Program-made: the position numbers and the translations under genes
The notes under the pieces: generated by a model
What the model saw: the letters and a program-made list of their open reading frames with translations, nothing else
The model's database searches: none
Told to the model about the DNA's origin: nothing
Part shown: positions 1-64,000 of the stretch, one piece after another
Numbering within the stretch: position 1 is the stretch's first letter
Layout of the letters: each line of letters begins with the position of its first letter
NCBI GenBank assembly: GCA_037576195.1
Contig: CM075101.1
Coordinates: 28,086,001-28,150,000 of the forward strand
Direction: 5' to 3'
DNA: 64,000 bases
Source of the DNA: Phytoseiulus persimilis
Lineage: Eukaryota > Arthropoda > Arachnida > Mesostigmata > Phytoseiidae

Positions 1-3000
1 GACTCCGTGTTCCGGAGCCAGCTCGGGCTTCTCGCGTGCGTCGCGGAGCAGCATTCCGATTTTCCGGCAAAGCCGCGCGGAAACCAGCCGCTCGACTACT
101 GTAATTAATATCAATGAAAAGGCGTAGCCAGCCGAGCCTCGGGAGACTCCCGCGGCTTTAACAAACTTCGCCGCTCGCGCGATTCGAGGGCCGCCGTCGA
201 CACACGATGACCGTCAAATGCCGTCGACAGCCGACCACCGTGCTCGCGAGCACATACATGGTATGCGCGGCGCGTTTGCTCGGGATCGCCCGTGACTCTA
301 TCGCTGTCAAGTAAACTGTTACGATCAACATCATACAGGGCGCCGTCGACGGTGTTCTGTCACGGAAGTTAGTCTTTGCGGATGTGACGTTAGCGCTTTT
401 GAATTCCCGAGAGGCGGGCTGCTGTTCGCGCAGCAGACTAGTCTGATACATTGTCTTCAGTTGGTGCAGGCCTGGTGTTCTGTCGAGGACGGTGATCTCG
501 CGGGACAGGGATTCATTCATCTCAAGTTCCGTCGTAGAATCCCGTGCTGATGTCGACGAGGAGTTTGTACGCACGTTCTTTCTCAGAGGTGACCGGTGGC
601 ACGACCGCGGTTTCCACGAGGGGAGCCCTGGGAAGCATCTCCAGAGAGTCCAGTCGCCGCTCAGGAACCTAAACTTTCGCAGTCAGGTGTCCGGGGGTGG
701 CAGTTCCGTAGTTCTCGGTGCGAATGAGAATACCGTAGAACTCCAGCTCGGATCGTTCAATTCAGCAGAGACTGAACCGTTTCCCGCGCGACGCGCTCCA
801 TTTCAGCCCCGTAGACGGCCGTTACCGGGGATTCTTTCATTTCTTATTATCAGAAGATCAGTCCGATAGGGAAATGATTCCGCCAACCCTCGCCCTGATT
901 GCCTCTGGTCGGAGGATTTCTGGATTTAAGGAGCCGGTTCGCGATCCTTCGACAACTGCTTTCCCTGATTTCCGAAAGGATACTGGTCTCTGAAGAGAAT
1001 CAGACTGGAAATGATGGGGTTGAAGTCCTCAAACAGAGTATGAACTCATCTCCCAGAACACTCCTCTTACAGAGAGATCACGTCCCAGACGACTGCGGCG
1101 ACGGATTCGGAACAGTCCTTCCCCCGATACCCCTTGACTTTAGGGTGTCTTCCGATGCCCGATCCGGCCGCCTCGAAACGATTGTCCCACTCCTCGGGAA
1201 GTCATTCAGAGAGGTGCAAGCTATAATGCATCTGTATCAGGCTCGCAGAGGGGGCGGACCGGTCCCCTCATCTGAGTTGGAACGAACTCGGAGAGCCCGT
1301 GGCACCGAGAGAAGATTTCGTTTGTCCGGCGAGCGATCAGGGAAACCCTCTCAGGATGTGGCGGAATGCCTGAACCGACCCCCGGAGGCGGCCATCGGGT
1401 TTGGATCATGCGTCGCGGGCGCAAAGACTAGACCTCAGATCCAAGGGTTCAGCGTAGTTCTCAGAATACAAATAAGTCGCACAGGTAGGACACTCCGGCA
1501 GAATTCCAAGATTGGTGCATCGGAAGAGATTCTCCCATAAGATCGACGATTCCGTTCAAAGGGGAAGCCAGTCTACACGATGGCACTTGCGATGCAGATA
1601 TCGCACTCCGGGCTTGATTGAGAAAGAGAGAGAGATGAATCAGCTCTTTGCGAAGCGAGCTCTCCCGGGAGAGAGCTGTAACCCTTCAAACCGTGGCTTG
1701 ACCTTGATCTTGGTCAATGACTCCAGAAGAGCCGCGTTCCCAGGAACAAAGTTCCATGTTGATTTCCCCGCGACTGTTCCCTTGGGCAGGTTACTGTCGG
1801 CTTCCTCTGTTGAGGAAGTGCCAGGCTGATCACTGTGCCCGATTCGCGAGCCGCGCTGACAATGCCGTCGAATAGGGACTTCATACCTACTCTCAGAATC
1901 TCCTCGGTCACTCATTTCACCAACAAAGCGAAAGTCAAGCCATCAAAGCCCTTCACTTGTGTTGGCTTCCTAGGGCTGATGAAGCGAACCCGTCGATTCG
2001 CCCATACGAACGCAGATTGGGTCGCTCTCTCCAAAGAAAACCAGGAAAAATCTTTCGACGTAATTTCCGTCGTCCGTCAAACAGGAGCCACGATGCGCAG
2101 GAAGGTTTTTTTGAGACAAACTCGAAGCTGTCATCAGATCGAACCATGCTGGACAAGCATCGTTCTCGGATGAACAACGCCACGTTTTCGCGGGCGATTT
2201 CAGGATCGAAGTACCATACCTAAACCTCGCGGAACAGTCATTCGGCGTCAAGGAGGGAAACGATACCAGACTTGACTGAAAGTGAAATTCTGCCGATGGA
2301 CGTCTTGCACAGCTGAAACGCAACAACCGCAACACCGAGAACTACGAAATCACATTTCTTGTTCCGTTCGTTGCCGACTTATTCTCAGGCGAGACCTAGT
2401 GCCGCCGTCACGAGCCTCATACGAAATGCGACAACACACAGCAGCCGGCAAACAGCCCCGAACCACAGGATTGAATGAGGAGCTCGTGGCAGCAATCTGT
2501 GCCGTCATCTTTTACAAGAGAAACGTGTGGTCACAAGGCGTCCGGGCCGTAGGAGATATTGCCCTCAACGCAGAATTGATGGACACATGATACTTTGCAT
2601 TCGGCAGACGTTCTCTTCAATCAAGCGACTTGACGGAACAATTCTCGGTGGGTCTGTTTGTTCAGCCCAACGAACGAATCACTGAGGATCATCCGTCTCG
2701 GAACTCTGTCCTTGATGCTGCCGAGACTTCCACCAGTTGCCCGATCCAGGTTCTTTTTCGGAAAAGGCTCCGCTTTGTGGTCGATCCGGTCGAGTAGCTG
2801 CGTCAAGAGCTAGCAGCTGCCGCAGAGGAACGGAAGCTAAAGAAGCGAGCAGAAACGGGAGGCAAATCCTCCGAGAGGTCCTCAAAGGTGGAGCGAGCGC
2901 CGTATCATCGTCGAGACACTCCACGGTGACAGAGGCAGTTGCGCAAAGAAGCGACAACTTGACTTGCGCTCTCCGCCGAACGCAGTCCGCAACTCACTGG

Positions 3001-6000
3001 ACAAGCATGAATCAGCAGCTTCCAACGGGTCCAAGCCCGTCGGAAACCTGAGAATTCCGACGACGCTGAGAGGGGACGGGTGCTGCCATAACGGTTTTAG
3101 CAAGGGTCCCCGCAACCGTTGGAAGCTCCAGTAGCACCTTTTCAGCGACCACTCAACTCTGGCAGCACGAACTTAAAGACTAAGGGAAAACTCAAACAGA
3201 CAATTCGAAAACCAAGGAGGAAAGTCGCGGAAGACAAAAGAGTTGCCGACGCACGGAGGAAGGAACAGACGGGAGGCTTTGCTTGAGCAGATTTCGGGTG
3301 GAATCAAATTTTGTTCACTTCCCCGGCTCCATGCCTCTGAGAAAACTCCCCCGTTGTGTATAAGCTCTTATCGCAGGCCGTAACCGACCAGGATCGCCGC
3401 ACTGTGGAGCAGAAGAATGAATATCTGCAATTCTTCTCCCATGGAAGAAGCGGTAGACATCGAGTGGGAGACAGCAGGTCCGCAAGTAGCTTTTTCCCGG
3501 GCAGGAAAGTGGAGAGCCCCGTTCCATTCGTCACATTTTCGGGACTCAATCGCGCATCTGACCTGATCGAGAGCTCAACGGACGCGGCCGCAAAGAGCCG
3601 TGGCGGCCCAGACAGGATTCGAGCGAAGTCCATCGCTGAAGTCTCCAACAACGCCGACAATCTCATCTCGTCATAACGCGAGAGGCAAGTGTCCGCCATC
3701 AAAGTAGGTCGGAGTAGCAGGCACGACCGTATCTCAGGAATGGTTGGACGCGGGGAACGGGTGAGGAAACGCGCACTCCCCAACGTAACAGGTCGGATTG
3801 TTCGTTCAAGCTCGAGCGGGAAGAAGAAGGAAATGTAAGGTAACCCGACTCGCGTGTTACCAGCCCGCCGGACCATATCCCCTTCCGTCAATGGATCCGC
3901 AGGGAGAATGTTTTCGAGATTTTTAGCCGCTACAACGGTTCTCTCGTCGGATGTCGTCCGCGCTTACAGCTCACATATCTGACTCGACATGATCCCCCAA
4001 GTCGGTCTCAAGGGGAAACCACAGTAAAAGGAGAATGAGTGCCAACGCGAAATGTAACATTCCGGAGAAGCCGTCAAGCGACAGTCAAGCCGTATGCTCC
4101 CTTTTCGACTGCTGTCATCTTGCGGTCTGATTCCCGGCCAGGCCGAGAAGCCGTCTTTCTTTCCGTACCTGGCTCTCGTGTCTCCGCTTTCCTTCCCCTG
4201 TCCGCAGTCGATGTCGAGAAGGGTCCCTCCGAGAACGGAAGCGACTGGATCCAACTCGCGGAAGATCCTCGGGTGTCTTTCTGCCCCTGCTCTTCGCGGA
4301 ACGTCGTTTGCGGGGCGTGTTCGGAATTCCTCTCGATACCCGGATTTCGTGAGACTCCCCCACGTCACGATGGGCCGGCATCTCGTTTTGTTGCGACATT
4401 TCACCTGATTCGCTCACGCCATCTCGTCCGGCCCCCGACGAGGCCCCGGGCCCCGTGCGTCCTTGACGATGCGCGGATTCCCTTCGCTTCAGGCCAATTT
4501 TCGCTCGGGGTGTTTGTCATCCATCTAGCCCTCAACCGGCTCAACAATAGAATATCAACGATACTGGGGCACGACAAGGGGAACGCTCGGAGCCGATGCG
4601 AGTACGAGATGAAGGAGCGGGGTAAGGAAAACATGCCGCGGAGCAGATCGAACACTGAATTATCCTGGGAAAATGAAGTGGTATTCGTTGTCAGCACGCG
4701 ATCCGGAATGCGTTGGGAGGAGTCGCAGCTCCACGACGGAACGTGAGGATCGGACTCCCGTCCGCTGATGGCATTCTGGCGACCCCTGTCTCGGATGATT
4801 GTCTCAGCGCGTATCTCGACGGAGCAGAGGGCACGCGACGTACCGTTACTCAACACGAAACACAGCGCGACGTGGGCTGGAATCCTTGGAAAAAAATGCG
4901 GGTCATCTGAGCCAGCTACTCTTCACCATTTTTATTCCGAGAAGGCGCCGCGGATAACCTTCAGCTGACCGGGGGCGAGCCAGCTCAGAGGTTACGGGAA
5001 GAAAGAACACCGATGAACGCACTTCGACCGAAACTCAAGGAAAGTCATGCATTCTCGTGTCGGCACGTTGCTGCTCATGCATCGGTTCAGGTTGCTCGCA
5101 TCCCCTCGGGTTCTGTTCGCGACGGACCGGTTGGATGGGTCGGCAGCGGGTAGGAAGACTAACGATCATGCAGCATTAGGATCCAGTTTTCAGGTAGTCT
5201 GGAGCAGCCTGTACCTCATCTGCTGGCGAAACCAAACCTCTGGAACAGTTGTCACACAGGTGATACGCAAAGTTTGATCTATCCGATCGCGTCGCGCAGC
5301 ACGGCAGAGTATTGTATCATCAGGAACTCATCCTCGACGGTGGTCTCCCGCAATCAAGGCGAAACGGGACACACGCTAATCGATCCCCATCCCGCATGAA
5401 GACACATCGGAATAGCTGAGCAGCTAACAGAGGATTATGGAGCGCCCCGAGGCAGTTCCTCATCGCCGTGATTGCCTCGACGACAAGCAATCCCCGTAGC
5501 GAGTTTAGCCTGAAACCACGAGGACTGAACAGACATGTTTTGAATATCAGGCTTTTGAATCCGCTCGCAAACCAGGAAGTCAACGGAATGAACAGAAGAA
5601 GTCGACAATGCGAGAGAATCTACCCGCGCAGCCCTCCTTGGACAGCCCCAGATACCCGGGAGTTTTTTGAAGCCCCGGTCGCGTAGCCTTGCCGAACTCC
5701 ATTCATACATTTTTTTCCATCCAGCGAAGCGCTCCAGCACTGGCAGCCGAAGGCGGCTCCCCGAAGAACCGGAACATGACGGGACCATCGTGCCGAAAGT
5801 GAGCCATTAGTCCTGCGAACCGGTTGAACAGCTCTTCGATCCTTCCTGAGATTTTTGAGGTCTGGCGAATGACTTCTGTCAACCAAGACCTTCCAACAAC
5901 GCTGTCAAACCATTAGTGGGCGTTGCCCCCTCTAGGAGGGTCAACGACCGCCCTTTCTCTCATGCGCCGGACTTCGATATTCGATTCAAAAACACTTTCG

Positions 6001-7666
6001 CAGACGAATCGGCGAATTCCGATCTTGTAGCGCTCGTACTCAGCACACGAGAGGATGATCAAATGTTCGAGTTCCAACGCTCCAGTCAGGAGGGGGACCC
6101 GAATTCACTCAAAGCTCCCCGATGCAGAGCTATTCGGTCGAAACAGTGACGATGGTTGAACGCCCGAGTGATTCCAGCGTGTTCCGGCGAACCCAGCCAG
6201 CACTCTGGGTTGCGCGTCGCGACTCATTCATCTTGCACTTGGCGACAGGGCTTGTCCACTGACTGAGTCAGGGACGACGGGCAGGCAAAAAAGAGCACCT
6301 CCGACTGCTCCGAATAGAGTGGAGCCCTATCCAGAGCAAGGACGTGCCCCACCCGCAACTGAGCTCTGCCGTTCAGATCAACGTGACGCCGCGCGTTGAT
6401 TCTTATGCTTCTGCCTGCGCCGAGTGAGCCCGGGCTTCCGTTGGATTCCAGAATGTCGGCCGAACGAGCGGCCAACAAGCAGCCTTTGAGGGAATCTCGA
6501 TTATCATTACCAGCCAGAGCTCTGCGTCGCTTGCGCAATCACCCACGTGCGCAGACTCCGTTTGATCTGAAACGCTCCCACTTCTGAAATTCCACTCGAG
6601 GACTCTGCCCTGGGATTCATCTGACCTTTTCAGCAGAACTTACTTCCCAAGAGGACAAAACCCGATCCGCACTCGGCGGCTGGGTGCCTACCCGGTTGCT
6701 CGCTCGCTTGATGCCTGGCTGGCCGACTGAATGACTGACGGATCCTGAGCCGACATGCTCGCCCGACAGGGTTACGATATCGGCTCAAAATATCGACCAG
6801 GGAGAGGATCTTCATGGATCCTCGTGCACATCAAGCACGCAATGCTACTGAGCCCCCGGTCGACAGCCTTGGAAAGCAGAAATCCAAGCCCGAGCCCATC
6901 GATGAAACCTTCTTGACAGCCCTTCAACTAGCGTGAAACTGTTGCTGCCTTTTATCCGGGCTGCCCGCCGGCCTGCTCAATGGACATCGTTTGAAGAACA
7001 CCCTGGCGGCGTAGGGATACTCGAGACAAGTGTTTGTCTCGAGCCGCTTCGGACTCTATTAGTGAGATTCACTTCGGCGTGAAATCAGACGGACGTAGGT
7101 TCCTCCTCCTGTCCCGCTTCCCTCTTTCCTGGGAGCCCGCGTCGGAAATGAAAACTCACTCGGTATTCCCGGAGGCCTCCGCGCCAGCCAAACAGAGCGA
7201 CCGACGACACCGTGAGCCAGTCGTGTGAGAATTCATGAGAATCGGAGAGAGGCGTAGATGTTGAAGAAGGACTTCTCAGGATGCAGGCCATGAAGTCGGA
7301 CGACAGAATTCGTTGTGCTTTGTGTTCTCTTAATTCATCCATCCATTCGTTCATACATCAAGCTGAATGCCGGCTGCCTGCCGGTCTGCAGGGAGGAAAT
7401 GGCGCATTTAATTCTCCTATTATACTTCGGAATCCGCCCGCATGATCCGCGGAATGGCCTGGCCGACCGCGCGCCCGGTCTCCCGCCCTCCGGAGCAGGC
7501 TCCCCGAGTCGGCCTTGACGGCTTGCCAAGGTTACGACATTGATTCGGGGAAGCGTCGATGATTGAAGGCACTCGTTGGTCATCCCGCCATCGCCCGAGT
7601 GGCTGATTTGTCGCTTCCAAAGGCCGCGGTCGGCAGAGCGACGAGCCGAGCGCGGGCCAGCTCAAA

Positions 7667-7703
<37 letters not shown>

Positions 7704-9690
7704 AGGAAATCCATTAATAACGTCAATCCCATCCCCAGCCCGAAAAAATCCGTCTGCAGAAGCGTGGCCGGCCCACGACAAAAGTTGTCTCAACCGCTGC
7801 ACGACGGAGAAACAGGGCAGCGAGCAGGAGCGCCCTTCCAAGTTACAAGTGCGGGAGACAGTTCATTCAGTCAGCTCGCGCGGCAATGAAATCGGAGACT
7901 TGCACTGCATCGGATAACTCTCAGCCCGCTCCCAACACAACCAGTCGACCGGAGCAACCAACGCGGTGGCAGAAGCAACCGATCCGAGAAACAAGCAGTT
8001 AGCCGGCCAGCGGGCGAGCGAGCGAGCGAATCAGGCAGTCCGAGCAAAAATAGCAAGTCATCTAACAGTCGAGTGTACACTTCAATCTGAAGAGAGAGTC
8101 GCGAAACTCTCCCTCTCTGCCTGCAACGCCTGTTCGCTGGCCTTGCGGCCTGCCTCGCTCCTTGTTCATCGACGGTTCAACTCTCCAGGACCGAGAGTAT
8201 TTTTTCTCCAAGCTCACCCCGCGAAGAGCACCTGTAAACGAATTCATACGATGTTCCGGAAGATCGTCCAGAAATTCTCGGGAACCGGCTTGAGGGAGCC
8301 GAAGTCCCGTCGGAGTCTGCTCCTCGCAGGCCAAAGGTGGCCTCAGCTCCTTCCATGGCCCTATTCCTCCTCGATATATGCTGGGGCGTTTGATCGACGC
8401 CGAGCCACTACCGCACGCCGACTCGATCACGACGATTTCGAGATCCGCGAGCAGGTGCCCCGCTTGCGAGTCTCAGGGTTTGGTTACAAGGAGGGAGGTT
8501 TCCCCCCGAGTTCGCGTTCTCCCGCTGTACTTCGAATGCCGACACCTTTGCCCCGCCGCGTATCCGTTTTCACGCTGTCAGTATCCTCCATGTTCGGATT
8601 TTGTTGCACACGTCGACGCAGCTGACGGGGATGGAGGCAGGTGACGTTGGGTGACTCGGGAAGGATGTCAACTAATGAAAAAACCTCTCGGAGAGCTCTC
8701 AAAAGACAGACGAGGCTGTCGCTCCAGCATGGAAACAACTCAGTCACCGAGCCGGGAAATAGCACTCAATGAACGGGAGAGAGTGTGCGAACTAATTCAT
8801 GGACTGGATAACGGAACCGGTCCCGCTGATGTTTTGGCCGCTTGTGCGCCAGCGCCTCGTTGCAACTATACAGACCTTGTTCACTTTGATGAAAGCGAAA
8901 CTCCGTCTACGAGGCTCGTTGTGAAGGTGCACCACATCAAGAGCTGCCCCCGCCGGAGCAACAGTGGCTCCCCCCGCGCCGCCCACCCCTAGCAGGGGCG
9001 CTATGGGCGCCGAGGGGCGCCTCAAAAGCTCGTTGAAGCCTTGCCCGGAGCGATCGGCGAGAAAATCGCTGTTCTTCCGATGTTGACCAGCTTGCCGAAA
9101 CGGCCACCAATGAAACACCTTAGCCTCCTGTTGGGGGGGATTCTTGGCGGACTTCGGATCTGCTGCCGACTTCTTCTTGGTCGCAGGATCGTTGCGCGCC
9201 ACTATAAACTGCTAATACACATTGCGGACCGATGAGACGCAGTTCATGCCAATCACGGCTGGGGCGAAAGCACATCACACGCACACAAAGCACAAACAAC
9301 GACTTCAGGGAGATCGACCACGCATTAGACCGCCGACTTGCTAGCGCGCTCCCTGTTCGCTCCGACCAGATAATGCTCCGTTCACGTTTGGCGCCACAAA
9401 AGCCCGCCAGGCCGCTCAAGTTCAAGTCGAAGCCACATCTGGGGGCGGGGGACTCAACAGGTAGAAAGGACTCTTCCAGTGGGAATGGGATCGAGAGGAG
9501 GAGGGGTCGTGTGCTGCTTTGGGAACGGCTAACGTGGCGCCCTCTTGCAATCGTTGGGAACGTTCCGGGAAGCGTCTCGTGCGAGCAAGCAAGCGGCCCA
9601 CCAACCCCTGAGCGGGCGCAACAAGCGCGCACCGAACCAGGCCGCAGCCAGGCAAAGGCGAGCAAGACGGAACCTCGGGACGGCTAAACT
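1..9690. other. No gene recognised
   Basis: I found no coding exon here that matches a family I know. Many overlapping open frames of 60-210 codons occur on both strands, but they overlap each other, lack recognisable motifs and fit the GC-rich composition. Part may be upstream sequence or introns of genes outside the window. The only clear structure is a CA microsatellite near 7.7 kb. Confidence 0.4.
7669..7702. repeat. (AC)17 microsatellite
   Basis: A pure run of about 17 AC dinucleotides. It reads through several frames as alternating Thr-His, which explains the Thr-His tracts predicted there. Confidence 0.97.
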
Positions 9691-10031
9691 TAGACAGAAC
9701 AATTAAAGCTCAGTCTGGATCGGGCAAGAGAGCAGGAGCAAGCGGGATGGTTTACGATTCCGTTCGGCTATAAAAAGCAGGTGCTGCCTCTCTGGCTGCA
9801 GCAGCAACACTTGCCAGAGCAGCTGCAGTTTGGAGGACGGTTCAGAACTCGAAGAAAGCATCTTGACTCGGTGCTCGGCCCTGTCAGAGCTGAGTCGTAA
9901 CTCTCGTGAAGGCTTCACTACACGAGCGGTGGCGTCGTTATGATCAATTGACAAACAGCTGAACGATTTGTCGGGCGTCTGCGTCACCCGCTCCTTCCTG
10001 GCATCATCGTCGGTTTCGCCACTCACCCGCA

Positions 10032-11290
10032 TCAGGTCCAGCCCTGAGGTAAACGTTCCCTCTCGAATTTTCCGCGCTTCGCTGTGTCGGACCGACGGGG
10101 AAGAAAGTCCCGGATAGAGACTGATGCGTTCAACTCACCTGATCTTGGCGATTCTCCGCGTCGCCGTCGTGTTTCGTGTCTTCTGTGGAGCTCCCTCCAG
10201 TTTTTTTCTTCGTATTCGCTTGCATGCGGAGATTTCGAGTCCCTTCAACGATCGAAGAGATCGTGGAGGAGTCTTCGGACGACATCTCCAGGGAGACGGC
10301 CTCCGTCTCTGTGGATTGCGCGGGTCGGTCAGTTCTGCTTCCAGAGATCAACAGGCCCATCCACCTCAATTCTGGAGCACGATAGGCCCTGGCTCTCGTT
10401 GGTCAGTATGCGTCGCTCTGCTCAACTCACGCTGGGATTCTACTCACCTATTTTCACGTCTCTATCGCGCTCCACCGTGCGAGTTCTTACGACGAACGGC
10501 GAAGGAATCGCGTGCTCTCCTCCCAAGAGTATCTCGAGACGGTCCATGTCGTGTTCTGAAGGAACGAAATCGCTTAGTCAGCCATGCCTAGTTGATAGCC
10601 GCCGTAGATAGTTGAGACTGAAATTTGCAAACTCCGTCTCCTGCCGAACCCGAAACGTTCAGGTTATCGTGGAGGGAGCCGAATATTATCTGCTCTCGAT
10701 CGCGTAGTCGTTTGTCGTCCCACAATGAATGCATCATTGCCTGCGTTCCAAGTTGCAAAAATCAGAACAGGCTCAAGCGCACTCTGAACGGTTCCACCAT
10801 GTATTTTTGGAAAGCGAGAACCATTCTTCTACCAAGGTGTGAGCGATAGAGGGAACGCTGGTGGACATATCGGACACGGGGAACAAGGCGTGGGAGGAGG
10901 CGGCGTTAGACTTGCCTCGGAACCAATATAAGCTCAAGACTGAGCTCTCACAGATATGCGCGGAATTCGTTCTGACGAGGTTCGCTTCCGTGCGCCGGAT
11001 CAGTCGGATCTGATTTCTCTCCGCGACAAGGATATCCCAATGCACCTCAAGAGATGGACGATTCTATGCAGAGAGGAGAAATTCCCTGTGGTGGTCGCAC
11101 GAGATGTATGAGCCTAGAACAGGCAACCTCAGGGTCCACTCAGACAGTTGAATCTTCGATGAAGTTCGGCCAAAGATCTCATCGATGCTCATACCATGCA
11201 TCGAGGCGTGTTCCTTCCGGAGTTCCACAGGAAGACATGCACTGACATCATAGTCTCCGGGAAGAATTCAGGATCGCGAGGGATCTCATC
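10032..11290 (-). CDS. Unrecognised gene, C-terminal exons (candidate)
   Basis: Several minus-strand segments look like exons of one gene whose product I do not recognise. The best pair is 10555-10448 and 10371-10139. The first opens after a TTCAG acceptor with HDMDRLEILLGG and ends at a GTGAGT donor in phase 1. The second continues in frame with LRWMGLLISGSRTD, then a Ser/Glu-rich tail, and ends at a GTGAGT donor in phase 0. A short terminal exon at 10043-10032 (GWT then stop) would fit. Upstream candidates are near 10.95-11.04 kb (VHWDILVAERNQIRLIRR) and 11.19-11.29 kb (acidic, DDEIPRDPEFFPETMM). The gene may be separate from the ankyrin gene at 13.7 kb or its distal end. Exon joining above 10.56 kb is uncertain. 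Confidence 0.35.
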
Positions 11291-13722
11291 ATCCTCGAGG
11301 AAAAGCAGGCAGGAAGGCCCTCCAGGCCACAGACTCTCGGCGTCGTCATCTGTATGGCATCCGAAGCAGCCACAGATCAGCGTTGGGCGTCTTGCCGGAG
11401 GGACCCACTGTGAAACTCGTAGACAGATCGATGAGTAGACAGGCCAACAGACGATTTGTCAAGAGCAGTTTGACAACAAAGACGATGAGACCGAGTCAAA
11501 CGGCATGAAGAAGAAGAAGGATTGTGTTTCTCGGTCTAATATGCACAGGTCAGAGACTGCCGGCAATACCAGGTGAAAGTCGAAGGGCTCGCTGGGGGTC
11601 CCTCGCTCAAGAGCGCGCTCACTACGAGCGACCATCCTCCATCGAGGAACCATACTTCTCGGACAACACTTTTCCTCCCGGCAATGGTGGGAATTTCTAT
11701 ACATGATCCGATCTCGTTTGACTCGGCCGCTGCGGCGTGCTGAAGGTACATATGTGGGGGACGCGACAGCTTCGTTCCGCTTCCGTGATCGACACAGTTC
11801 GACACACTCAGCTCAACCTCCACTTCCTGGGAGGATGTCAACAATGACAGTTCTGCAGGCGCGTCGGTCTGGATCCGGCATGTTCCAGACGCATGAGGCC
11901 GGAAAGTTCAGTTCCCAAGCATCGCTTGACTCGCGTCGCTGCCGCTTCCAGTTGGACCTCGATGCGTACTGGAAGCAGCCGTTCCTCGTTTTTCGCGAAT
12001 GAAACGGCATCATCCCGGCAAACCTTGGCACCCACGCGACAAACGCGAATTTATTCGGGCTTCATTCCCTTCCGCGCGCACGCATCAGCAGCCGCTCGTA
12101 GCGAGGGCGGATCAGTTACTCCTGAACGGAGCGACTCCGAATCATGGGAACCGACTCACAGTCACAGAGTCCGAACTACTACACTCTTGACAGAATCCAT
12201 CAGTCGAAGTTGGGAAAAGGCACTCGGCAGCTCGTTTTGCGGACGATCTCAGCGAGTTTTCTCGAGTTCCCGAGTTAAGAGAGCCCTCACTTACCGACAT
12301 CGGTGTGAGTCTTCGCGGTGAGATTTGTGGTGACGGTTGGAGGTAGATTATAATCGCGTTTTTCCGAGATCACTCTGTCGTATAGAGGAAGGTTCTCCGA
12401 TGTGAAACGGCTCGACGCTCTGTACCTGTTGAGACGGAAAATTGATTCTCCGTTGAGTGAGATTTTTTTCTTATCCGGCTGGTTTCGATACGAAGTGTTT
12501 GAATTCGCCCGCAGCATGAATGGGAACGTTTCGCCCGAAGCCGAACGGACAACAGACTTATAGAGAATCGACGACTTTAATCACCCGGAGACAACAGCAC
12601 AGCAACATGGACAGCGGTTCGGGCTTCTCAGAGACGAGTGAAGTCGAAGAAGTGAAAGCGAGTGGGCGCACAAGAGCTATCGTTCCAAATCGAAAATTGC
12701 CACAAGAGCCTCAAGAAAATCCAAGAGGACCCGACCCTTCGCAAGAAACGGGTGGCGGACGGACGAGTTGAGAAATGCACGTACGACACGAGACGGGGTC
12801 GGTCGACGCGGCTCGCGTCACGCTACAACGGGGAACGTCAGATCGTGTGTCCTCTTCTTAGGACGACCTAGTGATTGCTTCGAGAGTGTCTACTCCGAGT
12901 CGCTTCGGTGCGCTGATTTTCCGATCTAATAAGCTCAGTTCACTGATTTCGTTCCCGTCGACATCCCTCAGAAGGGAAAACACACGTTTGTCCTTAGCAC
13001 TCGACTCTCGTTTTTTTTTCTTTCTCTCCAAAGTGGAGTGAACTTGAGAACTCGTCGGTTGACCTTCTAGGTAACCAGCCAGTCAGGTTTCTAGGCACCT
13101 ACTCCAAAAAGCTCAGAATAGCTCAAAACAGCTTCGAACGGTTAGACAGGGCTGGGTAGGGCAGCTCGATACAGCTTGGAGCTGTGAGGAACAGCCGCTG
13201 ACATCACTTTAGGCCGGGAAGCCAACCAGGTACCGATTCCGGAACCGAGGAGAAGTAGGTTATTCCTCAGATAACGCCGCACACACTGTCACGATTCCGT
13301 AACAATGATGACCCGTTGCGGAAGCCGTGCAGAGGTGTTGCAAGAGGTGCCACTTCTGCGTCAAGTTCAACACAGTATAACAAAGTGAGTTTGGTATGAT
13401 AGACTGCGTGTTTAGCTGTCAGTTATCTAGCTAGCCTCTCCACATGTGTTCAACGTCGGAGAGTTCTAGGCATTTCTGTCTTTTCACATGAATTAGAACA
13501 CTCAGATCCTGTCTGAGAGGGGAACAACCAGAGAAGGGTCGAGAGCGCTCTGAAAACGGCTGTGATTCATGCAAAACCCCGATCGGCACCTAGAGGTTCG
13601 TTGAGTGGTCTTCCACCCGACTCGCGTTGCTCCTACCGTCGCCAGATGGCCAAAAATCGCGACTCCCCTCGTTGAATTCAAGAAAGGAAATCGTTCAAAG
13701 CATCAAATGAGATGAAACCTAC

Positions 13723-15765
13723 TCTGACAGCCGCTCCGCCAGTTTCTCATGACCATTCTGCTTTGCCAAATCCTGGGGCAAACTTCCTTGCGAGTTGCAC
13801 GTTTTCAGGGCTAGCAGCGAGCCGGGGCATGTTAGGAGATACTCGCATAGATCCGATAAGCCCATCCGTGATGAGAGATGCAACAACGTCTCACTCGTGT
13901 CTGTAAAGCAAACAAAAGAGTTGATTCTCAACGGGTCAGCTGGCCATGCACGAAATCGCATCGGACACATTTCAGGTGACAAGGAAAAAACCACAGACGA
14001 GAACAGTGAATGAGACTTCCGGATCACCCTCGCGAGCGTCCAAGAAGTGATGTGAGGGGTTCAGAGGAAACACGGGCTCGCTGCTCAATTGACGATAAAT
14101 CTGAGTGGTCCTCGACGAGTGAGAAGTCTGTCAGGCACCGGTCAGGACAACAAAGGCACAGAAAAAGCGGAGGTTCACTTTGTTTACTCCCGCGTTAGTC
14201 ATAAGACCCGGTGTACTTTTTCTCCAAGACTCTATCGACCGGTCCGTGAACTTGGCAGAGCGACCTTCCTGCGAACACCAGGCAGGAATCAGGAAGACTC
14301 AAGAGCGCAGGTGCACGGGCTTTTGCTGAATTTCGACGGAAGTTCTTCTCGCTTTTGAGTTCGGCGAGCGGAGAAGATTTCCATCTTCGTTCGATAAGTC
14401 AGCGAAACACGTCCAACGGAACACGACGTTCCGTCAGAATGCCCGGCGCGACCGATTCAACCGTGAAATGTCAGAATTCCCAACACGGACAAATATTACC
14501 AGTCGAGCTTGCTTTTTCAAGCTGCAGTCGTCCAGCATGCGAAAAGCAATGCGCTCTGTGAATTATGGACGCGTTCTTTTCGGCGGCAGCTAGAGGGAAA
14601 TAATGAACAACACGGAACGAAAATCCAAGTCACTTCGGACGTTACCGGCTCGGACACTGATATTCGTCTATCACGCGCCAGACCACTCAAATCCAAGGCG
14701 ACGGAAGAACTCCGCGTTGATAGACGCGTCATGGCCGGGCTTCGACTCTTACGAATTCAAGAATCGAAAGATTTACAGTTCCTTGAGCGAGTTGTCACGT
14801 TTGGGAGGTAATTTCCTTCTGTGCAGCCTGGCTGGTTCACAATGGGAATCTCCGAGCGCTGAGTTTTCAGCGCGGAACTAGTTCGGTATCGGAACAATTG
14901 AGATCAGACAGGAGGCTCTCGGCGGGGGAATAATGCAGTAGCGAAGCGAGAATCATCCACCAACCAACGAGACAGCCTTCTCCAGATAAGAAGTTGTTCA
15001 TCCGGAAATACATAACTCGAATCGACTCCTATGCGGCTAAACATGGTTCCTCAATCGAGCAACCTTTGAGAAATCGTTCGGCTCCATCCACAGTCAAATA
15101 CGCGACTAATCATCTCAGCTGATACTTCGGCAGCGAAGTTCGTATCGAGATAGCGAACATACCTTTCTTATTGTTTGCTCCTGCCATAGACGGGGCGATC
15201 GTCCATTTGTCCGGCTTCTGAATAGCGCGGAACGCAGCGGTCAATCTCCTGTCGACTCGCTTCAAGCAGTGACTATGCGTTTTGAGTTCGAGCCGGTCTT
15301 TAATGACCCGCTCCAGAACTAGAGATGACGTGTTGGAGAGTTGAGTGCGGATGAGTGTCGATGCAACCTGGAATGATGCGGACCGATTTGTTCGACTTGT
15401 CCCGTCAGTGCCTCGAACGCCCCATACCCACCATCGACATAGCTCGGAGTGATCTTCCGACAAGGATTAAGAGCGTGGATTTCACGAACCTGATAAGCCG
15501 CATCGGACATGAACTGGAACTTCGTGCTGTGGAAAAGGACAGGAGCGGAAGAAGGCTCCAACCTATAATACGCATGAAGATCGGTGGCTTCGATGCGATC
15601 GTGAGGGGGCGCCGTGGCCAGCAGCAGGTACCGACCGTCGCCAGAGCAATGCACGAGTTGTGCTTTGCTCACGTGACGCGCTTTTGATCCTTCAAACACG
15701 AGGTAGAAAGCGTAAGGGATGGAAGGGAACGGAATGCTGAACTCCATTTCTATCGGCACACCGCC
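13723..15765 (-). CDS. BCAP/BANK/Dof-family adaptor (partial: DBB-like and ankyrin exons)
   Basis: Two clear minus-strand exons. Exon 15765-15490 (276 bases, TTTTCAG acceptor, GT donor after TATCAG) encodes a beta-rich segment starting GGVPIEMEFSIPF. Its position fits the DBB domain of the Dof/BCAP/BANK adaptors. Exon 13900-13723 (acceptor TTTACAG, donor GTAGGT) encodes an ankyrin-type repeat with ETLLHLSSRMGLSDLCEYLL followed by TCPGSLLAL. This matches the characteristic LLHFAAKFGL...LLTCPGALQAY repeat of PIK3AP1 and BANK1. In this family these cytosolic proteins link tyrosine-kinase receptors (FGFR in flies, BCR/TLR in vertebrates) to PI3K or Ras signalling. Fragments at 16.2-16.4 kb (SIVFLIGQSSAKHF, KMILLYGREEFL) resemble the TIR-like domain expected upstream. 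An ATG exon near 18.87 kb (MEIRPSESPIY then GTGAGT) could be the first exon. Exons between 13.9 and 15.5 kb and the full extent are unresolved. Confidence 0.6.
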
Positions 15766-18700
15766 CTGAAAATCAGAGATTGAATTGAAACCAAAGTTCG
15801 CCAAAATAACGGAATCCGATCGAATATCGATCCGACGTTCCAGTTAAGTTATTGTGCTGTCTGTGGGTGCAGGTAGCTCGTGAGGTGGCTAGAAAAAAAA
15901 CGGGGATCAACAGAAACCTAAGAATTTCGTAAAAGCTGTTGAGCCTTGGAGTTGCGTTCGAGCGCTGTTACTTTCGTGTTTTCATGGCCAAGCTCGACCC
16001 GCATATCTGGAACATCTGGCTCGTGGTTTCAGTCGGTTTCCGGTTGGTCGGCACACGTAAATCAAAGGTCGTTTCGAAGAACCCATAGTTGCTCCGTCGC
16101 CGTTGATGGTCGAGCCGTATCTACGGACCTATATCAACCCTAGCAAGCCTACACTCTGGAAGCGAAATCACGAGATCTCGACCTCCATTGCTATCCACTC
16201 GGCACGAGAAATTCCTCGCGGCCGTACAGGAGTATCATCTTTCCCTGCATTGCCCAACGCGGTCTGAAATGTTTCGCGGAACTCTGCCCAATCAAGAACA
16301 CGATACTTTCTACCGCAGGACAGGGTACTGCTCGAGACCGACGGAGAGCAGACGACAGTCGTACTTGGGCCCGTAGTTCTCGATCAACGGTTGCTACCCC
16401 CGAGCCGGAGTCTGCGTCCGTATGGCCATGCGGAGCAGGGAGAGTTCTGCAAAGCGCACTGGTCCCCCGGCCAACTTGCTGGTCCGTCGCACGTATATCG
16501 TTCTCGGATCTGTCCGCCAGGGAATTTCCAGATTTATCAGAGATCCCCCGAAGTAACCAGAGAGAATATTTTGGCACATCCACGCAGAGAACCAACCTCA
16601 TCGCGTTCAAGAAAACTCCTCGTACGCGATGATTCTGCCACATCAACCATGGCCCAGAGCCGCACGGCTTCAAGGTTTCTCGGCACGCCCCGGTTACGGA
16701 AAATAGACGGGAGAATGAAACCGGGGTCTCTCATGTTTCCGATCATCATAGGAAGAGGCTTTCCTGGACACATTCAAGTAACTTGGGATGAAATTAGTTG
16801 TACACAGATTCCGTGGAGAATTTCCGTCACCTAATCCGGAAAACGTCGCTCTGACATTGTAGTCACGTCGTTGATGCCCCGGACAGGTCGGTAGGTTGAA
16901 GATGGAGTACGTCGGCTACCGGATACCACCTCTCAGATCAGAACAACATACAACCGCTGGCTTTTTACATTCACAGCGCCGTGAATTGAAATTCAACACG
17001 TACAGCGGATGACTGACTCCGTAGTACGTGGCTCGATCCGTTTAAGGTCACGTTAGATAACTCGCGTAGTATTGCACCCGAGATGACGCCATACGGCTCA
17101 GCCCTCGTTTATATATTCCCAGACAGTCTACTCTCCCATCTCAGCTCCGTCAACGGCCATCAGCTGCGATGGTCCCGAACGGCGGCCACATTTCGGTGTG
17201 TGAGGATATTCGATACTGCGATTGCAAACATTCAAACTATCCTAGAAACTCAATCTGAGCAATGTGTCAACGATATCCGTTTCACACACAGGATTTTGTA
17301 TTCTACTGCTCAACATTTGGAAATGGAAACCACATTGATATTGGTGATGCGGCTTTCGGTTGTTTGAATGGAGTCGAGCTCGCGAGAAGTAATGAAACCT
17401 TCAAGAATTCCATCGAAATATCGGTCTCCGCGGAAAGGCAGCCTGCTTAACGATAAAATCTTAGTCGTTCACAACCTCCTCGCTGACGGATGAGGATCGG
17501 AAACGGACGAACGAACAACGCGACTTCTTCAGAAATTCGATTCAGCTCACCGACGAGAAACTTCGAGCCCGGTTCACAAGCCCGTTCTAAACTTACGGCA
17601 CAAAACACGCTGGGACAGTTCTGCACGTCAGCTGCTAGACTTCTCGTCCCCACCAGCCTTTTTATCACCTGCGTGAGGATGAAGGCGAATATCGAAGATA
17701 AAACAACGCACGAGATGGAGTTCCACATAATTTCTGATGCACCGCGTTGTCATTGGTTTGAGCTGGATCTAACTCGTCAGTCGAATGAGTCTGCGTCCGA
17801 CGGTGAACCCACTGTCAATCGTTGCAGCGATGGCGGTGTACTCATTGTCGGTGTGTGACACTGCAAGTCGGAATCCATAACCACGGCGCGAGGCTGCGTA
17901 AATCTCCCGCATGGAACCATTTGAGTGAGCTGGGTGTGACTCAAAAGTCGTGGCTAGGAGCTTGCTTTTTCGAAAACCGAGCAGGGCTTCGGGTCTGAGT
18001 TGATTTCCAGGCACGAGATCATTCAGCGAGCAGAAGGCTAACATGGAAAATAGTGACGGCACGGAGCCGCGTCAGCGGAGGCAACGATTTCTCTCTGAAC
18101 GAGTTGCCAAGCGGTTCTTCAGAAAATCGGCCTTCGACGCAAACGTCTCCGCGTGAATATCCGTCACACATCGAAACTCAACTGAGCGCTGGAGGAAGTC
18201 GTTCCTCTCTCAAAGGGTACATGAGGTTATCATCCGAAAATATTACAAACATCGCCCACGTAGCTAACTGGAGCCGAGCCGAGCTGGAGCTTACTCAGAG
18301 AGCGAGTTCGCCAGTGACGGATTGGCTAACTCTTCGGATCGTCTGTTGGATTGCATCTACCCTGAGCAAACTCATCGAATAAGGGATGAATGTATCCGCA
18401 TGAAAGCCGCGACAAGCAAGAACCCGATATCCAACCAGACAATACGCTCATTACATTCGAAAAATCACAGAAAACGCCGCCGCTGTCGCTCATGACGCGG
18501 CGTTGGTGCGCCAGTGGCATCTGATGTGCGGATTTCGTGTACGAGCAACACTGCACGGTCAGTCGCTATCTGATTCCGTGGAGGACGAACGAAAATTCGC
18601 ATTCGTCAAGCTCCTGGTTGACGAGGAGCGCTTCAAGTTCCGCTCGACATCGTCATCCGTGGCCACAAGAAACTCGAGACGAAGCAATACTCCGCGGATG

Positions 18701-19598
18701 GCAGCATCCTAGCAGACCGGAGATCGTTCTCCTTCCGCATCAGAACCCGATCGGATCTGAGAAGCTTTAACCCTTGACCTGAATCCTTCCTCGAGTGTTC
18801 CCGAGGCATATCCATTCCTGAAGCGCGGGAAAGCGGAGCTCGGTTGGAATCCTGTACTCACGTAGATGGGAGATTCTGAGGGTCGAATTTCCATTTTGGC
18901 CTCGAGCTTGGCTTCCGAGCCGCTGTGCCCAACCCTGCAATAAAGCAACGAGTGCGTTTGAGTAGGTACTCTCCTCTGCCAGTTCATGATACATATTTAA
19001 CGGAAGTTTTTTTTCTGCCTTTTATTCAGTTATTCATACCCGCCCCACTCGGCTAGTTAACAACCCAAGGAAGAAGACCCATGGTCCAACACATGCTTCA
19101 TATTCAGACAACCACGGCTATCGGAGCGCTGAGAGACCAACTGGTCAAGGCCAACGTCACATTTAGCGCTGAAAGCGAGGAGTTGCTGTTTCGGAGGGTC
19201 CCATCGCTCGCTCCCTCTTCCTTTATGTGTGTCGTTAGCGGTCCCTGTATAGAAAGCGCTCAGGCGACATTTGGGACAGCTATTCCTGGTGGAGGCGAGT
19301 CGAGGGTACAGCCAGAATACGATTCTCGACGTCCGTGTACGCAGTCAAGAATCAGCTTTCAGCGACCCCTCGTGCCGCTGCTGCTGCTGCTTGCCGCCCG
19401 TGCATGGAATATACCGACTCGCACGCCCATCTGACTACCTGAATACCCACGGACCGACCCGCTTTTCTACTCGATTCGAGCTGCATGCGCAAGAAACGAG
19501 GGCTTTTCAATGATCCACTCGAAGCCGACTCAACAGCAGCCATTCATACAAAAACATCCATTGACGGCTCGAAGTCGATCCCAAGTTATCTGATTAAG

Positions 19599-19613
19599 TC
19601 TCTCTCTCTCTCT
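19599..19613. repeat. Short (TC)n tract
   Basis: A short TC dinucleotide run in a stretch (19.0-22.0 kb) where I see no recognisable gene. A CAG/CAA-rich tract near 21.57-21.61 kb is similar low-complexity sequence. Confidence 0.7.
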
Positions 19614-22600
19614 CTTTCTGAGCGGGGAGTCGGCGGCTCCGATTGCGTCTCGGGACAATAATGCAGGACTGTTCAGCGGTGACGCTTTCGCTCTATTGCC
19701 TTGCTCCCACCGTAACTCCGGAATTAAATGTGGGTAGCTGCTTTCAGTATCAACGATGGAACGGTTTCTATGACGCTTTAGGTGGTCACAGAGTTGACGG
19801 CAGCCGGCGGGCGGGTCAACTGACGTCATGCGTCAGAGAGGCCTCCGGATATACCGACAGACTTTATCCAGCTCAACGAGTGATTTTGCGGGAGCGCATA
19901 GGAATCTCCCAGCGTTTTTCGAGCCTCTTCCACCGGCGAACTCGATTGCACCATCAGACATTCTTGTCGCTATACCGACTTGCTTCCGGCGCCCATGGTG
20001 TACTCGATTGCACGTCTCCTCGGGAGGTTTGCACCACGCTTCTTCGTAACGAACCGTCGAAAGCTCCACTCCACGAAGACCAATAGTATCATCCTGACCG
20101 TGGCACTACACCACGATAGCGGTACTGCGATGATTCGCTGTCTGGGCACAAGACGTGGTCGATAGCCACTCTTTGTGCGTCTCGGTGCCCTTTTCTCGAA
20201 GTCAAATTCGAAGCTTCCTCAGCAGCGGACTTGCGCCGCTGGCTCATTGAGCTGGCTGGGAAGCACAATGCCCGCAGAGAGATTCCAGGCAGTTTTCATC
20301 GCTTCCTTTCATAATTATGAACTGGAAACCGCTTCAATCAAGTTCCCAATAGAAATCCCAGATTCTTCTTCATGAAATTCGAATCCGACATAGGCGGCTT
20401 CAGTTACGGGAACACGGTCTTTCCGTTTTCGCTCTTTGAAGGATGGCAGCAGGAGGAGACAGCGCAAGAATCGAAAAATCAAATCAAAGCCCGAGAAGCA
20501 ATCGTGAAGGAGCCGATTCGTGCTGGCTGTGAATTTATTCAAAAACGTTAGATGGAGCGAGAAAGTCGCTGGTGCCTTTGCAGATGTCGTTAGCAATGGC
20601 AGCCGTATGATTCTTTGACGTTCCTCGCTGGAACGAGATACCGATTCACAATGTTTTCCTTTCTCGACTTGCTCTGGGAATGAATTGTTTAAGGGCATGA
20701 GCAAAAGGGCTCCAGAATCGATCTCGGATTAGACGGAAATCCAACTCAACGAAGAGGAATGTCACATCTCATACGGTTTCTGGAACTGCATCGCAGCCTC
20801 GAGGGATGGTTTCTGAGGCATTCGTTTGATGACGTCTGATTCGTTTGTTCTCGAGCCTCATTCACATCTTAATCCGTCAAGTTGTACGAAGTTTGACGAA
20901 AAAGTGCCCCCGGAACCTGATCCATCCTACATTAATTCACGTAGAAGCATCGCAGTACGAAGTATTTTGGAAGCCAGCTGAGGTTGGCTCTGGACTCCCC
21001 GCTAGATTGGGACGAACTGAGCTACAAACGCTCGCTCTTGCATTCCTGCGGGCCAGAAGCTCTCAGAATTCAGACAAATAACTACAGTGTCCCACGAGCC
21101 GACTTGCATAATCATTTCAGCAGGGTGGTTTCGCAGTAAACTGGGAAAAATTACGACGAGTTTCCTTTATCCATCAACCTTCTTGCCGGATTTTGAGGCC
21201 AAGATTGAGATTTTTGCCATTATCAGAGCGCCGATGAGACTCGAGGCTCGAAATTGAGCTCAGCTGTCGCACGTTGAAAATGATTGATCCGAACGAATAG
21301 TCATCGGTATTCGAGCTGAAGTTCCCGGTGTTCACCCCTCGAGTGAAGGTCGAGCCTGCTTCACACGCAAGCGGAGGAATGCATTCTATCACTTCACTCA
21401 TCATTGCGCGGCCACGAACGCACGTTCGACGAGCGTTCAAGATGACCGGATTGGCGTACAAAGTATTTTCTTCCAACCAGAGCGTTTAGTGTTCAATCGG
21501 AACAGCAGCGACCGTTTTCTTGTTCTATCACTGTATCCCGGATGGATGCGGCAACGTATTCTGACTGCATCATCATCAGCAGCAGCAGCAACAGCCACAG
21601 CAGCACTGGCACCGCCGTCATCCCATACCGGACCTGTGATTCGAAGTTTTCTGTCGGAGATCACCGCCGCAACTGTCCGCAGAAACAGAACCATCTGAAA
21701 CTCCCTGTTTGTTCGCTCAACGTCCGCCAGCGGAGAGCCCAGCTCGAATCGGAATCTGAGAGCGAGCAGTTCGAGCTCTCAGTGAGAGCCGAGCGGAATG
21801 TGAGAAGAATTCAAACAGGAGGAGAGTAAACACCGTTTCGAACTTTAGCCGCTAATGACCGGCGCGAAAGGTCCCATACATCTTCTCCCATATCAGTTTA
21901 GCGGTGGATAAGCTGCGTGGATGTTGCCACCAATGGGGGAACTGGTACGGGGGAGTCACGCACCTGTGTCTGTCTCTGAGTACTCAGAAATCTATGGCAG
22001 TCTCGGCTTGGCACTCTGGTTGGCTTGTGTATGTTTCATCCCTGCATGACAGTTCGTACGTACAGTACCTCGCCTGTACTCGCTGACGTGATGGACGAAA
22101 CGAACAATCGAACTCCGAACACACAACACATGGACACTTGGGTATAGATCACAGGAACAACTCGATCGTTAACGGTATAGCGACCATGAGATGTACGGCG
22201 GTGCTTGTCCACCGAGTGCTCCGCAAGTCTGGATTGTCGAAAGATGAGTTTCGTTCGCAGATCGACAGAGGCCGCCACTGGTCGATGCTCGTCTCAAACC
22301 GCGCATCGGGAGGGACAACGAATTCCTCCATTGGGAAACCACGGATCAATGACAGTCTAAGATTTGGTCAAAGAACCGACCGAACTCAATCACAGCTACG
22401 GAGATTGGGGACGGAACGGGAGAAACGAGAGATCCTTCCCATTCAAATCTAAAACTATCTCGTTTGACTGCCGCAGAGGGCGCTGCTGACCAAAATAAAC
22501 ACCGGTTGATCCGACCCGTTCTAGTTCGGGAATTCGGGAACCGCTGTAATGTGCGGAATGTGACTTCGAAAAGAATTGTTCGCGAGGGATGAACTTGGGA

Positions 22601-22666
22601 TGCCACCCGTTGCCCTCGAAAGTGCTCTCACGTTGTTTTCGAGGAGTCGGTACGAGCGCATCGTTG

Positions 22667-23297
22667 ATGGCGAAGGGAAAGAAGACTCAAGTCAGGACGA
22701 AGGTAATCCAGAGCCTTATCGTTGCCGACGAAAGGGCTCAAGAGTGACTTGTCAACTCATTATATTCGCTCTCAGAAAAGTCATAGATACGGGGGATATC
22801 CGTAATGAACGCGTTTGTTCTCTCCTAAGGAGCCCGAGACGAATCCGAACTCTGCGGGAGCCGTGTTTCCTAAATCCGCGGGACTAGTTGGCGTTCGAAT
22901 ACACGCAAAGCCGGGGGCCAAGCATTCAGCTGTCACGGGTGAGTTTCTGTCAATCTCTCCTTCGACGGTTGTGCGCGTGGAAGCAATCTGAAAAGTAGTC
23001 TCTCTCACATTCGTCTCGAGCTCGTTGCGGGCAACGCCGATTCACTGCAGTGAACGAACACTCATGTTCTTTGCAGGTGTTGGTGCAGAGGCTGTCGAAA
23101 TCCAAATAGGAGCTCCTCCGGTCGATGGCGAAGCCAATACAGAGCTCGTGAAATACCTTTCGAAGGCCTTGGAACTACGAAAAAGTGACATTTCACTGGA
23201 CAAAGGAAGCAGATCAAGGGAAAAAATCGTGCTCATCGAAACGAAATTGACATGTGGGGAAATCCATCAGAAACTCTGCAATCTCATCGGGAACTGA
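22667..23297 (+). CDS. UPF0235 (DUF167) protein, C15orf40-like
   Basis: Three exons give a 121-residue protein: 22667-22702, 22830-22938 and 23077-23297, with GT-AG introns of 127 and 138 bases. Exon 1 encodes MAKGKKTQVRTK, like the basic start of human C15orf40. Exon 2 carries GLVGVRIHAKPGAKHSAVTG, exon 3 the hallmark [13 protein letters not shown] and LDKGSRSREK. These are the conserved UPF0235 motifs (HAKPGSK, PP.DGEAN, KG..SR.K). Length is close to the human protein (126). The family is a small alpha/beta fold of unknown biochemical role found from bacteria to mammals. A second, broken copy lies at 32.6-33.4 kb next to PMM2, so this displaced copy is apparently the working one. It is convergent with a PMM2 stump. 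Confidence 0.9.
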
Positions 23298-23559
23298 TTC
23301 TCGCTGCTTTCTTTACATAAGAGAAGCATGGCCTGTGTGAAAATCTTCCAGAGCGTACAGAAATGCTGTGATTCCGGAGTGAGGAAAGATCATCACAAAG
23401 TTTAGCTCAGTATGGTTCCACGAATGACGATCAGGTCGTCATTTATTGTTAACTGCGAAAATGAATATTTCATGACCCGTTGAAAGGTGTCTTCATCATT
23501 TTGGCTCTTCTGCCCTGAGTTGCATGCTACGGGGTTCCTCCCTTGTGCTCAAAAAGGCC

Positions 23560-23650
23560 AACAGATATCTCAATTGTTGCATCGTTTCATTGGGACTGGT
23601 CACAGTGTGACCTTCGGTTCGGGAATCCTGTGGTCTTCGGCGGTTGAAGA
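23560..23650 (-). pseudogene. PMM2 3' fragment (truncated duplicate)
   Basis: About 90 bases matching the end of the last PMM2 exon at 33635-33735, including the sense of LRNLLAL. The normal stop is lost (reads on past FL) and similarity ends within the exon, so no functional product is possible. It marks the right edge of the duplicated block. Confidence 0.8.
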
Positions 23651-24159
23651 CCGGAGAACTCCGCGACCGCGGGGCCTCCTTGGCACTGAAGTGGACGCGC
23701 CATGTGGAGAGTTGTGACTCAGTCGATTTCCGCCTTTCTCTTGGATACGTTCGTATCCTGGAGGGAAAGTGGATAGCAATAGAAGGTAGAGTGTCGTGGA
23801 CAGTCTTCTGGGCTCTCGTAAACAGTCGTGTTTACTCTCGAAGACGGTCGAAGAAACGAGCATGCGACCAGCACTCAATGTGACACCGGCGAATGAAATG
23901 TAAATTTTCTCAAATTTACTTTTTCCTACCTTCTCTCAATGGTGAACTGGTCCAGCAATCGAACGCAGCTGCCGTCACGGCTGCCAATACAGGGTGGACG
24001 AGCGACAAACTGGCTGACTGAGTTCTCGGAATCATCGCAGGCTGTGAAGTTGCACCAATGCTAATTGTTACCTTCGAGCGAAGAGCCGGAGAGGTCAACG
24101 GAAATGACCGAGAGTAGGAACTTGTGGCCGTCAAATAGAGCCCGGAGCCTCTGTGGATC

Positions 24160-24370
24160 CCGGATCCTTAGACTCTAGAACGTATGGTCAGATGGATCTC
24201 ACAACCAGCTCCTTAGACTCCGACAGCTATGGTCAGATCGATATCAGGAGCAAATTCAGAATCCCCGTGAAGAGTGGTCGGATCGTTTATGAAAGGACCT
24301 TCCTGGGCTCCGAAGAGTATGGCCAGATCAATGCAGCAATCACCTTCATAGTCTATGGGGGGAGCCGGGG
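24160..24370. repeat. Degenerate satellite block (45-base family), four units
   Basis: Four diverged repeats with the core GACTCCGA..AGTATGGTCAGATC, in reverse orientation relative to the block at 36.9 kb. The same core recurs at 36.3, 36.9-37.1, 38.5-38.7 and 55.0-55.3 kb. A 64-codon open frame through it is a repeat artefact. Confidence 0.8.
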
Positions 24371-25399
24371 GAAAGAAGGATGAGCTCGCAAAGTGACGGA
24401 CGGAGCGGATGATATGTAGTGAGGATAAGGATGGTTAGGCCATCAGGCATTCCTCAACGATGGGAAGACCGGGGAGACTGAGGGATAAACTTTCTTGAAT
24501 TGTATCTTCCAATTTCATGGTTCCGGAGGCATTTCAGCCGGATGATCCTGCATTTCCCCATTGGAGTCGATGGGAACGAGCGACGATTCTCCCCTCCATG
24601 CACACAACATGAAAATGACTCGTCGGCTCATGTGGATAGATGTTTATTCTTGGAATACTCTGAATATGATGTGCTCATCCGTCAATCGAACATCCGAGAT
24701 GCTTCTGTTCTCAACAAGAGGAAGATGCTCGAAAGTTCACCCTCGGACTGCGAGACGAATTCGACAACGTACATCATTTCCAGCAAGGTTCATCCAATCC
24801 AATCGGGGCTGGTAGGTTGAACAGCGCCTTTCATCGGCAGACTACCGCGAGCACGAATCGAGTTGAAGGCGCCATTCCTTGGGCAGTGAAGTCAGAAAAA
24901 ATCCATCCGATACTCCGTTTCCAAGTTACCCTTCATTCTCCTTATCGACCAGCTAGAGATTGTTCAATCTTATAGAGTTGGGTTGTCCTCAAAAGGGCCG
25001 TTTCGGCTTGACGAAGGAGCGTTAGAGATGGGAGTTGATTCTTTCCACACACAAATCGCACTCGACGTTGGCTTGGCGCGAGTCACAACACGGAAAGCGC
25101 TCCCCCTAACGGCTGTTTCCCCTTCTCTGCAACACCCTCGCTCTTTAGAATTCGAAAGCAGCTGGTTCCAGATACTACGACGCTCTCACAACGAGACTAT
25201 ATCGTGCGAAAGGCAATACATGGGTGTCCTTTCCTTGCTCTACTGTATCAGGACTTGGAGCAAGACAATCGAGGCAGATTCTCATCGCTCAAGTACGAAT
25301 CAAAAAGTCTGACTCTATCTGAATCGAAGCTCTTTTCCCCAAGAAGGAAGAATACGGCGATGGAGTGAAAATTATGCATATTCATTCATCAACGATTGC

Positions 25400-26450
25400 A
25401 ACGCGACCTGTATGCTACACCTTACATCTTTGATTGGCTCCCCAAGTACAGCCGGAGTCCACTTGAAGTCTTTCATGATGAGAAACTAACATTTATCCAT
25501 CTCACCTCGCCGGTACTTCGAGGGTATGGCTCAAACCGACGGCGGCTCCCGGGAGGAGGTCATACCCCTGGGATTGCCCCAGTCGCGCGTTGGCGGCTTT
25601 CATGTTCGCGAAAGCCATCTGAATCCTGCACGATAAAATCCACCCCGGGAAAACTCCAGAAGAACTATCCTGTGATGAGACCGTAGAAATCGTCAGTGCT
25701 GTGATGGAGCCTCAGAAAAATCCATGGTCAACAGGGATCGATTTTCGGAAAACACTTCAGGACGCTGGTTAAACACTGACGGACTTCGGGAGCCGTCGAG
25801 CCTTACTGAGGGTTGTAGCTGGGAAACATCAGATTTGGAGACCAATCGAGAACAGTTCATCTCAGGACTCGAGAATCCTCCCGTTCGTCAATCGATCCTG
25901 TCAAAATCGATGTTCAGGGATTCGGCAGGAGCCTTCTCCCTGACGCAGAACCTCCTCAATGCTCAAGCTTCAACAAAGGCGGTAGATTCAGCATCCGTAA
26001 ACAAAGTTCTCCACAGAACAGCCAGCGGAGCAGGTTTCCGAAGCCGACTCTCTCGAGAAAGGGACAACCCTAGCAGAGCGGGACTCTTCCGAATAACTTC
26101 TTTGCTTGCCACGGGTGTGGCGACAAAGACCACGAGGCAATTTCGGGCCGTTAAAAGTCCACAGTCTGCAAAAACTGCGCTATCACAGGGCGTCTACACA
26201 AGGTGTGTCGGAAAAAGAACCTCGCAAGCGTTCATTTCGAGGAATACCAACGGTCGCAGGGACTGAGCCATCTTCCGGAGTCGAGCCTGAACTCACGGAC
26301 GAGTTCAGACCTGACACTACTGGGGAGAATTTTCAGCCCGATTCGTAGGCTGAAGTGCATGTATCCTACGAGCAGGTCGGAAAGAATCTTCCATTGTGGC
26401 TCAAAGCTCTGTAGTCGTTTCCAGCGTCTGTTATCCAAATGACAGATAAA
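25400..26450 (+). mobile_element. LTR retrotransposon fossil, Ty3/Gypsy-type gag region
   Basis: Between about 26.08 and 26.24 kb the plus strand encodes two adjacent zinc knuckles of the kind found at the end of Gypsy-family Gag (CHGCGDKDHEA and, after a short spacer, CKNCAITGRLHKVC). The region is broken in several places and no intact protein remains. No LTRs were identified, so the limits are approximate. The decay suggests an old copy. Confidence 0.55.
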
Positions 26451-27049
26451 GAATCGGACTTCTCAGAAGAGAATCGAATCATTCATAAGATCAACCTTGA
26501 GGACCGGGCCCACCCAATGGTCTTGGTTTCCCGAGCTCGAGGCCAATAAATACGGGTTCGCGGCAATCTCAAGCCCGGAATCAACAGGTTCATCGAAGTT
26601 GAGGAACATTTGTTGGGAAACATTCGTCACGCCTTGGACAACGTGGGCTCGGTCATACTTTCAAAAAGTACTGAAGGAGCACCGCCGAGGAAGTTGTCGT
26701 TCTAACCCGCTCTACTTGAGATATTGTACATGCTGGATCCATAATCCCGATCCAAGTGTGCATATAGAATCTCAAAGAGAGAGGATGGCTGTTCGGTCCA
26801 TCCGAATTCTGCGCTGCGGATTCCCATCTAGAACGCTGTGCGTTCTCATATTAAACGCTGAACACACTCAGCATTTGTCGGACTATCCATCTATGGTCCA
26901 CGAAACGAGGCCTCGAAGACACAAAGCAACTTCTGGCACGACAATTAGGTTTATAACTGAAGGATTGAGTTACGGAGGCCAATAGGAAGGAAAGGGTTTT
27001 CGGACCAGATCGCCGGGAGAATCGATTCGAAGCGGGAGTAGCTTGCTAC

Positions 27050-27450
27050 AACCGCGCACGAATTCCTATGGTGGGTTCCAGGGAGTATCCATGGGGGTTG
27101 GCGAAGAGAGCCACCAGAGGAATCTCGACGACGTGAGCAACCAACAGGAAGTGGTAGGTACCACGCACCGGACAGCGGTAAAAGAGAACTGGCGTGGCGG
27201 GAGTCAACACCACCTGGTACGTCTCCAGGTGGGTCGAAGCCGATTATTTGTGACTTGTGCAAGTTTCGAGGACATGTGGCCTCGGACTGCAGAAGAGTCA
27301 GGCAGATGGAAACACTTGAAGAAGGCGTCGTGTGGCCCGCGAAATTCTCAGACTCTACGCTTGCCTACCCGAAATCGAAGAAGATACGAGCGTAAGTCAC
27401 AAGACTGCGAGGAGATATTGCAGCGTTGGGAGGCTCTGAAACATTGGCAG
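27050..27450 (+). mobile_element. Gag-like zinc-knuckle fossil
   Basis: A single well-formed CCHC knuckle (CDLCKFRGHVASDC) follows a Pro/Gly/Ser-rich stretch near 27.2 kb. It could be another part of the neighbouring Gypsy-type fossil or of a separate retroelement. It is broken in a few places, and ends and family are uncertain. Confidence 0.45.
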
Positions 27451-28079
27451 TCGCACTCGCTGTTGTTGAGTCACTCAGCCCAGTTTCGAGTCATTCGTTC
27501 CGTGACCGCTCCGACTTCCTGTGTCTGAGTGTGGGAAAGTTCCTCTCCGCAGAAACGGTCTTGGGCCAGACCCCTTCTAGCAGGAGCGACGCAGAGTGGC
27601 GCTGATTCTGTAGACCTTGAGAGCTCGAACGGCTCTTAATGAAGATTTTGAGCTCACGAATGCGGAACTGAACGGAGTGAGAATGGCGACTGCCGCCTCG
27701 TATCTCCTGGTAAGCTGAAGTCTATAACCCTGTATGAACAGTGTACATGACTGTAGCGATTGAACCACGCGGAGATCGCGCATCCAGAGCTCGATGATAC
27801 GAAGCAGCAGTCCATGATTCAGAATAGGAGTAACGAACTTTCAGTACAAGAACCGGTAAACGACGCCCTGAAGGTGACTTCGGCAGCTTTTTGACGGAAT
27901 CCGATTGAACCGAAGTCGTGACTATCCAAGGCTTGTTTGCGTTGCTCGGAACCAAGAACGATACGCAGAAGCCATATCGCTCTCTGAATCGGTTTCGGTA
28001 CTGCATCTCAAGTTCGTTACGCACTCTACTCGGTACAAGATCTGAGCCACTGTTGCTTGCTGCTGGCCGATATTCGGCT

Positions 28080-28500
28080 GGATGAGATGCTCCTTGAAGA
28101 CTCAAGCTGATAACGACGATGCAATATCTGGGAATTCCGGAAGGAATTCCAAACACCGGAAAGACAGCTCAGAAGACGCCAGACCAGAGCGCCGAGGGAA
28201 CATGGAAAAGGAAGAGACGCAAGGACCCAGGGATCCCCGAGAAGAAGCTCCATCGAACGGCACACAGGACATCGTTGATTCCACTCCGAGGGCGAGAGCC
28301 TCAAGAGGGAAGACGGATCTCAGGCGCACTTGATCGAGCAAGACAAGATGATCAAAACGAATCTCAACGAGATGGAGGTGAAGGACCTCATCGATTCCTT
28401 AATTCGAAAGAAGACCCGCAGACTAAAGGAAATAGAGATGAGAGACACGGCGAAGGAGGCCGAGGAACTCACCAAAGGACGGGAAGAAGACTCCTAATCG
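28080..28500 (+). other. Highly charged open frames, possible LINE ORF1 remnant
   Basis: Overlapping open frames rich in Lys, Arg, Glu and Asp, including a helical stretch with NLNEMEVKDLIDSLIRKKTR. The composition is like the N-terminal part of non-LTR ORF1 proteins, and an ORF1 C-terminal remnant lies at 31.5 kb, but no diagnostic motif is visible. From 28.6 to 30.07 kb I see nothing else beyond AT-rich tracts. Confidence 0.3.
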
Positions 28501-30071
28501 GAGCTGATCGGAGAATCATCCGCTATCCGAACGAAACCCGAAGAAACAAAAGAAAAAAAGATCCGAAGGGAATGCTTTCAGAATCAGGTAGACATTTCCA
28601 CGAATCTATGCATCTCGTGGCTAATCCTCGGATTAAAATTCGAGTTGGAGTCAAGTGGAGAGGAGAATAACGTTTGAAAACTTTGGAGTGACCTCCAGCC
28701 CCTTCGCATCTAGGAAGATGCATGAACAGCCAAGATCGACTTCTCAATAGTTCACCTGTTCCCCCTTCCTCGATCTGGCATGGAAGAAATCAGAATATGA
28801 ATTGTTTCTCACCCAATACTGCTCCAAGCATTAACTATGCCTCTTTTCGATCCATCCACATTTCCGAATCGCCTGTTTTCCGTGCGTATAGCCGAGTGAC
28901 GATGCCCCAGAGGTTCTTCATGGGATTCATATCAGGGCCTGGACTTCAATCATCGATTTGTACTCGAGCTGGCATCCCCGGATGCATCATCATGTTTGAA
29001 TATCAGTTTGAGGCCGGAACCTCCTCGAGAAGGTAAAGATGAGAATCTAGCACCCCTTGATATTCTTTGGAATCCATTCTCCATGAGGGGAACGCTAATT
29101 CCACTCGAACCCGAAGCTACCTCAGCACAACCTCCGCCGAAATTGCGTCGTGAAGAGGTCATTGGTTCCTTCCTCGAATCTCTGCAGTAGTGATTGAAGC
29201 CGTCCGGCCCATCGAGGGAGAACTTATTTTCCTCGCTGAAGAGAACCTATGGAAGTAGTGTTTCAAATGCAAAGGAGCTCCATATGATTCGACGGAATTC
29301 TCTCACAACGACCCTACCATCTTCCACCATCGTGTCATATTTTCTTCCGCGAAAATCAGCCGCGCATCAGTGTGAGAAGGTCAGGGTCGGCGCGCACCTC
29401 GTTCTCGCCGATTGAAGGTGTTCCTGCTCATTGATCACCTGACGAACGCGCCTCGGAGTCACACGAAGGTCAAGATCTCGTCTGATTTGCGTACTCGAAC
29501 TTGTCGAGTTTGACGCAGCGCGGCAGATGTTTCCAGGCAGGAACCGTGTATCGCACTTCTCCTTTTTCATGGGCTCTCAGAATTCCCTCCGCCATCCTCG
29601 AAATTCCTTCTCTAAAGTACGACCTCGATTATTTCGACCCGGATTATTTCAACCTTTCGGATATCAACCTCGATTATTTCAACTCCTCGAAAGTGGAGGA
29701 CACGGGCAATGTTGAAGATGGCTGAGATGCGATGCATCACTCGAAGGCTTCCCCATTTTGAGCGACGATGAATCTATCCACGCCCCACGATCTTTCTGGA
29801 GATGAGATCGAAGTGGGGGGAAAGTTCCTCTCTTCCCCTCTGTAGGTGGAAGAAGAGAACTCACCTCCACCGCCACAACCGGTCGAAGCCTACGAGGCCG
29901 ACGTGGCTGTGAGGTGGCTAGAGAGACGAGAAGGTAGTGAAGAGCATGACCTGATTTGTCTGGCATATCTCCAAGCAATGGAAATGGTGAGGAAAATTGT
30001 AGAGTCTCATCACACAGAATAAACTATGTGGCATATGAATCTATCGCTCCGAATCTCCCATCGTCAATATA

Positions 30072-30813
30072 CAGGGTGGCTTTTTTTAGTCGGGAATTTT
30101 CGAGCCCGATCTTGTTTTGGCCATAACTTCGTCAATTTTTGGATTTTATTCAAAAATCAAATAGTGATAGAGGATATCGAGGCGGTCATTTTGATACAAA
30201 ATTCAGGAGGATCTGGTCAAAATCCCGGTCAGGAGATGGTTTTGAAAATGACCCTTTTTTTTCGAGGTCTTCCTAAAAGTTCTCGTGACTCCTCAACGAG
30301 GCAGAATCGGAGGTATCTCCCCTGGTGAAAATTACTCAGAAATGGGTGAATCATCCGAACATTGAGCTGCGAGGTCGATCCGATGATTTTTGATTTTCAC
30401 CGGAAATCATCCACGCTCAGGATTCCGCCCTCGGTTGCCAAAATTTCCCTCGACACCGAAGGAATTCTCGATACGATCGGTTGCCATTTTTCGGAGAAAT
30501 GAGATAACTTCAATCGGTTCTCTGGCGAATGACCGGCTTCCTTTTGCGCGTCGGATGCGACCCGCACGAGTCCGATCCGATAATTATTGAAGTTTTTACG
30601 ATAACTTTTAGGAAGACCTCGAAAAAAAGAGGGTCATTTTCAAAACCATTTTCTGACCGGGATTTTTACCAGATCCTGAATTCTGTATCAAAATGACCGC
30701 CTCGATATCCTTTATCGATCACTTTTTGATTTTTGAAAAAAATCCAAAAATTGACGAAGTTATGGCCAAAACAAGATCGGGCTCGAAAATTCCCGACTAA
30801 AAAAGCCACCCTG
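30072..30813. mobile_element. Palindromic MITE with about 215-base terminal inverted repeats
   Basis: The element begins CAGGGTGGCTTTTTTTAGTC and ends with its near-exact reverse complement. TA dinucleotides sit directly outside both ends (30070-30071, 30814-30815). The two arms, roughly 30072-30290 and 30600-30813, match for about 215 bases with few differences, leaving an internal region of about 310 bases. There is no coding capacity. TA target duplication and the CAGGGTGGC end suggest a non-autonomous Tc1/mariner-type element. High arm similarity suggests a fairly young insertion or arm homogenisation. Confidence 0.9.
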
Positions 30814-31479
30814 TATGTCGTCTCATTCTGTTTCGGCTCGCGTTGGATTACGAAATCTCATTCTTGAATCGATTTCGGAGTCCAAGAATGTGGACAATCT
30901 TGTCTTCTCTCGATTATTTCAACTTTTTTGTGCATCGAATGGTTGAAATAATCGAAGTTGTACTGTATTCCATATTCTCTGCCATGAGAAATATCAGACG
31001 AGAGCTCCCAACGATTATTGGAGAAATACAGAGAAGTCGACTGATTCTGAAAGCGTTTCTTCGACTGTAGTACAGGCGACAGCGGAACAGTGGCCGAGGC
31101 AAACATACGAGAAGAAAATCTTTAAAAACTGGAATCGTCGGTAACAGGAGCGTCGGGTCTTCATCCTCTCTGATGGGGAGCTGGGGGGTAGAAGGATCCT
31201 CGGACATTGAATGTCCTTGAGTAGCTGGTCAGGTTCCTCCCTGCTGGAAGAGAAATCAGCACCCTCGAAGACGGAGAGATAGCCTCCTCCCGAACGATCG
31301 TATCGCCTACCCCGTGCAGAAATAGAAGCCCAAGACAAGGGGGAGAACGGGGGACCTTACTTCTAGGACTTGGAAGCGCCTCGATAGTTGATGTAGCAGA
31401 ACTGCTGCAGAAGATCGCGCAAGTCAAAGGAAGCGGCATACCGGCGAAGGAGAATATCCTCATCAGAATTCCAAGCGAG

Positions 31480-31910
31480 GCGAACGTTGAAAGCCCCAGG
31501 GAGAGACTCGAAGCATGCTAGAGAGGATTCAACATACAAAACGAGATGGAAAGCTCGGTCAAAAACGACGAAGAATAAGGAAGGCTCGAAAAACGAGATA
31601 ATAACGATATCTAGGAGGCAAAACCGAACCACGCTGGAGGTAGCAAGCTCAGGAGACAGCTCTGAACTATTGAAAAAGGAACTATTGAAAAACCTTGAGC
31701 AACTCGTAGACCCCAAAGCTTTTGGAGTTAACATCCAGTCCTTCAAGCAGACAGGTGTTACCATAGAGATACAGATACACGAACGCAGCAGAGGCGGAAA
31801 TGAGGAGCTAGCCAACTACATCAAGGAGCAACTGAAGCTCGAAGCCACAGTCAAGGCTCCGCCGCTTACGGTCGCGGTGATGATCTCAAGATTGGACGTT
31901 TACTCAACGG
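31480..31910 (+). mobile_element. LINE ORF1 remnant (R1/LOA-like)
   Basis: The plus strand encodes about 150 residues containing LEQLVDPKAFGVNIQ followed by GVTIEIQ and a charged helix. This resembles the conserved middle of Gag-like ORF1 of R1/Jockey-group non-LTR retrotransposons (VDP..LGV....R....GV.IE). No zinc knuckles or ORF2 follow. The remnant ends where the duplicated segment begins at 31.91 kb, so that edge may be a transposon-duplication junction. Confidence 0.5.
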
Positions 31911-31914
31911 ACAC

Positions 31915-33740
31915 TTCGCATGTACAGTACCTCGCCTGTACTCGCTGACGCGATGTACGAAACGAAGGTTCTATTCCTGACTTAGAATAACTGGCCATTT
32001 TCGGCCGCTCGAATCGCCGGGAGCCAAACGAAAAAGCACCGAAACGAACGATCGAACTCCGAACACACAACATATGAACTCTTAGGTATGAATCACAGGA
32101 ATAACTCGATCGTTGAAGGTATAGCGGCCGTCAGATGTACGTTGACGCTTGTCCACCGAGTGCTCCGCAAGTCTGGCCTATCGAAGGATGAGTTTCGTTC
32201 GCAGATCGAGAGTGGCCGTTCTGGTCGATGCTCGTCTCGAACCCCGCATCGAGAGGGATACCGAATTCTTCGGTTAGTATACCATGGATCAATGGCAGTC
32301 TGAGATTTGGTCAGAGAAACGACCCAATCACAACTGCGGAGATCGAGAACGGATCGAGAGAATAGAGAGATCCTTCCCATTCAAATCGGCAACTTTTTCG
32401 TCTCGCGCCGCTGACTAAGATGAACACCGGGTGATCCGAGCCATTCTAGTTCCGGAATTCGGGAACTGTGATTTGCGGAACGTGACTTCAAAAGGAATTG
32501 TTCGCGAGTTAAGAACTTGAAAAGCCATCTGTCGCCCTCGAAAGTGTCCTAACGTTGTTTTCGAGGAGTCGGTACGAGCGCGACGTTGATGGCGAAGGGA
32601 AAAAAGACTCAAGTCAGGACGGAGGTGATCCAGAACCTTTCTGTTTCCGATCAAAAAACTCGAGAGTGACACTTGCCAACCGATTAAACCCTCTCAGCAA
32701 AGTCATAGTGGATATCCATATTGAAGGCGTGTGTTTTTTCCAAAGGAGCCCGAGGCGAACCCGAACTCAGCGGGAGCCGTGTTTCCTGAAACCGCGGGAC
32801 TAGTTGGCGTTCGAATACACGCGAAGCCGGGGGCCAAGCGTTCAGCTATCACGGGTGATTTCCTGTGAATCTATCCCCAGCCTCAGGGTATCTCTAACCG
32901 ATCAGCGTGTGCGAGAATGTGTTTTCGTTGTGATAAGATGGATGTCACTGCGTGGACTCCGAAGACTATCCAGCCGAACCACTGCAAATCTCGAGCCGCT
33001 CACTGGAGGAGATATCGTGTACTCAGGAGGTCAATCTCTCCTTGGACGGCTGTGCGCGCGAAAGCAATCTGGGAAGGAGTCTCTCCCACATTCGTCTCGA
33101 GCTCGGGCTCGTTGCGGACAAAGGCGATTCACTGCAGTGAACTAACACTCATGTTCTTTGCAGATGTTGCCGGAGAGGCTGTCGACATTTAAATAAGAGC
33201 TCCTCCGGTCGACGGCGAAGCTGATACGGAGCGTGTGAAATACCTTTCGGAAGCCTTGGAACTACGAAAAAGTGACGTTTCACTGGGCAAAGGTAGCGGA
33301 TCAAGAGAGTAAATAGTACTCTTCGAAATGAGAGTGACATGTGAGGAACTTCATCGGGAACTCTCCAATCTCATCGGGAGCTGATTTCCGCTGTTTACTG
33401 CACAAGAGAAGCATTCCCTGTCTTAAAATTCTCCCGAGCGTGCAGAAATTCTGTGCTTTTGAACTCCAGAAGAATCACCACAAAGTTCAGCTCAGTACGG
33501 TTCCACAAGTGACGGCTAGTTCGTCATGTATTGTCAACTGCGGGAATGAATTCTTCATGAGCCGTTGGAAGCCGTCCCGATCATTTTGACTTTTTTTCCT
33601 GGGTTGCATTCTACGGGGGTACTCCCTCGTGCTCACAAGGCCAACAGATTTCTCAACTGTTGCATGGTATCATCAGGACTGGTCACGGTGTGACCTTTGG
33701 TGCGCGAATCCTCGAAAATCTCGTGGTCGTTGCCTCCGGG
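31915..33740. repeat. Right copy of the direct duplication
   Basis: Matches 22055-23650. It carries 82 bases absent from the left copy (31967-32048) and about 165 extra bases in the second intron of the C15orf40 relic (about 32.88-33.03 kb). Its right end is continuous with the complete PMM2 gene, so this is probably the original locus and the 22-kb segment the transplanted copy. Confidence 0.85.
32589..33384 (+). pseudogene. C15orf40-like pseudogene (UPF0235)
   Basis: Second copy of the three-exon gene at 22.7 kb. Exon 1 (ATG at 32589) and exon 2 (GLVGVRIHAKPGAK preserved) are nearly intact. In exon 3 the frame hits a stop straight after GEAVDI, and another follows GSRE. Intron 2 has grown by about 165 bases. 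The exon 3 residues past the stop remain alignable, which points to recent loss. It is convergent with PMM2, about 250 bases from the PMM2 stop. Confidence 0.88.
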
Positions 33741-34552
33741 ATACGTTTTGTCGCCGAAGAAGTGGATCTCATCATACCCATCTTGTTCCACGAATTTCAG
33801 GCAGTACCGTTTGTCCCAGCCTGGGAAGGAATTATTCTCTGTCTCAACAGATTCAGCCCTTGGGGATGTAGAAAGATTCAGACCAGGCTGCCAGACTTTG
33901 ACGGAATCCAGAGAGGGGAACTCACCCTGAGGATAAATGTCGAATGAGATCTGACCTCCGATAGCGAAGCTCAGACCGCAATCTCCGAACTCCTCTTCAA
34001 GCGCTCGGATCATGGTTTCCCTGACGCTGTGCTCCTCGTCGTATTTTTCAAACTCATCTCTTTCCGCCTGCGAGCAGTTCCGCCCGATCGGGCTGACATT
34101 CACCATACCTTGCCGGAACTCTATGAAAGTCCCTCGTTTCTTCGGAAGTTTGAGATCCGCTATATACCTGCAATCCGGAACCCGGGTTTGAAACTTGACC
34201 ACATATTCACATAGACTGCGCCAGCATTCGATGTGGAAACGGGCGCTCACTTGAGACAAAAGTTGACCAGTTTCTGAAGTCTTTGTTCTCCAATGAATTC
34301 GAGGAAGCTTTGATTGTGTATTGGTTGCCCCTTCCTGTGAGCCACCAACCCATTCTGAGAGAACACGTAATCAAACTTGTGTATGCAGTCCTCTCCCACC
34401 TGCTCCTGGATTTTCGCAAGATCCGAGCCACCCACGAGGCCAACAGCGACCCTCTCGTGAACGGTTCCCAAGAACGCAGTGAATTCAGGGGTTATCGGAT
34501 TTCTGGGTTTCGTAAGAGTCCCGTCGACATCGAAGAGTATGATGGTCTTCAT
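33633..34552 (-). CDS. PMM2: Phosphomannomutase 2
   Basis: Interconverts mannose-6-phosphate and mannose-1-phosphate in the cytosol, supplying GDP-mannose for N-glycosylation and GPI anchors. Three exons: 34552-34251, 34167-33926 and 33820-33633, with introns of 84 and 105 bases and matching phases, give 243 residues (human PMM2 has 246). The HAD nucleophile motif FDVDGTLT is at residues 7-14, with [32 protein letters not shown] (here AIGGQISFD) and FFGDKT..GGNDHEI all visible. The start at 34552 follows a possible acceptor (TTACAG); another in-frame ATG lies 27 bases upstream. Its last exon was partly copied to 23.6 kb. It is convergent with the C15orf40 relic. Confidence 0.95.
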
Positions 34553-36186
34553 TATCTGTAACGTTTCAGGATTCTTCATTCGTTTGAACAACACGAATGC
34601 AGCACGACGAAACTATACAAGTACAGGTATTGACTCAAAGGCGGGATTTCTTCTCGGCGACGAGCAAAATTTTTGTTCCAGGCTGGTTGGGAACTCGTAC
34701 ATCCTATGCGGGAACGGAGTGGTGTCTAGACAACATGGGGCTCTCCAAGTTTTCTCCATTATACAGTCGCTCAGCCATTGTTCCCGGGCGAGTCCTCGAT
34801 GAACGGACCTAAGATTACTTCGCTCTCGGTTCCATATCGACGAAGACAGCTCCCATGGAGAGCTTTTGTAGTTACACCGAAGAACGCAAGACCCAGAGTA
34901 CGGACGTATGCTCAGAAGAATCGAACTCACACACCTGTCGAAATTCTGATTGAGGGAACTTACGCTTCTTCCGGCGAGCGTTGAATATGCGATCGTATGA
35001 GCCCAGTTGTCCACATCACCCAACAACCCGCGCGCTCAGCTGTTTGAGCTTTCGTTCGAATCAGATCGGTTCCACGTGGTGCGTTTGTGGTACTCTCTAC
35101 GGTGCTGTGTCATAGTGTCCCACGGAGTGTAGCCACAGTCTCGAAAGAACCTGGCTGCTCAGCAGAGGCAGGGACCCCACGGGGTATGCTGGGGAACAGC
35201 TTTCAGCAGTCGATCGGGGATCCGGGGAGATCATTGCGATTACAATTTTGAGCTCCGGGAGATTTCGGCGCTGGTCCGAAGCGCACAAAACGCCCGAGAA
35301 ATTCCTAACCGACGGCGACTGTTGGAGCCGAGTACCAAACGATGCAACCACAATAATTTCTCCCTTTTGTTTGTTCGGTAATTCGGTTCGAAGTGACCGA
35401 GCACCGAAAAGAAGAAGAGAGAGGCGTCAACGCAGTTTTTTTCTCAACGTGTCGAGGTCGTTTAGCAGTTCCCCCACCATTCCCTTGGGAGCACGTTGTA
35501 GAAGAGTTCTGGTGATCGACAGAGGTAACGCACCTTCCGACCGTGCTACTCAACTGCATAGTTGATCGCTGTGTTGAGCTGACTGTGAGCTGACAGATTC
35601 AGAGCGTTGCGCGTCCACCGGCACGCGAAAAAAATGTGCCGATTGTAAAAAGATCTCAAATTGTTCACAAGAGCTCTCAACATTTCCAACCGCTCGTTCT
35701 CCAGCGGTTTGCTGCTCTTCCTTACCCCCACCAAGCTGAGTGTGGAACGGCCATGTTTTTCATGGGCTTCAACGCGAGTCGGCCTCAAGAGCGAGCTCAC
35801 GGATGGGTGTATGCGGTGGAGCCTTCGCGACCGGTGGCTGCTATAGCTTGCAATCGAGGATGAAACGATGATCTGGAGCCTCGATTGCACCGAAATCACC
35901 CTCAAACGGTCGGCTGCGGTTTTTCAAGCGTGCACGAAATTACTATGTGATGTTGCAGAAGGGTAATGTCACCCACGAACTCAAACTGAATACAAACGGG
36001 AGAATCTCATCAGCTTCTACAGAGGAACACAAGTGTAGTGTAAGCAGCAAAATCGATGTTTGGGATCCCAGTCTTCAGATACATAAATCCCACAGGAACA
36101 CCATCAATTACCAGATTCGAAACACTATTCTTGGGGAAATGGGAACAATACTGAGAGAACGAAAACCCAACTGAAAGGATGTAGAC

Positions 36187-36397
36187 CAGTGGTTCCCAAA
36201 CTCCACTGACCCATCGAACCCCTAGGCGACTTCGTTGAAGTTTATGGACTGCCGTCCCCGGGGGTCGACCGTCGACCCCTGATCCACCTACGTGGACTCC
36301 AAGAAGTATGGTCAAATCCACCCCGGCATCACCTCTGTAAACCGGAGATCGGCCATCGACCCCCAGGGGTCGATATCGACCACTTTGAGAACCACTG
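36187..36397. mobile_element. hAT-type MITE with 8-base target duplication
   Basis: A 211-base element starting CAGTGGTTCCCAAACT and ending AGTTTGAGAACCACTG-like (ACTTTGAGAACCACTG). It is flanked by the direct repeat ATGTAGAC on both sides (36179-36186 and 36398-36405). The 8-base duplication and CAGTGGTTC ends are diagnostic for hAT elements. It has no coding capacity. Its interior contains GGACTCCAAGAAGTATGGTC, a unit of the 45-base satellite family seen elsewhere in the window. Confidence 0.93.
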
Positions 36398-36885
36398 ATG
36401 TAGACGAACGCGGGGAGCTGAACTCCTATGGTATGACACAACTATTCCATAGACACTCTGAGTACATGAACACATGTAATCGCATCTTCGCAGGATGAAT
36501 ACGGAGCTGACTTACGTAATTAGCGAGGGGACGGATGCTCCCGCAGACCACACGATTTCGCCTATTCCGCACATAATTGACTATCAATTTCCACCAGACA
36601 GTTGCACCGAATTGAATGTTCGACATCATGTTGAGAACGAGCGAAACTGGGAAAGTCTCGACGAAGACCAATCGTACATCCTCCTGCAGCTCTGCTTCTC
36701 ATTCTTCCCTCAACACCGCACCTCTCCCTGAGTGCTAACCGCGGCTGATCTTCAAGATACCCCACCTTCCGGTTCCAGCGAAAACCCATCTTGAACATCT
36801 TCTAGATATCCTTATCGTCACTGTATATGATCCGCTTCGTCTGTCAGTTTGTCCGCATTCCTTCTAGAATATATGGGGGTGATTT

Positions 36886-37117
36886 CAGGACCAATGTGAC
36901 CATACTTTTCCAAGTCTGACGGGATGATTCCGGGACCAATCTAACCATACTTTCCCGAATCTAGAAGAGAGATTCTGGGACCAATCTAACCATACTTTCC
37001 CAAGTCTGGAGGGGTGATTCTGGGAGCGACCCGGCCATACTTCTCTGAGCCTGGGGGAAGATGCCCGGACCAATCTGAACATACTTTGACGAGTCTGAAA
37101 GGGTGATTCCGGAACCA
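36886..37117 (+). repeat. 45-base satellite array, five units
   Basis: Five head-to-tail units of 44-45 bases. The consensus runs approximately ACCAATCTAACCATACTTTC then CCAAGTCTGGAGGGGTGATT and CTGGG. The array is interrupted at 37118 by the poly(T) end of a LINE and resumes at 38559. Confidence 0.92.
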
Positions 37118-37118
37118 A

Positions 37119-38279
37119 TTTTTTTTTTGTTTATAAAGGAGAGAGGAATGCCTGTCGCACGCGCCAGGAATCTTGGCGCATTCCTGGCCAGTGAGGGGCT
37201 TGCACCCTCTGAAACTCTCTCCTCTGCTTTCGGGTGCCTGGGGACTCAGAGAGGTTTCTCCATGTGGTATTACCCTAAAATCCCGCAGATAAAGAACTTA
37301 TCAGATAACGAACTTTTTGCATAACGAACTTGACAGATAACGAACTTGGCCTGGATCTGATAAGTTCGTTTTCTGCCAAGTTCGTTATCTGGAAAGTTCG
37401 TTATCTGATACGGTTCTCTAGAAAAACGTCGGAAGAAAAAGGTTCGTTATCTGCGGGATTTTAGGGTACTTCCAGGACACTCGGGGCCAGCGATCTTCGG
37501 GACTATTGTACTCTAGCTACGTCCTTTGCTCTGCTCAACTTCCTGGTCATCCTCTTATTTTGTTCACCAGGCTCTCTTGTAGGCTGTTCCGCTCGCGGTC
37601 CTTGCCGCGGGAACAGCTCGCCAACTCTGGCGATTCCTTTGTAGGCTATCTTTCTTCCGGAATATGCATTCGACCTTTCTCGTCGTTCTTTTCCATCCTT
37701 CTTCAGATTTCCACATGTGTTCCACTAATTGCGGTACCGATTTAGCTCCAAGGCAAATCGGTTGACTTAGTGCAGCACACGTGACCACCGCGTGATGGGT
37801 ATCATCTTCGTCGCCAGAGCCGCAGAGTGTGCACAGAGCCTTCCTCATCCTGAACAGGTATTGCTGGAAGTTTCCATGATTCGTCAGCATCTGCGTATGG
37901 TAAGTGAGGTCTCCGAAGTCTCTTCCCACCCAGGTCTTGATATTCGGTATGCTCGCATACGTCCATCGTCCTTTTGTGGATGAGTCCCATTGCGCCTGCC
38001 AACCGTTGAGGGTTTCAGTCTCGATCTCATTTCTGTCTGGGTCGTCTTCTTCGGATTCCTCGGCTGTATCTTCGTTGTACCTCGTGTATAGTGCAGTCCT
38101 TTCCTTGACCAGGAGCGGCCATGGCACTGTTCTGGCGAGCGCGAATAGGGCCTGCGTCGAGGTCGTGCGATAGGCTCGCGTTATTCGAACGGCAGAAATT
38201 CTCTGCGCTCTCTCCAGAGCCTCCCTATTCTTCTGCAAATGGAGCGCCTGAGGTCCCCATATCGGTGCTGCGTATGGTG
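37119..38279 (-). mobile_element. 5'-truncated LINE (R1/Jockey-like), ORF2 end and 3' region
   Basis: Minus-strand non-LTR fragment. The frame from 38279 to 37564 encodes the end of ORF2: APYAAPIWGPQAL, then the helical region after the reverse transcriptase, then a zinc-binding motif CTLCGSGDEDDTHHAVVTC typical of R1/LOA/Jockey ORF2 C-termini. The 3' region follows (37563-37129) and closes with a poly(A) tail, seen as T10 at 37119-37128. It sits inside the 45-base satellite. A second copy of its 3' region lies at 39.9 kb, and a MITE has inserted into this copy. Confidence 0.8.
37273..37466. mobile_element. 194-base MITE inserted in the LINE 3' region
   Basis: Begins CCCTAAAATCCCGCAGATAA and ends with the inverted complement (GCGGGATTTTAGGG). 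TA lies on each side. The homologous LINE tail at 39.9 kb keeps the uninterrupted site (reading GGTATTACTTCC), proving insertion at TA with TA duplication. The interior holds about eight copies, in both orientations, of a TAACGAACTT-like motif, so it can fold into nested hairpins. Tc1/mariner-type non-autonomous element is the likely class. Confidence 0.93.
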
Positions 38280-38294
38280 CAGTTTCCGAGTCTT

Positions 38295-38543
38295 TGTTTT
38301 CCGGCTGAACCTCTCAGTCAGCCCTCAGAAGTGTCCTGGGATCACCTTTCGGTATTGCTTCAGTAACACTCCCTATCGCCTCGCGAATCCCATTGCGGGC
38401 GGTGGGCTTAGGTCTTAATTCTGATACACATTAAATCCTCTTTTTACCACATAAGAAATTTTTGTTGTCGGCCGGGGATCGAACCCGCGATTGCTAGCTT
38501 AGCGTGGCACCTAAGGCGTTGGTTCATGCAACACGGTCAACGA
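38295..38543 (-). mobile_element. tRNA-derived SINE, full length, 15-base target duplications
   Basis: Minus strand. The 5' head (38543 to about 38465) is tRNA-like, with a canonical B box GGGTTCGATCCCC. A body follows, and the 3' end reads GGTTCAGCCGGAAAACAAA. It is flanked by perfect 15-base direct repeats GCAGTTTCCGAGTCT (38280-38294 and 38544-38558), the mark of LINE-mediated insertion. The target was the 45-base satellite. It is not a functional tRNA: the acceptor arm pairs poorly and it is fused to the body. Confidence 0.88.
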
Positions 38544-38628
38544 GCAGTTTCCGAGTCTGGAGGAGTGATTCCGGGACCAATCTGACCATACTTCTCTGAG
38601 TCTGCATGGGTGATTCTGGGAGCGACCT

Positions 38629-38700
38629 TTCTTTTTGTTTTCCGGCTGAACCTCTCAGCCAGCCCTCAGAAGTGTCCCGGAATCACCTTTCGGTATTGCT
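38629..38700 (-). mobile_element. 5'-truncated copy of the same SINE
   Basis: A 72-base copy of the SINE 3' end, nearly identical to the full copy. It is flanked by perfect 15-base direct repeats TTCTGGGAGCGACCT (38614-38628 and 38701-38715), again within satellite sequence. Confidence 0.9.
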
Positions 38701-39221
38701 TTCTGGGAGCGACCTGACCATACTTTTGGATCCTAAGGAGGCGTTGGCGGAGTCTATGATGGTGCTGCTCAACATAACCGTGGCGAACCTCAGCTGATTG
38801 CATGCATATCATCGCTTCAAATTTGACACTTTGATCCTGCGGCACTCAACCTGGCTTGAATGCACGTCTCCCCATCCGTGGCAGGGGAAAAAAACAATGT
38901 GAGATACGCTCGAAACATTCATTGTGCGGGGACGTTTTTGATTCAAGTCTATTTCACCTAACTCCGATAACATGGGTCTCGTCCGTAAAGCTGCTACGGC
39001 TTCAGCGTTGATAGGGATAATGATTAGTGATTGTGGGCAGATGCATTCGCTATCCGAGACGATGATAATATGGAAAGGAGTGCATCTGGTGGGATACAGT
39101 TTCAATGAGGCGTTCTTCCGTCGCTTCCGAGTTCATCTTCCCGGTCGCAACTTTCGCATGCACATCATGAACGAGGTTTACTGTGAAGAATATTGCCCAG
39201 CCACGAGACCATGCCTGCCAT

Positions 39222-39405
39222 GCCTCTGTTTTCGGCTGAACCTCTCAGCCAGCCCTCAGGAGTGTCCCGGAATCACCTTTCGAGTAACACTCTCTATCGC
39301 CTCGCAAATCCCATTGCGGGCGGTGGGCTTGGGTCTTAAGATGGTTCAGATTTAATTCTGATGTGAATTAAATCTTTTTTTTTTACCACTTGAGAAACCA
39401 CTTAC
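39222..39405 (-). mobile_element. Third SINE copy, lacking the tRNA head
   Basis: Matches the body and 3' end of the SINE at 38.3 kb, from TTTTCGGCTGAACC through the CCCGCAATGGGATT block to a T-rich stretch. No clear target duplication. It ends just before the donor of the SLC25A29-like exon at 39.42 kb, so it lies in the intron or flank of that gene. Confidence 0.75.
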
Positions 39406-39417
39406 TTACTTTTTTAC

Positions 39418-40414
39418 CACTTATGCCTGCGGACGTCAAAACCGCTGATGCTCTCAAATTTTCACTCTTCTCTTCACCTGCTCTGAATATCGACGATTTG
39501 GTGAAGAGCTCGAAGGTCACGAAGTAAGCACCGAGGGCTGGTCCGTCCCGAAGGAGAGTCATACCGACTCCTCTGGTCAGGGCGCTGATACCTCCTTCGC
39601 TTATTACAATTTTCCGCTCGCAGTCTATCGGTCCCGCACAAGTGCCACGCGCTCCTCTCGATGCTGCAGGACGGTCACTCTGCAGCTGCGACCGCGTCTT
39701 GATAAGCTCCAGTGGACCTGTGGTGGCACTTTGTACTGAACATGGATGAAGGAACCGACTGTCACTCCGCGAGAAGGTTTCACTAAAGGGCTCCGTCACC
39801 GCGTTCTTGAGATAATATCAGCGAATTACCCGCCATAATCCCCGTAAGGGAGTGTGTCCTAAGGGAGTCGTGATCCGATAAATTCCTGAAAGTAGATCCA
39901 TAAACGCTGAAGATCGCTGGCCCCGAGTGTCCTGGAAGTAATACCAAACGGAGAAACCTCTCTGAGTCCCCATACGCCCGAATGCAGAGGAGAGAGTTTC
40001 GGAGGGTGCAAGCCCCTCACTGGCCAGGAATGCGCCAGGATTCCTGGTGCGTGCGACAGGCATTTCTCTCTCCTCTATGGACACAAAAGAATGAAAAATG
40101 AAGTGAGCACATCTCACGGAACAATCCTTGGATGGACTCGCTCCAAATAACCCTCCTCAAACAATGGAATGAACCCCGATAGAGGGGATTGCGCGCATCT
40201 TGAGTCTGAAGGCGTACTTCTACGGTGTCGAATGGGTGCCCGATGATTATTCCGGCGCAGCCTGCACAATAATTGAAAGAGAAGCTCCATCAGATGGTTT
40301 GTCGCTCCCTGATTTCCTCTCCTACCCGGTTGACCAATGTCCGCAGTGGTTTCCAGGGCTCCCTAAAATGCAATGAGGATACTTGCCTCCGATGCACCCG
40401 GCCACGAAATCCAT
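39418..40414 (-). CDS. SLC25A29: SLC25A29-like mitochondrial basic amino-acid carrier (incomplete)
   Basis: Mitochondrial inner-membrane carrier family; SLC25A29 carries arginine, lysine and ornithine. Exon 1 (40414-40387) encodes MDFVAGCIGG. Exon 2 (40261-40118) adds CAGIIIGHPFDTVEVRLQTQ, the first carrier signature PxD..[KR]. A later exon (39735-39418) encodes the second, PLELIKTRSQLQ, plus RGVGMTLLRDGPALGAYFVT. These align well with human SLC25A29 (MDFLAGC, GHPFDTVKVRLQ, PMELAKTRLQ). Intron 1 uses GC-AG (AG|GCAAGT). About 45 residues expected between the two repeats are not found; the gap holds a LINE copy. Possible third-repeat remnants (GMVSWLGNIL near 39.2 kb, IPINAEAVAAL near 39.0 kb) lack the PxD signature. 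It may be a decaying gene, or exons may have been missed. Confidence 0.7.
39906..40090 (+). mobile_element. LINE 3' region copy (empty site for the MITE)
   Basis: Inverted relative to the LINE at 37.1 kb and about 93 percent identical by eye over about 170 bases. It retains the uninterrupted site where the other copy carries the MITE. It lies between two exons of the SLC25A29-like gene. Confidence 0.85.
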
Positions 40415-43400
40415 CGTCGAGTGCTCGCTCCAATTATGCTCGAGTATGTGGAATCGACTTCAGATGGGGTTCCTTCTTCTCGAAACCTGTGTATTCGGAA
40501 ACTTTTCCTTCTCCTGATCTGGACAAGAGATGATTCAAAATGAACCACGCTGGCCTTCTTCCTGCGTAACAACTGATAGTTTGGAGTGGCTGCGCATATT
40601 TCAGGACAGAATCGAGTCGGGAAAAGAGGTATAACTTTCCAGTTTGATGCGCTGAAAATCTATTCCTCATTATGATTTCGAATCTATTCCTCGAATAATT
40701 TCCTCATTTTCGTTCATCTGTTCTACCCGAGACAACATATGGGCAGTGGCGGATTTCAGGGTTGGCAGAAGGGACGATGCTGACTGGGGCCCCCTGGTCT
40801 TTTGGTCGTGGGCCCCTCCAGGAAGAAGAAATGACTAAGGGGAATTACGGTCTCGAAAGGCGACCTGGAAATCCATTGCCAACGACGTCTTCAGCTACCT
40901 GTAAGTAGTGCAAATCCATCACGGAACGCTTCAGGAGCTCTTTGAAAATTGTGAGGGAAGATCGTCGGGCCACCGTAGCGGATACGATCTTTGTATGCTC
41001 TGTTAAGAGCGACGGGTTGCCAGCTCCTTGAACTTGGACCATGAGATTGAAACATTTTCCGAGCAGGAAGTCAGGCGCGGCTCCAAGTTACAACAGCTGA
41101 ACCCAGCAGCGCGGCTCTCTCAATGAGATTCGCGTGAAACTCACTGGATATCCATGGCTGACTCTTCATTCAAATATCATGCCTCGAGCATCATTGAGGT
41201 TGAGCATCACGAAACGCTCCAGCTGCTCGCCGGGGACAGAAGATCATGTGCTGCTACTAACCGTCTATCTGGTGGGTTTCATAAGAGCTAAATCGAAACT
41301 TCCCGTAAACTTGGAAAGATTTCTCGTCTCTCAGCAGCGACTCAAGCCAACTCATCCTAGTCGAGTCTTGAAGAAACAACACAAACTTATGTCTCCAAAC
41401 AGCGCTCCGTGGAGAGAGCTCCATGGGTCGGAAAACTTCGCATTATCGGTCTATATCCAATAGCTGGACTATACGCGATATCGATCGAGGTACATCCTAC
41501 AGACGAGCGCTCCCTTGCAGTGAACATTCGTACGAAAGGATCGCGGAAGGACCGCTATGGGGAATCGGTGGCGGCTCCGTAGTTTTCCTAACGTCTGTTA
41601 TCTGATCGGAGTTCCGGAAGATTCTCCCGCTAAAATAACCCAGCTCCAATGACCCCGACGGGGTCACCGTGGAAGCAGATATACAGATTCCTGATAACCA
41701 CCGGTATTCGCCAGTTTCGAGTCGTTGGTGAGGCAGCTTTTGACGAAGGTTCTTTTTGAACGTCTCAGACATCCTTCTCAACAGTGTTTGCCTTTACGAC
41801 GATCCAACCATAGCAATAGGAGTCCCGGTGCAAACCCGTTCCGGGTCGCGCTAGGTTGTCTGTCGAAGAGCAGCGAAGCTGTTTCGAATCACCTCTCGAA
41901 ACGGAATGCTATGCGAGTATTGAAATCGCACCGAGATACTCGGGGAAAACGCGGCAAAACAGATTGCTTCTCTGGTGGCTGCGTGTTCGTCAGCTAAAGG
42001 CCCAAGGATGGAACCAAAGCAGGGATGGCTGCTTCTGATCTGCTGCGTCATCTCAGACTGCAGTGTATGCGCACAACAACGAGCCCCCTTATTGCGCCGG
42101 AGACAGGCAGTTCAAGCGAGGGGGGCATGGTTTCACGGTAGGTATCCCGTTCAATATTAACGAGATTTCGCTCCCAAGTACTTCTGAGCACAATGGTTCT
42201 AAATCTCGAGACGATGATTTGATTGTTGCGGATAGTGGCCGAACCAATTTTTCTCCACCGGTGCTCTGCGAGAGGTTCTGTCCACGTGTGGCGCGGAGAT
42301 TGATCAGCGGACTACTCTAAAGCGATTACCATTCTCGATGATCGCTTGTTTCCAACGGGGTGAACAGAGGAAGGGGAAGAGAACTCTAGGCGTTCATAGT
42401 CTTTCCCGAATCACCCAGAATAAAGTCGCGTTATATGTGCGCTTGTGGCGACCGAGTCAGGAAAGATGTGATGGATTGATCTTTCCGCAACGGTGAGAAA
42501 GGAGCTCATTTCCTCGTCATTCACTCCCGATTCCCGGGGCCCCATCCAGCCGGATGATTTCTCTCGTGGAGTCTGTTCCACAACCAGGTGTTTGGCGACT
42601 GCGAGTGGGTAATACCTGTGGAGTCTCTTTGTTTTGCGGAAACGGTCGCAACAACGTCGCGAGGCAGTTGGCGTTCATACCCTTCTTCAAACACGCGATT
42701 AGGTAGGTGCACGTCAAACGCTCTCATCGCAAACAACGCTGCAACGCCTGCGCTGTCCTCCAAACAGAGCCGGAACTTTGGTGTGTGTTAGGTCCAGAGG
42801 ACGGACGGAGCCGAAGGACCGCGGACCCAACTCGATTCAAATGGAAAGCGGAGCTCGTACATGTCACTTCATTCGATACGGCCGAAACAATAGTGAAAAG
42901 TGATAAACTTGTACTGAACTCCACCTTCCAATGAAGAGAGTGAACTCCCACGGAACGTTTCGTCCGCAGCCTATTGGAAACCAGGGAGCGGGTTCCCTGA
43001 GAACCGCCCCATCTATAAGACCTCGGTAACATGATTGCGGCGGCACCAAGTTCACCAGCGCGAGTTTCCTAAAAGCTCTGCTGTGCCAGCAGGCTGTAAG
43101 CAGGCTGGCGATCGGAACCGATATAAATCGTCGAAGCCTCCGAACACGGGCGTCATGCGACTCCCTGCATCCGGATTCACGCTCCGTAGCCATACTCCGG
43201 AGCGGGAGAGGAATGATTTAGTCGATTCCGCGGTACCAGTACAATCCAGTGGACAGTGAAACTTTTCGGAGCGCTGGAGAAGCACAGAGTATCCCGGGAG
43301 CATTAAGTTATGGATAGACAAGAGACCATGTTCGCGTACAGGAAGCCAGTGATCCAGAAGTACCCAAACGTCCGGGAGATAACAGACTACTTTTTCGACT

Positions 43401-43980
43401 GAAATCAATCCTGGAACCTTCGCTTGTGTGCACGCATGTGAAACCCGATAGTTTTGCACGATTTGGCACAACGGAAAAATGCCAGATCCTGAAAATTCCA
43501 TTGATGACTGCGAATTCTGGTTATATTCATGGTTGAAAATGTAGTCTCTCATGTTCCAGACTTTGAGTTAATAAGACAAACTGGGCTTCTCCCTGATGAG
43601 CCGTCGTTTCTCTCCAGATCATGACTTCTCGCGGGCAAGCGTCTCAGTTCGAATCACTTTTCGAGTGGAGGTCGAAAGAAAAACCCATTTCCCGACCTGG
43701 CTTATTGGCTACAATCTTGCAAGTCTTCGCCAGCCTTACATATAAAAGCCCTGTGGAAGAGTCTGAGCACCCGTCGAGGACGATTACGATTCGCTAGAAG
43801 AATAGGATTGAATTCATTTAACACTCTGAGTATTTGTGAATTACATCTGTGCATGAGATAACGACAACACCTAGAATATGATTTCCGATCCGAGGGCAGC
43901 CCCAGAACGTGGCCCGACTCATCGGGACGACAGTCCTCGGTAGATCTCGTCGGTTGGATGACGCTTCGAGAACGATTAGC
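40415..43980. other. No gene recognised
   Basis: Several minus-strand open frames of 80-166 codons occur (for example 43552-43052), but none shows a family motif or a clean set of splice sites. A stretch beginning CAGTGGCGGATTT at about 40.74 kb resembles one end of a hAT element, but I could not find the other end. Confidence 0.35.
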
Positions 43981-43987
43981 ATCTTCG

Positions 43988-46900
43988 TCAATCATTCCAC
44001 ACGATAATTCCTTTCTCGGCCAGAAGCTCTCCGTAGTGCATCGACGCGCCTTCGGTGATTTCAAATAACTCTATCTCGTAAGGATTCTGTTCTTTTTGTT
44101 GTTCGTACACTTTGATAATGATCATGTCACGTCTCAAGACTTCGTACATCTCCAAGTCGTCGCCCGGCCGCTTCCGGAAGACGGTGTCTGAAAATTCAGA
44201 ATGATTGACTATAAGGATGGAATGGAAACGCGGTTTCGACTCGAAGAACGGAGGTGATGCCAACAACCTTGGATATGACAGCGGATCGCTTGCTGTGGGA
44301 GCAGGAGATCTTTCTCGAGAGGATACAGGTTGTCCAGATTGGTCGTAATGGTCGCTCCGTGGTCGACCAAGAAGACGTGGCACCTACAAGCAACACGGAT
44401 TCGTCATGAGTTAGATATCGCCTCGATTCGAGCAAGTGCACCATAAACGAAGATCTGACGCGCCTAAAAAGGTTAGACTCCGCTTGAAACCGGTCTAACT
44501 CACTTTTTCTCTACGCGTTTCAAGATTTTCGCTCTGTACCAGCCTTGCCGAACATTGAGCAGCGGCCCGCTATCCGATTTATCGACAAAAACCACCCCTA
44601 GTTGCTCGCTGTGGTGGATAGGGTTCGGCTTTTTCTTCCTCAAAGGATCATACAGCCTGGATAACTCGAGCATTATCTCGCGGAGCTCGAGCTTGAGTGT
44701 TGGTTTGCACTCGAGAACCTCCCAAATAGAGGAAACCCCATAGGGGAGAACCACATATAACATGCCATCCTCGTCGACGTGAGTACACAAGCCGAAGCCC
44801 GTACTGAAAAGTTAGAGAAATTTAACCCGATGCTGCGGCCCCGCTCCCTGGAGCTGATATCCTCTGCTACAAACACAATGGAGGGAATGTCTTTGGAGCT
44901 CACAAGCCATTCTGCAGGACGATATCGGGATAGTCGCGGAACTCGACGGAGGTCACTGCGTTTGTCATGGTTTTCTCAACGGATTCCCAGTGGGCGTGAG
45001 GGCACAATTCACCATCGGGACAAGCGCCGGTTTTCCGATATCTGAAACAGGTCGACAGGTTTTCAGAGGTTATGCTGATTCATGTCATCACTGCATTTCG
45101 CGGAGGAACGCAATTCGCGTGATTCACAGGCAGTGGGGAACCGCGGCTGGAGGCCGCAATCGGTGAGTTCCGGAGTTTCAAGGCCAAACGGGAACATCCG
45201 GGAAGGTCTACATGGGAACCTAACTTTGATGATCAACACAGAATGTCTAACAGCGCGGAACATTATTGGACGTGTCAGGAAGTGACTTATCTAACGGTGT
45301 AGGTGATTTTCCTGACTCCGTGCTTGGGTCGCTGAGAAGAACAGCCAGAGAAGGAGGAAGAGTCAGGACTAGGAGATCCACGAAAGAATTCGAACCCAGA
45401 ATGAGCGAAGCTCTGGCAGCACGGATTCGGGGGATTGAAAGTACCAAGGTTCTGAACCGTCAAGGAGAATCCCTCCCCGGTCACGAGCTTCCCGGTAGTT
45501 CAGCAGCAGACTCATGCTTTCCCTCCCGCCGCAGTCCATTCCGCTGCGGATTTCAATATTTGCTCCTCGATCCAGATCCAAGGACGGCTCCGCTTGAACT
45601 CAGCGTGCTCGCGGAGGGAGCAGGATGGTGTCTTCGCGCAACATACTTACTTCGCGCATATTTTTTCCCTATGCTGGTTACTTCTAGCAACCTTCTGAGC
45701 ATTTGCGATGCTTCGGGCGGTTGAAATTTCGCTTTGTTTTTCGCCTGGAGAGTGCGAGAATCCAGTTATCGAATGTGAGCGTGCACAAGGGTTATTCACC
45801 TTTCGACGCACCAACTTGAGGACGGCCGTCCTATATCATAAAAGAAGGGCGTGCCGCTGGGGGCGTTATGTTTTGAAAACCTCACCTTCGACGTCGAGTG
45901 GGACAGTCCCAGTGCGAGCGGTGTAGCGTATGTTCTCCTCGGCCTCCGTTACTGGCAAATCGTTCTCTTCACTACTCGAATCATCGTCGCTGTGTGTGAC
46001 TGCTGATCTCAATGCCCGATCGTCGACATTCGAGTGAGCGGAACTCGTGGATGGTGCGTTCACTGGATCACGACCTCCATCCAGCGCCGGTCTCTCTTTC
46101 GAGTCTCTCTTGGATCCGCCTGTCAGCTGCTCACCGACTCTATTGAACCAGTTTTCGTCCACCCTCAACAAATCTGTGACCGCTGGCCCTTCTTGCGGCC
46201 GTTGCTCGTCTTGCATGCGTACAGCCTCGGCTTCGGGTTTAATGGCACTGGATTGGGGCGCCGCTCGGTTATCCGTCAGATTCGGCACCAGGGGCTGGGC
46301 CGTACGTCCTCTGTTCGAGTCGTTATCGCCGTCGGCGACCGATTCTCTACTCTCACGGCTGTTCACATCTGATCGAGTTTCGTCGATGGCGGTGGTTCGA
46401 GATGAGCCCGTGGAGACCTCGTCTCCGTCTGAAAGGCTGCAACCAATCATATAGCTCCTCCTACCGAACTTGGTGGAATTTCGCTGGAAACTGCTATGGT
46501 ATGGGAATTTCGTATGATTGACTGTGCTCACTTCAACAGGAGAAGCCGCTCGAGAGAAATCCATCCCTTGTGTCCGACTTCTACATGTGCCAAAGTTCCC
46601 GCAAGATGAGGCTTTTGTTTGCTGCTTCTATTCAAATCGTCATCGAATCTCAGGCGGAACCGAGCCTCCGGATAGTACTCAAGAAGTTCATGTATGACTC
46701 GCGGTGAGCTCTCGATTCCTTTCGGGAGAATCCGCAAACTCTGCGATGGGCCGGCGGCTAGGACTTCTTTCGGAATCTGTTGGACTGAAGGTGTTTAGAG
46801 GAGAGTTCCGTTGATAATTGACTTTGGAGGCTCGTAGGCAGCCGAAAACTAACGAGCAGATATCTCGACGAGGCACGTACCGGGAATATTTGCTTCACGT

Positions 46901-47702
46901 CGACCACGACTCTGTGACCACTGTCGACGAGAGAGACTTCTGCTCCGGAGCATTCGTGGCATGCGCTGCTGCTAGATTACGAGAAGAGTTTTCAGGATAA
47001 GGCAGCTGTGCACAAAGATCGAGAAAACTTTCCTTCTCTGCTCCGTGGAAATCGGTCGAAGATTCGATTCCGCACATCATGACAGCAGTCCACGGTGACA
47101 TCTCAGATATGACCGGTCAGTCGTGAGGAAAGGTCCGCGCTATAAGACAAACTCACTAAAATTTCTCCAAAACTTGTGCGCGGTGCCAGCGTCCACCTCG
47201 TTTCACCATAGCCCAGGTGGTGGGTTCTTCGGCGTATTCATCGTCTTTGAACCGCTGGCCGAATTCTTGTACTTTGATATCCACGTTTCGCGTGGTGATC
47301 CGGTCATAGCAAACGTACAACGAGAACGGGTTGAGATCATACGTTGTGATTTGTGACCGCTCGAGCTCCAAATCCTTGGGAAACTGTGTCAGAGCAGGCA
47401 AATGGAGTCCACCGGGAGCCTGTGAACAAGGTTACATATGATCGAAGACGTGAATTGACTGCTTTCCGATTGGACTGAAACGCCTGAAAAGCTTTTGAAA
47501 GACCCCGACTTGTGGAGAGACTTCTGACAAACACTCTCACACGTGGCTACCGGCGTATACGCGGATCGAACTCCACTATTGAGGCCTTCTAGGGGACATC
47601 TAGACTTCGCGCGTGGTACGACACAGCGAACCGCGGGCACAGAACGCGAGCAATCAACAGGGGTTTTTCAGAGATTACTGAGGCACTCACGTTGACAGAC
47701 AT
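43988..47702 (-). CDS. Tudor-CCCH-Tudor protein, TDRD12/Yb-like without helicase
   Basis: Exons assembled with matching phases: 47702-47691 (MSVN), 47419-47157, 46971-46881, 46776-46532, 46436-45886, [one short exon not found], 45041-44904, 44803-44504, 44383-44268, 44187-43988. Domain order: first Tudor (WAMVKRGGRWHRAQVLE, then VSLVDSGHRVVVDVKQIFP across an intron), a Ser/Asp/Glu-rich linker of about 180 residues, a CCCH-type zinc finger (ACPDGELCPHAH), and a second Tudor (LGVVFVDKSD..GWYRAKIL, CHVFLVDHGATITTNLDNLY, LPQQAIRCHI), ending GIIVWND. A CCCH finger directly before the last Tudor is the layout of TDRD12 and fly Yb proteins, piRNA-pathway factors of germline or gonadal granules. Those carry a DEAD-type helicase between finger and first Tudor; here only about 850 unassigned bases remain, too little for one. 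The first zinc-binding Cys must lie on the missing exon (phase 1 in, 2 out). Tudor pocket aromatics are partly replaced (VDSG, VDHG), so methylarginine binding is uncertain. Confidence 0.75.
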
Positions 47703-48320
47703 CACGAAAAAGTTGAATCACCAACCAGCGGAGCAGCCGAAACGTTCTTGTCGTAGCAACGATAACAGTCTTATGGAAACTGAGCGGAAAACTTCGGAGC
47801 ATTTGACAGGCAGACTACATCGATCGTGGCATCGCGGCCCGAAGGAAGGCGTAATTGCCGGATGAACTCACCGTCACTCTACCCCTCATCGCGATTACCT
47901 AATTTCGAGCTCGATCAGAATGTGAAACTAGGTGAGTAAATGTCCTCAAGTGCTTCGTTCAAATAAATCGAGTGACGTCACAAAATGGGCTCTCCCAGTT
48001 AGTATTTACATCACTGCTGCCGCTTTAGCAGACGCCGCAGCCGACGACCGCGGACTCAGCTCTGACATCCGTGCGGACGCGCGCGAATTCCTGAGCGGAG
48101 AGCACCTGCAGGTGGATGTGTGCCGCCCCACGTCAACGACCGAAGAATACTCCGCTGACCATCTCAAGTACTCTCGACCACTAATGAACGTGATTGTCTA
48201 CGTTCGGCATATCGCAGAAAAACTGATCTCCGATCAGGCTTGTTCTGCCGCTGCGGCAGCTGGCTCACTTCACGGAGTGCTCGGTTCTTTGTTCTGGAAT
48301 AAGCGACTCTGGACTGTACT
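47703..48320. promoter_or_regulatory. Divergent promoter between the Tudor gene and RTEL1, with CRE
   Basis: About 618 bases separate the two divergent start codons. A perfect palindromic cAMP-response element TGACGTCA lies at 47973-47980. No TATA box is convincing. A 140-codon open frame (47932-48354, plus) crosses this stretch and overlaps the RTEL1 start in another frame; I regard it as chance or leader sequence. Confidence 0.55.
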
Positions 48321-51300
48321 ATGTCGGGAGGAAGTGAGACTGCTGAAAATGTAGCGGCGGCCAAGCCTCGCTCAGCTCTTGTCGAGATCCGAATGGTGAA
48401 CATCAATTTCCCATTTGAGCCGTACGAGTTGCAGAAGGACTACATGTCTGCAGTTTTGGAATGTTTACAAAAAGGTTGGAACGGGCTCCTGGAAAGTCCG
48501 ACGGGGACTGGTAAAACCTTGAGTCTCCTCTGTTCATCACTAGCGTGGCTGGAAGATCGGAAAGCTGCCATGCAGTTAAATTGTGAGTCTCGGTGTGTTG
48601 ACTTCATAGTTGCACTACACCGCTACAGAATATGATGAAGTGAAGCAGATGTTAGAAGATCGCCTTGGACTCGATACGAGAACGACTCACTCCTTCTTTG
48701 ACTCCGAAATTACAGATGCCGGCGGCTCGCTCCCACAATTGAAACCTGCTGAAACTCCAACGCAGACTTCCTCGTCATTCGATTTCTACCCCCAAGTTCT
48801 CTACTCGTCAAGAACTCATTCCCAGCTCTCCCAAGCCAGCCGTGAACTGAAGCGAACCAAATATGGATACATGAACAGCGTTGTACTCGGCTCGAGAGAC
48901 CAGCTCTGTATCAATCCCGAGGTGAACGGACTCCCAACATCAGCGCAAAAAATACGGAAATGTCAAATCCTCGTTAATTCGAGAGCCTGTGAATATCATC
49001 GGAACTACGAAACAAAAGTCAGTCATGAGGATTTCACCAATAATCACGTTGTGGACATTGAAGACCTCATTGCCCTGGGGAGAAAACATTGCTGTTGTCC
49101 CTATTACTCGACGAAGATACTCCGGAAGAAAAGTGATGTTGTTTTCGTACCCTACAACTATGTGGTCGACCCTTCTACGAGACGTGCGCAGGGCATTGGG
49201 CTCGAAAGGAACATTGTGATATTCGATGAGGCCCATAACATCGAATCATTCTGTGAGGATTCTCTCTCGTTTTCGATGACCTCCACTGATCTGGCGGGTG
49301 CAATGAAGGAGATCGACGCGGTGGCTCAAACATTGGCGGATTCGGAAGAGGCAGATAACATGGAATTCAACGTGGCTGAGCTGTCGGTGCTGAAATCAAT
49401 GCTCGGCGAGCTGGAAACTCGATTCGATCAAGCCGCTGAATCCGACAAACACTACGACGGTGACTTCATCGTCCAAATGCTACAAGCCTCAGAAATCGAT
49501 TCACAACACGAGCGGATCACAGGTTTGCTGGACTCGTTGCTGAAATACATTCAAAGCATTTCTTCTCAGGGTCCTTGGGGACCGAAAGGCATTGGTCTTC
49601 AGAAAGTTCTGGACATGCTTTCTACTGTTTACTCTGGAGGCACTCCCCAAGACCTTCGCGAGAGCTTCAAGCTGTACTTCGAGCATCCAAAAGAAGGCCC
49701 GAAGGAAGTTTTCGTTGTGGAGCGCAAGAAGAAGAAATGGGAACTTCACTTCGTATGCCTGGCCCCAGGCGTTCGAATGAAATCTATCGTGCAGGCTGGA
49801 GTGCATTCCGTGATTCTCACCAGTGGAACCCTTTCTCCGATGGGAACTTTGGCCACAGAACTCGGCATTCCCTTCCAAATTCAGCTCTGCAATGACCACA
49901 TTATAACGCCGGACAAGATCCAAGTGCTATGTGTTCCGAAGGGACCCGACAATGTCGAGCTCATTTCAACCTATCAGAACCGCTCGAGTGAAAAGTACAT
50001 TCGAAGCCTTGGTCTCACCTTGAACGAAATGTCCCGCCGAGTTCCGCACGGAGTTCTCGTGTTCTTCCCGTCATTCGCTTGCATGAAAGCGCTCGTGGAG
50101 AAATGGGAGGAATTCGGGATCATGCGGAGGTTGAAAGCCAACAAAATGATACTCCAGGAAACATCAGGGTCTTCGTCTTTCAACTCGACGATCCAGTGCT
50201 ATAGAGATGCCGTGGTCAATAACGCTCAGGGCGCCATGTTGTTCGCCGTTTGTCGCGGCAAGAGCTCTGAAGGTGTGGACTTCTCGGACGAATTCGCGCG
50301 AGCAGTTGTCATCGTGGGTATCCCGTACGCACCGCGACAGGACAATCGCGTCAAACTCAAAATTGACTATCTGAATAAATATGGATCCGACGGTATGAAC
50401 GGCAACACCTGGTATCAAATCCAAGCCATACGAGCCATCAATCAGGCCATCGGGCGCGTCATCCGACATCGTAATGACTTCGGTGTGATATTATTCCTCG
50501 ACAAACGCTTCGCCGAGCAAGGGACCATCTCACAACTCTCTAAGTGGGTCAGAAATCGAGTTGACACACTCCGAGAGTTCAGGAAAGCCATCGTGAGCGT
50601 TTCGAGTTTCTTCCAAGCGCATAACGAATGCGTCTCCAGTAGAGTAACAAGTTTCTCTTCAGGAAACGCTGCTTTCGTCAACAGTTCACACAAGCTGCCG
50701 AATAATGGAAGCATCACCCAGACTGAACTGGGAACTCTGGTCGACATTGAGAAAGAACTGGAGAAGCAAAGCCAGAGGTTGGTTGAGATCTACAAAGCGG
50801 GAGGATCTGCCGAGAAGAGCGCAGAGATTCCGAGAGGCAAAAGTGTGCTAGAAGCCGTCGAGCGATTCTCGAGTCACTGTCAGAAGAATCCGCTAGAAAA
50901 CCTGCCGACTCTGTTCGAACTGAAGAAGCGGACAGCATCAGGAGCGGCGTTGAAGAAAGACGATCTCAAGAAAAGGAAACTGACCGTTCCGTTGCACGAT
51001 ATGATGGGTAATGAATCCGAAAAAGTCAGCTCGATTCCCAGCGCGACGCTTTCGAAGAATCCTGAAGACGGAAAGGCGTTGCTAGAAGGAGTCGCTCATT
51101 CTGGTGGAAGCACGCAAACTGGGCGAAGACAGGACACCAGGACAATATTGAAGAATGTCTTCGAGAAGGTCGAGAAGGCATGCGGCTCGCCAGAGCCGTG
51201 GCGTGAGCGCCTAATCGGTTTCATCAAAGCGTTGAAAGAGACCCGGAACTTCGAGAGTTTCGTCAAATCTCTGGCAGGAATGTTCCTCGAATCAAACGCC

Positions 51301-51807
51301 GAGATCACCGTAGACCTTCTTTCTTGTCTGGGTATGTTTGTTCCTGATAATCGATGTCGTTTCGGCATGGAGATTCTTGCGCTGGTCAAGCTCACCGACG
51401 ACGCTGTGCGGAGCTCAAATTTGAGGCGGCTCAGTGGCAACCTCACAGCGCTACCGCCGAAATTCGTCGTGTTTGTCATGCGGTGGTGCTTGGAACCATT
51501 GCCAGCGTTAGTTGAGTACTTTGAAAGATACCCACCTCCGAACATCGATTCCGAGACCTACCAAGCTTTATACGAGGAGAAGATCCCGACGCAGCGCGAG
51601 GCACTCGAGATCGTCAAATCAAAGTTGAACGCAGAGGAATGCAAGTTTTTCCTCACCGAAATGAAGAAGTTCACCGCTGGGAAACAGATAAGCGTTTTGA
51701 CCACCAACAGCATCTTCCGAGAAAAGTTCCGGCATATTCGAGAGGATATTGTGATTCTATTCAATATGAAATATTACGTAGATTTTTTGTTGGAAATGTG
51801 CCAATGA
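48321..51807 (+). CDS. RTEL1: RTEL1 DNA helicase
   Basis: Iron-sulphur superfamily 2 helicase (XPD/FANCJ group) that dismantles T-loops, D-loops and G-quadruplexes in the nucleus. Two exons, 48321-48582 and 48641-51807, give about 1142 residues (human isoform about 1219). Visible: [13 protein letters not shown] near the start, Walker [10 protein letters not shown], four Fe-S cysteines ([28 protein letters not shown]), DEAH in [31 protein letters not shown] and the arginine finger AIGRVIRHR. The C-terminus has one region like the harmonin-N-like domains (residues about 915-1000). A PCNA-binding QxxI/LxxFF box is not evident. The first AG in the intron (48627-48628) would create TAA at the junction; AG at 48639-48640 keeps the frame. 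ATG 48393 ([11 protein letters not shown]) is an alternative start. Confidence 0.95.
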
Positions 51808-51929
51808 GAGCGTCTAGCCGAGCCGCGAATAATCTCCGCGGAGATGGTGCCGACTCAGTTGTTAGGAGAGGCAAGCGTACATTCTTAGTTCTTCATAATG
51901 GGAGCATTTTTTACTATGTTGTTCATAGA

Positions 51930-52005
51930 AACAATCATTTCACTCGGCCTTAGAGTGTTGGACTAGAGGGCTGGGATTCGAACTTTGGACACAAGCTCCG
52001 TAAAT
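51930..52005 (+). repeat. Possible tRNA-like SINE head
   Basis: The sequence has an A-box-like GGCCTTAGAGTGTTGGACT and, after a short gap, a B-box-like GGGATTCGAACTT. Arms do not fold into a complete tRNA, so a SINE head is more likely than a tRNA gene. The body sequence is unlike the SINE at 38 kb. Confidence 0.35.
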
Positions 52006-52088
52006 GTGGATAGAGGCGGTTTGACATTCAGGGGCGATTCAGGGGTTTGGATTCTTAGCTACTGGAAGGTTACCAGACTGGACTGTAA

Positions 52089-52094
52089 AATAAA
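52089..52094 (+). terminator. Candidate RTEL1 poly(A) signal
   Basis: AATAAA 282 bases after the RTEL1 stop codon, the first such hexamer downstream on this strand. Confidence 0.45.
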
Positions 52095-52169
52095 ATGCGA
52101 GAAACCAAGGAGTCATTCTGAATTAGTTTATTCAGAGACTCTAGTTTTCTGGAACTAGCATCAATTAGC

Positions 52170-54640
52170 CCAAAGATAAGCCCTCAGTGTACGTCGGCGA
52201 TCTCAGATCCCCCGCCAACTGGGCTCCAGCCAGCGGCTCATGGTGCCCAGCCCCGACGTCGCGTTGCCCCGCTGGGCATCCAAGCAGGGGCGCTGAGCCA
52301 AGAAGCGCCCCAGTCTTTTGTCTCCCGTTGCCCGCTCGAGGGCCTCCCCAACCTGGGCCATCAGGGTCCTGGTGTGGGAGCCGGGACCACCCACAGTCCC
52401 GAATGCGAACGCCGAGAACTGTTACCCGCTTATCAACGCGGCATACTTGTCGATTTTCGCCGCCTACGCCCTCGCAACGGTGGACCCTGCGCGGGACGTA
52501 CCGTGACCGACCAGGGAAGGGCTCAGAGAGTCGGTCACCGTTGCATCCCACACGAGGGCCCCTCACCCTGGAGAAAGGAATGAGCGTGAGGCCGTCAGGC
52601 CGCCTTCCGTCGTCGGGCATGAGACCAGAGGGCTCCAGCATGCAGAATATCCCGGCTGAACGAAGAGCCCGTCCGAGGGTGTTGTTGAGAGCAGCGTGAC
52701 GCGGTCGACGACCAGCCGATAGGGCGCAAGACAGGCCGTGACGAGCGAGGCCACCGACAGGCTCCCCACATGCACTCCGATTCGGCTCAACCAGGTTAGC
52801 ACCCAATCGGAGTCCGACGCAAATCCTGACAGAACGGTCATCGAGCTCTGTACCCAGGCAGTCCGCTGGGATCGCGTGTAGCCGGTCACTAGCCTCCGGC
52901 CGGGAAACCGCCAGCGGCCGAGCTCGGTCCTGATTGTCTGAAGTGTCACCCAACAAGGACTCGTAGGAGATTTCGTACACCTTTTCCATCCAAGCCCGCT
53001 GCAAGTCCAGTTCGCCGGCCTCCGGCGCAAAGGCGGATAACTTCGCGGAGAGAGCATCCCGTTTTGCGATGAAGGATACCCAGGCCTCAGGGAGGAGAAG
53101 TTCTCTTACCGGGTCGGAAACACCGATCCTGGAGGAGACGGCGGCCGTACCCGCAAGACTTACCACGGATGTGAGCCCAAGGCCACCCTTCGAGGTTGGT
53201 AGATGAGCCTGAGAACGTTCCCGGGCCAGGAGCCGAAGGTTGAGCAGAGACTCGAGGGACTCAGTGAGCTGGTCATCCCATGGTTGCATCAAGCTGCCAA
53301 AGTCCGAACAATCTGTGCTCCTAATCAGATGCTGAATGCAACAGGCCGAGAAGGATGACCGGAGCAAGAAAAGGCCCTGGTGAGCGCCTACCAACAGGAG
53401 ACGCTCTCGCATAGCCCAGACTCTCTCCGTCAGCGTACTGAGAGACTCCGGCAGAGCGTCGGACAGTCGGCGCCGCGCAGGGGAGATTCAGGGAAGCCGC
53501 CGTGATCGAAACACAGCCGGGGAGGAGTTCCGTCAACTCTCGGAGAGAGGAGTTACCTTCCAATCCAGGTGCGAACAGTTCACACTTCGCCGGGTTCAAA
53601 TCAAGTCTGCTGATACCATGGAAGTCGAGGACGCACCGGGCGTCTCGGACTAGGGTCTCTATCGGTCCACCCAGGATCCCGTCGTCCAGGTACCACGCAT
53701 TGAAGGGTGCCTCGATGGAGTCGACCAGGTCCCGGATGCCGAGACTGAACAGCGCCGGTCTTAGAGGATCCCCTTGCTGAAAGCCAGTTGATGAAGAAAG
53801 GACATCAGATCCGAACAACAGCAAACTCGGGTTCTCGTACGACTGCTGAACGAGGTGGAAGAGGTCCGGAGCGACATCGCGCACAACTCGGAGAAGGTGA
53901 TCCCGACGAAGGCACTCGACAGCATCCATGAAGTCCAGCTTGAGGAATGCGGTACGGGGTGGACGAGAGACCACAGCTGCTCGAGACGCGTGGATCGCCG
54001 CTTCCGCTCCGCCGTTCCTTCCGAAACCCAGTTGAGACCAAGAGCCTCAACAATCTGGTCCTTACTGTCACGACCTGCGAGTTTGGCCGCGATCCTGCGA
54101 ATAGTGGACGAGCAGACGATAGGACGAACCGAAGAATCCTTCTTTCTTAACGCGAATAGCCTTGCACCAAACAAGATCGAGCGGATCTCCTCGGGCACGA
54201 TTCCCTGTCGGATGATGTCGCGTGCCTGAGATTGCGAATGTTGGAGAGGATTCTGGGGCGTGGTTGATGCGAGCCTATGGGATCTTGCTAGATGAATGGG
54301 CTGGCGAACGGATCTCCGGCTCAGACCCAAAGTTCTGACACGGCCAGAAAGAGGGCGGCGGCTTGACGACTTTGAGATGGCCGTGCGCTTAGCAACGTGA
54401 TCCACAGTCTTCTCAATTGTCGATGATTCCTGCGAGCAACGGAGGAGAGACTTGCGGGGAGCCGGAATCGGTTTGGAAGCAGGCAATAGCAGTTCGGCTG
54501 GTTGAGCGCCAGCTGCAGAGTCAGCCGGGATCACGATACGGCGACCGGCCGCTGCGTAAGAGCCCGGAGGAGACTCAGCCGGCAACGCCGACGTCGAAGG
54601 TGGGTCGCAAACCAGAGTTGCCGTAGGCACCGTGAGTCAT
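52170..54640 (-). mobile_element. Non-LTR-type retroelement with reverse transcriptase and RLE-like C-terminus
   Basis: About 2.4 kb on the minus strand. Reverse-transcriptase landmarks in order: FGARLFALRKKD..VRPIVC (54.2 kb), KLDFMDAVEC (motif A), TGFQQGDPLRPALFS (motif B), WYLDDGILGG (motif C, YLDD instead of YADD), and LNPAKCELFAP. A C-terminal region follows with ICVGLRLGANL, then a Cys/His stretch, then RRPDGLTLIPF and a nearby WDATVTD, consistent with the RPD...D core of a restriction-like endonuclease (R2/NeSL-type). A Ser/Arg/Pro-rich start is at about 54.6 kb. The copy spans several frames and is not functional. Target duplications were not found. Confidence 0.75.
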
Positions 54641-54984
54641 TCTTGAAACTTGAACTCATATTTCGCGTCGCGTCGCGGAGGTACGAACGGACCCTCAAAA
54701 CATCAGCCAGCCCACATATGCGCTGTGAACGCCTTCGAATTCTAGGGCTAAGAGCGATTTTTTCCGCGGGTCCCATCGGCACCACTGTCAGTGGAGTCAG
54801 ACCTATTAATTGGCAGACTTCCTACGTTCCTGCTGAGCAGGCTTTAGCCCCCCTCCCCCAGAACTTTCGAGTTCATACCATCTCAGTCGAGCTTCCGACT
54901 AGAATGTATGATCTCTAGCTTTCGGAAACCGAGTAATTTCCTTACCATAAATTATCCGCGTCCTCTGTCACTATGTTGAACTGT

Positions 54985-55330
54985 CCGGCGTCGATCTGTC
55001 GATGCTTTTCGGAGTCTGAGGAGAGGATTCCGGAGTCGATCTGATCAGACGTTCCTGAGTCTATGGAGTTGACTCCGGAGTCGATCTGTCCATAGTTTCC
55101 AGGGTATATGGGGGTGATTCCGGCGTCGACGAAATGTTGCTACATCGAGCAAAATTATCATACTTTTTGGAGTCCATAGCGGTGAATATGTTGGCGATCT
55201 GACCATACTTTTCGGAGTTTAGGGAGCTGAATTCGGGATCTATCTGACCATGCTCTTCGGAGTCTATGGGAGTGATTCCAAGATCGATCTCACTGTACTC
55301 TTATGGGTCTGAGGAGGTGATTTGACGCAT
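54985..55330 (+). repeat. 45-base satellite array, about seven diverged units
   Basis: Units of about 45 bases with the core GGAGTC..ATCTG.CCAT.CTTTTCGGAGTCTATGG; two adjacent units near 55.04-55.13 kb are exactly in register at 45 bases. Same family as the blocks at 24, 36-37 and 38.6 kb. The stretch from 55.33 to 56.6 kb holds no gene I can recognise; a minus-strand open frame at 56478-56191 (96 codons) has no known motif. Confidence 0.85.
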
Positions 55331-56639
55331 ACGTATGTCTACGAGACCTTCTTTGAGAATCCACGAGACCGTCTTCAAGAATCCATAAGACCGTTCTCGA
55401 GTGTCTACAAGCGCATAGATGACCGTCCACTAGACACGAAGCAGTTCAGAATCAGATTCGAGGAAATGATACGCAGTCCACGAGAAGGGCTTCAGGAGCA
55501 TCCGAAGGTAACATTCACGTGGATTTCGTGGAGCTGAAGTGAAAGCCACAACATGAGCACCTTACAAGCTCTATGCCATATAAATGGACATGCAGCAAAA
55601 CCAACGGAGGAAACTCCGGAGACCGCCGAAGACAATCCTCAAGCTGCGACGATATTCCTTGATTTCAGTCAGAACTTTTGATCAGTACAGTGCAAACTGC
55701 TTCACAAAAAATTCGCAACATGTAACGATAAGCCGAAGATAGTTTTAGGTTCCACAGAACGCGTGGGGGGTAAGTGAACGGAAAAAATTCAGCCCTCCCC
55801 AGAGAAAATCCTGGCTTCGCCGCAGAATTTTTGATGTTTTCAGCGAGAAACTCTACTCCATGGCGTTCCCGCTCGACGGGCGGTTGTTCGTTAAGCTATC
55901 GAGCTCAGTGATCCCTTCATATGCTGAGAAGCAAGCCTCAACCCTCGCTGGTCTCCTTCACTCATATGGGCAAAGAATGAGTTTTTTCTTCAGTAAAACA
56001 AGAGAGGGCCATTTCATCGCCGACCGAGGCGGAATTCCTAGAGATGGTTAGGATTGTTGAGAACACTACCGATGAGTGCAGCGACGATATCGAGAGCGGG
56101 CGGAAGTTTCGATTTTCTAGAGTGTCTCCAAATTGAGAAGTGCTTTCCTGCTGATCTATGATACTTCGTATTTAACTCTCGAATGTATCATTACTGATCC
56201 GATTTGATGAGTGTGTCGGCAGACGATAATCTTCGGGACACATTACGATCGAGGAGCTTCTGAGCTCTGATGTACTTCGTTACCATGTGACAGATAATGT
56301 CTACGCTCTGGGAGTACAAACGAGAGTTTCCAGAAATCATGGGAACATCCTCATGATTGTGGTTGGAGATGGTTTCAATCACAATCAGAAAGCAAGTCCC
56401 TAATAATACTCGGCGTGGATTCGCAGTTTTTTCGACTTTGTGGATCGAGACCAAAATGTCGTTCTCCTCCTGTGGCAATTTTTCTAGGCGAGGGAAGCGA
56501 GCGTGAATTTGTGCTGTTTCTCAGTGAACTAGGTCATAGATGTATCATCCGAAGTGGTTGATGAATTCGGAGAGATTTCAGAAAGTGCCGAGGACTCTCG
56601 GGCAGGACCTTTCGGCTGACTGAACAGGAATTACGTCTG

Positions 56640-56890
56640 ATGAATGCATCGTTGAACGACGCCCGAGGTACCAGGAGGTGCATTCCTTCTTGCCGTTTGT
56701 CGCGGCAAGAGTTTCAAGGGGTTAATTCAACGGGCGAGTTTGCGCGAACAGTCTTTATAGCGTCGAGCTGGGAATCGACCATATTGATGGATGAGGATAC
56801 GACCGTATGATGGTCATCAATCAAGCAACAGGCCGCAACATCCGACATCGGGATGACATCGAAGTGACTCTGGCGTGCCATATTCCGTAG
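56640..56890 (+). pseudogene. RTEL1 helicase-domain fragment
   Basis: About 250 bases resembling RTEL1 50215-50500. The best stretch is GCCGTTTGTCGCGGCAAGAG, identical to RTEL1. It is followed by GFARTV-like sequence and then ATCAATCAAGCAACAGGCCG and CATCCGACATCGGGATGACAT, matching the [15 protein letters not shown] motif. About 120 bases between the two motifs have been lost or scrambled and frames do not agree. It lies 4.8 kb downstream of RTEL1 in the same orientation, a decayed partial duplicate. Confidence 0.75.
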
Positions 56891-56921
56891 CCAAACTGTC
56901 CGGGGAGGAAGATAACTTTCC

Positions 56922-57158
56922 ATGTCTCTTCAAGCGGGGCTGGGATCAACACACGTTCTAGCTCTTCTGGAGCTCAAGAATAATGAGCCTCCACCAGAGT
57001 ACCTGATCCTGCTTCATCGCGCATGGCGATCTCTGTGCAGGGAGAATATCCTGCCATACATGAGAGCTTCGACGAAGAGCTTGATCCAGGATGATTGCTT
57101 CGATCCGGAGCGATTGATTTCAATAACCATTGCTCTGAATTTTGTTCGGAGTCAATGA
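56922..57158 (+). other. 78-codon open frame, unknown
   Basis: Starts MSLQAGLGSTHVLALLELKN and ends NFVRSQ. It follows the RTEL1 fragment directly but does not match the RTEL1 sequence past motif VI. No motif recognised; it could be chance. Confidence 0.2.
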
Positions 57159-57237
57159 ATAATGCCTTTGACATGGGCATGGAAGGATGGAGCCATCAAA
57201 AACAGACTGAAATCATTTTTTTGAGTGATTTTCGACA

Positions 57238-60030
57238 TTAACAGCGCTCGAAAACCTTATAGAGCTCTTCGGTTGAGGTCAATTTCACCATTATTTCATT
57301 GAATTTCGAAGACACCTTGATCTTCTTCCTAGCTGCTGGGAAAACTAAATCTTTCAGAGCAGCTTCATCACAACTATCTGCGTACATCTCCGATATAACT
57401 TGACAGATGCCGCGGAAACATTTCTTCTCCTCATCATATTCGACATCGGACGCCAGACGCAGCAAGAATATGGGAAGTGCGCCGACTCTAGGAACCAGGC
57501 CTTCGAGAACGATAGGTAGTCTGCGCAAGCCGTCTTCAGAGATCACAATCGAAAAGTAACACTTGAGCATTTCAGCCATGCTGAGCAGTTTTCTAGACGC
57601 ATGTTCGACTAGCTCCGCAGCAGTGCTCATTTCCGCATTGTATCCAGATCTCGCTGATGTCAGGGATATTTTCAACGCGTTCTCTAACCTCAGCGGGTTG
57701 AACTCGAATGCTGGAAAATTCGCGAAACGATCCAAGCAATTCTGATAGAAGAGGGCGGTTGCTAATCGGCGATGGTTGACCATGATGAGTTGAGTTCCGA
57801 TCTGCATCAAGGATCTATTTCCCCCGACCCAACCGACATAGATCATCTTCGAAAGGCTCCGACAGAGTTCAGTATCGGCCTCAGATGCCAGTTCTTCCTT
57901 GAGCTCCTCAATCTGCAAAGAGAAACAGCACAATTTGGAAATCTGGCTCCGTGACAAGATCACTCGAAACAGATGGATCAATGAAGAAATTCGGAGAAGA
58001 TAGGGAGAGTAAACGAACGCACGCTCGATAACAGGTTTTCAACCCTTTCGTTCGTGCTCCCAGCAGCTTCTCTTTGACAAAACAGCGTCGTGATTCGCTC
58101 CTGACTCGAGTCGTATCTCACAACTTCTTTGTCGCGCCTTTGCTCGTCGCTATGCTGAGACGTTGCTCCGGAGTCGCTGACCTTCGACGTGGAGATGGAC
58201 TGCTTCGTGAGGTAGTGTCTGCAGAAGGTATATCTCATGTTCTCAAGCTATCATCGGTCCTCAAGAATCAGGATTGGGAAAACCTCGATTCTTCTCGCAT
58301 CGATGATACGCTATGTACAATCACCTGGACGAGTCACATGAGAATAGCACTCTGTCAACCTCTTCTTGCAGCCTCGTGAGAACATATTCTTGGTGCAGGA
58401 AGCCGACTTCGCTTTTGGTCGGATGCAAGTTGACGTCGACGTTTTCTGACGGCATTTCTAGCGAGAGGTAGACGAATGGATGATCATCTTTGCGGAGGTA
58501 CCTCTGATAAACAACCTCCAAACATCCTCGAATGGGTGGGCACTCGACAAGCCTGTACGGAAATGAGAAAACGTACGGTGAAATCGTGAAAAACCGAATG
58601 ATGTCGTACAAAGTCCGTGGTTAGACGGGGCTCCCGCCACGTCGACTCCATGGCAATGGCGGAACCTCTTCCATAAAGAGTACTATGCAGATGGCCGTTA
58701 TGAATAAGCGTGACTTGAGGATATAGGGTTCTTTGAAAGAGATTCGAACCTGTTATTTATGAAGAGCACAAGCTGCGTCCTTCTCTTGTTACTGTAATTC
58801 GCCTTCGTGACGTATCCGCAGGCTCTGATAGAAAATCGCTGTTAGCGAATGGTATGGGAAGCTCTCACGTTCTCGAGGACAGCGAGCTGTAGATCACTTA
58901 CTTTATGCTTATCTTCTCGTCGACGAATTCCAAGCGTAGGAGTTCGCGAGCGATCTCTTGTCCGTACAGAGTTCGTATGTTGTCAAGCACCGCCGAGTTC
59001 TTCCGCGTATTCACTGCGAGGCTGTTCTCGCCTTTGGAGAAGTTGACACATGAGCTTGAGGGCCGATATGAGCTCCGGTCGAAAGTATCTCGGCTCAGTT
59101 CTTACGCCGCCGTTCCTCGGATTGAGCGTCGACAGTTAGAAACTTAGAGGAGAAGAGTCAATGCTGTTTACCCTGCTTGCTCAAAGCGAAACCGATGTGG
59201 GGGAAATGGACAGCGTAATTTGAAATCACGGCCTCACAGCGACGGAACTCGTCTGCAGGCGACCTGAAAGCCTCACGTCTCTGAGGAACATTGAAGAAGA
59301 GATCCTCAACAGTGATCGTTGTCCCACGATTCATCGCGACTGGTTTTGGATCATCCTGGAATCAGTGGCAATTTCAACAAGTACGTTCATGGGGATGGAT
59401 TTGAAGAGAATTCGAATGCGGTCGATACCCACCAACGGCTTCCCATCGCTGTAATGGCACACGTATCCGACAGTGGAGCGTTCGGTTTTCGTGGAAATCT
59501 TTACATGGGCAACGTAAGTAATCGAGGCCAACGCTTCTCCTCGGAACCCGAAAGTTGAGATTTTTTTCAAGTCGTCGAAACTGTTGATTTTCGATGTGGT
59601 GAATCGTTCACATACGATTGCCATGTCGTCCTTGGCTATTCCGCAGCCGTCATCCTGGAGGGTGTACACGCCGATACACGACATAAATAAGTGCTCGATA
59701 GTTGACCATGCGTTCGTACCGCCAACTTCTTCCCGACAAGCATCCAACCTGGATCTGAATGAGCTTGAGCCCACCGCTGTTGAGTGTTACGGCGATTTTC
59801 GTACTCCTTGCATCAATAGAATTCTCCAGCATTTCCTTGATCGCATTGCACGGCCTTTGGATGACCTCTCCCGCGGCGATCCTGAAACACAAGGATAATT
59901 TCCAACCTCGAAGTCGGGGGCGTTGCCAGCATTGAGTGGGAAACCGAGGAAGTTGTCACAGCACTGCTCTTATTCTTCAATACCTGTTCACGACGTCTTT
60001 CGGGAGAGCGTTTATCCGCCTGGGTTCCAT
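57238..60030 (-). CDS. MLH1: DNA mismatch repair protein MLH1
   Basis: MutL-family ATPase; partner of PMS2 and MLH3 in mismatch repair and meiotic crossover. Nine exons with consistent phases: 60030-59984, 59881-59749, 59654-59433, 59355-59172, 59031-58902, 58824-58750, 58552-58325, 58233-58023, 57912-57238, giving about 634 residues. The short first exon encodes [15 protein letters not shown] and joins [23 protein letters not shown] motifs: [10 protein letters not shown] (motif I), DDGCGI (II), [11 protein letters not shown] (III), [19 protein letters not shown] (IV region). The transducer has [17 protein letters not shown]. The linker is short ([14 protein letters not shown] matches the MLH1 VRTDSREQKLDAFL motif), so the protein is about 120 residues shorter than human (756). 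It ends in the invariant FERC, which completes the MutLalpha metal site. All introns are 78-197 bases. Confidence 0.96.
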
Positions 60031-61556
60031 TCCGCAAGATTGAGACGTCTGGGTTGTTTTCTTCCGAACACTCCCGCGAGACGATTTCTCCTCCGATCGT
60101 CGACTGATCAGTCGTTCGCACCTGACACTGTTTCAATAGGAATGTCTCTCAAAAATATTCGACCACGGACACAACCATGTAGGGTCCATTTAGGAGTTGG
60201 AGGAGAATCATCTCGAGAGAACTCGAAGGCACTTGACAGACCTGATGGAGGATCACAGTTCTGAATACCCCCGGAACGATGGCCCGGTGTCGAACTCTGC
60301 TGAATATATAGTCGCCGCTGTCGCGAATCACGAGAAAACTACTGTAGGTCGGCCGATTCTTGATCAAACCGTGTTTCGCGCGCCCCCATCTGAGGCACAT
60401 GTGTGGGATTCCGGCGTGCTCTCAAAGCTTGGTCGTTCAGCCCGATCAGTGACACAATGTCTCAAGCTCAGAATTAGGCCTCCGCAGGGAGAGATGAGCG
60501 CAACACACCAGTGTAGCTGCCCGAAAAATCCTATAAACGCAGGACTAGATACAGTGACAGCTCGAGTTCTGAGTAGACAGCGCTGATTATGATTTCTGCT
60601 GGAAAAAACGGAACCAGTGGGTGCCGGGATTCACAGTTTTGGGGATTTAGAGTTTCGCGATTGCCATTCGACTCGCCGCCTTGAACGTTTCTCCGGTTTA
60701 ACATGAATTATCAGAGATAACTTATACTGTCCGTGAGGTGGAATCTTGGGATCCGGTGGCGGTTGCCCTGTTCTCAACAAAAAAAGCTACATGTTGCAGC
60801 AATCAGGATGAACACGTTGAGACCCCTGAAATGAGTTTTTCCGCCGAGGATGCGATCGGTGGAACCTTCCCAAAACCATGTGGCGCACTCTGGAGTGCAT
60901 TCATAGAGACTCCAGTGACTCCAGAAACGGTCAGATGGATTCACCAATTCGTTGGATTCGGATGCGCTATCGCAATCATCTCCGTCGTAATATGAGCAAG
61001 CTACGGGTCGGTTACGCGCAATTACGATCATGAATTGGCTCAGTTCCCCAGAACTGAAATCGAAACGCCGTATCGGAACGTATGAACGCTCTCCCTGAGA
61101 GTGGTATGCTTGGAGAATCCTCCACTTCTTCACGCGCATTAGACCTTTCTGTCCTGTCGACGGCGCCTGACCGTTCTCTTTGGACTCAGATTGGTCCCGG
61201 AATCCTTTTTTGCTTCGACGCGTCATGGTCAAAACCGTTCCCTGAGTAGCCTTGGTTGCTCTGATTCTGTCTCTCTACTGTGCTCCGAGAGGATCATTCC
61301 GAAGCTGCCCAGCTGTTATCGAATAAAGATCTCGGAATGAAATGCGGTTTGATCTTGCGAGAAACACTAGGAGACGAGTTCAGAATAATTCAAGATTCTT
61401 CTCAGTTGACGATCTTGACAGAGCAACGTTCGCGACGACGGACAGTTGCCAGAAGAGAACGAATTCGAAACCCAAAATAATAATCATACATACGGATCAG
61501 TCCATTTTTTTTATTACATGTATCCGAGTCCCAGAGCTGGCCTTGAACTGTGCTTA
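60031..61556. other. No gene recognised
   Basis: The space between the MLH1 start and MRPL33 stop. A 152-codon minus-strand frame (61232-60774, MTMTRRSKKGFRDQSESK) and an overlapping plus-strand frame occur. The minus frame begins with a plausible basic start but no family is evident and no splice partner was found. Confidence 0.35.
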
Positions 61557-61733
61557 CTAACGTATACTCCTGATTTTCTTGAACTCCTTGTATATGCTCA
61601 TTTGCTGAATCCAGGGATCCCACTGCCATGTTTCAACTTTGTTGTCAAGCCTCGGCCGCGACACTCTGTACATGTGTCCCGAGACGACGCTTTTCAGCAA
61701 GACGAGAACATTCTTCGCTTTCGCCTTCGCCAT
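61557..61733 (-). CDS. MRPL33: Mitochondrial ribosomal protein L33
   Basis: A 58-residue protein of the bL33 family, part of the large subunit of the mitochondrial ribosome. It begins MAKAKAKNVLVLLKSVVSGH and ends with KEFKKIRSIR, matching the family pattern K.K.KNI/VLV....SG and the C-terminal KKIRS. Human MRPL33 is 65 residues. As in metazoan mitochondrial L33, the zinc-binding cysteines of some bacterial forms are absent. The start was chosen because an in-frame stop lies 15 codons upstream; an acceptor (CTTCCTCAG) 31 bases before the ATG suggests a spliced leader exon. It has the same orientation as MLH1. Confidence 0.9.
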   Translation of the reverse strand: MAKAKAKNVLVLLKSVVSGHMYRVSRPRLDNKVETWQWDPWIQQMSIYKEFKKIRSIR

Positions 61734-61749
61734 CTTCGGGAAAACGATC

Positions 61750-63210
61750 GCCCGCCTCCTGAGGAAGTACGATGCTCATTGGATGGATGATGAACAAGAC
61801 TGTTAACGCAATTTATCGGGATTACATGGGAGCTTAATATTAGCGCGGTTACGACTTGTCGAGCGAAGTCCTCCCAGGAACCCACAGAATATCACATAGC
61901 CGAAATTCGCTGATCCCCGACGTATCAAGGAGTCGGCTCCGATGAGGACTCTAACTCCTGTATCCGCGCAGTTATTGGAGTAATCATGTTTGCTCGTTTC
62001 AAGGAGCTCTTCGCAATTCCCCGACGAGAAACTTACTTGCGAACTCGATAACCACTTGAAGGTGTGTTTGGTTCGTATCAGAAGTTGATTTGTTCCACGA
62101 TTCACGGTAATTTCCTATCACTCGAAGCTATGCCACAGGAGTGAGGATGGAACAGCGAGTGACCGTGCTGATTGTAAGCAGAGAAATACGGCTGGCGTCG
62201 CAGGGAGCTGATACTAAGAGAATTGCCGTCGTTCTGCTCATAATCCTCACTTCGCTCCGGGGCAGTTTGTCGGAGTTAGAACTGCCATTCGAGGACAGTG
62301 TTATTGGTTGATGGTGAGTATGGTGTGCCGTAGGTTCCTATGGCTTCTTGCAAAACGAGTTCGGTCTCTTAAATTTCGGTGGTTGAGATGGTGGGAGATC
62401 GGAAAAGCAGCCGATGTTTTGTGCGTTGGATATTCGGATTGTGGCGACCCTGTTAAACGCATCGGGAAGGGAAACCTCCACTGCAACCTGTGAGTACCAT
62501 GAGTTAATCAAGTGTTTTCACTTAAATTTATTTCGATCGTGCTCGTTGGTATGAAGTTTGTTATCACCCTGACGCATGTAGATGAATCATCGCGGGTACA
62601 TCGGTTTCAGAGTTATTTTCTCTCTACGATCTGTTGACCGAAACCCGGCTTTTCGTTATTTTCTCATAGCTGAGACAGTCAAACGTGTTCGAACTCTTCC
62701 CAGAAGTGCGTTTTGTCGAATACTCGACAGCTTTTGACTGAATTCCTGAATGATCGAGTATCACGAGACCAGTCCTCGCTCAATCTGAGTTCTCTCAGTC
62801 TACAACGTAGAACAACCAATATGTAGCAATATCCATTCCGATTCCTCTTCTCTGCTCCACGTATGGAGGAATATTCGTGACGTCGCTGTGAACTAGTCCA
62901 ATTTTTCTTTGATTTAGAGAGTTTCGTCCGAGAATGACGGACGATCGGTAGCTCGCATGGCGCTCGCTGGGTCGCGAAGCCGAACACATGGAATGCAGAA
63001 TGGTGTTTCGTGTCGGCTCAGGCAAGAGGACATGTACTCGACGTCGATCACAAACGAGTGGAACTGGTTGCTACGACGTAAAGGCCTGGCGTAGTAGTAG
63101 TTTCGGAGCGAATCAATGCAGTTTCAGCTGTACGACTTCCCCCCCCCCCCAATCCAGGCAGAATTTTAGGGAAAACAGTTGGATGTCGCGTTTTGAACGG
63201 CTTCTTGTTT
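61750..63210. other. No gene recognised; possible small exon
   Basis: An ATG frame at 62144-62308 encodes MEQRVTVLIVSREI and a hydrophobic VVLLIILTSL stretch; a strong GTGAGT donor lies close by but out of reach of that frame. A C10 run is at about 63.14 kb. No supported gene. Confidence 0.3.
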
Positions 63211-63214
63211 TCAG

Positions 63215-64000
63215 GGAAGGATGCAAGACTACGGCTCCGACAGCATTCATGTAGATCTGGGATGCCTGCGACGCTCACCGGCGGAGCATCTGCGCAGGAG
63301 ACTTGGCTCCGACCGCTTCCGATCGAATTATTACAAAGTCGGTCTGGCAGCACAACCCACCTATTTGAAAGACAAAAGTGAGAACATTCTCAAATGCTCC
63401 GAACACAAAGCCTCGTCCGATTGGCAGCGTCTGAGAAATGCGCTGATCGCACATCATCACAGCTTGCCCGAAACGGAAATTTTGAACCTAGTTCGAACTC
63501 TGCAAACCTTGTGTCAAGAAGCCCTCGGTGACGCTGAAGAGAGCATTTGTCACGCTGCAGGTCTTCAGCTGCTGTCGATCTTCACTGATCATCATTGCGA
63601 TTTCTTGCGGGAACAAGACGTCATTAAAGTGAAATGCGCTGTCGCGCCCATCCCTCGCGAGATTATCAGCAAAATCATGAACCACGTCTCACTCATGAAA
63701 GACACTCTTGGAGAGTATCTCACCACTGCGGTCAACGATATCGTTAACAACTCCAACGAAGTCAATGCTTTCGTGAGGGACACGACGAAGCTGAAGGTTC
63801 CAGTCATCCGAGATCCGAGCTGGGCCCGACGTGAGTTCCTCCTTATTGAGAGAACTCCCGTGGAGAGTACAAAGAGTCGTCTAGGCTTCAATGAGATCGT
63901 TCAACAGACTAACAGTCAATCGGGCAAGAAAGAAACTCCAGTCGAGGCATGCAACGCATCCTGGCTTGAACGGAGGGTCAGAGACTTCACGAAGAATATA
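63215..64000 (+). CDS. Unrecognised protein, 5' part, runs off the window
   Basis: After a good acceptor (TTGTTTTCAG) the frame GRM then MQDYGSDSIHVDLGCLRRS stays open for 260 codons to the window end. It contains HLRRRLGSDRFRSNYYKV, then a helical region (LRNALIAHHHSLPETEIL, LQLLSIFTDHHCDFLREQ), PSWARREFLLIERTPV and ASWLERRVRDF. The lack of stops, high content of charged helices and clean acceptor make it a real coding exon. I do not recognise the family. The ATG at 63221 may be the start or internal to a longer protein. Confidence 0.7.

Follow-up and report, generated by a model that had tools for sequence, protein, structure and literature searches.

The locus and its gene model

The window analysed here is a stretch of 64 kb at C1:28086001-28150000 of a mite genome that was searched as a whole (181 Mb in 127 contigs, four of them of chromosome size with 54.7, 52.0, 38.9 and 28.1 Mb). 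Its G+C content is about 51%, and Rfam and tRNA scans over the 64 kb gave no matches. A gene model of ten exons, running from 47702 to 43988 on the minus strand, holds 680 codons without a stop and encodes a product of 680 aa, in which a Tudor domain, a charged linker of 215 aa, a CCCH finger and another Tudor domain follow one another. All nine introns are of the GT-AG type and the phases agree across the ten exons; the introns at this locus are small. A first-pass annotation of the same DNA had placed the gene at the right coordinates, 43988-47702, and the exons it listed are retained, but exon 6 (45744-45651) had been left out.

The first extended Tudor domain begins in exon 2 (47157..47419, minus strand, as all exons), for which the splice model is joined by a codon score that is best in the chosen frame. 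Its core, with the motif AEVSLVDSG, lies in exon 3 (46881..46971; splice model, codon score and a Pfam TUDOR match at aa 49-136) and the rest of it in exon 4 (46532..46776), where the chosen frame is the top one of its strand in spite of a slightly negative score. Exon 5 (45886..46436; splice model and codon score, no Pfam match) carries the charged linker, which occupies the place of the TDRD12 helicase, and exon 6 (45651..45744) carries the end of the linker. Exon 6 was added to the model since the phases of the modelled exons 5 and 7 would not agree otherwise; it has a ctctccag acceptor and a gtaagt donor and fits the phases of both neighbours. The CCCH finger and the start of the second Tudor region are encoded by exon 7 (44904..45074; splice model, Pfam and codon score). 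The second extended Tudor domain continues through exon 8 (44504..44803; its first part, with GWYRAKIL; splice model and codon score) and exon 9 (44268..44383; the core, with VFLVDHGAT; splice model, codon score and the PF00567 match G000:C1:28130266-28130385) to exon 10 (43988..44187; splice model and codon score), which ends in a TGA stop codon. Exon 1 (47691..47702) is the weakest part of the model: we infer this exon and the start codon, encoding MSVN, from an ATG followed by a GTGAGT donor in phase 0 into exon 2, and its four codons leave little to be scored.

Six further long frames from this genome served to train a codon-preference score, which ranked the chosen frame first among the three same-strand frames in nine of the ten exons. 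Exon 6 is the exception and rests on its splice sites and phase, and in exon 4 one antisense frame scores above the chosen one. Scores were negative in all intron frames (27/27). When an early draft of the protein was compared with the whole genome, its own exons were the sole matches at E<=1, so that the gene looks single-copy. Taken at the level of its sequence, it is apparently real and intact.

Domains and aromatic cages

Both Tudor cores are recognised by the Pfam TUDOR model above its cut-off of 23 bits, the first at 30.0 bits (E 6e-7) and the second at 49.1 bits (E 7.5e-13); the staphylococcal-nuclease-like flank of an extended Tudor domain is an assumed part of each. Between them, at 44990..45049 on the minus strand (aa 428-447), lies the CCCH zinc finger CFRYRKTGACPDGELCPHAH with the exact spacing C-x8-C-x5-C-x3-H. 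It was found in the genome-wide search as PF00642 match G000:C1:28130990-28131049 at 20.1 bits, counted just over the cut-off together with its neighbours, and reached 15.9 bits in the protein scan, below the Pfam cut-off of 20.5. The arrangement of two Tudor domains with a CCCH finger between them, as first described, is thus borne out. The linker had been called acidic; it is indeed rich in D/E (41 residues) and also contains 27 K/R in its 215 aa, and it is therefore better described as charged than as purely acidic. It has no match in Pfam at E<=10.

The Tudor set of this genome is rich, with 35 TUDOR matches at E<=10, and among these only the present gene has a CCCH match within 25 kb. This neighbour test took in 42 of 59 CCCH, 39 of 40 DEAD and all 100 Helicase_C matches, and the remaining ones belong to genes, or to a cluster, already represented among those included; the DEAD set itself derives from 36 scored candidates out of 106. 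Compared with solved structures, the second Tudor domain matches TDRKH/TDRD2 (E 0.0075), SND1 (0.1) and the entry 7cfd (0.67). The latter is listed as FI20010p1 and was taken as the second Tudor domain of Krimper because its tyrosines fit the positions given in the relevant part of the Krimper structural study (PMC8249470). The first Tudor domain has no relative among solved structures even at E<=10, and the whole protein gave one weak, irrelevant match only.

Both domains vary at the aromatic position of the usual VDYG motif, as the first-pass annotation had pointed out: VDSG is found in the first and VDHG in the second, where eight of nine other Tudor units of the genome, chosen by a Tudor-like motif and aligned, have an aromatic residue after the Asp. 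The residues aligned with the four cage positions are K,H,L,S for the first domain and N,Y,L,H for the second, the first position of each depending on how a loop is aligned, and most aromatic cage residues are missing from both. In the sections of the Krimper study drawn on here, its canonical second Tudor domain has Tyr at all four cage positions, its non-canonical first one has Asp, Thr, Leu and Phe and binds unmethylated Ago3, and a leucine in the TDRD2 cage accompanies a preference for unmethylated arginine (PMC8249470). Given the likeness of the two mite cages to Krimper eTud1 and TDRD2, we infer that both domains resemble readers of unmethylated arginine.

Absence of a helicase

The gene contains no helicase and has no room for one, as had been supposed from the outset. 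Its introns total 1,672 bp; in the longest of them, with a length of 576 bp, the three frames contain 4, 8 and 10 stops. A hidden helicase exon was ruled out, the introns carrying neither a coding signal nor a profile match. The profile in question was built from three DEAD-box genes of the same genome, recognised the helicase of human TDRD12 as a control at E 2.4e-26, and scanned 5,736 six-frame ORFs drawn from the window plus 20 further Tudor loci; within the 64-kb window its best match reached only E 5.7. Its sole credible match in the whole set was the TDRD9-like locus L027 (E 3.4e-4); the next, in L018 (E 0.79), was taken as chance after inspection. Manual grouping had given 23 Tudor loci, of which 20 were fetched and the window is one more; C1:38765063 falls inside L018 and C3:23073099 (E 2) was left out. 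The loci were fetched at 9 to 9.5 kb each, a span beyond which a helicase would be missed. Pfam reported no helicase on ten frames of the other Tudor loci.

The divergent upstream neighbour is itself a helicase gene, RTEL1, on the plus strand at 48321..51807, with DEAD_2, Helicase_C_2 and ARCH_RTEL1 matches in Pfam for 48610-51804; its start codon was read by eye, and there is a small intron near 48.6 kb. It was considered as the missing helicase and rejected, being of the XPD type and on the opposite strand, from where it could not supply an exon by cis-splicing. The DEAD profile does not see RTEL1 and speaks only of DEAD-box cores. The start codons of the two genes are about 620 bp apart, too little for a helicase. 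In a genome-wide test of TUDOR and helicase proximity, one close pair was found at C2:31218561, with Helicase_C 1.6 kb off, which by eye looks TDRD9/Spn-E-like, and one further pair at 15 kb (C1:44715092). The helicase matches 20-24 kb from the present gene belong to a long BRR2-looking frame beyond the window.

The relationship to TDRD12 and Yb

In the first reading of this DNA the gene was assigned to the TDRD12/Yb proteins. It shares with TDRD12, Yb, BoYb and SoYb a Tudor domain at each end. Human TDRD12 has its first Tudor domain near the N-terminus and may carry a CCCH-like motif in front of its last one. The DEAD helicase core is theirs and is absent here, and the matching Tudor domains showed no likeness above chance in comparisons with one distant species, human, for which a working version of the TDRD12 sequence was used throughout. 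Pairwise similarity was expressed as z against 150 shuffles, over a panel of 20 hand-chosen reading frames and four other sequences. Against human TDRD12, the two first Tudor domains score z 0.5 and the two second ones z 1.0. The first mite Tudor domain is closest to its own second one (z 8.4), followed by the second Tudor domain of TDRD12 (5.8) and by L020 and L022 (4.9 each). The second is closest to a TDRKH fragment (z 12.0), the SND1-like L016 (10.7), a 59-aa fragment of Krimper eTud2 (9.6) and L021 (9.4), where the z values of the TDRKH and Krimper fragments are raised by selection, as these are the parts already matched in the structure search.

Searched against the genome, human TDRD12 matched seven DEAD-type loci, four of which look by eye like ordinary DEAD-box genes, and a Tudor exon of L019; it did not match the present gene at E<=10. 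Neither this query nor the DEAD profile run on the 20 Tudor loci brought to light a TDRD12-like helicase gene elsewhere in the genome. The negative is a weak one: of 106 candidates in the Pfam DEAD search 36 were scored, and human TDRD12 itself is barely over the Pfam DEAD cut-off (29.2 bits against 26), so that a real TDRD12 could be missed. Pfam reported no CCCH finger at E<=1 in the human protein. Vertebrate members of the family carry a C-terminal CS domain; no match to it was found in the mite protein, which ends 66 aa past the Pfam Tudor stretch. In one published table TDRD12 is entered with DEAD only and no CCCH (PMC12147562). With the defining helicase absent and support for kinship missing, pairwise similarity not favouring TDRD12, membership in TDRD12/Yb is not supported.

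Comparison with Krimper and other Tudor proteins

The suggestion that a helicase-less form might be a new domain arrangement proved too strong, as a helicase-free Tudor scaffold is already known in flies and the layout found here is a variant of it. Krimper of Drosophila melanogaster is listed in one table with a single Tudor domain and a ZnF-CCCH, the helicase not being among its domains (PMC12147562), and in another with eTud only (PMC12014135); the part of the structural study that deals with its architecture gives it a self-interacting region at the N-terminus, followed by eTud1 (272-512) and eTud2 (562-746) (PMC8249470). The likeness to the mite protein consists in the missing helicase, the listed CCCH finger, the two extended Tudor domains and a first cage poor in aromatic residues. 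There are also differences. Krimper, a binder of Ago3 and Aub, has its self-interacting region before residue 272, whereas here the first Pfam Tudor stretch already starts at aa 49, counted with the putative exon 1; its second cage is the canonical four-tyrosine one that binds dimethylarginine, whereas both cages are poor here and the second reads N,Y,L,H; and a linker of 215 aa parts the first Tudor domain from the finger in the mite.

TDRKH/TDRD2 and SND1 provide the best solved-structure matches of the second Tudor domain, but neither is known to have the Tudor–CCCH–Tudor layout; KH domains are found in TDRKH, and SND1 contains nuclease-like repeats. Vreteno of Bombyx mori is a multi-Tudor scaffold in which an intact cage is missing in two of three extended Tudor domains; its long form has an RRM domain, and a CCCH finger is not mentioned in the part of the work cited (PMC10711660). 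The mite gene thus shares the layout of Krimper and is filed with neither Krimper nor TDRD12, because the N-terminal region and the canonical second cage of Krimper are missing. No description of this gene type in mites was recognised in the open-licence literature searched.

PIWI proteins of this genome

According to the pertinent section of a survey, four mesostigmatid mites examined have one or two Ago3 and no Aub/Piwi (PMC7659050). Nineteen PF02171 matches were obtained across the present genome. Nine Piwi stretches were fetched, of which all four that were tested against solved structures match AGO-clade proteins best and the other five are AGO-like by eye; a neighbouring copy at C2:40467664 was left out of this reading. 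A PIWI-clade-looking gene is found at C4:17086200-17087800, and C3:9736800-9738400 holds a near copy of it. For two pieces taken from the C4 locus, the matches among solved structures include PIWIL1, PIWIL2, Piwi and Siwi, with E values as low as 3.1e-6 and 1.4e-8, and the archaeal HrAgo1 at 0.084 and 0.56; no eukaryotic AGO chain appeared at E<=1. Set by eye against PIWIL1, the translation carries LSNQ in place of the YRDG of slicers and YAER in place of the YAHK of PIWIL1. This protein may therefore lack the catalytic residues and so not cut RNA. A TDRD9/Spn-E-like gene is present in the genome.

Proposed function and alternative explanations

The reading that we favour, though by a moderate degree of confidence only, is that the gene, apparently intact and single-copy, encodes a Tudor scaffold without a helicase, Krimper-like in kind, that serves the transposon-silencing piRNA pathway of the germline. 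The two extended Tudor domains with their depleted cages would grip arginine-rich tails that are not dimethylated, a mode of binding modelled on the first Tudor domain of Krimper and on TDRD2, or else other Tudor partners. The CCCH finger would touch RNA or support the second Tudor domain, and the charged linker would let the two ends of the protein move. In this way the product could keep a PIWI-clade protein assembled with its Tudor partners inside germ granules. If the PIWI protein does not slice, the scaffold would join PIWI, partner Tudor proteins and RNA rather than relay cut RNA between two slicers; the exact ping-pong role of Krimper is unlikely here, because the sole PIWI-clade type seen is apparently without catalytic residues. 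Binding alone would do the job of Krimper, and TDRD12/Yb would add a helicase core to the same task. A germline function of the mite protein is proposed by analogy only. Some Tudor proteins act outside the germline, and the first Tudor domain without a solved relative, the CCCH finger under the protein-scan cut-off and the missing Krimper N-terminal region speak against the scaffold reading.

Three other explanations deserve consideration. The gene could descend from TDRD12/Yb by loss of the helicase core, in which case the Tudor domains and finger would be the old ends and the linker would mark the site of the ATPase. The order of the remaining parts is that given for human TDRD12, no TDRD12-like helicase-Tudor gene was seen elsewhere (the TDRD9-like L027 being the sole DEAD match within the 9-9.5 kb fetched around each of the 20 loci), and the first Tudor domain scores z 5.8 against the second one of TDRD12. 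Yet the z values of 0.5 and 1.0 for the matching pairs, the failure of human TDRD12 to match the gene at E<=10, a table that gives TDRD12 no CCCH (PMC12147562), and the chance that a separate TDRD12 was missed with 36 of 106 DEAD candidates scored and the human protein near the cut-off render such a descent rather unlikely. It concerns origin and is compatible with a scaffold function. The gene could also be a true Krimper ortholog, older than commonly held and binding PIWI proteins in opposite loading states. This would fit the helicase-free combination of CCCH finger and two extended Tudor domains with a poor first cage (PMC12147562, PMC8249470) and the similarity of the second Tudor domain to 7cfd, which is weak at E 0.67 and reaches z 9.6 with a preselected 59-aa fragment. 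A mosquito Tudor protein is named as putative Krimper ortholog in a section of a review (PMC9962485), so that the family may extend past Drosophila. TDRKH and SND1 match better, however, which makes the signal a generic one; a canonical second cage and the N-terminal region are both missing; one survey table gives eTud alone for Krimper (PMC12014135); and a Drosophilidae duplication has been proposed as its origin, although the passage concerned also allows loss or divergence elsewhere (PMC6411831). Orthology in this strict sense is regarded as improbable.

Least probable is that two separate genes, or a decaying one, have been wrongly joined. The support for exons 1 and 6 comes from splice signals, another frame scores higher in exon 6, and exon 4 has a slightly negative score, but phases that agree over ten exons with no stop inside argue against such an artefact, as does a first Tudor domain whose nearest relative, ahead of 24 other panel members, is the second Tudor domain of the same product (z 8.4).

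Significance

What sets this putative scaffold of Krimper-like kind apart is its presence in a mite, its two poor cages and its occurrence alongside a probably non-slicing PIWI protein. As a speculative and improbable extension, a lineage with only a dead PIWI-clade type might also have dropped the TDRD12 helicase; the gene would then be a TDRD12 scaffold minus its ATPase, and piRNA precursors would be licensed by Tudor and zinc-finger binding alone. If confirmed, the gene would either extend Krimper-like Tudor scaffolds lacking a helicase beyond the insects or be a case in which the helicase of TDRD12 is dispensable, and either outcome, if true, would have a bearing on the purpose that the ATPase serves in TDRD12/Yb. 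The gene is also a defined target for studies of small-RNA silencing where the one PIWI-clade type seen in the genome is apparently incapable of slicing.

Genes and possible retroelement pieces around the Tudor gene

The helicase-free Tudor gene is divergent from a plus-strand RTEL1 helicase gene (window 48321-51807). Inspection by eye picked out further frames resembling MLH1 (57238-58038, minus strand), phosphomannomutase (33633-34370, minus strand) and the start of a BRR2/SNRNP200 gene (63197-64000, plus strand), the last of which continues past the window edge, toward two DEAD matches. Two more frames, on the minus strand at 52165-54636 and 37564-38313, resemble by eye the reverse-transcriptase pieces of retroelements. 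The G+C content is raised to 0.594 at 52-54 kb, which overlaps part of the former frame.

Tudor and Piwi-domain loci elsewhere in the genome

Two Tudor genes on contig C2 of the same genome (G000:C2:15177500-15187000, locus L019, and G000:C2:15203500-15213000, locus L030) are alike and lie on opposite strands with ~29 kb between them, possibly as the product of a local duplication. A LOTUS-like stretch was seen by eye ahead of the Tudor region in both.

A PIWI-clade gene is located on contig C4 (L052, G000:C4:17086200-17087800) and has a near copy on contig C3 (L051/L053, C3:9736800-9738400). The other Piwi-domain stretches examined all have an AGO-clade look (9/9, four of them compared with solved structures). 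In the region 5' of the PIWI-clade gene (L054, G000:C4:17082700-17086200), a frame at base 1225 contains the stretch RRGLGRGRS, which is reminiscent of an arginine-glycine PIWI tail and is at most a candidate exon. Within the PIWI-clade gene itself, LSNQ replaces the YRDG of slicers and YAER occupies the position of YAHK in PIWIL1, and these sequence replacements suggest that its catalytic residues have been lost.
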